A stretch of 64,000 nucleotides of DNA from Arbacia lixula (lineage: Eukaryota > Echinodermata > Echinoidea > Arbacioida > Arbaciidae), in the NCBI GenBank assembly GCA_963669155.1, contig OZ022576.1, positions 35,992,297-36,056,296 on the forward strand. Direction: 5' to 3'. A program made the translations under genes and the position numbers. Shown here one piece after another: positions 1 to 64,000 of the stretch. Within the stretch, counting starts at the first letter, position 1. Each line of letters opens with the position of its first letter. Under the pieces are notes generated by a model that was not told where the DNA came from, did no database searches, and saw nothing but the letters and a program-made list of their open reading frames with translations.

Positions 1-511
1 TAGTCTCCAAATGCAGCCGTGATGTCCCTCCCTGTGGCAAGGAACTCTCCTTGAATGGTCACTCTGGTTCCCCCTGCTGCTAGCCCCACCGTGGGACTAA
101 AACCTGTTATCACTGGGTCCTGTAATAATTTAGAACAAAATAGTCCATAGGCAATTTAGATCTCGTTCAATTCGCAAGAACAGCAATCAACAAAAGTGAA
201 ACTCATTAAATTACATGTATTAATTTAGAAAAAAAACAGTGGATAAAATATGAAAAAAAAACATATACTACCGTTGCCTAGGACATAGATTACCACAATT
301 TAAAGAAACCATGCTATTTTTTCTTCATGCAACACTTAGGTTTAATTAGGACAAAATACACCAAAAGAGGCGGTTTTTAAACATTTCTCATCATACCCTG
401 TACAGGAAGTTCTCTTGTGATTGCCCTGTCCGGTTCTCTGTCCCTGAATCCACAATGACGCTTACCGTCGCAGTTGCCACTGTTCCTGATCCGCTCGTAA
501 CACATTTTACG
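1..511 (-). CDS. Plexin 1 IPT exons at the window edge
   Basis: Exon 397-511 (115 nt, [20 protein letters not shown]) and exon 1-119, the start of an IPT domain ([20 protein letters not shown]), cut at base 1; base 1 corresponds to 37228 in copy 2. In exon 397-511 a GTAAGC donor-like site (464-465) exists inside the coding sequence that copy 2 lacks. Confidence 0.88.
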
Positions 512-3500
512 CTGAATGAGTAGAAAATAAGAGTTTCACACATAATACAATACAACAAAAAATGTCCTAAATTGCAAAGGTTGTCTTGTTTGAAGTATAA
601 ACAGTTAACCATGGGTTCATGACATGTCCTGATAGAGTGCACATCAGTTATAGATTCTTCTGCAGTCTTTTAACTCTTTTTGCGTTCACCTGTGAACCCC
701 CTGTGCGTTGCATTAATTTGCGTGTGCGCATATTCCAATTAACTCTTGTCGGAGTAGTAGCTTTCAAGGGCTATAACTTTTTATTAGATTGTCGTGAGGA
801 AAAATAGTGTATATATGAAATATAGAGAATTTCATGGGCTTTCCACCCATATGTATTTTGTCTGGCAGTTGAGGAGCTACTGTATCACAGGGCTTTACTT
901 GTGCGGAACATTTGAAAAAAAATGTCAATGTTTTCAGTAGTGCTAATGTAAATGATATGTTGGACTCTTCATTTGCTGTAAATTGCAGGGAAATTATTAC
1001 AGTTATTTTGCTAAGACCATGACCTTTCTGTTGATATCAAAATCAATAAGTTTTGAAAAGAAGAAAGTTCGATGCAGGAAGTGCATAGAAAAGCCTGTAT
1101 GGCCAAGAATTTGGCTTGATTAGGACTCTAGGAGCTCTTTGTGTTGATACAAAGAGATCGCCTACAATGCGTACATGTACACGCACCTACTAGGACCATT
1201 TCTATTGATATCAAAATCGATAAGTTTTGAAAAGAAGAAAGTTCGATAAAGGATGTGCTTAGAAAAGCCTGTATGGCCAAGAATTTGGCTTGGTTAGGAC
1301 TCTAGGAGCTCTTTGTGTTGGAATACAAAGAGATCGCCTACAATGCGTACATGTACACGCACCCACATTATCACAGTACAATAACAAGGAACTTGTGTGA
1401 TTTTCTTCTGTACTGTACTGTACTGTACAGGATGGAAAAATACCGAAACAAAATGATCAAAATTCTCCGAAATCTTCTATGTAACCCTATGCTGCAACGC
1501 GAACGAGCGGAAAGCCTATTACAGTGACGATCGCGAGCAATAGTACCGAACAGTGGTACGGTTCGCAGTACGCACATATTTCCATTTCCATTCACCTACG
1601 TGTGTTCTGTGCAAAATTGCGAACGAAACGTGTCCACGGTTGTGCATTGATGCGAACGAAACGTACAAAGAGTTAAAAGGTGCCTGTTCTCCCCTCATGC
1701 CTACACATATCAAAAAATAAAACTGCTACCGAAATATGCTGGGAGAATAACTATACCGTGCCATGTTAAGAACCTTTGGTTTAATGTTTGTACACAAGAC
1801 AACTTTAACAAGTTTTTCTGTACAGTTAAAGATTGAACTAATGTTAAGTAACTTTGTGAAATTGTAAAAATAACAAACAATTCCTGTCCAAACCTATTTA
1901 TCACTTTTCATTTTTTTGACGTTTCCTGCAAGCTATCAAGTTTGAAAGGTAATAATCAAGCAAAAGGTTGATACCATATTCGTAATCCTAGACGAGGTAT
2001 TGATTTTTAACGAGATACAGAAAATGTGACCAGTAAATCAAAGGTAACAAAGAGTATCACCTCTGTCCTGCTTGATAAGATGCTTCCATTGCAGTCAAAT
2101 CACACTTTAAGTCACCAACTGAAATCCGTATGACGTCAGGAAAAAAAACCCCGATGTTGGTTCCTGTGACCTCGACTACAGTATTGCCTTCGATCGGACC
2201 AGACTTCGGGTAGAACTGTTGAAGGATCATAATTTAAACACAAATCCCATGTGGAGTATTATGATTTAAAGGGTCTCTTCTATGTGTTTTCAAATTGTAT
2301 GTGTCTCCTAATACTACATCAAAAAAGGCACCAAACTAGTCAAATGTACTAGGTGAGCTAAAATGATTGGATGATTTTAGTAGTCTTAACTGAAGAAAAA
2401 GAATTCACCCACCCATGTTTTTCATTCGATATTTTACATCTTTATTGTGTCTAGACGTCAATGTAAGCTTCATACATCTATTTCGATACAAATTTTAAAC
2501 ATAAAAGAAGTCTATATGAAAATAAAATCTTGCTCACGTCAATAATCTCTGGTCCGTCACAAAGTTGCGTCTGATTCTGCCACAGGAAAGTGTTTGTCTG
2601 GCAGACGTCACTCTGTAAGACGTTACAGTCTGTCTCACACCAGCCACACTGTAGCATCGGTGGAGTCGCCTCTGGAGACAGACAACGACTGCAACTGCCG
2701 CTGTTTACGGAGCACTTGTACAGAGTCACTGCCAGGTGAAAATATGAAGTTTAAAATTCTTCAACTGAATTGAAACTAAAAAAGGCGTCAATTTGCCAAT
2801 TTGTTTACGATTCATAGAACAGTTCAAGTTTGTAACAACCATTGAAATGTACAAACACACACACACACACACACACCCACGTACTACACTACTTCATAAA
2901 GGAATTGGCTTTACTGGCCCTTCTTTTAATGAAAATATGAAGTAATCATGATGTGTAAATGCCGAGTGTAAAACAGACCTTGATCAGGCTAATAATTAGT
3001 TCGTCCATAAAAGTTACTATCGGAGAATACAAGAAGCCGTTCATACCATGCGTGTCCGTCAAGTCATCGATGCCATTGCCGTTCAGCCTAACATACACAC
3101 TCGCGTTGATGCGGAGAATATCTTCTTGGTAGTTGTACTGCAATGTCAAATGTGTGAAAAGGACACCCTGGTGAGGTAGATTTATCCAATTTTCAGAATC
3201 CGCACTCCTAAAACTACTGAAATACGTGGTTAATCAAAAGGAAATATATTTGTGACAATGCTAGCATACGTATCTGGGTCATGTGATCCGTTGACCTGTT
3301 CTTGTATGATATTCCTCATAAAAAAGAATGTCTCCTTATTTGCTTCACCGCCAACAAGTTATGTAAGAGGTCATCTCCTCCTACAGAGAAGATACAATCG
3401 TCATCCTTCAAATAGCATCTAAGTACACCATAGCACATAGTCTTAGAAAGTTCCTTACCAATCTCTCTGGACAAACAACGTAGGTGTCGCTGTAATTGAC

Positions 3501-6500
3501 GCTCTGTACTGCAACGTCACTCCCTTCCACGTGGATGATGCACTCGTAGGTTTGTACCTGGACAAAGGAGAATGGAACAAGAAACGGGAAAAACATATTA
3601 CTACATTTGTAATCGATTTAGATATTAATTTCGAATGCTGAAATGTGTACGAATGCAGAATTTCAAGTAATTATTTGTTTGATAAGCATGTAAGAATTCA
3701 TAATAAAGGAATATATCTACGTCCTATATCATGTGGTTCTTATGATCGCATTCCATTTTGTTTCTTATATCATGCAATTATGCATCGTATTTGTCAAGCT
3801 TGCCTGATTTGTAGGTAGATTCTTTGCCAGTACGGTGTAGGCTGATGGAACATTGACTGATAGAAGAAGCTCCTCGGCAGTCCCCAGCAGCTGCGGGCAG
3901 TATTCTTGTCCTCTGTTCTCAGAACCGAGTGGATTCTGTGGATATGAACATAGAAATATACACACGTGAATGAATTTAGATACTCATCTGCTAGAAATAG
4001 TCGATTCATATTTTAGTGTCCTAGTAGGCTAATCATTTCATTCAAGGGTGCGTAAATATTGCTGAAGAAAGGAACGGTGGATTTTGAGCTGCTCGTTGTG
4101 AATTGTGACATAAGTACGTGTTTATATTATAACTTTTAACAACGGAAAAACAAATCCCGAGGATTAAGCAGAAAGGTTGAGACAAATCACAATGCTACCA
4201 GCTGCTCCATTTAAAGGAATAAGCAGAGGCCAGAAGAGGTCAGCGGCGACTTACATTGGCTCCTATCACGATGGTGTCTCCTGCCTGGCACAATGTGTTG
4301 TCATGGGTACATTGGTTGTCTTGGACACACCAATCACAGGGCCACGGACTCTTCACACATACGGAGCATCTGGATATTAAGGAACAAATCAATATCTGAA
4401 TAAATATCATTGATCTAATGTTCGATGTATATCTATTGTATGACTGGATAATCCATTTTATGATGATCCACTTTATTATCCTTGACATATACATGTAACG
4501 TTAACTCACGACTCAATGAGGCTACAGTCGAAGAAGGTGAACTGAGTGATGACAAAGCTGAGGTCAGTCTCGGTTGCAATGATGGAAAGGGGAACACTGA
4601 CAGAGCTGGCTGCAATAAGACGAAAATGAAATATATTTGAATGATGCAGTAAATACATATTCCTTTCAAAATTAGACTAAATCACTGTGCTTCTTTACAC
4701 TAAGGGTTAACAAGAACTTTTTACACTTTTGAGAAATGATTACAACTCGAATGAATCTGAAATTGACACAGCATAAAGTCACATAATGTCACTTATTTGG
4801 GAGCAGGTTTTGTGACATTTCATAAATTACTTTTTTATATGTTAACAATCCTGTGAATATCTAATGAGATTTTAATTTTTGCACAAATTTGCAATCTATG
4901 CCATCTCAGGTGCCATAGTAACGTATGAATTGGAGGGAACCATTGAAACTGATGGAAATACTGCTCACCTCCTGGTGATATATATGGTAGTTCGCTCGTT
5001 GGGGGCGTCAGACATGTGACGTAATCATTGTTAGTTGTCGCAGACACGGTGTAAGAATCGAAGGAACATCGGTACTGGTTGCTACCACTGAGAGACGGAA
5101 GCTGCTGTACAGTGATGGTGACCTGTGGTGGATATGCCGTTTATTGAATTCAAAGCACACTGAATTCACATGCGTGCTTCGTACATGATGTGTAGGATAC
5201 AGGCACAACCGCTTCCTTTTTATATCAGTTCTACACGAAACTACTAAAACTTAGACTTCAGTCGTTTCTTTTGTGTTATTAAGTCGTGCCGAGGTGCACA
5301 CTCTCTCATATAATGTTAACTAATATAATCTTTGTCAGTATTAGAAGTAGTAATAGAAGTAACAATACAATTTATTGATCAATCTGTTTGTAAATAAGCA
5401 AGCAAAAAGAAGACCACGTGATGCTTGGACCTGTATCTGCTGTTAGCCTACCAGTGACATCATCCACCAGGCTAACCGTTTGACTTGTGATAATGGACTT
5501 ATGACTCAGTTCATAAGTTGCCATGGTTACCTATTGAGAAATTACGATCTTGAAGAGGAGCTTTTCGAATCGAATGTATCTGCAAATCGATAATGGACAT
5601 GATGGAGATTAGTGTTAATTGGCCTAATGCTGATTTACACTCAAATTGTATGCAATTTCGAAAGCTTAAACGTACTTGAACGAATGATATTTGCTAACAG
5701 GTTGTCTCACTGGCAAGACGACACGCATACCGTTCTCATAACGAATTTTCTAATCGAATGTACCTTAGTGCGTGTTTTTTGTTGTTGTAAAATTCCAATT
5801 TACACTGCATGCAATTATTTTGCATGCAATTCCGAAAGCTTGAGGGTATTTGACATTCAAAACGCAAAGTTCACAAAGTAAAGCACTGACTTGCTGTTCG
5901 GTCTCCTCATATGGTATTTCGTTTCCTGGTTGAACATCTGAGATGCCGACACACTGCAAGGCGTTGTAGGGCAGCCAACGGGTAGACTCACTGGCTAGAG
6001 GACACTCCTCATACCGTGTGCACCTTGAGTAGGAAGAAAGGAAAGTCCAAGAGCATTATACGTGACTGATTTCTCATTTAAAAGTGATTAAGGCTATTAT
6101 TAACGTGCCCTCAGTGTACCAATGAAAAATCATTGATCACAGTTAGGGTGCAAATGTTCATCGATTGCCAATTTGACCACACATCAAATGCAATTGAACT
6201 CGCTTTACTAGCTTTCTGGTAATAATAATTGTTAACGGCCAAGACAGTGTAAATAAAAATTATATTTCAACATAAAGAATGAAAAAGCCTACCTCGCCTC
6301 TAGTGTACACCAGCCACAGTACGGATCCCCGTCATTCTCGCCATTATCACCAATACACTCACCACACGTCTGGTACTGACCACAGTTCACCAAGGATAAC
6401 TTCACCACCTGTAAGAGAGGAAGGTGTCCCGACATTGTCAAACTAAGCCGACACGGATAAAACTTTGTCATCAGGTTCATAATATGTACCTATGCAAAAT

Positions 6501-9500
6501 AGAAGCATAATCACTCTAGAACATCAATGTAAATCTTCTCATTCCAGTCTGTCGAATCTGAATTCAGTGAATTCTTGCATATTGCACCGCCCTGGTAGGC
6601 CTCCGACGATTTAAGTACGAGCCATGTGATAGAGAAAAAACGTAATGGGATGAATGCAATTTTGTAATAGCAATTCGTGTGAAGCATTTCAACACTAATT
6701 TGCCTGTGCAGTTAAGCCGACGTTAGTGACAATATAAATTGTACTCCGCATACACGATGTGGATCATAGGGCAATGTGCCACGTACCTGTGATCCGTTAT
6801 CATCACTTGTTGCAAGGGTGAGTCGTTCATTCTCTTCATCGAGGAACATGTCGCGTAGAACAGACCCTCCTCCGAGGGGTACCGTTTCGTACTCAGAGGC
6901 AAATGAGGCGTGTACAATGTGAATCTAAGAAAACGAATGTAATAACATACTGATACCGTGACAAAACTATTTCGAAACAAGGGGAAACCTATATAGGATG
7001 ACTTCCCACTCACATTCAATTCAAGTTTATTTCGCATGAAAACCTCACATTCAATCAAGAATTACAATGACAATAACATGCGAGGTCTAACCGAGAAGGT
7101 GCAATTGTGAGGGCCGGTTAACCCCATTAAACATACATAATTACAAAGAGGAGACAAAAGCAAAAACAAAAATAAAAAGAAAGATAAGAATTACATGTAC
7201 ACTTGAATGACATGATAAATAAAAAAAAGTGAAACGTGACAATATTAGCAATGATCAAAAATATTTTGTATTTTTATCGTTAGTACTAAAAGAGTGTGTT
7301 GTTTATAGTTCTCTTAACCAAATACAAATAATGTGACACGTGATCATGTTAATCCTTGTTTGTATCAAATAAGCTGTCTATGACTGAGCGTTTGAATGAA
7401 TCATATAATGGCAGACTTATAATGTGTCCGGAATGAAATTCTACACTTTAGGACCACGTTATATAATAGATGGTGATTAAAATGAGCATGTTACTCCCCG
7501 TAAAAAGTATTCCTTAGCATTACGCTTCAGCTTCCGCTGATGGACTCCTTATTTGTCACTACGTGCTTGTTATGCATTTAATTAGGACAAGCGAACACGA
7601 AATGTGATAATTTTCGAGATGAAAATACTAGTTTTGTAGCGGTTTGGCACATTTGCCATCTTAGTTTTCTGAAAGGAAAATATTTTAAAGTAACGTTTCC
7701 AATAATGGAATATCATGCGGAAATCGAAACTTTCGTACTGCAACTTTTTGTAACAATATTCTTCTATTTAATTTTATATATGCATTGTAGGTATTACACG
7801 TCACAACTGCGCAAGCACATCGGGCGAGGATATATCCCCAAATCCTTCTGCGCATCCTACTTCGTTTATATGTCAAATCAAGGCAAAAATCATCCAGAGA
7901 TGGAATCAAAGAGAAACTCTTTGTAAAGAATTCTCTTGTGACAAGAAGAAGAGTACAATGAATCTGCATTAATTAAACGGCTAATGGTACTCTACGCAGG
8001 GAAGTGTTATAGGAAGGAGTAGAAACTCGAGCATAATACATTCAAACATCTGTATGGGTTCTAAAGCGTGCTCATGAATGTCAAAAGAATTCCATAATCA
8101 TGACAATGCTTTGATGTTCCATGTGCCGAGCCGACATTTACCTGATGTCAACTTGAAAAGAAATTTCTTTAATTTCCCATTTGTCTGTAGACGTTTTGTT
8201 TTTGACAAATTCGTTTGCAAACTATAAAGAAGTTAACGGCAGATAATGACAGATCCTAATACTCTGCTTTTGTTCCGAAAAGTATGGAGGAATCATTAAA
8301 AATCGGACATATAAGCTATTTGTATTAATTACAAAATTGACCAATTTCTTCACTTTCCGACAACTTGTGCATTTGGGAGATTCAACCACCCTCAAAATGA
8401 TATATTAAGCTGTGTGTTATTATTAACGGCGTTTGTGTGTGTTTGCGTGAAGCAGAGATATTTTACTTGAAAAACTTGTTTATTTGCGTTTGCTGATACC
8501 TGTTGTGCTCATGGAAGTATTAATGTCATTAACAGAACTGGATAAGCGAAATGAGACTGTACATTTCTTTTGTTCTCTCTGAGAAACCGTTGCCACACAA
8601 TCATGTTCATAATTGTTCAAACACCTGAACAGCACCTGTTGAGAACACCATAACTTTTCCGCGGCTTGGCACATGGGTTCAAAGAAAGAAAGTTGCTTCC
8701 TATCCTTCCACAACACATCCCTGCTCCACGTAAGTATAAGCAAAAGTGTGGAATAACACTCCGTGTAAAAAAAATGAACACGAAATTAGCCAGTTGAAAC
8801 GTGTTTATCTGGAAAATATTTGGCGCAGAGGTAGCTTGAACAAGTATAAATCCGTAAAAACTGTTTTTCTAATTGTATTTTCTTATCCTCATTCAGTCTA
8901 TATGATTTTAATTAATTTCCCGAATGAGATTGTAATCATACAGATACGGCAAAATCATGTTCGTATACATTATGAATATTGCAAGAGAGTATATCTTTAA
9001 GTATGTTTATCATGGCTGCAATTCCGACTGATTTTGAATGATATCATATTGATATGTTCATAACATGATAAGGTTTCATTAAGTGAAATGCAGAGGAAAT
9101 TAACTGTGAAGAACACTCTTCTACATCTGTCCGTTAACAACATCGATAGGTGAATATTTTGCAATTTTGATGGGCTCTCTTTTATAATGAACAAATCTTT
9201 TTTTGAACAGTAATGAACATTTATCAGCGTTTAACCAATCAGTTATATCTAATAATTATTTGCTTACTACGGCAACAGTCTCTGGGAGATTGCTTAAATG
9301 GATGAAGTTTAATGGTATTATCAGCAAGTTTATTAAGAAATACGTTGGTCTAAATAAAATTAGACGAAGCAGACGCATATATACTCCTCTCACATATATA
9401 CGCATATATACGCATATATACGCATATATACGCATACTCCTCTCCAAATATTCATCATAATAGCTTTTGAGGTACACTTAAGTGTTTCTGTCCTTTTATG

Positions 9501-12500
9501 ACAGGGTAAGGAGGTATAGTACGATATAAGGGCACGATTAACATTTTTTATTTCTTATTTTATTTGTTTTTATTTCTGTCGATTAAACGAAATCATGAAT
9601 GTTTTATTTCAAGCCATGTTTAACGAAACGAATTTATTAACTACTAAGTTATTCTAGGGACTCTGCGCTTCAAACATTTATGTTTATGCTTTGTTCCTAC
9701 TATGTATTCTATTTTGATGTAATACCCTGTTCTTGTCAATGTGATTGTTTATTATGCATGGTGAAAATAAATAAACAAACAAACAAATATATGAAATTCA
9801 ATTTGAAGAAAATAGGCAACTTAACCACAAAAAAGGAACCGTTTAAGCGCGGGTCAAAATCGTGACAAACATAAACAGACTGGAAATGCAAATGCAAATA
9901 TATCGCGTGGATGTATGCTACGTTTCATATATCCTTTGTTTGGATAAAATTGTTTTCACCATGATTATAATGATTGCAAAAGTGCTTGCAAATTAAGTCA
10001 AGAGGTAGGTATGAAAAACAACTGTGTTCTTAAACATTTTGTGATAAGTGTCACAATAATGCTCAGTTTGCCCTTAGTTGGCATATTTATCAGTGATGTT
10101 ATTGTTTTTAAACAATTTTTACAGCCGAGATAAAGGTATTGTATTTTTTTTTATTTGTTTAGGAAAGGTTTTTGATTCATATCAAACTTAAAGTAGTATC
10201 ATTAACAAATATGGTGTTAAAATGCCTAGTGTTTAAGTAAACGTATTTGTCAATGTTTTACCTTGTAAAGATCACCATCCTGTGTCCCGACTACAGCAAC
10301 CGTGTGTTCCCTGCCTCGTGCGGTGATGATCGAGGTTACCATGGTAGCGGGAAGAGAGAGGAGGGGGGTTCCCTGAACGGGTGTCACACCAGCAGCGTAC
10401 CTATACAGATATGAGCCACCCCCACCGAAATCCACAAAGGCTGTACATAGGTAGACATCATCTGGTGGTAGGTATTCACGCCAGATTCCCACCTATGAAA
10501 GAGGGCAATTGCCAGGTCTGAATGGTAACGTAATTAACATGATTGACTGATTAGCATCGCTTGTCACACCGTCACAGATTGTTGCTTATCTTGAGAGTGT
10601 TGATGATAGAGTTAACAATACTGAAGCAGGCAGTCATTTATAACAGAATTGAACTGATGACATTTTCATTTCTTTGTTCTTTACGAGTGAGGAAGGGAGA
10701 GGAAAACTTTTGCCACCCACATCCAGAAATGCTGCACACTGGTAGCAATGAAATGATTAATCACTATGCCAGGATGCTGACCATAAAACGAAGAAAACCG
10801 AATAAACTATCAGCTATTTTCATGTTCTATCCCAACCGAAGTAAAGTTTACAACTCGTTACGACTCTGAAAGTAAAATGCACAAGTGATGCTCAGTACAT
10901 AGCTATAGTAGGCATACATACCATGTTACATGCAGTACGATCTAAGTTATCGATTGGTACTCCGGAGTCGTCCCCATATCTGATGCAGCCGAGCACGGCA
11001 GTCTGAAAGATGGATATCACTCACCCTTCATACTCAGACCATACCAGAAATAAAACACCATCACAGCATACGTAAATATATAGGCCTACATATCTACAAT
11101 GTCACAGTGCCCGTAAAGGTAGTCAATTGGTAGGCTTACTCCAGAGTCGTCCTCGTCTTTGATGCAGCCGAGCATGGCGGTCTTAAAGCTTTGCTGGATA
11201 TCACTCATCTTATAGAGACACAGAACCATGCCAAAAAAGTATGAATATCACATAAGTGAATACTTGCAATATCACAGTCAGCACCATCCAGGTAGTCGAT
11301 TGGTACCTCAGAGGAGTCCCTAATGCAGCAGAGCACGGCTGTTTGGAAGCTTTGCTGGATGTCACTCAACGTCTACAGACTCAGAGCCATACCAGAAATA
11401 AAACACCATCAGAGTCTCAGTAAATATACGCCTACATACTAACAATTTCACATCGCCCATTCAGGTAGTCGATAGGTTCTCCAGACTAAAACACAAATAG
11501 AACCTAAGTAAATACTTACATGGTCACAACTCCCCTCCAGGTAGTCGATAGGTACACCAGAGTCGTCGCCGTCTCTGATGCAGCCTAGCACGGCTGTTTG
11601 GAAGCTTTGCTGGATGTCACTCATCCTATAGAGACACAGAGCAGACTCTGCTGGACCTGCCCCGTCTCCAAACACAGCGTACAGGACGCCATCGGTGTTG
11701 TTGATACCCAATGAGTCAGCTAGCTGAGATCCTGCTGGACCAATCTGAGCTGCCTGGATCATGGTGTGAGACCCACACTGGAGTTCTATCTCAGAGTATG
11801 ATTCAAGGCTATCATCTAGTGAATTCGGGCATAACCGACCTATGTATACTGCACTGTTTCTGTTGATGAAATAGTAGAGAAAATCCATAAAGAACACCAC
11901 TTTGATGATTACTTGTTCAGGTGTCCATCCATGTATACCCTGAATGAATTGTAATTGTGAGACGTCACGTTTCGATACAACCGCATAATCTTTACCTTCT
12001 CCTGTAAACAAGTACAGCGCATTGTTCAGCATACCAGTAGAAAGATCGGCACCCGGAACCACCACTCCTACAGTAAGTGCATCTCCTGTGGCAACAACGC
12101 GGTGACTCTCACTGTCATCGTAACGTGTTACATTAGCCGAGATATCCTCCAAGCTCCTCGTCTCGCAATAGCCGTCACAGCCCCCACACGTGATGAGTCT
12201 ATTCTCAGGTGATGGGACAACAAGAAGAAGCTTGTTATCATTGAAGTTGTCTTCATCGTCCCTAGTAATAGTGCATGGTCCTAGAGTCACAGTCTGTTTG
12301 AGAGTGAGGTCCGAACTAAGCTGATAGAGTCTTTCCCGAGCTCCAATGTAGACATCCCCTGTGACATTATTGATGGCGAGGTGGTTGAAGGGTAGGGAAA
12401 GGTTGGGACTGGTGAAGGAGGACACCAGGTATGAGGAGAGGGGAGCAGACTCGGTGAAGTGAGCGAGATGCAAAATAGTAGCAATGAGAACCAAGATTGA

Positions 12501-12509
12501 CAAGGTCAT
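1..12509 (-). CDS. Plexin, 5' half of copy 1 (cut by the left window edge)
   Basis: Sixteen exons of a second plexin, paralogous to the gene at 24689-51056 with the same phases throughout. It starts at 12509 (aagATG) with signal peptide [20 protein letters not shown]. An in-frame ATG at 12542 is possible, but copy 2 has a stop between the two positions, so the downstream one is preferred. Coverage reaches the start of the second IPT domain (exon 1-119, truncated by the window). All exons are open with intact splice sites, so the gene looks functional. Relative to copy 2 the introns carry a 999-bp TTAA-flanked insert and a 2.8-kb longer intron 10261-6925, and lack the LTR element. Confidence 0.92.
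674..1672. mobile_element. Non-autonomous TTAA-flanked DNA element in a plexin 1 intron
   Basis: A 999-bp insert present in copy 1 and absent from the aligned copy 2 intron (about 37898-37905). It is flanked by TTAA at 670-673 and 1673-1676; removing the insert plus one TTAA restores the copy 2 sequence exactly at the junction. Ends are inverted repeats starting CTCTTT (CTCTTTTTGCGTT against CTCTTTGTACGTT). TTAA duplication is typical of piggyBac-type transposition, but no transposase is present and the ends are not a known piggyBac consensus. It contains an internal direct repeat of ~178 bp. Confidence 0.75.
1012..1367. repeat. Internal ~178-bp tandem duplication inside the TTAA element
   Basis: 1012-1187 and 1191-1367 share long identical runs, for example AAGTTTTGAAAAGAAGAAAG and GCCTACAATGCGTACATGTA. 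Confidence 0.88.
2061..3557 (-). CDS. Plexin 1 linker, PSI3 and first IPT exons
   Basis: Exons 3459-3557 ([20 protein letters not shown]), 3047-3137 ([17 protein letters not shown]), 2538-2728 (PSI3, [16 protein letters not shown] with QCGWCETDC) and 2061-2215 ([23 protein letters not shown]). The acceptor of the last exon is gatccttcaacag: this is the uninterrupted version of the site where copy 2 carries the LTR element. Confidence 0.9.
2851..2880. repeat. (CA)n microsatellite
   Basis: In a plexin 1 intron; the partner at 44004-44022 in copy 2 is shorter and interrupted. Confidence 0.9.
3804..6408 (-). CDS. Plexin 1 PSI1, linker and PSI2 exons
   Basis: Exons 6293-6408, 5891-6023, 5477-5530, 4969-5122, 4510-4609, 4255-4369 and 3804-3935, each the same length as in copy 2 (116, 133, 54, 154, 100, 115, 132 nt). 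PSI1 is [16 protein letters not shown] then [14 protein letters not shown]2 is [20 protein letters not shown]. The 3804-3935 exon ends CAG|gcaagc, a good GC-type donor. Confidence 0.9.
6787..12509 (-). CDS. Plexin 1 sema-domain exons
   Basis: Exon 1 11520-12509 (990 nt, 330 codons), exon 10262-10492 (231 nt) and exon 6787-6924 (138 nt), all phase 0. Residues 1-127 and 236-330 are nearly the same as in copy 2, but about residues 128-235 (DNA 11804-12125) are heavily diverged, as is the start of the 10262-10492 exon (WREYLPPDDVYLCTAFVDFG versus [19 protein letters not shown]). Cysteines CGGCDGYC and LQCGSH are kept. Confidence 0.9.
9385..9435. repeat. Tandem repeat of CGCATATATA
   Basis: About five perfect or near-perfect 10-bp units. 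Confidence 0.9.
9600..9790 (+). mobile_element. Possible 3' end of a LINE in the expanded plexin 1 intron
   Basis: An AT-rich 3'-UTR-like stretch ending AAATAAATAAACAAACAAAC, a tail typical of non-LTR retrotransposons. No coding domain was recognised upstream, so at most a truncated remnant. Confidence 0.3.
10922..11485 (-). CDS. Decaying tandem cassette exons after sema exon 1 (plexin 1)
   Basis: Four duplicates of the 3' end of exon 1. Unit b 11444-11485: only 42 nt remain (SGEPIDYLNGRCEI), acceptor ttttag, donor gttagt, 34 nt from exon 1. Unit c 11268-11372: 105 nt, open ([19 protein letters not shown]), original acceptor lost but gtctgtag present, donor gcaagt (GC). Unit d about 11104-11237: open frame but no AG at its start and a weak donor gtagat. 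Unit e 10922-11002: 81 nt, acceptor ctttcag, donor gtatgt, phase 0-0, open ([20 protein letters not shown]). Array membership is certain from repeated PIDYL/PIDNL and SDIQ motifs; use as exons is uncertain. Confidence 0.5.
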
Positions 12510-13060
12510 CTTGACAGCTGGATAGACTACCCGGTCTATCATAGGATGCTAATCTGGTATCCGAGAGGATGTTGTAGGCTGAATGTCGAGACCTGCGTAT
12601 GGAATGATGAAAACATACCATTGAAATAATCTCATGATTAGCTGATGAGGTAGTGTCAACTCACTAAGGGTGGAGTATTAAGTTGAAACGCTTATACTAT
12701 ATTTACATGCCACTTACTGCATTAAGCACGTTTAGTATAATAAGTCAATGGCCCATTTCTGAGAACAATTCATGTAAATATTGCATTGGTTTAAAGTAAG
12801 AAGTAGAAGTGGAAATGTAGTAATTAGTGTACACACGTTCTGTTGCCATCGCTGGAGTATCAAGTGTGCGACCCTAGCAAACACAATTCAATCTTACCTG
12901 AATGTCAATCATTTCAGTGGAAAAAAATACAACTCAACAGTATTGACTCAACAAGATTGACGAATTTTATCGCAAGCTTTATACATTCCTCCAGTCTGAA
13001 AAGCATATCCCTCCTTTCACGGATATCTCATTCGGAAAGTCCCATTTCAGTAGTGAGCAA
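12510..13060 (-). promoter_or_regulatory. 5' flank of plexin 1 (putative promoter region)
   Basis: The first ~200 bp upstream of the start codon align with copy 2 (51057-51250), including the leader CCAGATTAGC and a GTTGTA stretch. Beyond this an AT-rich stretch follows. No distinct TATA box or initiator could be assigned with confidence. Confidence 0.35.
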
Positions 13061-13069
13061 ACTTAAGCA

Positions 13070-13500
13070 GAAAACAGGCGGAACCGGACTGGAGCGCTCT
13101 GACATAATGTAGCCTGCTTTAAGGCGTTAATGCAAACAAGTTCTGTGTTACCCGAGGTAGGAAGAAGGGGAACTATCAGGAAACACAAATTGACCAATGC
13201 GAAGAGGGCAAAACATATCAGAAACGGCATGGATCACTCTGTCGTAATATACACTGGTTTACGAGCGTTGATGTGATTCCAACTTAAGTTCGAAAGCAAA
13301 ACATGTATGAAAATTTCCAGAATCGGTCTGGAACAGTCTTGCGTATATACTAAAGACAGGATTCTGAGCATTGATGTGATTCCATCCTTCGTTCCAGTTC
13401 AGGGCAATACATTTAACAACACAGCTAAAACCAGCGTGGAGCGCCCTGATGTAATGTGGACAGCCTTATGAGCGTTAATGTGAACGCATCCTTGTTTTAG
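13070..13500. repeat. Degenerate ~110-bp tandem repeat, unit A first array
   Basis: Four diverged units each containing AACCGG-CTGGAGCGC-like, GAGCGTTGATGTGATTCCA-like and ATACATA-like blocks. Confidence 0.7.
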
Positions 13501-14199
13501 TCCCTTGTCACACCTTTAAGAATATATTGGTTGCCATTTATTTAATGGGTAGACAATCATGACAATTCTCAGTAAAGGACACGCTATTCACCATATGTGT
13601 AATATCTATAAGAGGCCATGCATTTTCACAGGCCGCTCAAAACGAGCCTTTCTTGTATGGTACATCGACGATTCAAACATGGACAGAGATAATGGCGGTT
13701 CTGCTGTTCATGCGGTTTTAACAGGCTTCCTATCAAACTAAGTGGATATTAAAACCACGTAATATCAATACGTTATTCACTCTTTATGCGCCATTATCAC
13801 ATTTTTGTACAAATGATTCACACAAATTTTACAAAACAGCGGTCTACCTGGCATACATAGCGTACAGCAACATGACAGACAGGTAACGGTCTATGTATAA
13901 AAGTATAGTAATACATGTACTGCCCTTCAAACTAACCACAATAATCAATAATCAACTCGATATAATTGAAAATATTCACACATTTAATGTTCCTTTTTTC
14001 TTCTTATAAATGAAAAAAGGCCTAATATACTGCTTTAAAACGAAGAAAATAGTAGATATAAACACAAGTAACCATATCCCGACAACAGCATGCTTGGAAA
14101 GGTATGCAACAATGTCGGTCGATAATATTGAGAAAGGAGTGGGGTACTTTTCTGTTCTGTACGGGCTTGGACACACTTATCCTTACTTGATGTCGAGTT

Positions 14200-14880
14200 C
14201 AGAAATTAGACAAAGACTATTTCCTTTCAACTCACCGTGTCTACTTGTGAAACACGACAGAGCATAGCAGAAACTACAAAACAATATGTTTTGTATGAAT
14301 GTTTTACTTCCACTCATTGATTCCACACACAGATAACCCACCACAATGAATAGTTCCAGCTGAGACCAGAGGTTCCAGAGGTGTGTATGTCATGCATGTG
14401 AGCGGCTGCACGCTGTGAACTGTGTGTGTGTGTCTTTCCTGCTTCCTCCTTGTTCCATTATTTATGTACACGTGCGACCCGCGGAAAAATTCCAAGGGGA
14501 TTTTCGAATAAGATATTTCCGATTTTTTCTTTTACACATGTGTACATATCTTAATCACATATATTCTGAATTACACCAGAACTGGAGAAGGATACGGGGA
14601 GGTGATTTTAAAATGATCAACGACCCTGCCTTTAATGAAGAAATTAAATTGATAGCAACTTGCCTAGCGGTTGATAACATCGTAACTCGGTATCATTGTA
14701 ACAGCCCACCCACTCCACGCATGATACTGTCACAGAGAAAGCAATGAAATATAGAGGAAGAGAAATTGAGAGGGAAAAGTACGAGGGACAGAAAGAACAA
14801 TTCTGAGAAAGAGGAAGCTTTCCCATTCGTCCAGTCTGGACAGCATGTGCCTCCTTACACGAATATCTCATTCAGAAAGC
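14200..14880. repeat. Old intergenic duplicate block (related to 17640-18310, 52790-53470, 55850-56520)
   Basis: Four copies of one block exist, two per unit. Each has on the minus strand a stretch reading VSCVEWVGCYND or VSCVGWVGCYKE after a pyrimidine tract and AG, and about 300 bp further downstream the stretch EPLVSAGTIHCGGLSVCG followed by INEWK and a stop. This could be exon debris of a small secreted-protein gene; no intact gene could be built. Confidence 0.5.
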
Positions 14881-15330
14881 ACCATTTCAGTTTTGAGCAA
14901 ACATAATAAGAGAACAGGCAGAACCGGACTAGAGCCCGGTAGCCCGATTTATAAACGTTGGTGTGAACCCACCCCTAGATTGAAAGTTCTTTCTTACTCG
15001 AGGTAGGAAGAAGGGGAGCTATCAGGAAAAATTAAGAAAAAGGGCAAAACATATCAGAAACGGTCTGAAGCGCGCTGCCATAATATATACCGGTTTACGA
15101 GTGCTGATCTGATTCCAACCTTATGTCCAGTTGAGAGCGATACATATTAGAAAAGGGCCAGAACCGGTCTGGAACGGTCTTGCGTACTATACACAGGTTT
15201 CTGAGCATTCCTTCTTTCCAGTTCAGAGCAATACATATAAGAACACACTAGCTAAAACCGGCCTGGAGCGCCCCGATATAATTGGACCGCCAGGTGAGCG
15301 TTAATGCGAACCCATCCTTGTTTTGTCCCT
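14880..15330. repeat. Degenerate ~110-bp tandem repeat, unit A second array
   Basis: The same repeat family as 13070-13500, for example ACCGGTCTGGAACGGTCTTG and AACCGGCCTGGAGCGCC; part of an older internal duplication (13070-13960 resembles 14880-15720). Confidence 0.7.
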
Positions 15331-16338
15331 TCTCACACTTTAAAAAGAATAATGGTTGCTTGTTATTTAATGGTAAGAAAATCATGACAATTTTCAGTAA
15401 AGGACACGTTATGCACCACATGTGCTATATCTATCATGTCTATCCGAGGCTGTCCATTTTCACGGGCCGCTCAAAACGAGCTTTTCTACATTGCCTGAAC
15501 AATAATCATGATAATGGTTGGACAATTCAAACATGGACAGATAATTGTATACTCACACGTACGATGTTCTTTCTTCTCCTTTATCCAAATGATACAAGTC
15601 AGGTATATTGCTTTAATTCGTAGAATATTGGTAGATATAAACTCATAATTACAACACACTGAGAACAGCACACGCAGAAAGGTATACAACAATGACGGTC
15701 GGTAAGTTTAAGAAAGCAGCGCGCGGTGCATGTGCGTGTCCGTTCTTTACGAGCTTGAACACAATTGAAGAGCTTGCAACCAAAAGGTGCTTAATCCAAT
15801 TTTCACCAAGTTGCATGTTTTTCATGATTTTTATAGCCCTCTAGCATGTCTACATTTCTAATGTCTAACTTCTACATTTTAGTTTCGTGTAAGACAAAGC
15901 TGAGTTTGTGTTATTATTATTGGATGAACTTGCTGATATTAACAATAACCCGAGGAAGAGACAGAAAAACGAAGTGTTATTTTACTTGTCTGTTCCACCT
16001 TACAATATTCCCACCCTATTCTTACATATCTAGGAAGAGCCTGAGGAGTTATTATATTTATCACTATTCATATTTGCTTTCCATCTATTCCTGAAGTTAG
16101 CCATCAAACTTCATGTAGATGTTTGAGTGTGTTTGCACAACACTAGTACAGCGTAGTCTGTGGCACAGGTGTAGGCACCCCTAACTGCATTAGCCTAGGG
16201 AGTTGGGAGCACATGATTAGCCTGAACTCTACGCATTCGGCCTGTGGAGAATTGGCGCAGTAAAATTGAGGTTTAAGTAATATGCCTTAATTAAACACGG
16301 TTTCCTGAAAAGGTAAGAAAAATATGACCGTAACATTA

Positions 16339-16728
16339 GGCCCGTTCACACACACCGGAAATCGAAATTACAATCGCGATCCAAATTTCGATTTTTTTTT
16401 TCGACCGTTCATACACAGGGAAAAATCGCACTTCCCAGCAAGGAAAGAACGATCAGTGGCCAAATTGCGCATGCGCGAAACTTGCATGACCGAAGACTGA
16501 CCCCGCTGTCCCGATAGAGTTTCGCGCGCGCGCGATTCAAAGAGACGCTTGGCAAAATAATCGAGATTATTCTGAAAAATCGCACTAATAGGTGCGAGTT
16601 GGATCGCGATAAGGATCGCGGTAATTAGTGCGATTTTTCTGTCCACACTGGAAAAAATTTCGAAATTTTGATCGCGATAAGAAAATCGATTTTTAAATCG
16701 CACTTTTTCCCTTGTGTGTGAACGGGCC
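16339..16728. mobile_element. MITE with GGCCCGTTCACAC terminal inverted repeats
   Basis: A 390-bp insert in unit A, missing at the matching place in unit B (about 54917). Ends are GGCCCGTTCACACACA and its inverse; the flank has TTA on the left and TA on the right, compatible with the TWA target of PIF/Harbinger elements but not proof. Much of the interior is inverted repeat built on AATCGCGAT and GTGCGATTT motifs. The open frame inside is a by-product. Confidence 0.75.
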
Positions 16729-17639
16729 TATAGAATTATGTACTCTCTAGGCAAGTATGATTTACAGTACATTGCTGTGTGAAGAAAGCTTGGGCAACTA
16801 TAAATTATATGTGAATCGTCTTATCGTCTTCAATGTAATTTTATATAGTTCATGGTGAACACCTTACCAATTGAACAGTAATGTTCGATTAGGGTTGTCA
16901 CACATTAATTCTTGTTTAGTGTGGGACGTGTGTAGGTATGTGGTGTGCGAGAATGTGTGGATGATGTATCTAGGAGAAGGATGGGAGGTAATGTGATAGC
17001 CAAATGTACAGTACTCTAGCGATTGCCTAGATTTTCATAAAATTATCTATTGCCAATGATTTACAAAATTTCCATATGGACGTAAAGGGGGATCTATATG
17101 TTAGTCTCCTGAGTGACTATATACCCCATAATGACACGTATGACCGCAACATACGCGACTCCCTCAGCACTACACATTGCTTGAACTGTTGAAAAAGTAG
17201 GCCTACATATATAAAGGCCATTGTTAGCTACACAAAAGTAACGGTCATTACAACTGATCCATGCACTAGCTTGTGTGAACCGTAGACACACGTCAATCTA
17301 CGTGTACATTCACTGGGATATACTAGTAAAAAAAACCCTGAGCTGCACTTAGATCCTGACCAATCAAATCTTGCGTTACAAAACACTGCTTGGTGCGTGC
17401 ACAAGACTACAGTACTGGAGAACAAAAAGAGCGTAAAATCCCACCGCCCTGGTGTCCGCAGTGCAAGAATCATCCATGAGAACACCGTAACGGTGACCGA
17501 AACGCACAAAATGAATCCTAGGGAAGACCGTGACGGTGCCGATATTAACAGTCAATCGAAAAACGTTTCTTTACTCCATCACCAGAACCAGAACGGATTT
17601 AGCGCCTTTTGGTTGCAAGCTTTTAAATATCATAACGTC

Positions 17640-18310
17640 TAGTTTAGAAATGAGACAAAGGCCATATTCCTTTCAGCAAAATTGCCAACTCACCGTATCT
17701 ACTTGTTTACCACGACAGAGCACAGCAGAAACTACAAAACAATATGTTTTGAATGAATTACTTCCACTCATTGATTCCACACACAGATAAACCACCACAA
17801 CGAATAGTTCCAGCTGAGACCAGAGGTTCCAGAGGTGTGTATGTCATGCATGTGAGCGGCTGCAAGGTGTGAACTCTGAGTGTGTGTCTTTTTGCCTTCC
17901 TCCTTGTTCCATTATTTATGTACTCGTGCGACCCGTGGAAAAATTCCAAGGGAATATCTGAATAAGACATTTCAGAAAAATTATGTGTACACATGTGTAC
18001 ATATCTTTATGACATATATTCTGGATTACACCTATCCATGATTTACCCTAAGAAGTTTTCGTTTTAGCAAGGCTAATAGTGTAAATGCTAAGGGTGCTAT
18101 AAAGCCTAAGGGTGAATCTATTTATAGTCAAGCCATAATGTTATATTGTCCAGAAATGGATGAGGATACGGGGAGACTATTTCAAACTGATTCACGACCC
18201 TGCCTTATGAAAATTTCAAATAGAACGCAACTTGACTAGCGATTGGTATCAATCATAACTCGGTTAATGTCTTCTTTGTAACAGCCCACCCACCCCACAC
18301 ATGATACCGT
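17640..18310. repeat. Second copy of the old intergenic block, unit A
   Basis: Matches 14200-14880, including the run CACTCATTGATTCCACACAC and the minus-strand VGWVGCYKE stretch; then an AG-rich low-complexity tract begins. Confidence 0.6.
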
Positions 18311-18429
18311 CAGAGAGAGAGAGAACAATGACATATAGTGGGACAGAAAGAGAGAGGGAGAGTATGAGGGAAAGAAAGAACAATTCTTTGGAGGAAGAAG
18401 AGTGAAAGAAAGGATGACGAAGAAGAAAA

Positions 18430-18450
18430 TTATGAAGTGAGTGTGAGAGA

Positions 18451-18488
<38 letters not shown>

Positions 18489-18530
18489 AAGAGAGAGAGA
18501 GTGAGAGAGAGAGAGAGAGAGATGAGGGAC
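18430..18530. repeat. (GA)n tract
   Basis: Nearly pure AG dinucleotides; partner at 56655-56720 is shorter. Confidence 0.9.
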
Positions 18531-18929
18531 AATGAAAGAGAACGTGGTAGGAGACAAAACACGTGACATCAAGACAATTAGACGAATAACAATGAATATC
18601 TAGTCACGATTTACGTTCTTCATAAACAGTGCCTGCAAAGAATGAGAGCACGTGATTTACTTTAAAGGGAATATACTGCACTGCGAGGACAGAAAAAAAA
18701 AACGTCAAAAGGGTGATCGTGAGCAATCTTCTTACGAATGGTCTGAAATTCATGACTTGTCCATCTAACGATCCCTTTTTTTGAAGGCTTTCTGTCTTCC
18801 CAGTACAGTATATTCCCATCAAGCAACGTTCAATGCCAATCACTGGAAGCAAGACAGAGAGGCAGATGTAGGGACAGAACATAGGCATGTCGATAGAGAA
18901 GCAAATCAAACCTTGGAAGCTTGTGCTAT

Positions 18930-20500
18930 GTTTCAAATATTACAATTCGGACCACGATTTACATTAAGGAGCGAATTATAGGGTAATTCTGGTGATACTA
19001 TCAAATGTTAATATCAATAATTTTAGCATTGATGTGCCACTCCACTCATCATTAGCTCCACAATTTATCAGACGAATGGTTACGATAAACGAAGGGAAAA
19101 AACAGTGTCCCCCTTTTAAAAAACAATCATCATGGTCACAATTAAAACCCTTCATTTTACTCTTCAATTGTGATTTCCTTTATCACGATGCCTGGTGATG
19201 AAAAAAATCTAAGCCCTACTACCCAGCAACACATAATCGTATGTGCTGATATTCATACCAACATTACTGCACTGGCTACACGCTGTGAGCTCAGACATAT
19301 ATTTAAGTAGTAATTCATTGCCATCGAGATCAAATTCGAGGGTCAAAGTATTATTGACTCTCAATGTATCGAAGCAAACGTTGCAGAAAAAAACAACAAC
19401 AGAAAGCTCAATGTCTAGCGTCAGCGGACCTTTACATGAACAATATGACCCTACAATGCCGTAGACACAATCACATTGATGCCGTGGAATATTGGTGGTG
19501 AATTTTGTGGTAATACACAATATAGCACTGGAGAATTGTGCAATAATCTAAGCGTCATGAATACGTGATCCAACGGGTGGAAGGCATTGAAACACTAGCA
19601 ATACCCATCTAAATCGAGTTTGATTTTACTAGCACTCTGGTGAACATGTTCACAAAATAACACACTTTTGAAGGCTATAATTGAGTGATTTTGTATTAAA
19701 TAAAGACACGATGAAACCTACAAATCAGTACATTTTTTTACTGTCTGTGTACATTCCATTTGGAATTAATTTCGCCTTACCAGTGTCAACACAGCCTCAC
19801 AGTGCTTAAAAATATATGTATAATAATTTTGGCCAGGTCATGAAAGCAACAAAATTGGAATAGGACTTATTTTATACTCAGCTTTTCTCAAAAGTTTATA
19901 ATGTGTACACATGGATGTATTTTCAACTCTACACGAAATAAAGAACATCACACACATTAAGAAGTACTTGGGAAAGTTAATCAGTTAAAGCATATTTATG
20001 AATAGAGACAAAAGAGTCGTTAAAATACGTAAACGAACAAATGAAACATTGCCCTGTTTGACATTGAAAACGTGATGTGTACTGTACAAACCCATACCTT
20101 GCGTGAAAGCGATTAATACCCTCTGAAAAAGAACCGAACAATAGAACAGGCTGTTTATACGCTACATTACCTGCGAAAAGATCAATAACAAATCTTTCAA
20201 TTGCATAAGCCTCATGATTGTGTCCTTGATAACATAGTCAAAAACTTTAGTGAACCAAGTAGTGGAAAGCGAACAAATACTAAACGCTTGATGAGCAACA
20301 ATATCCCATGTACGCCTATATGAGAATAAAAAGATGTTTACATGTATTTCCTATTGTAAGTGCATTCACCTCAAACCCACTCCAAATGTACGCCGTTCAG
20401 ACGATCAGAAATATCACACACAAGTCTCCAAAACAGTGGTTCTGTGGTCACGAGAAGAACAATTTGGGGGAAATGCTTTTCACCTGAGATTTATGTAGAT
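18930..20500. other. Intergenic, no gene recognised
   Basis: Strongly similar to 57200-58800. A 103-codon frame on the minus strand (19209-19520) is open in this unit but interrupted in the partner (a stop at about 57551-57553), so it is probably not a maintained gene. Confidence 0.6.
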
Positions 20501-20509
20501 TTTATATAA

Positions 20510-21060
20510 TGTATAATTCACCCTCTTCCTCTTACTACTATCTCCTGTCTCCCTTGTCTCTCTCTTCACCTCTCTCTTCTATGCTTACTTCAGTGCATCT
20601 CTATCCACTGTGTATCTCACCTGCTCTTTGCTGCTCTCTCCCTCTCTCTCTCTCTCTTACACTCTCTCCTATCCTTACACTCTTTCTCCTCCTTGCTTCA
20701 TTATATCTCTACACACTGTACTCAATCCTCCCCTCCCCTGTACACACGATAGTCATTCCTCTTTCCTCCTCTCTCTTATCTTTGTTTACTCTATTATACA
20801 TGAGTGTACATTGGTTCTCTGTTTAATATGTATGCCTTGTATGCTCTAGTGTGTAGGGCATCGGTCTACACACTTCACGATGAAAACCTGGCCCACTATA
20901 AGGAATCAGTTAGTGTTTGCCTGGTGCCTGTATGTCGGTGATTTAGGTTGCACCAATCAGCATGTGTCATCTATGACATCATATCAGACGAGAGTTGGCA
21001 ATATGAGCTCACCCTGTTGGGCCTTGTGAGATGCTCTCTCTCTCTCTCTCTCTCTCTGTA
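20510..21060. repeat. Pyrimidine-rich region with (CT)n tracts
   Basis: CT runs at 20638-20660 and 21032-21058; the long frames here are Ser/Leu low complexity. Unit B partner 58810-59373 has a longer second CT run (59333-59373). Confidence 0.85.
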
Positions 21061-21499
21061 CATCACATGCACCTTGACTGAAGACTATTTAAAAGGCAAA
21101 GGTAATTGCAAAGGTAGCTCCTATTTTAGTAGCTATTTACGTCCTCATATGCTCTGTCTTGATGGATGCTGTTGTACTGTGCGTGGTTGTGACTGCTTTA
21201 TGACTGCTTCCCGCACCCGAAGTATGTGTCAGGTGTCAGCTAGTCAGCAACCATTAAGAATATTGTTGGCATTTCTATTAAATGACACCCCTCCGAAATG
21301 CAATTACAAATCAACATGGTGATTTCAACACGTCTGTGTCACTTTATTATCATGTACATTTCCATTACCATTCGCAATTCTTATAATTTGAAAGAAATCG
21401 ATCTCGATTAATCAATTAATTTTAATTATCAGCAGGATAGGATGTGGTATTAAGCTCTCGGTGGTGCAAACGCGAGGGTTACGACAATTGTGTACCTTA

Positions 21500-21870
21500 C
21501 CTAGTCATTTACAAATATAATCATAGAAAACCAATCACATATAGCACAGCCGAGTATAACTTCAATCTGAGTAGACGAAACATAAATGTATTACCATCTT
21601 GTGTGATATTTAAGTACTCCCCTAATAATATGTTTATAGAAAACATTCCAATGACATACTGCACAGCCAAGAATTACTTCAAACTAAGTAGATAATGATT
21701 ATAGAAAACATTCCAATACCATACGGCACAGCCGAGAATTACTTCAAACTAAGTAGATAATGATTATAGAAAACATTCCAATACCATACGGCACAGCCGT
21801 GTATGACTACAAACTGAGTAGAATAAACATACGTGTACTACCATCTTCTATGATAATCAGAACTAATCAT
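21500..21870 (+). repeat. Tandem repeat with an open reading frame, unit A
   Basis: Units containing GAAAACATTCCAATACCATA then GCACAGCCGAG and CAAACTGAGTAGA. Fewer units than in unit B. Confidence 0.8.
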
Positions 21871-22261
21871 AAAGTAGCTATACAGAGAACAAAAGCAAGA
21901 AATTAGAAAGTCAAAGTGTGGAGAAGTTGTAGTACGTTTTGCAACCAGCTATATGTTTCTTTCAAAATCTGAAAGAGAGGGTATCAGTCTCGACGTTTCG
22001 GGCAGTGTGCCTTGTCCGTCATCCGGATGAAAGACAGAACATGCCACAAAGCTACTAGCCAATATGAAACATTTTCTACACTTGGATGTGTTAGAAGAAA
22101 TGTTCCAAAGCACCCATAGAACACCTTCAGGCATATAATTAAAATGAACTTTTATTGGCAAAGAGTCGACTATTGGTTCTAATGCCACAAAGAGTACACC
22201 GATAATTAAACCTTTGCGTGTATAAGTAGTATTATCTCAATGTTGTCACAAATCGCTGAGA

Positions 22262-22330
22262 GTGGTTCAAGAAATATTTCATTTCATTTTATTCCACATT
22301 AAGCATTAAGAAAACCACATACAAAGAAAA
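22262..22330 (-). mobile_element. Possible LINE tail remnant (unit A; partner near 60845-60900)
   Basis: On the minus strand it reads TTAATGTGGAATAAAATGAA followed by ATGAAAT, resembling the short-repeat 3' tails of CR1/L2-type elements. Present in both duplication units, so older than the duplication. Confidence 0.3.
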
Positions 22331-22359
22331 GAATACAACTAAACAACAAAAACAACATA

Positions 22360-22538
22360 TTTGCAAAGAAATTGTAGGCATACACCCAGTAATAAGGATA
22401 GCGTGCTCCATCCTGTAAATGAACGTTCATTTTCGTTCATTTACAGGATGGAGCACGCTATCCTTATTACTGGATGTATGCCTAAAATTTATTTGCAAAT
22501 TGAAATTACCCCAGAAAGCCCTTTCACTAAAATCTAGC
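22360..22538. mobile_element. Hairpin-forming insert with 13-bp flanking repeat
   Basis: Arms 22360-22425 and 22434-22499 (66 bp each, three mismatches by eye, 8-nt loop) inside a 179-bp segment flanked by CAAAAACAACATA at 22347-22359 and 22539-22551. Unit B (about 60920-60935) has a single flank and no hairpin. This fits insertion with target duplication, or loss of the segment in unit B by recombination between the repeats. Confidence 0.7.
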
Positions 22539-22559
22539 CAAAAACAACATAATACATTA

Positions 22560-24688
22560 ACAAACAAACAAAACAAACTTTTTTAACCAAAACGTTGTAA
22601 ATTTGTATTCAACGAGTTTGAAGGAAGTGTGCTTAACCAAAAACTGATCTAGTTTGCCATAAATGAAAACTAAAATTGTTCATTTTTTATTTCCAACAAT
22701 ACGGAAAGTCAGATATGTGCTAAGATTATTTGTGATAATGACTTCATATAGTAATATTAAATGGTAAATATTTGTTTATATTAGGCCGAGGGATATTCAC
22801 AGTCGTCAGGTTTACATATATTTATATAACTACGTTTTGTACGATATGTACAGGTATAATTATGTTGTTTTTAGTGACTTATAACCTCGGTTTATGGCTA
22901 AGCTGAACTTTCTTCTGCTTCTTAAAATTATTTCCTTGTATTAGATTGAAACACTAAATACGAGGTGTCAACATTTTTTTGACACTTTTGATAAATTATT
23001 TTACAAAAAAAAATAACAGCATACACAACCTCTACATGCCTAAATTTCAATTTAAACAACTCTTCCTTTCTGCATGAACCCTTGTACCATTATTTTGTAT
23101 TGAAAAATGATTGATATAATTATGTTTCGAACTGTTCCCTCACCCTTTATGCAGAGTGATGTTTGGCCTCCCCATTACCCCACTTGATTTTCATGTTATC
23201 GGATGAATTGACGTAAATTTTAATTCTCCACGTATAACTCCACCCAATTTTACATCACTTACTAACATACTGATCATAAAAACAGATTCAAATTACACAC
23301 GGCGCCACCGAGTAGGACTTCGTATAGTGTAAGACAAACATATTTCATCTACGTATTTTTTAAGCGATTGATATTAAAGTCTGCTATATATGTGAATGGT
23401 CCGCAGATCAATAAAATGATGAGAATGTAATAACACAATTCATCCTGATAGGAAGTTGGCCGCAAGAAGAAATAGAAAAGGGGGAAAAGAAAGAGGCGAC
23501 GAAAGGGAAGCTATCAAAGCTGTCTATTTTTTTTTTGCTGAAAGACAGAACATGCCACAAAGCTAATAGCCAATGTGACAAATAAATCACAATCAATACA
23601 CTTCTCTCATTCTGATGACATGATTTAAACTCTTTATCAAATATATCAGGAAAAACATACATTATTCATATTTTTTCTGGAAACAAAATAACATCTACCG
23701 ACAAAGGACATTTTTAGTATGTTGAATTAATCTTTCTTACTGGATAAAACCTGATACCCTTTATTTTGTATTTAAATAATCCGTATATATGTTGTTACGA
23801 AGGGTTCCCTTCACCCTTTTTGCTTTGTTTTATTTGCTTCATACAGCATCATACTGCCCACATGAAATACATAGTGAGATTTGGTCCTTCCATTGACTTT
23901 CATTTTATCGGATGAATTGAAGTTAATTATTGTTCCCCTCGGAGAACTCTACCTAACCCTTTTATACCACTTCATTACTTCAGGACTCACATCAGTCCTT
24001 TAACCTTCCAACCCCTCGATATGTGTTGTTAACGGTGGGTGATAAAGAACTCATCGATATCCATTCAAGTCGAGTGACTATTGTGTTGGCAAGCGATCCT
24101 TGCTGCGTACGCAGCTTATCGGTACTTCACCATCCAAATTGGATTGTATAGCCATGACAACATGTCTCATATGATTACTTCTTGTACGTTGAATGGATTC
24201 CACTTGCCATCTGGTCGGTAAGAAACATATTCAACAGATGTTTTCAGTTTAAGCTAAGAACAATCACCACATTTTTCATCTATGTATAATACTCATTCAT
24301 CAAAAAGAGATTCAGTAACGGGTAGGTTTTAACAATCATGAGTAGAATGTTAACATTTATATTTAGAATAAATGATAAGTCAAATAGTTATGATGATGTT
24401 GAGGATTTTGATAAAGATCATAAGGTAAATGAAGTTAAAATGATGATGATTGATGATACGTGTATTGACATAGTAAATTGTTATTGCATTATTACAATGA
24501 AAACACGTTACTATCCTATACAAAACTTGACGGACACAATGAAAAGTTTATATAAATGACATGGTAGGGTCTTATTTCAGAAATCACAATGGTGATTATA
24601 CACTTCTACACAATCCACAAGTAAATAATTTAGGAGAGGAAGAGGAAGACAGGAAATAAGATGATGGGTACGGGACAAGATGGCATGT
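22560..24688. other. 3' flank of plexin 2, no other gene seen
   Basis: AT-rich, aligned with 60940-63388. Likely contains the plexin 2 3' UTR in its right part. Unit B has an extra ~340 bp (62545-62885) flanked by TGTGTC on both sides. Confidence 0.6.
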
Positions 24689-27123
24689 TCATTTTACCAG
24701 CTCTTCGGCGGCGGGTCCCGTTGTGAGATTGTACAGCTGCAGCACCGTGGACTGGTGACTGAACTTTCCCTTGTGCTCCTTCAGACAAAGCAAAGTCAAA
24801 ATCATATGTGCATGTCATTTAACGGAGTCAATTTTTGTGAAGTGACAATATGTATATAGATCTTCATTTTTACGGTCTAGCATTTAACAGAACATAAATA
24901 TTACTTAAGTATTGCTATTTAATACATGAACTATAGGCAGCAGGAATGCGTTTAAAACAATTATAAATGCAGCGTTTTATTGTTCGTAGGTCAGGCACTG
25001 ACAATTTGCTTTCCTATGTCTTTCGCCTAATCTGAATAACGATGTCATCTAAATACAGAGCAGTATTACAACCAGACGACATTATCATAATCACCTTCGA
25101 GATCCTGGCGCATTCTCGCTCCAGCTTATCGGGGAAGCTCCGCGGACGACGAGTCATGTCCTGACAGTAGGTCTCTACCATGCGCACATGGAGCGGGAAA
25201 TCCTGCAAGTATGGAAGATGCTCCGGATCCTCGGTCTGGAGAATGAGAACCGATAACACCTATGATTATTGGAGATGGATTCCAGCAGATGTGGCTTATG
25301 GCGAGCTAAGACAATTCTCCACACCGCATACAGGAGAAATCATCCTATAATGCGCCGCGCAGCGACATCCGGATTTTATAAGCAGTGACGTCCGCTTACG
25401 GTCTCCATAATGCACTACACCGGAAGCGGACATAACTGGTAAGAAAATGTGAATGTGGCTGCACGGTGCATTATGGGATATATGTAACAAATATGCGATA
25501 TGGACAATTATATAACTGCTCTCATCAAGAATGCATTCAAATCCTATGAAACATAATGTCAGTTTTTAGTTTCCGATATTCAAGTATTTAAAGTACACTG
25601 TGGAGGTTTCGTCTGTGCTCTGTCAATGCAGTAGCTATTATATGATGTGGCCGAAATTTCTTACCTCTCCCGGTCTGACGTTCATAGTGGCGTGGTGCAA
25701 CACATCGGAGACGACTGCGAGACATTCATCAGCGGTAAAAGAACGAGGCATGTCGAAGAGAGAGGGCCCAACAGTGAGAAACGTGGTCCAAAACTCCGCT
25801 AGGCTGTATATCGTATGTCGATATGAAAGTGTCGTGATTAATCAGTATTCGTGTGTATAAAAAATGACGGTATTTAATAAACAATATTGTGAATGGGCGA
25901 AATGTGACGATGAATAAACTTGCACGCTCGTGCCTATGACTCCATAACCGATGAAAAATAGTTCCAATTCACTGAAAGTAACACCAGCACCTTTGTTTTT
26001 GTCAAAGGGATAAACATATTTAATCCACGAGCCCTTTGCTCGTGCTCAAACGATGTTGTTCATTATGAGTTCTTTCCTTGCTGTTCAATCTCACTATGAT
26101 TTCTCCTACCAGTTTCGCTTCCAGATCTCAGCCGTCTCAGTCGCCGAGCCAGCAGCGTATTCTGTTGCAAGTTTGTCGAGTGTGTCGAATAAGTGTTTGA
26201 TCGGGTACGGTGTGCGATGGGCCATCTTGAACATGACATCCATGACGCCCTCAAGGTAGGGACCGACGAACGCCTGTTCATAGGGTGCAGGCGAGAGGGG
26301 GGGGGGGCAGATGTTAATATAGAGAGCTACATCATATACAAATACACGTTCTATAAAGAAGCCATCGTAATATCGTGAACACTGTTATGGAATTAAAAAG
26401 ATCAATCTTCTTTCTTTGATCCCATGCTCGGCACCTCCAAATTGGCTTATGTTCTAATAATGTGCTTTTGCAGTGTTTTATAATAAACACAAGATTGCGT
26501 GGCAACAGCTTCTCGGAGAGAACAATAGAAACAAAGAGTCTAATTTTGCTTGTTCAAGTTTGTAAATGCCACTAATACTTTTGTGAGCACAAAAGATATC
26601 ATCAAAGACAACAATCCTGTTGGCGTTACTACATCATACAGAAAGAGCATAGTATAAGGAAACCCTTGTAATATAAAACTATTCTGTCCTTGCCTTTGTC
26701 TGGAGCATGTGAGGAATGGTGAGATTCCTGTCTGCGTGGGCGCGCATCTGCCGGATGCTTTCTGGGGCTCTGTTGCCCTGAGCGGGGTCCTCATTCGTCA
26801 CCTAAGACAGACATTTGTGCGATCAGGATGGTACATCGAGGAATGCAAACCGATTATCGTTACTGAAAGTTGATCGATATACATTGATAATCAAATATTG
26901 ATTAATTAATTAATGTTAATTTTACAGAATTTGTCTCGGTGAATAGCATAAATGAAGCATGTTACAGACTACAACAACCTGCAGCCATGGCAACAATAAG
27001 GGCACAAAGAGAGGGATGTGCGTACCTTCAGGTGGACGACACGAAACTCCTCATTCAAGACCCCTGCTTCTGATGATCCGGCGGTCATCTCACCCGGACT
27101 AGTCTCAAGCTGCAAGGCAGTGT
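24689..27123 (-). CDS. Plexin 2 GAP domain, second segment and C terminus
   Basis: Exons 27026-27123, 26694-26801, 26110-26273, 25665-25803, 25095-25235 and 24689-24778. Motifs: RVVHLK (plexin WHLVK), [19 protein letters not shown] (plexin FVDDLFETIFSTAHR), [13 protein letters not shown] (plexin AIKYMFDFLDEQA), and [20 protein letters not shown], which aligns with NCLPLRFWVNVIKNPQFVF. The catalytic arginine of LRFW is a glutamate here. The second exon ends AAAG|gcaagg, a GC donor. The protein ends [16 protein letters not shown]. Stop codon at 24689-24691; no clear AATAAA within 500 bp downstream, the nearest on this strand being near 23830. Confidence 0.88.
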
Positions 27124-28609
27124 CTGAAATGGTATCCAAAGTAAGGAGTCATTTTAAAGTAATTTCACTTTTCAGAAAAGGTGAAGTTCGCATTGACTTC
27201 GAAGTATGAAAAAGTTGACAGTATTCTCAATATTTTGTTGATATGCAAGGCTTACTGTAGTTTATGAATATATTTTTTTTCGCAGACATTGAGTTTCAGT
27301 TTGTACTGAAATATGGTTTATGGAAAATTGTGAAAGTAATAAGCACTAATATTAATAAACATGTCTTTGTTCACTTCTCAAGAATTCTAGTTTTTTATTT
27401 CTCTACCAAAAAGTGTAAGCATTCATCATCGTCCTCGTCTATTCTGTTGTCCATAAAGGCAATGGCACAAAATCCTAAATGACATATCCACCGACTCGAT
27501 GGCAATATGCTGCCTACGGTGTACATACAGGCTTTAAAACGACCAGTCAGCGCGAAACACACAACACATCGTTAATCTTTGACTTTACGCTAGAAGCGTT
27601 TTTTTTCACTTTAGGCCTACGAAGAGGAGAGAACGCCTAAGCGTGAATGTGCCTCATTTAGAATCGGTGGACATGTTGATCTAGGTATGACCAAAAAATA
27701 GGTACAAACACTGATTTAACGATGGCGATAGGACATCAGGAATTAGGTAGCCGTCTTCATTGATAGGTTGCGTTGGGAGTACAGCAACTCGACATCCGTT
27801 CTGTATCTGAAAACAGAAGCGACACCACAATGCAACGCATCTGATAAACAATTTGTAACAAATCTTTACCTTGAGCCATAACATGTAAAAATACTTTCTA
27901 CAATGCGTATTCCACACTTATTGCCAAGTTACGACACTGTTAAGGATATCAAGCTTAAGAACATCTACACATATTCAACTATAAAGATGTGTCAATTAAA
28001 TGAATATCACTTTGGACCTGTAATATCTACATATCATTCCTTTAAAATATTTGTATACAGTACTTTGGATACTATATACAGGATATACGTACTTGTTGGT
28101 TTATAACGCTCTTGAATTGGAGTGCTTACAAGTGTGTTTTAGTGTATATTTAGGCATGTTAGGGGTCTTTCCCTTCGCAATCCGTAGGCAGAAATGTGAG
28201 AGGCGTTACAATAAAATATGCCACACGAACATATCAGGCAAAACCAATTTGCCCCATGTCGAATCCGAGGGAAGCATTTCCTGCCCGCGCTAGATTTATT
28301 TGACAGATCATTACATATTAGTTCAGTTATGCTTGTGGGTATCAAGCAGAATTGTTGATCAGATGTCTAGGTGTTGAGGGACTACATAGTGTCGTATTCT
28401 TAGTAGATAGGCTACGTTTTACTACTTTGTAACATAAACCCATACTTACCCTGTAGCTATTGAGGGTATTTAAACGTCTCGGCCCTTGATCTGTGGTGTT
28501 CTCCATCTTCTGAAGACGAATGGTGTTGACACCCTCCTGAATCCACACTGCATATTCAATACATTTATAGACACATTGTAGCATGTTTGAACATGTTTGA
28601 ACACGATTG

Positions 28610-28659
<50 letters not shown>

Positions 28660-30951
28660 TACACACTCACATTTACACACACTTATATCCACACGTATAA
28701 ACACACATAAATCACACTTCTCCACACATCATGCATTGCCAATAACAAACACACTCTGATGAGGAAAAGTCCACTATCTGCACAGTTTTCGATAATCTAC
28801 TACATCTCATCGTTGAGGGCTCACACATTACACTGATACGGTAAGACGGTTTATTGGAATTATTTGTTCACAAATAGATATCAGTGGACACCAAAACTGA
28901 AAATCGTGATCAGGAGAGATATAGTGAAATTGTATTCTAGTTAGCGGGTCATAAACTACACAACATATAATAAAACGACGGTTCGTTTGACACCATGGCG
29001 AAGCATCATGTCACGTGACTTACCCAAGTCCAGCCCATCGGGGTCACGTGGGAGGAGACTGTAGCCTTTCTTCCAGAGTGAGTCAAGTATCTTTTCCTTT
29101 GCCTGCTCAACAGTATCAACGTCTAGAACTTTGACTTCGTGATAGACCTTGTTGTCATCGTCAACGATGAACAGAGTCTACATCAGGAGGCAACAACATA
29201 GTCCAAAATACAGAAGTTGCCAAAACATACACCGAGCTACAGAAGGTGTCAACAAGATACACCGAGCTGCTGAAAGTGTCAAAATATATACCAAACTACA
29301 AAATATCTTAAAGACATACATCAAGCGACAGAAGTTGTCCAAACATATACCGAGCTACACAAGGTGTCAAAACATATACCAAACTACAGAAGATCTTAAA
29401 GACATACACTAGCTAAGCTACAGAATATGTCAAAACATCTACCAAACTACAAAATACCTTAAAGACATACACCAAGCTACAGAAGTTGTCAAAACATATA
29501 CCGAGCTACACAAGGTGTCAAAACATATACCAAACTACAGAAGATCTTAAAGACATACATCAAGCCACAGAAGGTGTCAGCGTTACAATGCGAGCATTTA
29601 CATTACACTTTTCTTGCAGTGGTAATTTTAACCCGCCTAATAATTGGATTTCTTCTGCTTAGCATCAGATGATGATTGATCAAGAATTGCAATTAGTATT
29701 TATTGGCATAGTGTATCAAAAGGCATGACATATGAGTATGACAAATAATTGAATAGCATTGCATCACAAGTGTTGCTAACTCAACATGGTTCTTTAAAGA
29801 TCGACTTTTAATTACATTTAAAGAATAACGTTCAACGTGTGTTGGGCAAAAGAAAAATAGTGTGACCACAAATGTTTTCTTTATTTTTTTCTTTAATTGT
29901 TTTTCTTTAATTCAAGTTATAATATAGCATACGATCTCTCCAAATGCAACGTCGCAAGCCAGAAGTTGGTGGTAGTTGAGAGTGTAGTAAGCTTCGCCGG
30001 TGATGGCGTCTATCGGGCCTCGCTCGCACTGGGTCTTCATTGCTTGGTACAGCATGTACAGTGGATGCATGGCGTAGCGCTGTGGGGTGATGCAAAGATG
30101 AGCAGAAATATAATCTTTCAAAACGCATCATTTCCTGGTGATTGCCATAAGATCGTAAAACACTAGTGGTCAGTATTGTTTACATGCACCAGCACTCTGG
30201 AATAAATGTAAACGAGCCGTTTATCCTCACGCTCGTAGATGTTTCTACCTTTCGCAGAAAACTAGTGATAAAGCTATTAACTATTAATTAAAATATGTCA
30301 TAAGGTAACGTATTCCATTTTCTTTTAATGGACCTATGAGTATGATCACTTTGTATGAGCTTGATGTTAAGCAGTAGTAAGTCATTGTTGCTTCATCTTC
30401 AAGGATTCGATTGAAAAAAAGCAAAGACATGTTCTCACTGGAACAATTCCATGTGTACGTCTCACAATCTCTGAATAGAGTGCAACGTTGTATTTACCTG
30501 GACAAAGCTATACATCATCATAGACGTCCAACATGCACAGAGAGAGTCCGCTATGGAGTTTGATCTGAAAGATGATTGAAACCAACGCAGTTTAAAAACT
30601 GTAAAACTACAGTTAAAACTGTAATCGTTACACATATGTATTACACTGATTACACCGCATATCATATATAATATGCAGGCACATTAATACGGGTAATTCA
30701 AGAAAGCTTGTGTTGCCTGACAACAGCCTGATCATGACATCCCGCGTTCGTTGAGATAAAGCCTACCTTACCCTCGTTTCCCTACACCCCTTTGCCATAG
30801 CACCCACCGTCGTCACAGTAAGGTACGCCCCGTTGAGACCCCCCCCCCCCTCCCCTCAATGGCCAAAGCACCCCATGCTCGCAGCTAGGCCAGCCCCTCC
30901 ATAGTGTTAATCTCCCCTCGTCACATTAAGAATCAACTCTTCTTACACCCC

Positions 30952-30994
<43 letters not shown>

Positions 30995-33900
30995 TTCCAC
31001 TACCTATTACTTCCCTAGTGGTAGCCACATTACTGAATAGTATTGATTGTTCATCTTAAATCAATGTACGTACTCAGAGAATAGGTTGTCATATTTGCCC
31101 CGACCTTCCGAAGCTGATGACACTGTAGTCCTCAACAAAGAAGTCACCACCCTACAGAAATAACATTTGGAAGTAATGTGTGAAGTCCAAAAACAAATAT
31201 ATATTTATAATAAGAGGAACGATCAAGTAACATTGCCTTGATAGTTATTATTGAGTAAGTTCAGCGCTCTAAAACGGTTATGACGATATCCTGCATGGAA
31301 AGTACAATTCACAACAAAGATAAAAATTATAAAAAAACTATTGTGATCTAAAAAAAGATAAACATCCGAGTAGTCATGGTAATGTAGCAAACAAATCATC
31401 TAAAATTCACTATTTTTTTTATGTTATCACATTTTAAGAAAGGATTATCTTTAATACCAGTTCAATATAACTGAAAATCAGACCAATAAATTACATTTCA
31501 ACTTACTCGGTAAAAAGAAGAGTGTTGCCCCCGCTCATGAATGTTACTGCAAGGAGAGATGCTATGCGCCGCCTAAGGAATGTGTTAAAGGAAGAATGTG
31601 AAATACGGGACCAACTTTTAACCAAAAAATACCTTTTCCGAATTGGCGTACTAGTGTAAGAAAAATATTCCACTGCCATACGGTACATTTTGAACTTTGA
31701 TATGAAAAAAAAGCTGACACTTCATAATCGGTGCTCATTCATCTTTCCTTTGACAGATTTAACACATGAAACAGAATCGTAGAAATGTGATTAATATATA
31801 TACAGATAACTACGGGAAGCAGATTTTGAAGAAAGTTGGCCTTTATCATGTTTATTGCAGTTCAAAATCTATAATCTTAAGATTGTCAATGCATTCTTCC
31901 CTTTCTCTCACCCTTTACATGATTTTCTTCAGGGTTACAAATCTTTATTTCACTATTCAGTCATTAGTTTCTTGACGCCAGAACTGATCTTCTTCAATAT
32001 TTTGGTAATCCTCTTCATCGGCATTTCTGCCTTCATACAAGTCACATTCTTCATTATGCGTCTTATTCAATGATTGGGGAAGAACATAAGTAAGTACAAA
32101 AAATGAATCCGTCATTTCTTTTAACATTGAGGCCATATATAGCATAAGCGATATGAAATGACCTTTGTATTTAGTTATTGCATCGATCGCCGTTTGTGAA
32201 TTCACTATCCATACAGACTCCTCAAATACAAAGAAGACGGTATTTCATTTCTCTACCTTAGGTTCTTCTGCCTCGGTATCTTGTCATCCAGTTCTTTGAT
32301 GAAATCCAACACAAATTCTTTCGTCTTCAGGAGTGCGGAAAAGGACGTGGAGGGATCATCCATGGTAACATACTAAAAACATATTTGGGAAAAAATTAAG
32401 AAGAAAGCAACACAATGCTTAAACAAATCTAAACGTCCTTAGTAATGCAGCTGCCGGGTCGTGATATATTACATGTAACTTTTGCACGAAATACTAAAAT
32501 AGTCATAATGGTTGAGTGATTTTGCCATTAAGATGTGTGAATGTGAAGTGGAACGCAAAGTACAGGTTCGTCTCATTTTAAATATACATAGAGAAATGTA
32601 AACATACCCGAGAGCTAAATTTTTTACGTTTAGATAAGATTTTTTTTACTTTGTCAAATGGACATTACATTTCTGTGAAAATCATTGAATCAATACAAAT
32701 GAATTAACAATTTAATCAATACCTCCCTTCCCTAGCACTGATTTCCACCTTTGTGTATAAATGCTTATGCAGAGGATTGGCTAAGACGCTAAAATGAACA
32801 CAACAACAAAAAAACATTCCTCCCCCCCTTAAGCAAAATTGCACAACTTTTTATTGAAGAGGTTTCGTGCAAAATAATTCGGCAGGATGGTTTCTTAACT
32901 TATTTACTAACATCTGTGTGAAAATCACATCAATCCAATTAATCATGCATGAGTGGGCAAATTTTAAAGGCAAATTGTTACTTTTAAAAAGTCACAAGGG
33001 TAATTTTGGGATTCTGTCACATAAATTTTTGAAAAATTCCATTTCTGGTGTTATTTCATTTATGTCATTTCATTGTTTATCATCCATCTCTCAATGCACT
33101 AACACCTATCCCGACACTAAACCCATTGTTCTGGTTGTTTAACAAATACTCATCCCTCTTGAGTTTGAAACTTTTAAAAAACCTTTATTTTTGTGAAAAA
33201 AATGTGGATATTTTGACAAAGATTTAACTTGACCTGTTAGGTAAACATGATAAGTCATTTTCGTGTCATGGTTGAGTGAATACACTTTAAAAATCGCAGA
33301 AAAAATGCCAAAATGTACTGTTAAAACAGCATAAACAATTACCCTTGTGACTTTTGAAAAGAAAAAGACATTTCTGCTTTTAAAATTTGCCCACTCATGC
33401 ATGACTAACTGGAGTGAGGTGATTTTCACACAGAAGTTAGTCAATGAGTTAACAAACAATCCTGCCAAATTAATTTGCCCAAAATCTCTTCGATAAAAAG
33501 TTATGCTATTTTGCTAAGGGGGGGGGGGGGGGGGACGTACTTTTTTTGTTGTGTTTATATCCTGTGCTAAGGATTTTACGGCAATAGGGCGAATGTGCGG
33601 ATTTCCCTGATATTACGAGGCTACGGTCATAACGGACAGCTGCGGGGACATCATATTCATATTTTCTGTTTTGTTATATAGATGTACATTAGTCGAATCA
33701 TAAAGTACACTGTATTAAATACGGTTTATTATGAAATGAAAGATTTTGTTACGTCTGGGTCAGATGTGTCCGGACGAACATCAAGGCCTCGGAAGAGCAT
33801 CATTGTGACGTAATTCACGTAGTCTCTGGCGGGAACACCGTACTTCTTGATCCTCTCGTGTTGTACAGACATAGTCTCCTTGGCCACACGTAGGTCCTCC

Positions 33901-36900
33901 TTGGTGTTCGCCACTTTGGGGGAAAGGGGGGTGGGGGCAGACCGGTATGCGTCAATAAACCAAGGGGACTATACTCAGAGCATAAGACAACAATGTTCCT
34001 TACTTCTTGAATTCGAACAGCTAGAGATGGATAAAGATGGCGTGTGGGTATTATTGATATATGCTGCCATCCGTTTAATAATGATACCCCCCTTGAAAAC
34101 AATTTATCAAATAAAGCTTACATTCCAGAATTGTCAAACTTTTAATCTCATGTTAATTGAAGGTGAAATTGCAAACCTATATTTAGATTATCTTGGATTT
34201 TGGAAAAAAGAAAAGAAAATTATCTTCCATTTCTGGTTTTAGCTCCTCATATATGGTAGGGGGACTGTAATATTTTGTTTCATTATATTGATCCTAAGTT
34301 TTCGAGTATCTTTTGATCGGCTTGTCCACAACCTCCGCGGTTTCTTCAGCCTAGAGACCGAGACCGCAATCTGCACACATATCGGTTCTGTAGGATGCCC
34401 GCATAGAGGTCAGGGATTGTCCGCGGTAATGCAAGCACTGCGTGCAATAGGAGCACCGCGCCGTTGGCCGCTGCAATACAATAATATGTAGACTATGGTC
34501 GCTGACGTTTCAAACAAAGGCAAGGAGAGCTTTTCGCTTTTTTTTTAAATTGTTCGTAAAGCTATGAGTGAAAGATTTGATACATGGGTACTGGTATACT
34601 GGTAATCCATGCCGAATTTCATGACTTTTGTCGAAGGGCTACACTGTCTTTGACGTGTATGACAACGCTCAGAACATTTATAACCAGTACCACCATGACC
34701 ATCACTTAAAATTATACATGTGGTGCTCATAAAAGTGTTATATAACCGTTTTATAAACAATTTATCTGCAGCCTATATATCACCTTCTCGTTTTCGTTTG
34801 TCGAATTTCAGTTGCACCATTTCAAGTTCTTGTTTGGCCGCCTGTGATGTGAGGCTATATTTCCTTTGCTTCCATAGTAGTAACAGGGCGAGGCAGATCA
34901 CAAACACTATGGCCAAACCAACGACTGGTAAGACGATAGCAAGTACGTATGTGTCGTGTTTTGCATTGGTGATAAACCCAGGTCGAAACGTTAAACTGCC
35001 GTGGAAAATCTGTAAGGTAGAGGAGGAGGGGGCACTTTGATGTTAGTAAACATCTAATGAGAGATATTAACTTGAAGTACACCGGTTATTGATAACTAAG
35101 ATATGCATATGACAAAATAATAGAAAATTACTTCAAAACAAATTTTTATGTTAATGCTACTGTAATCTTCGTAGCATCTTAGGTTTCCACAGGTCTAACA
35201 CCAACTACAGAAGGATGATGCAATTTTCTTAGCACCTTCCAACTATCATGAATATCAACTTAAACTTTGTGACTGATCTCTGTATAAGCGATATCAGATC
35301 GCAAGCTAAACATAGAGAAAAGGGGATAATGTCAAGATATTACCACAACTTCAGGAAGATTTTTCGCTGGACCTTTCCCCAGGGTTCCATTGAAATCTCC
35401 TGGACCTGGGAGCTGCTCGGGGAGCTGACACCATAGCCGAGAGGGTTCGAGAATCAATGGCAGACACTCGCTGTCAGGGCCGATCAAGATGCTGATATCA
35501 CCTCGGCTGATGTCACTAGAACCTGAGGTCAGGTCGCTACCCTAAAAGGCCACAGAACAGCAAAAAATCTTATTGAGTCAACATACTGTCCAGGGAGAGC
35601 CACCCCCCCCCCCCCCACTTAAACACCTCAATTACCAGAAATAAGTTTAATTATATGAACACCCAAGGAGATTGTCACAGGATGCTTCATACTTCACAGA
35701 TTCCATCTCTAAAAAGGGTGCCTTTATTGCCATTTTTTATACAAAATTCCCCCCCAAACTGCTGAACCAAATACTTTTTTACCATTTATTCTTTACTTTC
35801 CTGTCTCATGATTTTGAAATTAATTACATTGAGCTCAAGAATTGCGTTGTCCGGAAAGGTCTTGATGTTGTTTGGTTCACTGAAGGAGTAGTAGACAGGA
35901 TCAGGGTAGTACGACATCACTCCAAGATCAAGGATGTAGGAGTCTAAATCCAGATACAGGTCAGCCTGCTCGACATCCGCGGCTTTCTTTCTCCGAGACG
36001 CTGACCCGGAAGGGTATGCTGGGGAAGGACAGGCTAGTGACCTATCACTTTCGACGTCACAAATCTGGGGGCGCAACGAAAGAGAAAGGTCTTTCTCAAT
36101 GCAGTTCATCCCGGGATTCAAAGGCAACACCTCCTTATTTCAGAACAAATAAAGACATTCCCTTACTGCGTACTACAGAGACAGTGAAAGTGAAAGTTGA
36201 AGTACAGAAAAGACAATTGATCATGAAATAACAATAGAAAGTGAACTTAACAATAAGCACTCAGGCAAACGCGTAAACTTGACAATTCTAATCCTAATTA
36301 ATAAAAACATATTCAGCACTGTCATGGTGTACTTTACCCCGGTTCGTGTTCCTTACACATGTACAATCAGAATGATTTGTAGAGGTAGTACATAAGGTGT
36401 TCTTCATGTTGAAGACGATACCTACTCTCTCCACTTCATTTACACATACCTCGGAAGAATTTAGTCCAGTTGTTTTTGAAGACGCGACAATCCAGACGTG
36501 TTGAATCACGCTGAAGCCACTCCCGATTACTCCAATGCGAAGACCTCCCCTTGAACGAACATAATAACATTGACGGTATACGATATGAATATCAGCAAAA
36601 TATGAATACATACATGAACCCTCACAGATTCCCTGTCTCCGATCACACAGCATCGTGATTTCATTCTGTGGTAAACGAACTTGCCATGGTGGTGCTTGTT
36701 TGATCTTTCAATACTGACCTACGAATAGTATCAATAGCAAAAAGCGTCGAATACAAGGTTTATAGTGTCTTGCCCCACACAATTTTCATTTTAAGCAGAC
36801 TGATAACTTACGCCTCGATGGAGTCTGTGCGGTCAATGCTTTCAAATTGTGGATTGGGCATGTATTCAAAGGAACCTTGGGATGTCCTCAGTGCCGTGTC

Positions 36901-39900
36901 AAAGGTCAAGGTAAGCAGGTGAGCACTCATCTCATTTTGTGGTGTACCTGTGGTTGTGCAGCTGGCTTCATTTTCAGCTACAGTTCTACAAATGTAAAAT
37001 TGATTCAGCACGTTAGAATGTCATCGGGAATGACATCATGAGTTCATGAAACTGTATTGAAATATACAAATATGACAACAAAAAGTAATACATATACTCA
37101 TACCAATGCATACCTGAAATGTCAACAAACAATATCAAGAAACATGGTACAGCTGCCGTTTCAACTTGTATCATGTTAGTGTAAGGACACAAGCACAAGA
37201 TTACTGACTCACAAGTCTATGCACGAGTAGTCTCCAAATGCAGCCGTGATGTCCCTCCCTGTGGCCAGGAACTCTCCTTGAATGGTCACTCTGGTTCCCC
37301 CTGCTGCTAGCCCCACCGTGGGACTAAAACCTGTTATCACTGGGTCCTGTAATAATTTAGAACAAAATAGTCCATAGGCAATTTAGATCTCGTTCAATTC
37401 GCAAGAACAGCAATCAACAAAAGTGAAACTCATTAAATTACAGGTATTAATTTAGAAAAAAAACAGTGGGTAAAATATGAAAAAATAAAACATATACTAC
37501 CGTTGCCTAGGACATAGATTACGACAATTTAAAGAAACCATGCTATTTTTTTCTTTATGCAACACTTAGGTTTAATTAGGACAAAATACACCAAAAGAGG
37601 CGGTTTTTAAACATTTCTCTTCATACCCTGTACAGGAAATTCTCTTGTGATTGCCCTGTCCGGTTCTCTGTCCCTGAATCCACAATGACGCTGACCGTCG
37701 CAGTTGCCACTGTTCCTGATCCGCTCGTAACACATTTTACGCTGAATGAGTAGAAAATAAGAGTTTCACACATAATACAATACAACAAAAAATGTCCTAA
37801 ATTGCAAAGGCTGTCTTGTTTGAAGTATAAACAGTTAACCATGGGTTCATGATATGTCCTGATAGAGTGCACATCAGTTATAGATTCTTCTGCAGTCTTT
37901 TAAAAGGTGCCTGTTCTCCCCTCATGCCTACACATATCAAAAAATAAAACTGCTACCGAATTATGCTGGGAGAATAACTCTACCGTGCCATGTTACGAAC
38001 CTTTGGTTTAATGTTTGTACACAAGACAACAAGTTGGGATATGTTTTTCTGTACAGTTAAAGATTGAACTAATGTTAAGTAACTTTGTGAAATTGTAAAA
38101 ATAACAAACAATTCCTGTCCAAACCTATTTATCACTTTTCATTTTTTGACGTTTCCTGCAAGCTATCAGGTTTGAAAGGTAATAATCAAGCAAAAGGTTG
38201 ATACCATATTCGTAATCCTAGACGAGGTATTGATTTTTAACGAGATACAGAAATTGTGACCAGTAAATCAAAGGTAACAAAGAGTATCACCTCTGTCCTG
38301 CTTGATAAGATGCTTCCATTTCAGTCAAATCACAATTTAAGTCTCCAACTGAAATCCGTATGACGTCTGGGAAAGATACCCCGATGTTGGTTCCTGTGAC
38401 CTCGAGTACAGTATTGCCTTCGATCGGACCAGACTTCGGGTAGAACTGTAGAAGGATCTGTAATGATAGTAAGTCTTGAGACAAGACTACAGCACTTCTC
38501 AAGATGGCAACTGTATCAACACACACACGTATAGTCTGCTGCATTAAAGTTACTACAACGTAGAAGCCTTGTTCGAGTCATCCTATCTGAGTCTACACAA
38601 GATCACAACATGGTGTCAGAAGTCCAAGAACCAGCTCAGAAAATGTACATTTCCGAGGATCAAGGCCCCAAACAGGTGCAGACATTCCGATATTGAGTGT
38701 GAATTACGTGTGTATTAGACTGGCTAGCCAGTGCATTGATATGTATGGTGTATCGAATGTACAGCACACAGTGCACTCTACTGTGTGAGTCTATGACTAT
38801 GTGCGTGTAGAGACATCGCATAGTGCGTACGGCATACTGCTCAATGAAATTGTTTATCTCGTTGTTCTGACGGGTTGAAAAGATACCACTAGAGTAGAAT
38901 GAGAGATTAAAGCTTTGTTCAGAGAGCGATTTACTGAAAAAAAGATTGCAAATATGGCAACCTATCTAAGCCAGCCAGCGCCATTAGACTTGACAGGAAA
39001 TGTAGCAGAAAATTGGAAACGTTTCAAACAAAGGTTTGAACTGTACAATGTAGCTAGTGGTCTGTCGAAGAAAGATGAAAAAACACAGACATCGATGCTT
39101 CTGCATGTCATAGGAGACAAAGCTCTTGACATATACAATACATTCACATTTGCCGCTTCTGGTGATGAGATGAGACTTGAGAAAGTGATGGAAAAATTTG
39201 AGAGGTATGGCATGCCAAAACGAAATGTGACGTATGAGAGGCACAAATTTTTCACAAGGTCACAAGAGGTCGGTGAGAATATTGATCACTATGCAACAGA
39301 ATTGCGCAATCGCGCACAGTCGTGTGAGTTCGGAGAGTTGACTAACAGTCTGATACGGGACAGAATCATCTGTGGTATTTTGGACAATGGTGTTCGTGAA
39401 CGTTTGCTGAGGCAGGATGATTTGACGCTAGAGAAGGCGTTGCAGCTTTGTCGTGCTGCTGAAACCACTCGAGCTCAGGCCCACGAGCTGAGTTCCACCG
39501 GTGAGAGAGTCTCAGTTGATGCTTTAGGGAGTAAAAAACAGTCGTTCAATTCAACATCACACAAAGGTCCAAAACAACAAAGTCAGAAATCAAAATATGC
39601 TTGTGGTAGATGCGGATATAGGCACAGTAGAAATGCATGTCCAGCACAAGGTCAGATCTGCAAGAAATGCGGTAGAGAGAATCATTTTGCAAAGTGTTGT
39701 CGGACTCCAGTTGCTAAAGTAGTAAACGAACTGCAACATATGGAGGAAGGGAATGACGGTTTTGTGGTTGATGTTGTTCAGTCAGCAGATTCTCCTGATG
39801 AATGGATGGTCAATCTTGTGGTGAATGAAAGGCCAGTAGATTTCAAGTTGGATACTGGTGCTCAGACTAACCTCCTTCCAGACTCAGTGTATCAGATGTT

Positions 39901-42900
39901 AAAACCCAAACCAAAGCTGCATTCAGCTAAAGTGAAGTTGACAGGCTATAGTGGGGTAGCCATCCCGGTGAAGGGTCGTTGCTTTGTACAGGTCAAGTAC
40001 AAGGGGTCAACTCACAACATGACGTTTCTAGTCACTCCAGGTAAACGCCAACCATTGCTAGGGTTACAAGCATGTGACAAATTGAAGCTTGTAAAAAGAG
40101 TATTGAATGTCAAACAAACAAACAAACGAGTAGCAGACAGCTACCAAGACGTGTTCGAAGGGCTAGGATGTGTTCCAGGGAAACATCACATCACACTGAA
40201 AGAGAGTGCCCAACCTGTACAACACGCATGCCGGAAAGTTCCATTTGCACTTCGAGGTCAGCTCAAAGATGAATTAGACAAAATGGAACGCATGAAAGTC
40301 ATCACACCAGTGGATGAACCAACTGATTGGGTATCATCGCTCGTGGTTGTGAAAAAGAAAAACGGACAACTCCGTGTGTGCCTAGATCCACGAGATCTAA
40401 ACAGAGCAGTCAAAAGAGAGCACTATCAACTGCCGTCCAGGGAGGAAATCACAGCGCATTTTGCTGGAGCAAAACATTTCAGCAAACTAGATGCGTCCAG
40501 TGGATTTTGGCAGATCGAACTAGATGACGAAAGCTCAAAGCTGTGCACTTTCATCACTCCGTACGGACGGTACAGATTTCTGAGACTCCCATTTGGCGTT
40601 TGCAGTGCTCCAGAAGTGTTTCACAAGATAGTGCATAATTTGTTTGCACACATTCCCGGTGTCAACACAATGATGGATGACATAGTCGTATGGGGAAACA
40701 CCCAAGAAGAGCATGATGCAAGGCTGATACAGGTCCTTGACATAGCCCGGAAAGTGAACCTGAAACTCAACAAAGACAAGTGTGAGTTTGACGTTGGAAA
40801 GCTGACATTCATCGGCGACTTGATCAGCGAACAGGGAGTCCAGCCGGACCCGAAGAAGGTGGCAGCCATCAGAAACATGGAAAGGCCACAATGCAAACAA
40901 GACGTCCAAAGGTTCTTGGGTATGGTCAACTACCAAGGGAAGTTCATACCAGACTTAGCCACAAAGTCAGCCCCTCTCAGAAGTCTACTTGACAAGAAAA
41001 ATGAGTGGATGTGGCAAGACCCACAAGAGAAAGCCTGGCATCAACTCAAAGAAGCGCTGACAGAGCAACCAGTGCTACACTTCTATGACTGCGCAAAACC
41101 AACAAAAGTATCAGCAGATGCTTCAAAGAATGGTCTCGGTGCAGTGCTACTGCAGCAACATGATCACGAATGGGTTCCCGTAGCATATGCATCACGAGCA
41201 ATGACCGATGCAGAGACACGCTATGCACAAATAGAAAAAGAACTGCTGGCAATAACGTACGCATGCGAACGATTTCACCAGTACATCTATGGACAACAGG
41301 TTGAAGTGGAGACTGACCACAAACCACTCATACCGTTGTTCATCAAACCACTCTGTGACTGTCCTCTTCGCATTCAACGCCTACTCATCAGGGTGCAGCG
41401 ATATGATTTGAAAGTGTCATACACACCTGGCAAGTACATGCACACTGCAGATGCATTGTCCAGAGCGGTAGATCCAGAGGCCGAGACGAATGTTGACAGA
41501 GAAGAAGACATCAGAGTCCATGTCGATGCTGTGATGATGAATCTACCAGTTACGTCCAACAGACGCAGCCAGTTTGTCGAAGAGACAAAGAAAGACAACA
41601 CACTACAAGAGCTATTAGGCATCATCAGAGATGGATGGCCTAATACAAAACAGCAGTGTCCAGTAGCAGTCAGAGAATACTGGAACATCAGAAGCGAGCT
41701 GTCAGAAGCTGAAGGCATGATCCTGAAAGGCAGCAAGATAGTAGTACCAGCTACAATGAGACCGTTGATGTTGCGCAAAATCCATGAAGGACACCTGGGC
41801 ATAGAAAAGTGCAAGAAACGTGCACGTGAAGTCTTGTATTGGCCCAGGATCAATCAAGACATAGCTGCAATGGTACAAGACTGCAACTCATGCCTGATGT
41901 ACAAGCCTAGACAACAGACGGAGAGTCTACAACCCCATGCAGTACCGAACAGACCATGGGAAAAGATCGCTGCAGATTTGTTCACGTTGAACAACAAGGA
42001 GTACATGGTGATCGTTGACTACTATTCGCAGTTTGTTGAAGTCTGTAACATGACTACAACTACAAGCAAAGCAGTGATCAAACACATGAAAGCGGTATTC
42101 TCCCGTCAAGGCACTCCATGCGAGCTTGTAACTGACAACGGTCCACAGTTTGCAAGTCAAGAATTCAAGAGCTTTGCAAGTGAATGGGACTTTGGTCACA
42201 CAACAACAAGCCCGTATCACCCACAGTCCAATGGACTAGCGGAAACTGCGGTGAAGATCGTCAAGAATCTCATCCGCAAGTGCGAACACAGTGGGCAAGA
42301 TGTCTACAGAGCTTTGCAAGTGTACAGAAGCTCACCACTGGAATGTGGAAAATCGCCTGCAGAACTGCTGTACAATCGGCGCATGAGATCAAACCTGCCC
42401 ATGGTAGACAAACTACTAGATCCCCAGCACATCGATCCTCGTTCGGTGAAAGAGAGGAAGGAAAGGCAGAAAGTGAAGCAGAAAGAGCGTTACGACAAAC
42501 ACGCTCAAGACCTACCAGAGTTCAACGTAGGTGACCATGTCAGACTCGAAGACATGCACAACAACCGATGGGCTCAACGCGGTACCATCACGTCGAAGCT
42601 ACCAAATAGATCATACTTGGTAGAGACTGACAGGGGTGAGATTCGTCGCAGAAATAGACGTCATCTCAGACCTGCACCACCGACACAACGAGCCGAGCAC
42701 ATCCAACATCCCACGCAGATGGACAGCGATCTGGATGACTACGCAGAATTCCCAGCGCAACCAGCTGAAGCTGCAGAGCAATCCGCGTCCTCGTTCAGAA
42801 CAACCCGACATGGAAGAATTAGCAAACCACCCGAACGCATGGACTTGTAAAGCGAATACTAAAAGAACTTTCGCGCTTTTATGTAGAATTAGTCGCGTTT

Positions 42901-45900
42901 TATGTAGAATTAGTAAAGAGATCAAGTTGAAGTAATCTAGAAAAACTTGATAGCATGAATGTAACTATGTTTTATGTTTCATCAGCAAGATTTGGATAAG
43001 CAGCTGATTATCTTCAACGCGAACCAGTGATGGAACTGAACTCTTAATACAAAGGACTGGATAAATATTCTTTAAAGATCTGCAACCGGATCCACAATAT
43101 ACGTTGACTATTATAAGATACATGTACTAGTTATAGTACAGTTAGTGTTTCAAAGAAAAGTATACAAATTGACTGTCTGACATATTTGGAACCTGATACA
43201 AAGGATATGATGAGAATAAGTTTACTTTAATGAAAAGAATGTAAACCTTCTTTTTAAAGAAAGGGAGGTGTAATGATAGTAAGTCTTGAGACAAGACTAC
43301 AGCACTTCTCAAGATGGCAACTGTATCAACACACACACGTATAGTCTGCTGCATTAAAGTTACTACAACGTAGAAGCCTTGTTCGAGTCATCCTATCTGA
43401 GTCTACACAAGATCACAACAGGATCATGATTCAAACACAAATACCATGTGGAGTATTATGATTTAAAGGGTCTCTTCTATGTGTTTCCAAAGTGTGTCTC
43501 CTAATACTACATCAAATAAGGCGCCAAACTAGTCAAATGTACTAGATGAGCTAAAATGATTGGATGATTTTAATAGTCTTAACTGAAGAAAAAGAAGTCA
43601 CCCACCCATGTTTTCCATTCGATATTTGACATCTTTACAAATTTTAAAGATAACAGATGTCTATATGAAAATAAAATCTTGCTCACGTCAATAATCTCTG
43701 GTCCGTCACAAAGTTGGGTCTGATTCTGCCACAGGAAAGTGTTTGTCTGGCAGACGTCACTCTGTAAGACGTTACAGTCTGTCTCACACCAGCCACACTG
43801 TAGCATCGGTGGAGTCGCCTCTGGAGACAGGCACCGACTGCAACTGCCGCTGTTTACGGAGCACTTGTACAGAGTCACTGCCAAGTGAAAATATGAAGTT
43901 TAAAATTTTTCAACTGAATTGAAACTAAAAAAGGCGTCAATTTGCCAATTTGTTTACGATTCATAGAACAGTTCAAGTTTGTAACAACCATTGAAATGTA
44001 CAAACACACACACGCACACACCCACGAACTACACTACTTCATAAAGGAATTGGTTTTACTGGCCTTTCTTTAAATCAAAATATGAAGTTATCATGATGTG
44101 TAAATGCCGAGTGTAAAACCTTGATCAGGATAATAATTAGTTCATCCATAAAAGTTACTATCGAAGAATACAAGAAGCCGTTCATACCATGCGTGTCCAT
44201 CAAGTCATCGATGTCATTGCCGTTCAGCCTAACATACACACTCGCGTTGATGCGGAGCATATCTTCTTGGTAGTTGTACTGCAATGTCAAATTTGTGAAA
44301 AGGACACTCTGGTGAGGTGTCTCCAATTTTCAGAATCCACACTCCTAAAACTACTGAAATACGTTGATAATCATCGGGAGATATATTTGTGACAATGCTA
44401 GCATACGGATCTGAGTCATGTGGTCCATTGACCTGTTCTTCTAGCACTAACAAATGATATTCCTCATAACAAAATTATCTCCTTATTTGCTTTAACGCCG
44501 ACAACTTATGTAAAAAAATTTTTCCTCCTACAGAGAAGATACAATCGTCATCCTTCAAATAGCATCCAAGTACACCATATCACATAGTCTTAGAAAGTTC
44601 CTTACCAATCTCTCCGGACAAACAACGTAGGTGGTGTTGTAATCGATGCTCTGTACTGCAACATCACTCCCTTCCACGTGGATGATGCACTCGTAGGTTT
44701 GTACCTGGAAAATGAAGAGTGGAACAAGGAACGGGAAAAAAAACATATTACTACATTTTTAATCGGTTTAGATATTAATTTCGAATGCAGAATTTCAAGT
44801 AATTATTTGTTTGATAAGCATGTAAGACTTAATAATAAAGGAATATATCTACGTCCTATATCATGTGGTTCTTATGATCGCATTCCATTTTGTTTCTTAT
44901 ATCATGCAATTATGCATCGTATTTGTCAAGCTCGCCTGATTTGTAGGTAGATTCTTTGCCAGTACGATGTAGCCTGATGGAACATTGACTGGTAGAAGAA
45001 GCTCCTCGGCAGTCCCCAGCAGCTGTGGGCAGTATTCTTGTCCTCTGTTTTCAGAATCGAATGGATTCTGTGGATATGAACATAGAAATATACACACTTG
45101 AATGAATTTAGATAATCATTTGCCAGACATGATCGATTCATATTTTAGTGTCGTAGTACGCTAATCATTTCATTCAAGGGGGCGTAAATATTGCTGAAGA
45201 AAGGAATGGTGGATTTTGAGCTGCTCATTGTGAATTGTGACATAAGAACGTGTTTCTATTATAACTTTTAACAACGGAAAAACAAATACCGAGGATTAAG
45301 CAGAAAGGTTCAAACGAATCACAATGCTACCAGCTGCTCCATTTAAAGAAATAAGCATAGGCCAGAAGAGGTCAGCGGCGACTTACATTGGCTCCTATCA
45401 CGATGGTGTCTCCTGCCTGGCACAATGTGTTGTCATGGGTACATTGGTTGTCTTGGACACACCAATTACAGGGCCAAGGACTCTTCACACATACGGAGCA
45501 TCTGGATATTAAGGAACAAATCAATATCTGAATAAATATCATTGATCTAATGTTCGATGTTTATCTATTGTATGACTGAATGATCCATTTTATGATTATC
45601 TTTTTTTATTATACTTGACATGATCAATGAGAGAAGTACAGCATCATGTTAACATGATGAATAAATGAATAAACATTACAGGTTCTCAACAAGAGAAGAT
45701 CTAAGTGTTTTAAAATATGAATTGTGTTATGATATGATTTTATCGATGACATGTTTTCAGGTCATCTAACGTTTACCAGTGCTAATATTAAGGAGTAACC
45801 ATTGGCAACATTGACATATAAATGTAAAGGTAACTCACGACTCAATGAGGCTACAGTCGAAGAAGGTGAACTGAGTGATGACAAAGCTGACGTCAGTTTC

Positions 45901-48900
45901 GGTTGCAATAATGTGAAGGGGAACACTGACAGAGCTGGCTGCAATAAGACGAACATGAATATTTACTTGATTAATGTAGTAAATAGATATTCCTATCGAA
46001 ATTGGATTAAATCATTAATGCTTCTTTATACTAGGGGTTAACAAGAACTTTTGACACTTTTGAGAAATGATTTTTAAAAAATTACAACTCGAATGAATCT
46101 CAGTTTGACACATAATATCACAGAATGTCAATTATTTGGAAGCAGGTTTTGTGACATTTCATCAATTACCTTTCTTATATTACAGTCCTGTGAACATCTA
46201 ATGAGATTTTCATTTTTGCACAAATTTGCAATCTCTGCCAACTCAGGTGCCATAGTAAAGTATGAATTGGAGGGAACCATTGAAACTGATGGAAATACTG
46301 CTCACCTCCTGGTGATATATATGGTAGTTCGCTCGTTGGGGGCGTCAGACATGTGACGTCATCATTGTTAGTGGTCGCAGACACGGTGTAAGAATCGAAA
46401 GCACATCGGTACTGGTTGCTACCACTAAGAGACGGAAGCTGCTGTACAGTGATGGTGATCTGTAGTGGAAATGTGACGTTTATTGAATTGAAAGCACACT
46501 GAATTCACATGCGTGCTTCGTACATGATGTGTATGATATAGGCACAACTGCTTCCTTTTATATCGATTCTACACGAAACTAATAAAACTTAGACTTCTGA
46601 CATTTCTTTTGTGTTATTAAGTCGTACCGAAGTGCACACTCTCTCATATAATGTTAACTAATATCATCTTTTTCAGTATTAATAGTAGTAATAGAAGTAA
46701 CAATACAATTTATTGATCAATCTGTTTGAAAATAAGCAAGCAAAAAGAAGACCACGTGATACTTGGACCTGTATCTGCTGTTAGCCTACCAGTGATATTA
46801 TCCACCGGGCTAACCGTTTGACTTGTGATAATGGACTTAGGACTCAGTTCATAAATTGCCATGGTTACCTATTGAGAAATTACGATCTGGAAGAGGAGCT
46901 TTTCGAATCGAATTTATCTGCCTTGCAAATTTACTTTTTTAGTACAACATTGAGGAAAATGTAAGAGAATGTCAATGATTTGCAGAAATCGATAATGGAC
47001 ATGATGGAGATTAGTGTTAATTGGCCTAATGCTGATTTTCACTCAAATTGTATGCAATTTCGAAAGCTTAAACGTACTTGAACGAATGATATTCGCTAAC
47101 AGGTTGTCTCACTGGCAGGAAGACACATGCATATCGTTCTCATAACGAATTTTCTAATCGAATCTATCTTTGTGCGTGTTTTTTTTGTAAAATTCCAATA
47201 AACACTGCATGCAATTATTTTGCATGGAATTCCGAAGGCTTGAGGGTATTTGATATTCAAAGTGCAAAGTTCACAAATTAAAGCACTGACTTGCTGTTCG
47301 GTCTCCTCATATGGGATTTCGCTTCCTGGTTGAACATCTGAGATGCCGACACACTGCAAGGCGTTGTAGGGCAGCCAACGGGTAGACTCACTGGCTAGAG
47401 GACACTCCTCATATCGTGTGCACCTTGAGTAGGAGGAAAGGAAGGATCAAGGGTATGGCATCGTCATGAACTCTTCGAAAGTCCAAGAGCATTATACGCG
47501 ACTGATTTCTCATTTAAAAGTGATTAAGGCTATTATTAACGTGCCCTAGATGCACCAATGTAAAATGTTTGGTCACAGTTAGGGTGCAAATGTTCATCGA
47601 TTACCAATTAGACCACACAATAAATGCAATTGAACTCACCTTTACTAGCTTTCTGGTAATGATAATCGTTAACGGCCAAGAAAGTGTAAATAAAGATTAT
47701 ATTTCAACATAAAGAATGAAAAGGGCTACCTCGCCTCCAGTGTGCACCAGCCACAGTACGGATCCCAGTCATTCTCTCCATTATCACCAATACACTCATC
47801 ACACGTCTGGTACTGACCGCAGTTCACCAAGGATAATTTCACCACCTGTAAGAGAGGAAGGTGTCCCGACATTGCCAAACTAAGCCGACACGGATAAGAC
47901 TTTGTCCTCAGGTTCATAATGCTTTACCTATGCAAAATAGAAGCACAATCACTCTACAACATCAAAATAAATCTTCTCATTCCAGTCTGTCGATTCTGAA
48001 TTCAGTGTATTCTTGCATATTGCACCGCCCTGGTAGGCCTCCGACGATTTAAGTACGAGCCATGTAATAGAGAAAAAACGTAATGGGATAAATGCAATTT
48101 TGTAATAGCAATTCGCGTCAAGCATTTCAACACTAATTTACCTGTGCAGTTAAGTCGACGTTAGTGACAGTATAAATTGTACTGCGCATACACGATGTGG
48201 ATCATAGGGCAGTGTGCCACGTACCTGTGATCCGTTAGTAGCACTTGTTGCAAGGGTGAGTTGTTCCTTCTGTTCATCGAGGAAGATGTCGCGTAGAACA
48301 GACCCTCCTTCGAGGGGTATCGTTTCGTACTCAGACGCAAACGTTGCATTGATGATATGAATCTGTGCACGTAAAATACACACAGAGAAACACTCTGAAT
48401 GACAAAATATCATGGTCTTTGAAGTCGAGATGGAAAAGCTCATATGGTAACTTGATTAACAAAATGAATTGATTTGAATAAATACAGAGAAACAGAGTAC
48501 CGCGTGTCAGTGACCCAACAAACGTTGCAACACAGTACTAAACTATCCCATGTTGCACATTGCAATTTAAAGGGCGCACATATCAGGATGAAATTGTTAC
48601 ATATAATTATCAGGCTTATGTCCATGATGATTGTAATTGCCAAAGTCAAAGGTCAGTTTCTCTCTGGATTAAAAAAACAACAACAATGTTTTTGCTTTGT
48701 GATGTATGTCTCGAAAATGTTTACGAATGATGTTTATTTCTGGAAACATTCTGTTACGTTCCAGGTATTGAATTGTATTGTATTTAGACACATGTTAGAT
48801 ATGTTTATAATGAGAGGTTTACGTTTATTTTCCAAGTCATCACATCATTTTTTTAACTGTTGTTTAAATGACAATTGCTAATGATAATATATGTGCTACC

Positions 48901-51056
48901 TTGTGCAGATAACCATCCTGTGTCCCGATTACAGCCACCGTGTGTTCCCTGTCTCGTGTGGTGATGATGGATGTTACCATTGAAGTAGGGAGGGAGAGGA
49001 GGGGAGTTCCTTCAACAGGTGTCACACCAGCGGCGTACCTATACAAATTGCCTATCTCATCATGTGAAGCTGTACACAGGTAGCCATCATCTTGTGGTTG
49101 GTAATATGATGGGGCTCCCTGAAATGAAAGAATACTATTAAAATGTATTACGAAGTATACAGTAGTTATGACGGGCTGGCCTACCTGATTACACATTACA
49201 CAATTTAGTAATGTCTGCGGTAGTGAAGCCAGGGGAGGTGAGGAGGATGGAGGGGGGTGGGGTGGGGCGGGGGTGAGCTTGTATGTGTTCGTTTGTAGGT
49301 ACATATAGGGGAAGGAAATGCAAATGATTACAATGATACTGATATTTCTTACAATGAGTGATTCGTTATAAGGAAGTTATTTTTGTTTTAAAATGTTGCT
49401 CATTGGCTTTGCCATTGTGTATTATTTATGCATATTACATAAGAACAATGAAAACGACGTCCAGAACGTCACTGCAGATCAAAGGAATTCCCCCTGACTA
49501 TGATGATGGTTGTTATCGGGTTAGTCAGGAGTCTACTTCCCTATAAGTACTAACTCACCTGGTCACATTTACTGCATTTTTGAAAGTCGATTGGCACTTC
49601 ATAGTCTTCAATATGTCTGATGCAACACTGTTGTCTGAAAGCTTTGCTGGATATCATTCATCGTATAAAGACACAGAACCATGCCAAACTAAAACACAAA
49701 TAGAACCTAGGTTAATACTTACAAAGTCACAATCAGCATCAGGCAGGTAGTCGATTGGTACGCCAGCGTCGTCCCCGTCGTTGATGCAGCCTAGCGCGGC
49801 TGTTTGAAAGCTTTGATGGATGTCACACATATTAAAGATAAACATAATGATGCCAAACTAAAACACAACCTAAGTAAATACTTACATCGTCACAACTCCC
49901 CTCCAGGTAGTCGATTGGTACACCAGAGTCGTCGCCGTCTCTGATGCAGCCAAACACGGCTGTTTGAAAGTTTTGCTGGATGTCACTCATCGTATAGAGA
50001 TACATAATCAGGCCAAACTGAAACACAAATAGAACCTAATCAGATACTTACAATGTCACAGCTAGCACCATCCAGGTAGTCGATTGGTACACCAGAGTCG
50101 TCCCCATCTCTGATGCAGCCGAGCACGGCTGTCTGAAAGCTTTGCTGGATGTCACTCATCCTATAGAGACACAAAGCAGACTCTGCCGGAGATGCCCCGT
50201 CTCCAAACACAGCGTACAGGACGCCATCGGTATTGTTGATTCCCAATAAGTCAGCTAGCTGAGATCCTGCTGGACCAATGTGAGCTGCCTGGATCACGGT
50301 GTGAGACCCGCACTGGAGTTCTATCTCAGAGTATGATTCAAAGTACCGATCTAGTGATTTAGGGCACAGCCGTCCTATGTACGTTTTATCAATCCTTTCG
50401 ATGAAAAAGTACAAAAAATCCATGTAGGAAATAACGTGCACAAACCTATTGTCAGGTACATAACTAGAGTAGATACCCTGGTCCATATCTAAATCTGCCA
50501 CATGACGTTTTGATATAATCTGCTGATCTGCACTAACTCCAGTAAACAAGAACAGAGCATCATCCAGAAGACCGGAAGTGAAATCAGCACCCAGGACCAC
50601 AACTCCTACAGTGGGAGCATCTCCTGTGGCTAAAACCCGCTGAATCGAAGACTCATTGTGACGTGTTACATTAGCCGTGATATCCTCCAAGCTCCTCGTC
50701 TCGCAAAAGCCGTCGCAACCCCCGCATGTGATGAGTCTATTCTCGGGTGACGGGACAACAAGAAGAAGCTTGTTATCATTGACGTTGTCTTCATAGTTCC
50801 TAGTGCATGGTCCTAGAGTCACAGTCTGTTTGAGAGTCAGGTCCGAGCTGAGCTGATAGAGTCTTTCCCGAGCTCCGATGTAGACATCTCCTGTGACGTT
50901 GTTGATGGCGAGGTGGTTGAAGGGTAGGGAGAGGTTGGGACTGGTGAAGGAGGACACCAAGTAAAAGGAGAGGGGAGCAGACTCGGTGAAGTGAGCAAGA
51001 TGCAAAATGGTGGCAGTGAGCACCAAGTGAGCACCAGTGAGCATTGACAGGATCAT
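24689..51056 (-). CDS. Plexin, complete gene (copy 2 of the tandem array)
   Basis: Transmembrane semaphorin receptor of the plexin family. I traced 36 coding exons by splice sites, reading phase and resemblance to vertebrate plexins; their lengths add to 5610 nt, i.e. 1869 residues plus stop, close to the usual plexin size (about 1900). Order: signal peptide, sema, PSI1, linker, PSI2, linker, PSI3, IPT-like domains, membrane span near residues 1241-1265, juxtamembrane coiled segment, GAP part 1, Rho-binding domain, GAP part 2, stop at 24689-24691. The start at 51056 is chosen because the AAG-ATG context is conserved in copy 1 and the next upstream ATG in copy 2 meets a stop after five codons. 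One intron holds an LTR element in opposite orientation. The two arginine-finger motifs of the GAP domain appear replaced. Known family role: semaphorin binding outside, small-GTPase control inside. Plexin class (A/B/C/D) not assigned. Confidence 0.93.
25344..25477. mobile_element. Small foldback element (candidate MITE) in a plexin 2 intron
   Basis: 134 bp with imperfect terminal inverted repeats: CCTATAATGCGCCGCGCAGC against CCCATAATGCACCGTGCAGC, followed by further matching sequence toward the centre (GTCCGCTTACGG against GTCCGCTTCCGG). No empty site is available here. Confidence 0.5.
27710..29177 (-). CDS. Plexin 2 Rho-GTPase-binding domain exons
   Basis: Exons 29024-29177 (154 nt), 28450-28547 (98 nt) and 27710-27806 (97 nt), phases 0-1, 1-0, 0-1. 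Motifs: [20 protein letters not shown] (plexin [20 protein letters not shown]), [13 protein letters not shown] (plexin EWRQGRMARIILQ), [10 protein letters not shown] (plexin KRLNTLAHYQ) and [11 protein letters not shown] (plexin DGSSVALVPKQ). This ubiquitin-like insert in plexins binds Rac/Rnd-type GTPases. The donor of the third exon (CAGT|gtttgt) is weak and was chosen because it alone preserves frame with the next exon. Confidence 0.88.
28611..28660. repeat. (CA)n microsatellite
   Basis: Long CA run 64 bp upstream (transcript sense) of the exon 28450-28547; it accounts for the open frame rich in Cys-Val here. Confidence 0.92.
29178..29580. repeat. Minisatellite abutting a plexin 2 exon
   Basis: About fourteen copies of a 28-29-bp unit near AGCTACAGAAGGTGTCAAAA plus CATATACC, starting directly at the acceptor of exon 29024-29177. 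The acceptor and its upstream tract are therefore made of repeat-edge sequence. Confidence 0.85.
29933..33913 (-). CDS. Plexin 2 GAP domain, first segment
   Basis: Exons 33753-33913, 32257-32372, 31507-31572, 31074-31151, 30498-30564 and 29933-30079 (161, 116, 66, 78, 67, 147 nt). They encode the helix leading to IPARDY-type motif ([20 protein letters not shown]), [34 protein letters not shown], and [20 protein letters not shown] with [14 protein letters not shown], almost identical to the plexin [14 protein letters not shown]. In vertebrate plexins the first segment has a double arginine in LLRRTESVAEK; here the matching stretch reads LFSESNSIADS, so the RR pair is absent. That reading depends on the 31074/30564 splice junction, which is in phase with good GT and AG sites. 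Confidence 0.88.
30950..30993. repeat. (CA)n microsatellite
   Basis: Uninterrupted CA run in a plexin 2 intron. Confidence 0.92.
32797..33556. mobile_element. Foldback element with ~210-bp inverted arms in a plexin 2 intron
   Basis: Left arm about 32797-33010, right arm about 33345-33556. Shared runs include CATGCATGAGTGGGCAAATT and CTGTGTGAAAATCAC in inverse orientation, and both ends start AACACAACA followed by a C-rich run (the right one a long G run on this strand). Lies between the exons 33753-33913 and 32257-32372. Confidence 0.65.
34784..35009 (-). CDS. Plexin 2 transmembrane and juxtamembrane exon
   Basis: One 226-nt exon (phase 0-1). After a short extracellular stalk it encodes the span [20 protein letters not shown] plus ALLLLW, then a basic stop-transfer KQRKYS and a charged helix ([20 protein letters not shown]) like the plexin juxtamembrane coiled coil. 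Predicted position is about residues 1221-1296, with the span near 1241-1265. Confidence 0.93.
35344..38445 (-). CDS. Plexin 2 IPT/TIG-domain exons
   Basis: Seven exons: 38291-38445, 37627-37741, 37213-37346, 36812-36985, 36450-36549, 35828-36064 and 35344-35541; phases 0-2, 2-0, 0-2, 2-2, 2-0, 0-0, 0-0. IPT starts are visible as [40 protein letters not shown] and [14 protein letters not shown]. The sixth exon ends [16 protein letters not shown], the conserved plexin YYPDP motif before the last IPT. A basic run SRRKKA in that exon might be a convertase site (inference). The acceptor of the first exon (AG at 38446-38447) lies 11 nt from the edge of the LTR insertion. Confidence 0.9.
38459..38610 (+). 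repeat. 5' LTR
   Basis: 152 bp, TG...CA ends, same as the LTR at 43269-43420 by eye. Confidence 0.93.
38915..42850 (+). CDS. Gag-Pol polyprotein of the LTR element
   Basis: A single open frame of 1311 codons (the first likely used Met may be the later one at 38954, [10 protein letters not shown]). Domains in order: capsid-like Gag to about residue 225; two zinc knuckles about 230-262 (CGRCGYRH.., CKKCGRENH..); aspartic protease with [10 protein letters not shown] near 313; reverse transcriptase with [17 protein letters not shown] and MMDDIVVWG near 585; RNase H with [13 protein letters not shown] near 733; integrase with [10 protein letters not shown] zinc region near 957, then TDNGPQF and [12 protein letters not shown]. 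Gag and Pol share one frame, as in several Mag-lineage elements. No envelope and no obvious chromodomain. Confidence 0.95.
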   Translation: MFRERFTEKKIANMATYLSQPAPLDLTGNVAENWKRFKQRFELYNVASGLSKKDEKTQTSMLLHVIGDKALDIYNTFTFAASGDEMRLEKVMEKFERYGMPKRNVTYERHKFFTRSQEVGENIDHYATELRNRAQSCEFGELTNSLIRDRIICGILDNGVRERLLRQDDLTLEKALQLCRAAETTRAQAHELSSTGERVSVDALGSKKQSFNSTSHKGPKQQSQKSKYACGRCGYRHSRNACPAQGQICKKCGRENHFAKCCRTPVAKVVNELQHMEEGNDGFVVDVVQSADSPDEWMVNLVVNERPVDFKLDTGAQTNLLPDSVYQMLKPKPKLHSAKVKLTGYSGVAIPVKGRCFVQVKYKGSTHNMTFLVTPGKRQPLLGLQACDKLKLVKRVLNVKQTNKRVADSYQDVFEGLGCVPGKHHITLKESAQPVQHACRKVPFALRGQLKDELDKMERMKVITPVDEPTDWVSSLVVVKKKNGQLRVCLDPRDLNRAVKREHYQLPSREEITAHFAGAKHFSKLDASSGFWQIELDDESSKLCTFITPYGRYRFLRLPFGVCSAPEVFHKIVHNLFAHIPGVNTMMDDIVVWGNTQEEHDARLIQVLDIARKVNLKLNKDKCEFDVGKLTFIGDLISEQGVQPDPKKVAAIRNMERPQCKQDVQRFLGMVNYQGKFIPDLATKSAPLRSLLDKKNEWMWQDPQEKAWHQLKEALTEQPVLHFYDCAKPTKVSADASKNGLGAVLLQQHDHEWVPVAYASRAMTDAETRYAQIEKELLAITYACERFHQYIYGQQVEVETDHKPLIPLFIKPLCDCPLRIQRLLIRVQRYDLKVSYTPGKYMHTADALSRAVDPEAETNVDREEDIRVHVDAVMMNLPVTSNRRSQFVEETKKDNTLQELLGIIRDGWPNTKQQCPVAVREYWNIRSELSEAEGMILKGSKIVVPATMRPLMLRKIHEGHLGIEKCKKRAREVLYWPRINQDIAAMVQDCNSCLMYKPRQQTESLQPHAVPNRPWEKIAADLFTLNNKEYMVIVDYYSQFVEVCNMTTTTSKAVIKHMKAVFSRQGTPCELVTDNGPQFASQEFKSFASEWDFGHTTTSPYHPQSNGLAETAVKIVKNLIRKCEHSGQDVYRALQVYRSSPLECGKSPAELLYNRRMRSNLPMVDKLLDPQHIDPRSVKERKERQKVKQKERYDKHAQDLPEFNVGDHVRLEDMHNNRWAQRGTITSKLPNRSYLVETDRGEIRRRNRRHLRPAPPTQRAEHIQHPTQMDSDLDDYAEFPAQPAEAAEQSASSFRTTRHGRISKPPERMDL
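43269..43420 (+). repeat. 3' LTR
   Basis: 152 bp, preceded by a purine-rich tract and followed by the ggatc target duplication. Confidence 0.93.
43687..45067 (-). CDS. Plexin 2 exons from PSI2-PSI3 linker to PSI3
   Basis: Exons 44936-45067 (132 nt), 44606-44704 (99 nt), 44188-44278 (91 nt) and 43687-43877 (191 nt). The first ends CAG|gcgagc, a GC donor; copy 1 has CAG|gcaagc at the same place, so the GC-AG intron predates the duplication. Exon 44188-44278 has [12 protein letters not shown], equivalent to the plexin VVWNGNF segment. Exon 43687-43877 begins [16 protein letters not shown] and includes QCGWCETDC, the third PSI. Confidence 0.88.
45387..46868 (-). CDS. Plexin 2 inter-PSI and PSI2 exons
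   Basis: Exons 46815-46868 (54 nt), 46306-46459 (154 nt), 45839-45938 (100 nt) and 45387-45501 (115 nt). The 54-nt exon uses the donor ACG|gttagc; a second GT 25 nt further on would break the frame. The segment matches the plexin region between PSI1 and PSI2: [15 protein letters not shown], then SPGG and a [11 protein letters not shown] end. The last exon is PSI2: [20 protein letters not shown] followed by THDNTLC, very close to the plexin CLSC..CHWC..LCTHD..C pattern. Confidence 0.9.
47291..47845 (-). CDS. Plexin 2 PSI1 exons
   Basis: Exon 47730-47845 (116 nt, phase 0-2) encodes [16 protein letters not shown] followed by [11 protein letters not shown], the cysteine-rich PSI signature (C..C..C...CGWC) that follows the sema propeller in plexins. 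Exon 47291-47423 (133 nt, phase 2-0) completes the module with [20 protein letters not shown] and a CVGISDVQP segment. The corresponding exons in copy 1 differ only slightly. Confidence 0.92.
48225..51056 (-). CDS. Plexin 2 sema-domain exons
   Basis: Exon 1 is 50052-51056 (1005 nt, 335 codons, phase 0, donor gtaagt). Then come exons 48900-49118 (219 nt) and 48225-48362 (138 nt), all phase 0. Exon 1 begins with a hydrophobic signal peptide ending near AHFTES and contains conserved sema features such as the cysteine cluster [11 protein letters not shown] and [11 protein letters not shown]. Exon 48900-49118 gives the blade with TPVEGTPLL and [13 protein letters not shown], matching the plexin TPVEG..FVGTKSGKLKK region. 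Exon 48225-48362 holds [12 protein letters not shown], like the plexin DGSPILRDMAFS. The first kilobase is intronless while the rest of the gene is cut into exons of 54-237 nt. A set of duplicate cassette exons lies in the first intron and is listed separately. Confidence 0.9.
49559..50017 (-). CDS. Tandem cassette exons duplicating the end of sema exon 1 (plexin 2)
   Basis: Three further copies of the last ~130 nt of exon 1. Unit b, 49886-50017: 132 nt, acceptor tttcag, donor gtaagtat, phase 0-0, encodes [20 protein letters not shown] and continues to [11 protein letters not shown]. Unit c, 49723-49857: 135 nt, acceptor ttttag, donor gtaagtat, phase 0-0. Unit d, about 49559-49688: a small deletion shifts its frame, but an internal acceptor at 49628-49629 would give an open 69-nt phase 0-0 exon (49559-49627, donor gtgagt). 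Spacers are 34 nt (exon 1 to b), 28 nt (b to c) and 34 nt (c to d): shorter than normal animal introns, so neighbouring units cannot be joined to each other. They are either alternative exons or by-products of a ~165-bp tandem duplication across the exon 1 donor. The gene reads through without them. Confidence 0.55.
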
Positions 51057-51254
51057 CTTGACTGCTCGCTAGACTACCCGGTCTGTCATAGAACGCTAAT
51101 CTGGTATCCGACAGAATGTTGTAGTCTGGATGTTGAGACCTGCGCGTGGAATGATGAAAACGTATAATTGAAATAATATGATTTCCTATATTCCAAGCTG
51201 ATGAAGTGGTGTCAACTCACTGAGGGTGGAGTATTAAGTTGAAACGCTTACTTC

Positions 51255-51727
51255 AGTTTATGAAATAGCTGTATCATTTTAAGCATGGTAATTGGTCAAA
51301 ACGCGTCACGTGTCATTCACCTTTTTTTCGCGCTCTGCATGGGAGTGCAAAAGATGCGCAAAATAATTGACATTGCACGCTCGTGATATCGTCGCGACGC
51401 CATGTTGTACGGGCCAGTACAAAATTTTGCTCTCTGATCAGGTTTTTGTAATGTGTTTGTTTTATAGACCTGGAACTTTAGATCTAACGTTAGACTTCTG
51501 TTTGTTTGTTTTTGTTTTTCTATTCATCAAAACTTGTGTCGCTATTTTATAAAACAAATAACGCACTTGCCCTGTTGTGCGAACATTTAAGTGCAGTTTA
51601 CGCTCGGTTACTTTAGAAGCTGAGAACTGCACACTCGCCTGCGGCTCGTGAACAGAGGCAGCACCAATCTAAAGAAACCTCGCGTGCACTGCACTTACAC
51701 GATCGCACGCTGGCTCGTGCGTTATTT
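51255..51727. other. 470-bp CpG-rich block unique to the plexin 2 upstream region
   Basis: Absent from the aligned plexin 1 flank (about 12690-12710). Richer in CG than its surroundings, with repeated GCACGCTCGTG/CTCGTGCG motifs toward both ends (GCACGCTCGTG near 51376, GCACGCTGGCTCGTGCG near 51705), and CACGTG at 51307. Either a mobile element or a regulatory insertion. Confidence 0.5.
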
Positions 51728-53469
51728 GTATAATATTCACATGTCATTTTGTGCATTTAGCATGTTCAGTATGATAAGTTAATCACTGTTTTCTGAGAAA
51801 AATGACATTAAAAAAGGACTACGATGTAAAAAAATGTTAACAGTAAGAAGTAGAAGTACATCTTCATATTTGTGTTGTTGTTGTTGTTGTTATTTTTTTC
51901 TTCTTCTTTTGTTCCCCCTTACCTCTAAAGCTAAGAAATGTATAAATCTTTATATCAAACAAAATGATGTAATTTCATGTATTGTAACGAGAAGTCTATA
52001 ACCCTATAAGTTTCGCTTTTTTCATAGGCCCTGATGTAATATGGACAGCCTTATGAGCGTTAATGTGAACCCATCCTTGTTTTAGTCCCTTTCTCACACC
52101 TTTAAGAATATATTGGTTGCCAGTTTTTTTTTAATGGGTAGACAATTCTCAATAAAGGACACGCTATCCACCATATGTGTAATATCTATAAGAGGCTATG
52201 CATTTTCACAGGCCGCTCAAAACGAGCCTTTCTTGTATGGTACATCGAGAATTCAAACATGGACAAATATATGTATCATGGCGGTACTGTGGTTCATGCG
52301 ATTCTAACAGGCTTCCTATCAAACTAAGTGGATATTAACACCACGTAATATCAATACGTTATTCACTCTTTATGCGCCATTATCACATTTTTGTGCAAAT
52401 TATTCACTCAAATTTCACAAAGCAGCGGTCTGCCTGGCATACATAGCGTACACCAACATGACAGACAGGTAACAGTCTGTGTATAAAACCAAAGTAATAC
52501 ATGTACTGCCCTTGAAACTAACAATAATAATCAATAATCAACTCGATATAAGTGAAAATATTCACACATATAATGTTCCTTTTATATAAATGAAAAAAAG
52601 GTCTAATATACTGCTTTTATACGAAGAAAATAGTAGATATAAACACACTGTAACCATATCCCGACAACAGCATGCTTGGAAAGGTATACAACAATGTCGG
52701 TCGATAATATTGAGAAAGGAGTGGGGTACTTTTCTGTTCTGTACGGGCTTGAACACAATTATCCTAACTTGATGTCGAGTTCAGAAATTAGACAAAGACT
52801 ATTTCCTTTCAACCAACCTGCCAACTCACCGTGTCTACTTGTTTAACACGACAGAGCACAGCAGAAACTACAAAACAATATGTTTTGTATGAATGTTTTA
52901 CTTCCAGTCATTGATTCCACACACAGATAAACCACCACAATGAATAGTTCCAGCTGAGACCAGAGGTTCCAGAGGTGTGTAATGTCATGCATGTGAGCGG
53001 CTGCAAGCTGTGAACTATGTGTGTGTGTTTCTGACTTCCTCCTTGTTCCATTATTTATGTACTCGTGCGACCCGCGGAAAAATTCCAAGGGGATTTTCGA
53101 ATAAGATATTTCCGATTTTTTCTTTTACACATGTGTACATATCTTAATCACATATATTCTGAATTACACCAGAACTGGAGAAGGATACGGGGAGGTGATT
53201 TTAAAATGATCAACGACCCTGCCTTTAATGAAGAATTCAAATTGATAGCAACTAGCCTAGCGATTGATATCATCGTAACTCGGTATCATTGTAACAGCCC
53301 ACCCACTCCACGCATGATACTGTCACAGAGAAAGCAATGAAATATAGAGAGAGAGAAATTGAGAGGGGAAAGTACGAGGGACAGAAAGAACAATTCTGAG
53401 AAAGAGGAAGCTTTCCCATTCGTCCAGTCTGGACAGCATGTGCCTCCTTACACGAATATCTCATTCAGA

Positions 53470-53960
53470 AAGCACCATTTCGGTTTTGAGCAAACATAAT
53501 AAGAGAACAGGCAGAACCGGACTAGAGCCCGGTAGCCCGATTTATAAACGTTGGTGCGAACCCACCCCTAGATTGAAAGTTCTTTCTTACCCGAGGTAGG
53601 AAGAAGGGGAGCTATCAGGAAAAATTAAGAAAAAAAAATTACCAATGCATAGCGGGCAAAACATATCAGAAACGGTCTGAAGCGCGCTGCCATAATATAT
53701 ACCGGTTTACGAGTGCTGATCTGATTCCAACCTTCCAGTTGAGAGCAATACATATAAGAAAAGGGTCAGAACCGGTCTGGAACGGTCTTGCGAACTATAC
53801 ACAGGTTTCTGAGCATTCCTTCTTTCCAGTTCAGAGTAATACATATAAGAACACAGCTAAAACCGGCCTGGAGCGCCCCGATATAATTGGACCGCCAGGT
53901 GAGCGTTAATGCGAACCCATCCTTGTTTTGTCCCTTCTCACACTTTAAAAAGAATAATGG
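53470..53960. repeat. Degenerate ~110-bp tandem repeat, unit B
   Basis: Partner of 14880-15330. The partner of the other array is reduced to one unit at about 52025-52085. Confidence 0.7.
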
Positions 53961-56654
53961 TTGCTTGTTATTTAATGGTAAGAAAATCATGACAATTTTC
54001 AGTAAAGGACGCGTTATGCACCATATGTGTTATATCTATCATGTCTATCCGAGACTGTCCATTTTCAAGGGCCGCTCAAAAACGAGCTTTTCTACATTGC
54101 CTGAACAATAATCAGGATAATGGTTGGACAATTCAAACATGGACAGATAATTGTATACTCACACGTACGATGTTCTTTCTTCTCCTTTATCCAAATGATA
54201 CAAGTCGGGTATATTGCTTTAATTCGTAGAATATTGGTAGATATAAACTCATAATTACAACACACTGAGGACAGCACACGCAGAAAGGTATACAACAATG
54301 ACGGTCGGTACGTTTCAGGAAGCAGCGCGCGGTGCATGTGTGTGTCCGTTCTTTACGAGCTTGAACACAATTGAAGAGCTTGCAACCAAAAGGTGCTTAA
54401 TCCAATTTTCACCAAGTTGCATGTTTTTCATGATTTTTAAAGCCCTCTAGCATGTCTACATTTCTAATGTATAACTAAATACATTTTAGTTTCGTGTAAG
54501 AAAAAGCTGAGTTTGTGTTATTATTATTGGATGAACTTGCTGATATTACCAATAACTCGAGGAAGAGACAGGAAAACGAAGGGTTTATTTTACTTGTCTG
54601 TTCCACCTTACAATATTCCCATCCCTTTCTTATATATCTAGTAAGAGCCTTAGGAGTTCTTAGGTTTATCACTATTCATATTTGCTTTCCATCTGTTCCT
54701 GAAGTTAGCCACCAAACTTCATGTAGATGTTTGAGTGTCTTTGCACAGCACTAGTACAGCGTAGTCTGTGGCACAGTAGGCACCCTTAACTGCATTAGCC
54801 TGAACTCTACGCATTCGGCCTGTGGAGAGTTGGCACAGTAACATTGAGGGTTTAAGTAATATGCCTTAATTAAACACGGTTTCCTGAAAAGGTAAGAAAA
54901 AGTTGACCGTAACATAGAATTATGTACACTCTAGGCAAGTAAGATGTAAATTACATGATTTACAGTACATTGCTGTGTGAGGAAAGAAAGGGCAATTATA
55001 AATTATATGTGAATCGTCCTATTGTCTCCAATGTAATTTTATATAGTTCATACTGAACACCTTTCAAATTGAACAGTAATGTTCAATTAGGGTTGTCACA
55101 CATTAATGCTTGTTTAGTGTGGGACGTGTGTGGGTATATGGTGTGCGAGGATGTGTGGATGATGTATCTAGGAGAACGATGGGAGGTACAGTGATATGAT
55201 AGCCAAATGTACAGTACTCTAGCGATTGCCTAGATTTTCATAAAATGATTTATTGCCAATGATGTACAAAAGTTCGATATGGACGTAAAGGGGGATCTAA
55301 ATGTTAGTCTCCTGGGTGAATATATACCCCATAATGACAGGTATGACCGCAACATACAACCCCGTCAGCACTACACATTGCTCGAACTGTTGAAAAAGTA
55401 GGCCTACCTATATAAAGGCCATTGTTAGCTACACAAAAGTAACGGCCTTTACAACAGATCCATGCACTAGCTTGTGTGCACCGTAGACACACGTCAATGT
55501 ACGTGTACGTTCACTGGGATATACTAGTAAAAAAAAAATCCTGACCTGCACTTAGATCCTGACCAATCAAATCTTGCGTTACAAAACACTGCTTGGTGCG
55601 TGCACAAGACTACAGTACTGGAGAACAAAAAGAGCGTAAAATCCCACCACCCTGGTGTCCGCAGTGCAAGAACCATCCATGAGAACACCGTAACGGTAAC
55701 CGAAACGCACAAAATGAATCCTAGGGAAGACCGTGACGGTGCCGATATCAACAGTCAATCGAAAAACGTTTATTCACTCCGTCACCAGAACCAGAACGGA
55801 TTTAGCGCCTTTTCGATGCAAGCTTTTAATTATCCTAACGTCGAGTTTAGAAATGAGACAAAGGCCATATTCCTTTCAGCAAAATTGCCAACTCACCGTA
55901 TCTACTTGTTTACCACGACAGAGCACAGCAGAAACTACAAAACAATATGTTTTGAATGAATGTTTTACTTCCACTCATTGATTCCACACACAGATAAACC
56001 ACCACAACGAATAGTTCCAGCTGAGACCAGAGGTTCCAGAGGTGTGTATGTCATGCATGTGAGCGGCTGCAAGCTGTGAACTCTGAGTGTGTCTTTTTGC
56101 CTTCCTCCTTGTTCCATTATTTATTTACTCGTGCGACCCGCGGAAAAATTCCAAGGAAATTTCTGAATAAGACATTTCAGAAAAATTATGTGTACACATG
56201 TGTACATATCTTTATCACATATATTCTGGATTACACCTATCCATGATTTACCCTAAGAAGTTTTCGTTTTAGCAAGGCTAATAGTGTAAATGCTAAGGGT
56301 GCTATAAAGCCTAAGGGTGAATCTATTTATAGGCAAACCATATGCTATAATGTCCAGAAATGGATGAGGATACGGGAGACTATTTCAAACTGATTCACGA
56401 CCCTGCCTTATGAAAATTTCAAATAGAACGCAACTTGACTAGATATTGGTATCAATCATAACTCGGTTAATGTCTTCTTTGTAACAGCCCACCCAACCCA
56501 CACATGATACCGTCAGAGAGAGAGAGAACAATGACATATAGTGGGACAGAAAGAGAGAGGGAGAGTATGAGGGAAAAAAAGAACAATTCTTTGGAGGAAG
56601 AAGAGTGAAAGAAAGGATGACGAAGAAGAAAATTATGAAGTCAGTGTGAGAGAG

Positions 56655-56720
56655 TAAGAGAGAGAGAGAGAGAGAGAGAGGGAGAAAGAGAGAGAGAGTG
56701 AGAGAGAGAGAGAGAGAGAT
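56655..56720. repeat. (GA)n tract
   Basis: Unit B partner of 18430-18530. Confidence 0.9.
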
Positions 56721-58809
56721 GAGGGACAATACAAGAGAACGTGTTAGGAGACAAAACACGTGACAGCAAGACAATTAGACGAATAACAATGAATATCTAC
56801 ATTACTTACATATCATTGCGGATACATTATTTTTCGAGGCTATCGGGGTTTGTTGTCACGATTTCACGTTCTTCATAAATAGTGCCTGCAAAGAATGAGA
56901 CTGCACGTGATTTACTTTAAAGGGAATATACTGCACTGCGAGGGCAGAAAAAAACGTCAAAAGGGTGATCGTGAGCAATCTTCTTACCAATGTCTGAAAT
57001 TCATGACTTGTCCATCTTTAATAGAAACGTTTGCTCACGATCCTTTTTTTGAAGGCTATCTGTCTTCCCAGTACAGTATATTCCCATCAAGCAACGTTCA
57101 ATGCCAATCACTGGAAGCAAGACAGAGAGGCAGATGTAGGGACAGAACATAGGCATGTCGATAGAGAAGCAAATCAAACCTTGGAAGCTTGTGCTATGTT
57201 TCAAATATTACAATTCGGACCACGATTTACATTAAGGAGCGAATTATAGGGTAATTCTGGTGATACTATCAAATGTTAATATCAATAATTTTAGCATTGA
57301 TGTGCCACTCCACTCATCATTAGCTCCACAATTTATCAGACGAATGGTTACGATAAACGAAGGGAAAAACAGTGTCCCCCTTTTAAAAAACAATCATCAT
57401 GGTCACAATTAAAACCCTTCATTTTACTCTTCAATTGTGATTTCCTTTATCACGATGCCTGGTGATGAAAAAAATCTAAGCCCTACTACCCAGCAACACA
57501 TAATCGTATGTGCTGATATTCATACCAACATTACTGCACTGGCTTCACGCTGTGAGCTCAGATATATATTTAAGTAGTAATTCATTGCCATCGAGATCAA
57601 ATTCGAGGGTCAAAGTATTATTGACTCTCAATGTATCGAAGCAAACGTTGCAGAAAAAAAAACCCAGAAAGCTCAATGTCTAGCGTCAGCGGACCTTTAC
57701 ATGAACAATAGGACCCTACAATGCCGTAGACACAATCACATTGATGCCGTGGAATATTGGTGGTGAAGTCTGTGGTAATACACAATATAGCACTGGAGAA
57801 TTGTGCAATAATCTAAGCGTCATGAATACGTGATCCAACGGGTGGAAGGCATTGAAACACAGCAATACCAATCTAAATCGAGTTTGATTTTACTAGCACT
57901 CTGGTGAACATGTTCACAAAATAACACACTTTTGAAGGCTATAATTGAGTGATTTTGTATTAAATAAAGACACGATGAAACCTACAAATCAGTACATTGT
58001 TTACTGTCTGTGTACATTCCATTTGAAATCAATTTCGCCTTACCAGTGTCAACACAGCCTCACAATGCTTAAAAAATATATGTATAATAATTTTGGGCAG
58101 GTCATGAAAGCAGCAAAATTGGAATAGGACTTATTTTATACTCAGTTTTTCTCAAAAGTTTAATATGTGTACACAAAGATGAATTTTCAACTCAAGCTAC
58201 TGGAACTATAATTTTAGAGCTCCAAACGAACGAAAGAACATCACACACATCTAAGAGGTACTTGGAAAAGTTAATCAGTCAAAGCATAGGTATGACAAGA
58301 GACAAAAGAGTCGTTAAAATACGTAAACGAACAAATAAAACATTGCCTTTTTTGACATTGAAAACGTGATGTATACTGTACAAACCCATACCTTGCGTGA
58401 AAGCGATTAATACCCTCTGAAAAAAACCGAACAATAGAACAGGCTTTTTATACGCTACATTACCTGCGAAAAGATCAATAACAAATCTTTAAATTGCATA
58501 AGCCTCATGATTGTGTCCTTGATAGCATATTCAAAAACTCTAGTGAACCAAGTTGTGGAAAGCGAACAAATACTAAACGCTTGATGAGCAACAATATCCC
58601 ATGTACGCTTATATGAGAATAAAAAGATGTATACATGTATTTCCTATTGTAAGTGCATTCACCTCAAACCCACTCCAAATGTACGCCGTTCAGACGATCA
58701 GAAATATCACACACAAGTCTCCAAAACAGTGGTTCTGTGGTCACGATAAGAACAATTTTGGGGAAATGCTTTTCACCTGAGATTTATGTAGATTTTCTAT
58801 AATATGTAA

Positions 58810-59330
58810 TTCGCCCTCTTCCTCTTACTACTATCTCGTGTCTCCCTTGTCTCTCTCTTCACCTCTCTCCTCTATGCTTACTTCAGTGCATCTCTATCCA
58901 CTGTGTATCTCATCTGCTCTTTGCTGCTCTCTCTCTCTCTCTCTCTCTCTCTTACACTCTTTCCTATCTTTACACTCTTTCTCCTCCTTGCTTCATTATA
59001 TCTCTACACACTGTACTCAATCCTCCCCTCCCCTGTACACACGATAGTCATTCCTCTTTCCTCCTCTCTCTTATCTTTGTTTACTCTATTATACATGAGT
59101 GTACATTGGTGCAAGTTCTCTGTTTAATATGTATGCCTTGTATGGTCTATTGTGTAGGGCATCGGTCTACACACTTCACTATGAAAACCTGGCCCACTAT
59201 GAGGAATCAGTTAGTGTTTGCTTGGTGCCTGTATGTCGGTGATTTAGGTTGCACCCATCAGCATGTACCCATATCTATGGAGAACAGAAGAGAGTTTGCA
59301 ATATGAGCTCACCCTGTTGGGCCTTGTGAG

Positions 59331-59373
<43 letters not shown>
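58810..59373. repeat. Pyrimidine-rich region with (CT)n tracts, unit B
   Basis: Partner of 20510-21060; the run at 59333-59373 is expanded. Confidence 0.85.
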
Positions 59374-59376
<3 letters not shown>

Positions 59377-59824
59377 CATCACATGCACCTTGATTGAAGA
59401 CTATTTAAAAGGCAAAGGTAGTAGCTCCTACTTTAGTAGCTTCTTAGGTCCTCATATGCTCTGTCTTGATGAATGATCTTGTACTGTGCGTGGTTGTGAC
59501 TGCTTTATGACTGCTTCCCGCACCCGTAATATGTGTCAGGTGTGAGCTTGTCAGCACCCATTAAGAATATCGTTGGCATTTCTATTAAAGGACACCCCTC
59601 CGAAATGCAATTACAAATCAACATGGTGTTTTCAACACGTCTGTGTCACTTTATTCTCATGTACATTTCCATGACCATTCGCAATTCTTATAATATGAAA
59701 GAAATCGATTTCGATTAATCAATTAATTTCAATTATCAGCAGTGTAGGATGTGATATTGAGCTCTGGTATAAAACATTGGTGCAAACGAGTGGGTACGAC
59801 AATCGTGTACCTTACCTAATCATT

Positions 59825-60440
59825 TACAAATATAATCATTACAGAAAACATTCCAATGACATATAGCACAGCCGAGTATAACTTCAATCTGAGTAGACGA
59901 AACATACATGTATTACCATCTTGTGTGATAATTAAGTACTCCCCTAATAATATGTTTATAGAAAACATTCCAATTACATACGGCACAGCAGAGAATGACT
60001 TCAAACTGAGAAGAATAAACATTAATGTACTACTATCTTTTGTGATGATCAAGATCTTCACCTATTTAAAACAAATTATTACAGAAAACATTCAAATGAC
60101 ATACCGCACAGCCAAGAATTACTTCAAACTAAGTAGATAATGATTATAGAAAACATTCCAATAACATACGGCACAGCCGAGTATGACCACAAACTGAGTA
60201 GAATAAACTTACGTGTACTACTATCATTTGTGATAATCAAGATCTACACCTATCTTAATACAATTATTACAGAAAACATTCCAATACCATACGGCACAGC
60301 CGAGAATTACTTCAAACTAAGTAGATAATGATTAGAGAAGACATTCCAATACCATACAGCACAGCCGAGTATGACCACACACTGAGTAGAACAAACATAC
60401 GTGTACTACCATCTGCTGTGATAATCAGAACTAGTCATAA
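59825..60440 (+). repeat. Tandem repeat with an open reading frame, unit B (expanded)
   Basis: About six units, alternating long (~120 bp) and short (~62 bp) forms. Translation gives repeated ENIPITYGTAE and FKLSRINIRVLLSFVIIKI, with successive frames meeting at TAATGA-like joints. No start context, splice pattern or homology suggests a protein. Confidence 0.8.
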
Positions 60441-62544
60441 AGTAGCTATACAGAGAAAAGAAGCAAGAAATCAGAAACTCAAAGTGTGGAGAAGTTATAG
60501 TACGTTTTACAACCAGCTATATGTTTCTTTCAAAATCTGAAAGAGAGGGTATCAGTCTCAACGTTTCGGGCAGTTTTCCTTGTCCGTCATCTGGATGTAA
60601 GACAGAACATGCCACAAAGCTACTAGCCAATATGAAACATTTTCTACACTTGGATGTGTTAGAAGAAATGTTCCAAAGCACTCATAGAACACCTTCAGGC
60701 ATATAATTAAAATGAACTTTTATTGGCAAAGAGTCGACCATTGGTTGTAATTCCACAAAGAGTACACAGATAATTAATCGTTTAAGTAGTAATCGTATAA
60801 GTAGTATTATCTCAATGTTGTCACAAATCGCTGAGAGTGGTTGAAGAAATATTTCACTTCATCTTCTTCCACATTAAGCATTAAGAAAACCACATAAAAA
60901 GAAAAAAATACAACTGAAAAACAAAAACAATATAATACATTAACAAAAAAACAAAACAAACTTCTTTTAACCAAAACGTTGTAAATTTGTATTCAAAGAG
61001 TTTGAAAGAAGTGGGCTTAACCAAAAACTGATCTGGTTTGCCAGAAATGAAAACTAAAATTGTGCATTTTTTATTTCCCACAATACAGAAAGTTAGACAT
61101 GTGCTAAGATTATTTGTGACAATGACTTCATATAGTAATATTAGATGGTAAATATTTGTTTATATTAGGCCGAGGGATATTCACAGTCGTCAGGTTTACA
61201 TATATTTATATAACTACGTTTTGTACGATATGTACAGATATATGTTGTTTTTAGTGACTTGTAATTCACTCGCTTCTGCTTCTTAAAATTATTTCCCTGT
61301 GTTAGATCGAAACACTAAATACGAGGTGTAAACATTTCGTTGACACTTTTGATCATTTTACAAAAAAAATAAACAACATACACAAACTCTACACGCCTAA
61401 TTTTTAATATAAACAACTCTTCCTTTCTGCATGTAATTTTGTACCATTATTTTGTATTGAAAATGGTTGATATAATTATGTTTCGAACTGTTCTCTCCAC
61501 CCTTTATGCAGAGTGATGTTTGGCCTCTCCATTACCCCACTTGATTTTCATGTTATCGGATGAATTGACGTAAATTTTGATTCCCACGTATAACTCCACC
61601 CAACCCTTTTCCATCACTTTAATACTAACATTCTGATCATAAAAACAGATTCAAATTACACACGGCGCCACCGAGTAGGTCTTCGTATAGTGTAAGACAA
61701 ACATATTTAATCGACGTATTTTTAAGCAATTGATATTTAAGTCTGCTATATATGTGCATGGTACGCAGATCAATATAATGATGATAATGTAATAACACAA
61801 TGATTTCAGCTCCCTTCAATTCATCCTGATAGGAGGTTGGCCGGAAGAAGAAATAGAAAAGGGGGATAAGAAAGAGGCGCCGAAAGGGAAGCTATCAAAG
61901 CTGTCTTTTTTTTGCTGAAAGACAGAACATACCACAAAGCTAATAGCCAATGTGACAAATAAATCAGAAAATAAATCAATACTTATACAATCAATACACT
62001 TCTCTCATTCTAATGATATGATTATCAGGAAAAACATACATTATTCAGACATACTTTTTTCTGGAACCAAAATAATACCTACCAACAAAAGACATTTTTA
62101 GTATGTTGAATTAATCTTTTTTACTGGATAAAACCTGATACCCTTTATTTTGTATTTAAATAATGTGTTTATATGTTGTTACGAAGAGTTCCCTTCACCC
62201 TTTTTGCTTTGTTTCATTTGCTTAATACATCATCACACTGCCCACATGAAATACATAGTGAGATTTGGTCCTTCCATTGACTTCCATGTTATCGGATGAA
62301 TTGAAGTAAATCATTGTTCTCCTCGGAGAACGCCAACTAACCCTTTTATACCACTTCACTACCTCAGGACTCAGATCAGTCCTTTAACCTTCCAACCGTT
62401 CGATATGTGTTGTGAACGGTGGGTGATAAAGAACTCATTGATAGCCATTCATCTCGAGTGACTTTTGTGTTGACAAGCGATACTTGCTGCGTATGCTGCT
62501 TATCGGTACCTCACCATCCAAATTGGATTGTATCGCCATGACAA

Positions 62545-62885
62545 TGTGTCCATGTTTAAATACTAATCCCTTCTCGACATATCTCAAAGACTGGATCGGA
62601 TACTGGCCGATACTTCTGCAGCACGTGTCATCCACGTGACCCAAGCCTGACTTATTTAATAAAGGTTGTAGAATGGCAATTTCCAACGAACAACTGGGCA
62701 GGATTCCACTTTAAAACGTGGAGTTCATGACATTCATGTCTGGAACAATACTAGGCAGACATTTCTTCAGAAGATGTGTGGGCATTGGATTAATATTACA
62801 GGACATCGTAGTAAGCTGGTTTACTTCTCGCTTCTCGCCTCATCTTAGAGTTCGGTATATGGGGTTGAAAAGATTCACGAAGTGT
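62545..62885. other. ~340-bp segment present only in unit B
   Basis: Flanked by TGTGTC (62546-62551 region and 62884-62889 region). Unit A reads straight through near 24160. Insertion with a 6-bp duplication, or deletion in unit A by microhomology; the ends show no inverted repeats. Confidence 0.5.
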
Positions 62886-63388
62886 GTCTCATATGATTAC
62901 TTCTTGTCCGTTGAATGTATTCCACTTGCCATCTGGTCGGTAAGAAACATATTCAATAGAACAATTACGACATACTTTATCTATGTATAATGCCTATCCT
63001 TAAAAATGAGATTTAGTAAGAAGTAAGTTTAAACAATTACCAGTTGCCATTTTTTTTATTAATGATAAATACAATAGCTACGATGATGTTGAGGATTTTG
63101 ATAAAGATTGAAATGTGATTGATATGTAAATGATGGTAATGATATCAAATCGATGATATGTGTATTGACATTGTAAATTGTTATTGCATAATTACAATAT
63201 AAACACGTTTCTATCCCATACAAAACTTGACGAAGACAATGAAAAGTTTATTTTAATGACATGGTAGGGTCTTATTTCAGAAATCGCAATGGTGATTATA
63301 CACTTCTACACAATCTACAACTAAATAATTTAGGAGAGGAAGAGGAAGACAGGAAATAAGATGATGGGTACGAGACAAGATGGCATGC

Positions 63389-63475
63389 TCATCTTACCAG
63401 CTCTTCGGCGAGTCCCGTAGTGAGATTGTAGAGCTGCAGCACCGTAGACTGTTGACTAAACTTTCCCTTATGCTC
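63389..63475 (-). CDS. Last coding exon of a third plexin (rest lies beyond the right edge)
   Basis: Acceptor tctgaag then [20 protein letters not shown], ending LAEELVR and a TGA at 63389-63391. It matches the terminal exon of copy 2 (24689-24778) with one codon fewer and is followed downstream by the same flank. The preceding exon, 320 bp upstream in copy 2, is not found before base 64000, so its intron is longer or the exon is outside the window. It shows that the array has at least three members. Confidence 0.8.
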   Translation of the reverse strand, partial: EHKGKFSQQSTVLQLYNLTTGLAEELVR

Positions 63476-64000
63476 CTTCAGACAAAGCAAAGTTAAAATC
63501 ATACATGCATTTAAGTTAATGTGATCAATTTTGAGGAGTGACAATATTTACTCAGATCTTTGTTTTTATGGTACTAAAGAGGGGATTGATTAATTGTTTC
63601 GATAATAGAATTCCGCATTAGTCACGTATATAATATATCTTACTACATCAGGAATAGAATGAGAAAGAAACTAATAATATGAGCCTAATTCTGCAGCTAA
63701 TGATGTTTTCAGTCTTTAAATATTATCTCACACACAGTACTTAATTTACAACTACACAGATGAATTACAATGTTTTTCCAACTCATTGTTTATATGTGTT
63801 TATTGTATCGCTATATATTGTCATGTTATTGTGCTGATGGAGAGCAAATTTCCATGATTTTGGACTGAATAAAATACCTCGTATCTTGTATGATGACACA
63901 TTTTATAATTGATAAATTGCATCATGTAGATTTAAATAACCAAACATAAACACAATTGTGGATTTTTTTATCGTTTGATTCAAAATCTACAAATGAAATG
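63476..64000. other. Intron of plexin 3, nothing recognised
   Basis: First ~100 bp resemble the copy 2 intron after 24778; the rest has no partner. No exon of the GAP domain was found in it. Confidence 0.6.

Follow-up and report, generated by a model that had tools for sequence, protein, structure and literature searches.

The last part of exon 1 in a plexin-like gene of the sea urchin Arbacia lixula is followed by further copies of itself, and the question is whether these copies are alternative exons of the sema domain or remnants of duplication. The window, a 64,000-nucleotide stretch of contig OZ022576.1, contains this gene (gene 1) and a paralogue (gene 2) (Table 1).

RESULTS

An exon end repeated across its intron border

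The Sema domain (PF01403) scored above cutoff in exon 1 of gene 1 and of gene 2. Exons 1 and 2 of gene 1 join in phase 0 and together matched plexin chains in the PDB, namely, fly plexin A and vertebrate plexins A and B (best E value, 5.1e-23). A Plexin_RBD match downstream of gene 1, where two of three frames were scanned, reached 26.2 bits against a cutoff of 27. We conclude that gene 1 has the N-terminal sema domain by which the plexin family is recognized.

In gene 1, a segment made up of ~130 nt from the end of exon 1 and ~34 nt of intron occurs four times head to tail; the copies are here called units a to d. The tandem repetition had been proposed in the original prediction and was borne out by TRF (period, 169; 3.3 copies; score, 655). 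The mapped boundaries agree with the proposed spacers (34, 28, and 34 nt) and splice signals (gtaagtat for donors, tttcag or ttttag for acceptors). Each copy comprises exon end, donor, and intron start, the arrangement expected when a tandem duplication spans the border of an exon and its intron. Phase 0-0 holds for units b and c, each of which has an AG acceptor and a GTAAGT donor. The 0-0 phase claimed for all units failed for unit d, which runs 130 nt from 49688 and is frameshifted with a TGA codon; an in-frame piece of d could be obtained only via an internal acceptor at 49627, where 6 of the 11 preceding bases are pyrimidines.

TABLE 1 Coordinates of exons, repeat units, and spacers in the window
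Feature	Coordinates	Strand	Description
Gene 1 exon 1	50052..51056	(-)	N-terminal part of sema domain; open frame, 335 codons, phase-0 end; Sema PF01403
Unit a	50052..50183	(-)	Exon 1 end; own acceptor absent; GTAAGT donor at 50051; clear homology from near 50179
Spacer a-b	50018..50051	(-)	34 nt
Unit b	49886..50017	(-)	44 codons (132 nt), open; AG acceptor; GTAAGT donor at 49885
Spacer b-c	49858..49885	(-)	28 nt
Unit c	49723..49857	(-)	45 codons (135 nt), open; AG acceptor; GTAAGT donor at 49722
Spacer c-d	49689..49722	(-)	34 nt
Unit d	49559..49688	(-)	130 nt, frameshift and TGA; acceptor ttttag; donor CAG/GTGAGT at 49558, 9/9
Gene 1 exon 2	48900..49118	(-)	Sema domain continued in phase 0; acceptor at 49118
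Gene 2 exon 1	11520..12509	(-)	Sema PF01403
Unit b'	11444..11485	(-)	Only last part of a unit; donor gttagt
Unit c'	11268..11393	(-)	Stop codon; no AG; donor gcaagt
Unit d'	11097..11234	(-)	Open; no AG; donor gtagat
Unit e'	10913..11045	(-)	Stops and 5-nt deletion
Gene 2 exon 2	10262..10492	(-)	

Because copy a sits inside exon 1 without an acceptor, units b and c could enter a transcript in addition to a but not in its place, and a swap of the segment would be impossible without a donor inside exon 1. The internal donor proposed for that purpose (GCT/gtgttt, at 50210) is weak, matching 4 of 9 consensus positions versus 7, 7, 6, and 9 for the donors of a, b, c, and d, respectively. The best-scoring of the other GT dinucleotides between 50400 and 50150, at 50382, matched 6 of 9. 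The original prediction also held that the units lie too close together to be spliced to one another, which is correct for neighbors but not for a and c (194 nt), a and d (363 nt), or b and d, where distance is no bar. The suggestion that short spacers hold alternative versions of a sema segment apart goes unsupported, as copy a lacks an acceptor and the units are decaying in the family.

Downstream copies in most plexin family members examined

Downstream copies were present at 29 of the 34 exon-1 ends examined in the host genome, with 1 to 9 matches each and 84 in total, 4 of which fall in partial exon-1 duplications. The exon-1 ends themselves were open in 33 of 34 cases and carried GTRAGT in 30. 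Among the 57 downstream units that could be assessed (23 in a cluster at 36 to 38 Mb and 34 elsewhere), 22 were open in the core. An acceptor fitting a narrow pattern, [CT]AG before TTT or TCT, was found in 15 of the 23 cluster units and in none of the 34 elsewhere; under a looser AG rule, some units outside the cluster pass, including L023 unit 5, which is open and has the donor GTATGT.

Unit-by-unit reading in eight cluster genes indicated four complete in-phase cassettes in two genes: units b and c of gene 1 and units 1 and 2 of locus L011. The automatic classification misplaces some donors, such as that of unit c, and unit-by-unit reading was used for all complete cassettes. L013 unit 1 had been scored as complete because the automatic test considered the core alone; it proved to be out of phase with a stop and was rejected.

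Decay and constraint in the downstream units

Functional cassettes would keep frame and splice sites together across related genes, and this was not observed except in L011 units 1 and 2. In the cluster, a donor was as frequent in broken units (5 of 11) as in open ones (6 of 12; p = 1.0). The broken frame of unit d recurs in L009 unit 2, 3% apart from it, and both units retain acceptor and donor, and the nearest relative of unit c, L009 unit 1 (9% apart), lacks a GTRAGT donor. At codons conserved in the exon, departures amounted to 14 of 402 (3.5%) in exon ends and to 15 to 31% in the downstream classes: 8 of 52 in complete cassettes, 9 of 52 in four open units without GTRAGT, and 155 of 499 in 40 other downstream units. 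Moreover, the core changes between exon copies a and a' of the two genes in the window were 0 amino-acid-changing and 6 silent, whereas those private to b and c were 7 and 1 (Fisher p = 0.0047), an excess that could alternatively reflect positive selection.

Three observations run against decay. L011 units 2 and 1 altered 0 and 1 of 13 conserved codons, respectively; the eight open cluster units, when pooled, showed fewer departures than other downstream units (p = 0.015); and six open downstream units, compared in pairs, gave a dN/dS of 0.28 rather than 1, compared with 0.15 for exon ends. Part of the low-dN/dS divergence may stem from time spent as exon. A singleton N:S test did not separate the unit classes (p = 0.44 to 0.47) and was probably biased by silent-site saturation. 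We conclude that, in the units of the family, constraint on residues is relaxed and splice sites are not tied to open frames.

Mosaic resemblance among family members

When 10 loci were compared, successive stretches of the gene 1 array resembled L011/L012, then gene 2, and then L009. Unit b is chimeric: its first part resembles L011 unit 1 and its second part the gene 2 exon end, with the switch inside the unit supported by permutation (p = 0.00017). The gene 2 exon end is also the nearest copy of unit b overall (7% apart). The nearest neighbors of 30 exon ends were 27 exon ends, 2 partial exon-1 duplications, and 1 downstream unit.

A first block comparison gave correlations of 0.77 to 0.86 among parts of exon 1 and of 0.04 to 0.18 with the exon end, which would have made exchange a property of the array. 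We attribute this pattern to L016 and L026, which lack most of exon 1. When the comparison was redone without them (32 of the 34 loci, other blocks, rank correlation), Spearman coefficients ranged from -0.10 to 0.46, and Mantel p was under 0.05 in 3 of 10 pairs, none of which involved the exon end. Because other exon 1 blocks were also poorly correlated in distance, exchange seems not to be special to the array, and that idea was dropped.

DISCUSSION

The evidence favors the simpler alternative raised in the original prediction, in which a tandem duplication spanned the border of exon and intron, and we think it probable that the duplication was inherited, decayed, and was recombined within an expanded plexin family. 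In an ancestral echinoid plexin-like gene, an old duplication over the border of exon 1 and intron 1 would have copied ~130 nt from the end of the exon, the donor, and ~34 nt from the start of the intron; in one subfamily this intron stretch ends in a TTTTAG-like acceptor. The array would then have been passed on with gene duplication, copies being gained and lost, and exchange among the genes of the family would have broken and rejoined it. Such exchange within a unit can leave exon 1 spliceable because the units share phase and donor. The copies thus have mainly the look of remnants that gene duplication and shuffling left to decay, rather than of working alternative exons. We infer that splicing usually joins exon 1 to exon 2 and skips the units, and that the array arose passively and is at most a place of recombination.

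From its sequence, unit c may nevertheless be included in some transcripts. One or both of units b and c, together with L011 units 1 and 2, could be working cassettes that in some transcripts extend the sema domain by a second strand-helix-loop of ~45 residues. An open frame, phase 0-0, and both splice sites in four units of two genes are consistent with this reading, as are the distance from a to c, which is a possible intron, and the intact conserved codons of L011 unit 2. However, only 34 nt separate the exon 1 donor from unit b, the closest relative of c lacks the donor, and open frames are not tracked by splice sites. Moreover, the segment was present in 47 of 51 database relatives, one copy each, and doubled in none of the 47, and direct joining in gene 1 leaves a linker to exon 2 of 16 residues, within the 12 to 26 of the 11 relatives matched there. 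We therefore consider working cassettes unlikely.

Somewhat less likely still is a role as an evolutionary device, in which equal-phase exon ends with donors would let about thirty plexin genes, which would form a recognition-type receptor family, reshuffle their sema domain by unequal exchange with splicing unbroken, and in which transcripts of gene 1 and L011 would also take up the intact copies as an additional strand-helix-loop module.

Cassette systems are used in antigenic variation, and comparably the downstream units could be a silent store of gene conversion donors that renews the exon 1 end. The chimeric structure of unit b and its closeness to the gene 2 exon end fit such a store, but just one of the 30 exon ends was nearest to a downstream unit and exchange was seemingly not special to the array, and we regard a store as improbable. 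Units whose frame is broken but whose splice sites are good (d, L009 unit 2, and L011 units 6 and 8) might instead be poison exons that lower expression; retention of acceptor and donor in frame-broken units, common to two genes in the case of d, would suit that role, but simple repeat inheritance explains it equally well and the narrow-pattern acceptor is confined to one cluster, making this very unlikely. That a, b, c, and d are mutually exclusive exons is extremely unlikely: the 28- to 34-nt spacers agree with a steric criterion described for human exons, a donor-to-branch-point distance under 50 nt (PMC5740500), but alternatives with their own acceptor and donor are not what was found (a lacks an acceptor and d is frame-broken), the proposed internal donor is weak, three pairs are unbarred by distance, and a too-short intron is described as enforcing exclusivity only in clusters of two exons (PMC6071210).

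The array has parallels. In the potato RdRp gene, a tandem duplication over an intron-exon boundary is reported to have made a new splice structure (PMC4974935), and here likewise the duplicate spans one exon-intron border, splice signals included. The array resembles mutually exclusive exon clusters, as characterized in the cited accounts, in its similar tandem units, short spacers, and partially duplicated intron (PMC6071210, PMC5740500) but differs in that its first unit is no cassette and many units are broken. Eleven plexins are reported in a starfish, with a sea urchin expansion also cited (PMC6374515), and the family here is a lineage-specific plexin expansion of the same kind; the available portion of that account makes no mention of exon-end arrays or mosaic sema exons.

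We conclude that exon-end copies competent for splicing can appear, increase in number, and degenerate through simple duplication, which is a warning that open, in-phase, well-flanked units alone are no proof of alternative exons. For echinoids, a plexin family with a variable and apparently mosaic sema exon is a possible recognition system worth study.

Structure of the gene 1 array

The first exon of gene 1, one of the two paralogous plexin-like genes in the window, matched the Sema family in a family search, and gene 1 exons 1 and 2 joined together matched plexins of known structure. As originally predicted, the ~130-nt end of exon 1 (copy a) recurs three times downstream of the gene 1 donor (units b, c, and d), with spacers of 34, 28, and 34 nt. 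That the units are intact cassettes held for b and c, each of which has an open frame between AG and GTAAGT, but not for d, which is frameshifted and runs into a TGA. An AlphaFold model of the Strongylocentrotus relative P0046 (31-row alignment; mean pLDDT 65.4 overall and 79 to 95 in the blocks covering 291-340) folds the segment into a strand (295-302), a helix (303-319), and a loop to Cys336, which we take to be the sema extrusion.

Features of the window (window coordinates)
Feature	Position	Strand	Description
Gene 1 exon 1	51056-50052	minus	single 1005-nt first exon, phase-0 end at GTAAGT donor
Gene 1 exon 2	starts 49118	minus	
Hypervariable stretch	50501-50442		gene 1 residues 186-205; homologous parts in 22 other exon-1 copies
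~38-kb tandem duplication	1-24879 and 37228-63576		
Retrotransposon-like insertion	38459-43420		uninterrupted polyprotein frame, identical 152-bp ends
Separate tandem repeats	59834-60427 and 21630-21822		periods 65, 117, and 188 bp

The exon 1 search returned 45 proteins, and those with names were sea urchin plexin-like proteins (Strongylocentrotus, Lytechinus, and Diadema). In a 46-row tree, both window genes fell outside a 36-row clade containing the rows named as Strongylocentrotus or Lytechinus; they joined that clade, apart from 8 rows including two Diadema, at a weak fork (79/94). The window is thus most probably echinoid. A large number of the retrieved sea urchin models (e.g., P0001-P0005, P0007, and P0010) end shortly past the exon-1 border at ~344 to 362 amino acids, sizes favored by the search length limits. 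Their sequences look as if exon 1 had been read into the intron, and they would be either gene-model artifacts or short secreted sema proteins.

The array across the genome

The window lies at C1:35992297-36056296 of the 607-Mb assembly. A protein search of the genome gave 72 matches, the top 30 of which were near-full-length, stop-free exon 1 copies with 70 to 100% identity. The array query gave 65 genome matches, around which 30 stretches were fetched, leaving out a partial exon 1 at C1:51184289-51185101; 34 exon-1 ends were examined, those of the two window genes included. Downstream matches, counted at nhmmer E up to 0.01 and many of them short, were present at 29 of the 34 ends (none at 5, one at 7, two at 13, three to five at 5, and seven to nine at 4) and totaled 84, 4 of them inside partial exon-1 duplications. 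Near-identical downstream matches were found among loci L020-L022 and among L029, L030, and L032. Locus L011 (G000:C1:37868800-37875000) has the largest array of the 36- to 38-Mb cluster of exon-1 loci, with an exon end and nine downstream copies, two of which are complete in-phase cassettes. L011 is the best place to seek cassette splicing.

Decay and constraint of downstream units

The core was open in 33/34 exon ends, and GTRAGT was present in 30/34. Fifty-seven downstream units had sufficient length for assessment: in the cluster, 12/23 were open, 15/23 had an acceptor, and 11/23 had a donor; elsewhere the values were 10/34, 0/34 (narrow acceptor pattern), and 9/34. Donor presence did not differ significantly between open and broken units either in the cluster (6/12 versus 5/11) or outside it (4/10 versus 5/24). 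Unit-by-unit reading of the eight cluster genes gave four complete cassettes, units b and c of gene 1 and units 1 and 2 of L011; unit 1 of L012 is in phase and open, with donor GTAGGT.

At codons kept in 95% of exon ends, departures numbered 14/402 in exon ends (leave one out), 8/52 in the four complete cassettes, 9/52 in four open units without GTRAGT, and 155/499 in 40 other downstream units; 93 of 118 matches were aligned (at least 40 bits), 82 remained after near-duplicate removal, and 4 partial exon-1 copies were uncounted. Over the 29 core codons, units b and c have 7 amino-acid-changing differences and 1 silent difference of their own, whereas all 6 differences between copy a and its gene 2 counterpart were silent (P = 0.0047). 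Since the neutral expectation of the amino-acid-changing share is 72 to 78%, the evolution of b and c seems to be neutral or else driven by positive selection. Counting against decay, units 1 and 2 of L011 show almost no change, departures are fewer in the eight open cluster units than in the other downstream units (P = 0.015), and open downstream units compared pairwise have a dN/dS of 0.28. A singleton test did not separate the classes of units.

Use of the units as splicing alternatives

One proposed role for the units was to supply alternative versions of a sema segment. Copy a lies inside exon 1 without an acceptor of its own and is thus skippable only via an internal donor. The donor proposed for such a swap matched 4/9 consensus positions; the best other GT in 50400-50150 matched 6. 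Units b, c, and d lie 34, 194, and 363 nt from donor a, and with that donor in use, c and d would be additions rather than exchanges. A passage of one source states that exclusivity through a too-short intron works only in two-exon clusters (PMC6071210), and in a passage of another, a branch point lying <50 nt from the donor serves as a steric criterion (PMC5740500). The segment was present in 47/51 database relatives, one copy in each, and its linker to exon 2 was 12 to 26 residues in 11 matchable relatives and 16 in gene 1 joined directly; these relatives are gene models, not RNA evidence, from two protein searches whose length limits omit many full-length models. We conclude that use of the gene 1 units as splicing alternatives is unlikely; for unit c, it is possible, though not supported.

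Divergence within the 38-kb duplication

Long matches between the two ~38-kb copies were mostly 91 to 95% identical (range, 82 to 98). Sema exons 1 to 3 were more diverged than the later exon pieces and flanks: gene 1-gene 2 dS was 0.37, 0.46, and 0.25 in exons 1 to 3, 0.26 in exon 4, and 0.095 pooled over seven later pieces, exon 4 included. One further later piece was not found in gene 1. It looks as though the recognition domain of the copies was either exchanged or held separate; the duplication itself is possibly allelic, with both haplotypes in the assembly. Across 23 exon-1 copies, amino acid identity reached its minimum, 0.32, in the hypervariable stretch (dN/dS, 0.90), and the 3′ part of exon 1 was more uniform, with dS down to about 0.15 at residues 246-285.

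The retrotransposon-like insertion, presumably of Ty3 type, sits in a stretch homologous to the 3′ part of gene 2 and, given its identical ends, is probably young. The separate tandem repeats are alike between the two copies of the duplication.

Probable origin and exchange of the array

The nearest relatives of downstream units were units of other genes in 47/48 cases (28 downstream units and 19 exon ends) and the own exon end in 1/48, from which we infer that the arrays mostly predate the present genes. In comparison with 10 loci, gene 1 was closest to L011 or L012 across ~50350-49930 (0.93 to 0.98; L014 in one window), to gene 2 across 49990-49871 (0.95), and beyond this gene-2-like stretch mostly to L009 (up to 0.97; L010 in one window). 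Within unit b, the sequence changes clearly from L011-like to gene-2-like (permutation P = 0.00017 at 24 informative sites). Most exon 1 blocks were poorly correlated with each other, which suggests that exchange affects the entire exon 1 rather than being peculiar to the array. We conclude that the array is real and family-wide and is best explained by the simpler alternative in the original prediction, tandem duplication across the exon-intron border, together with inheritance, decay, and exchange.
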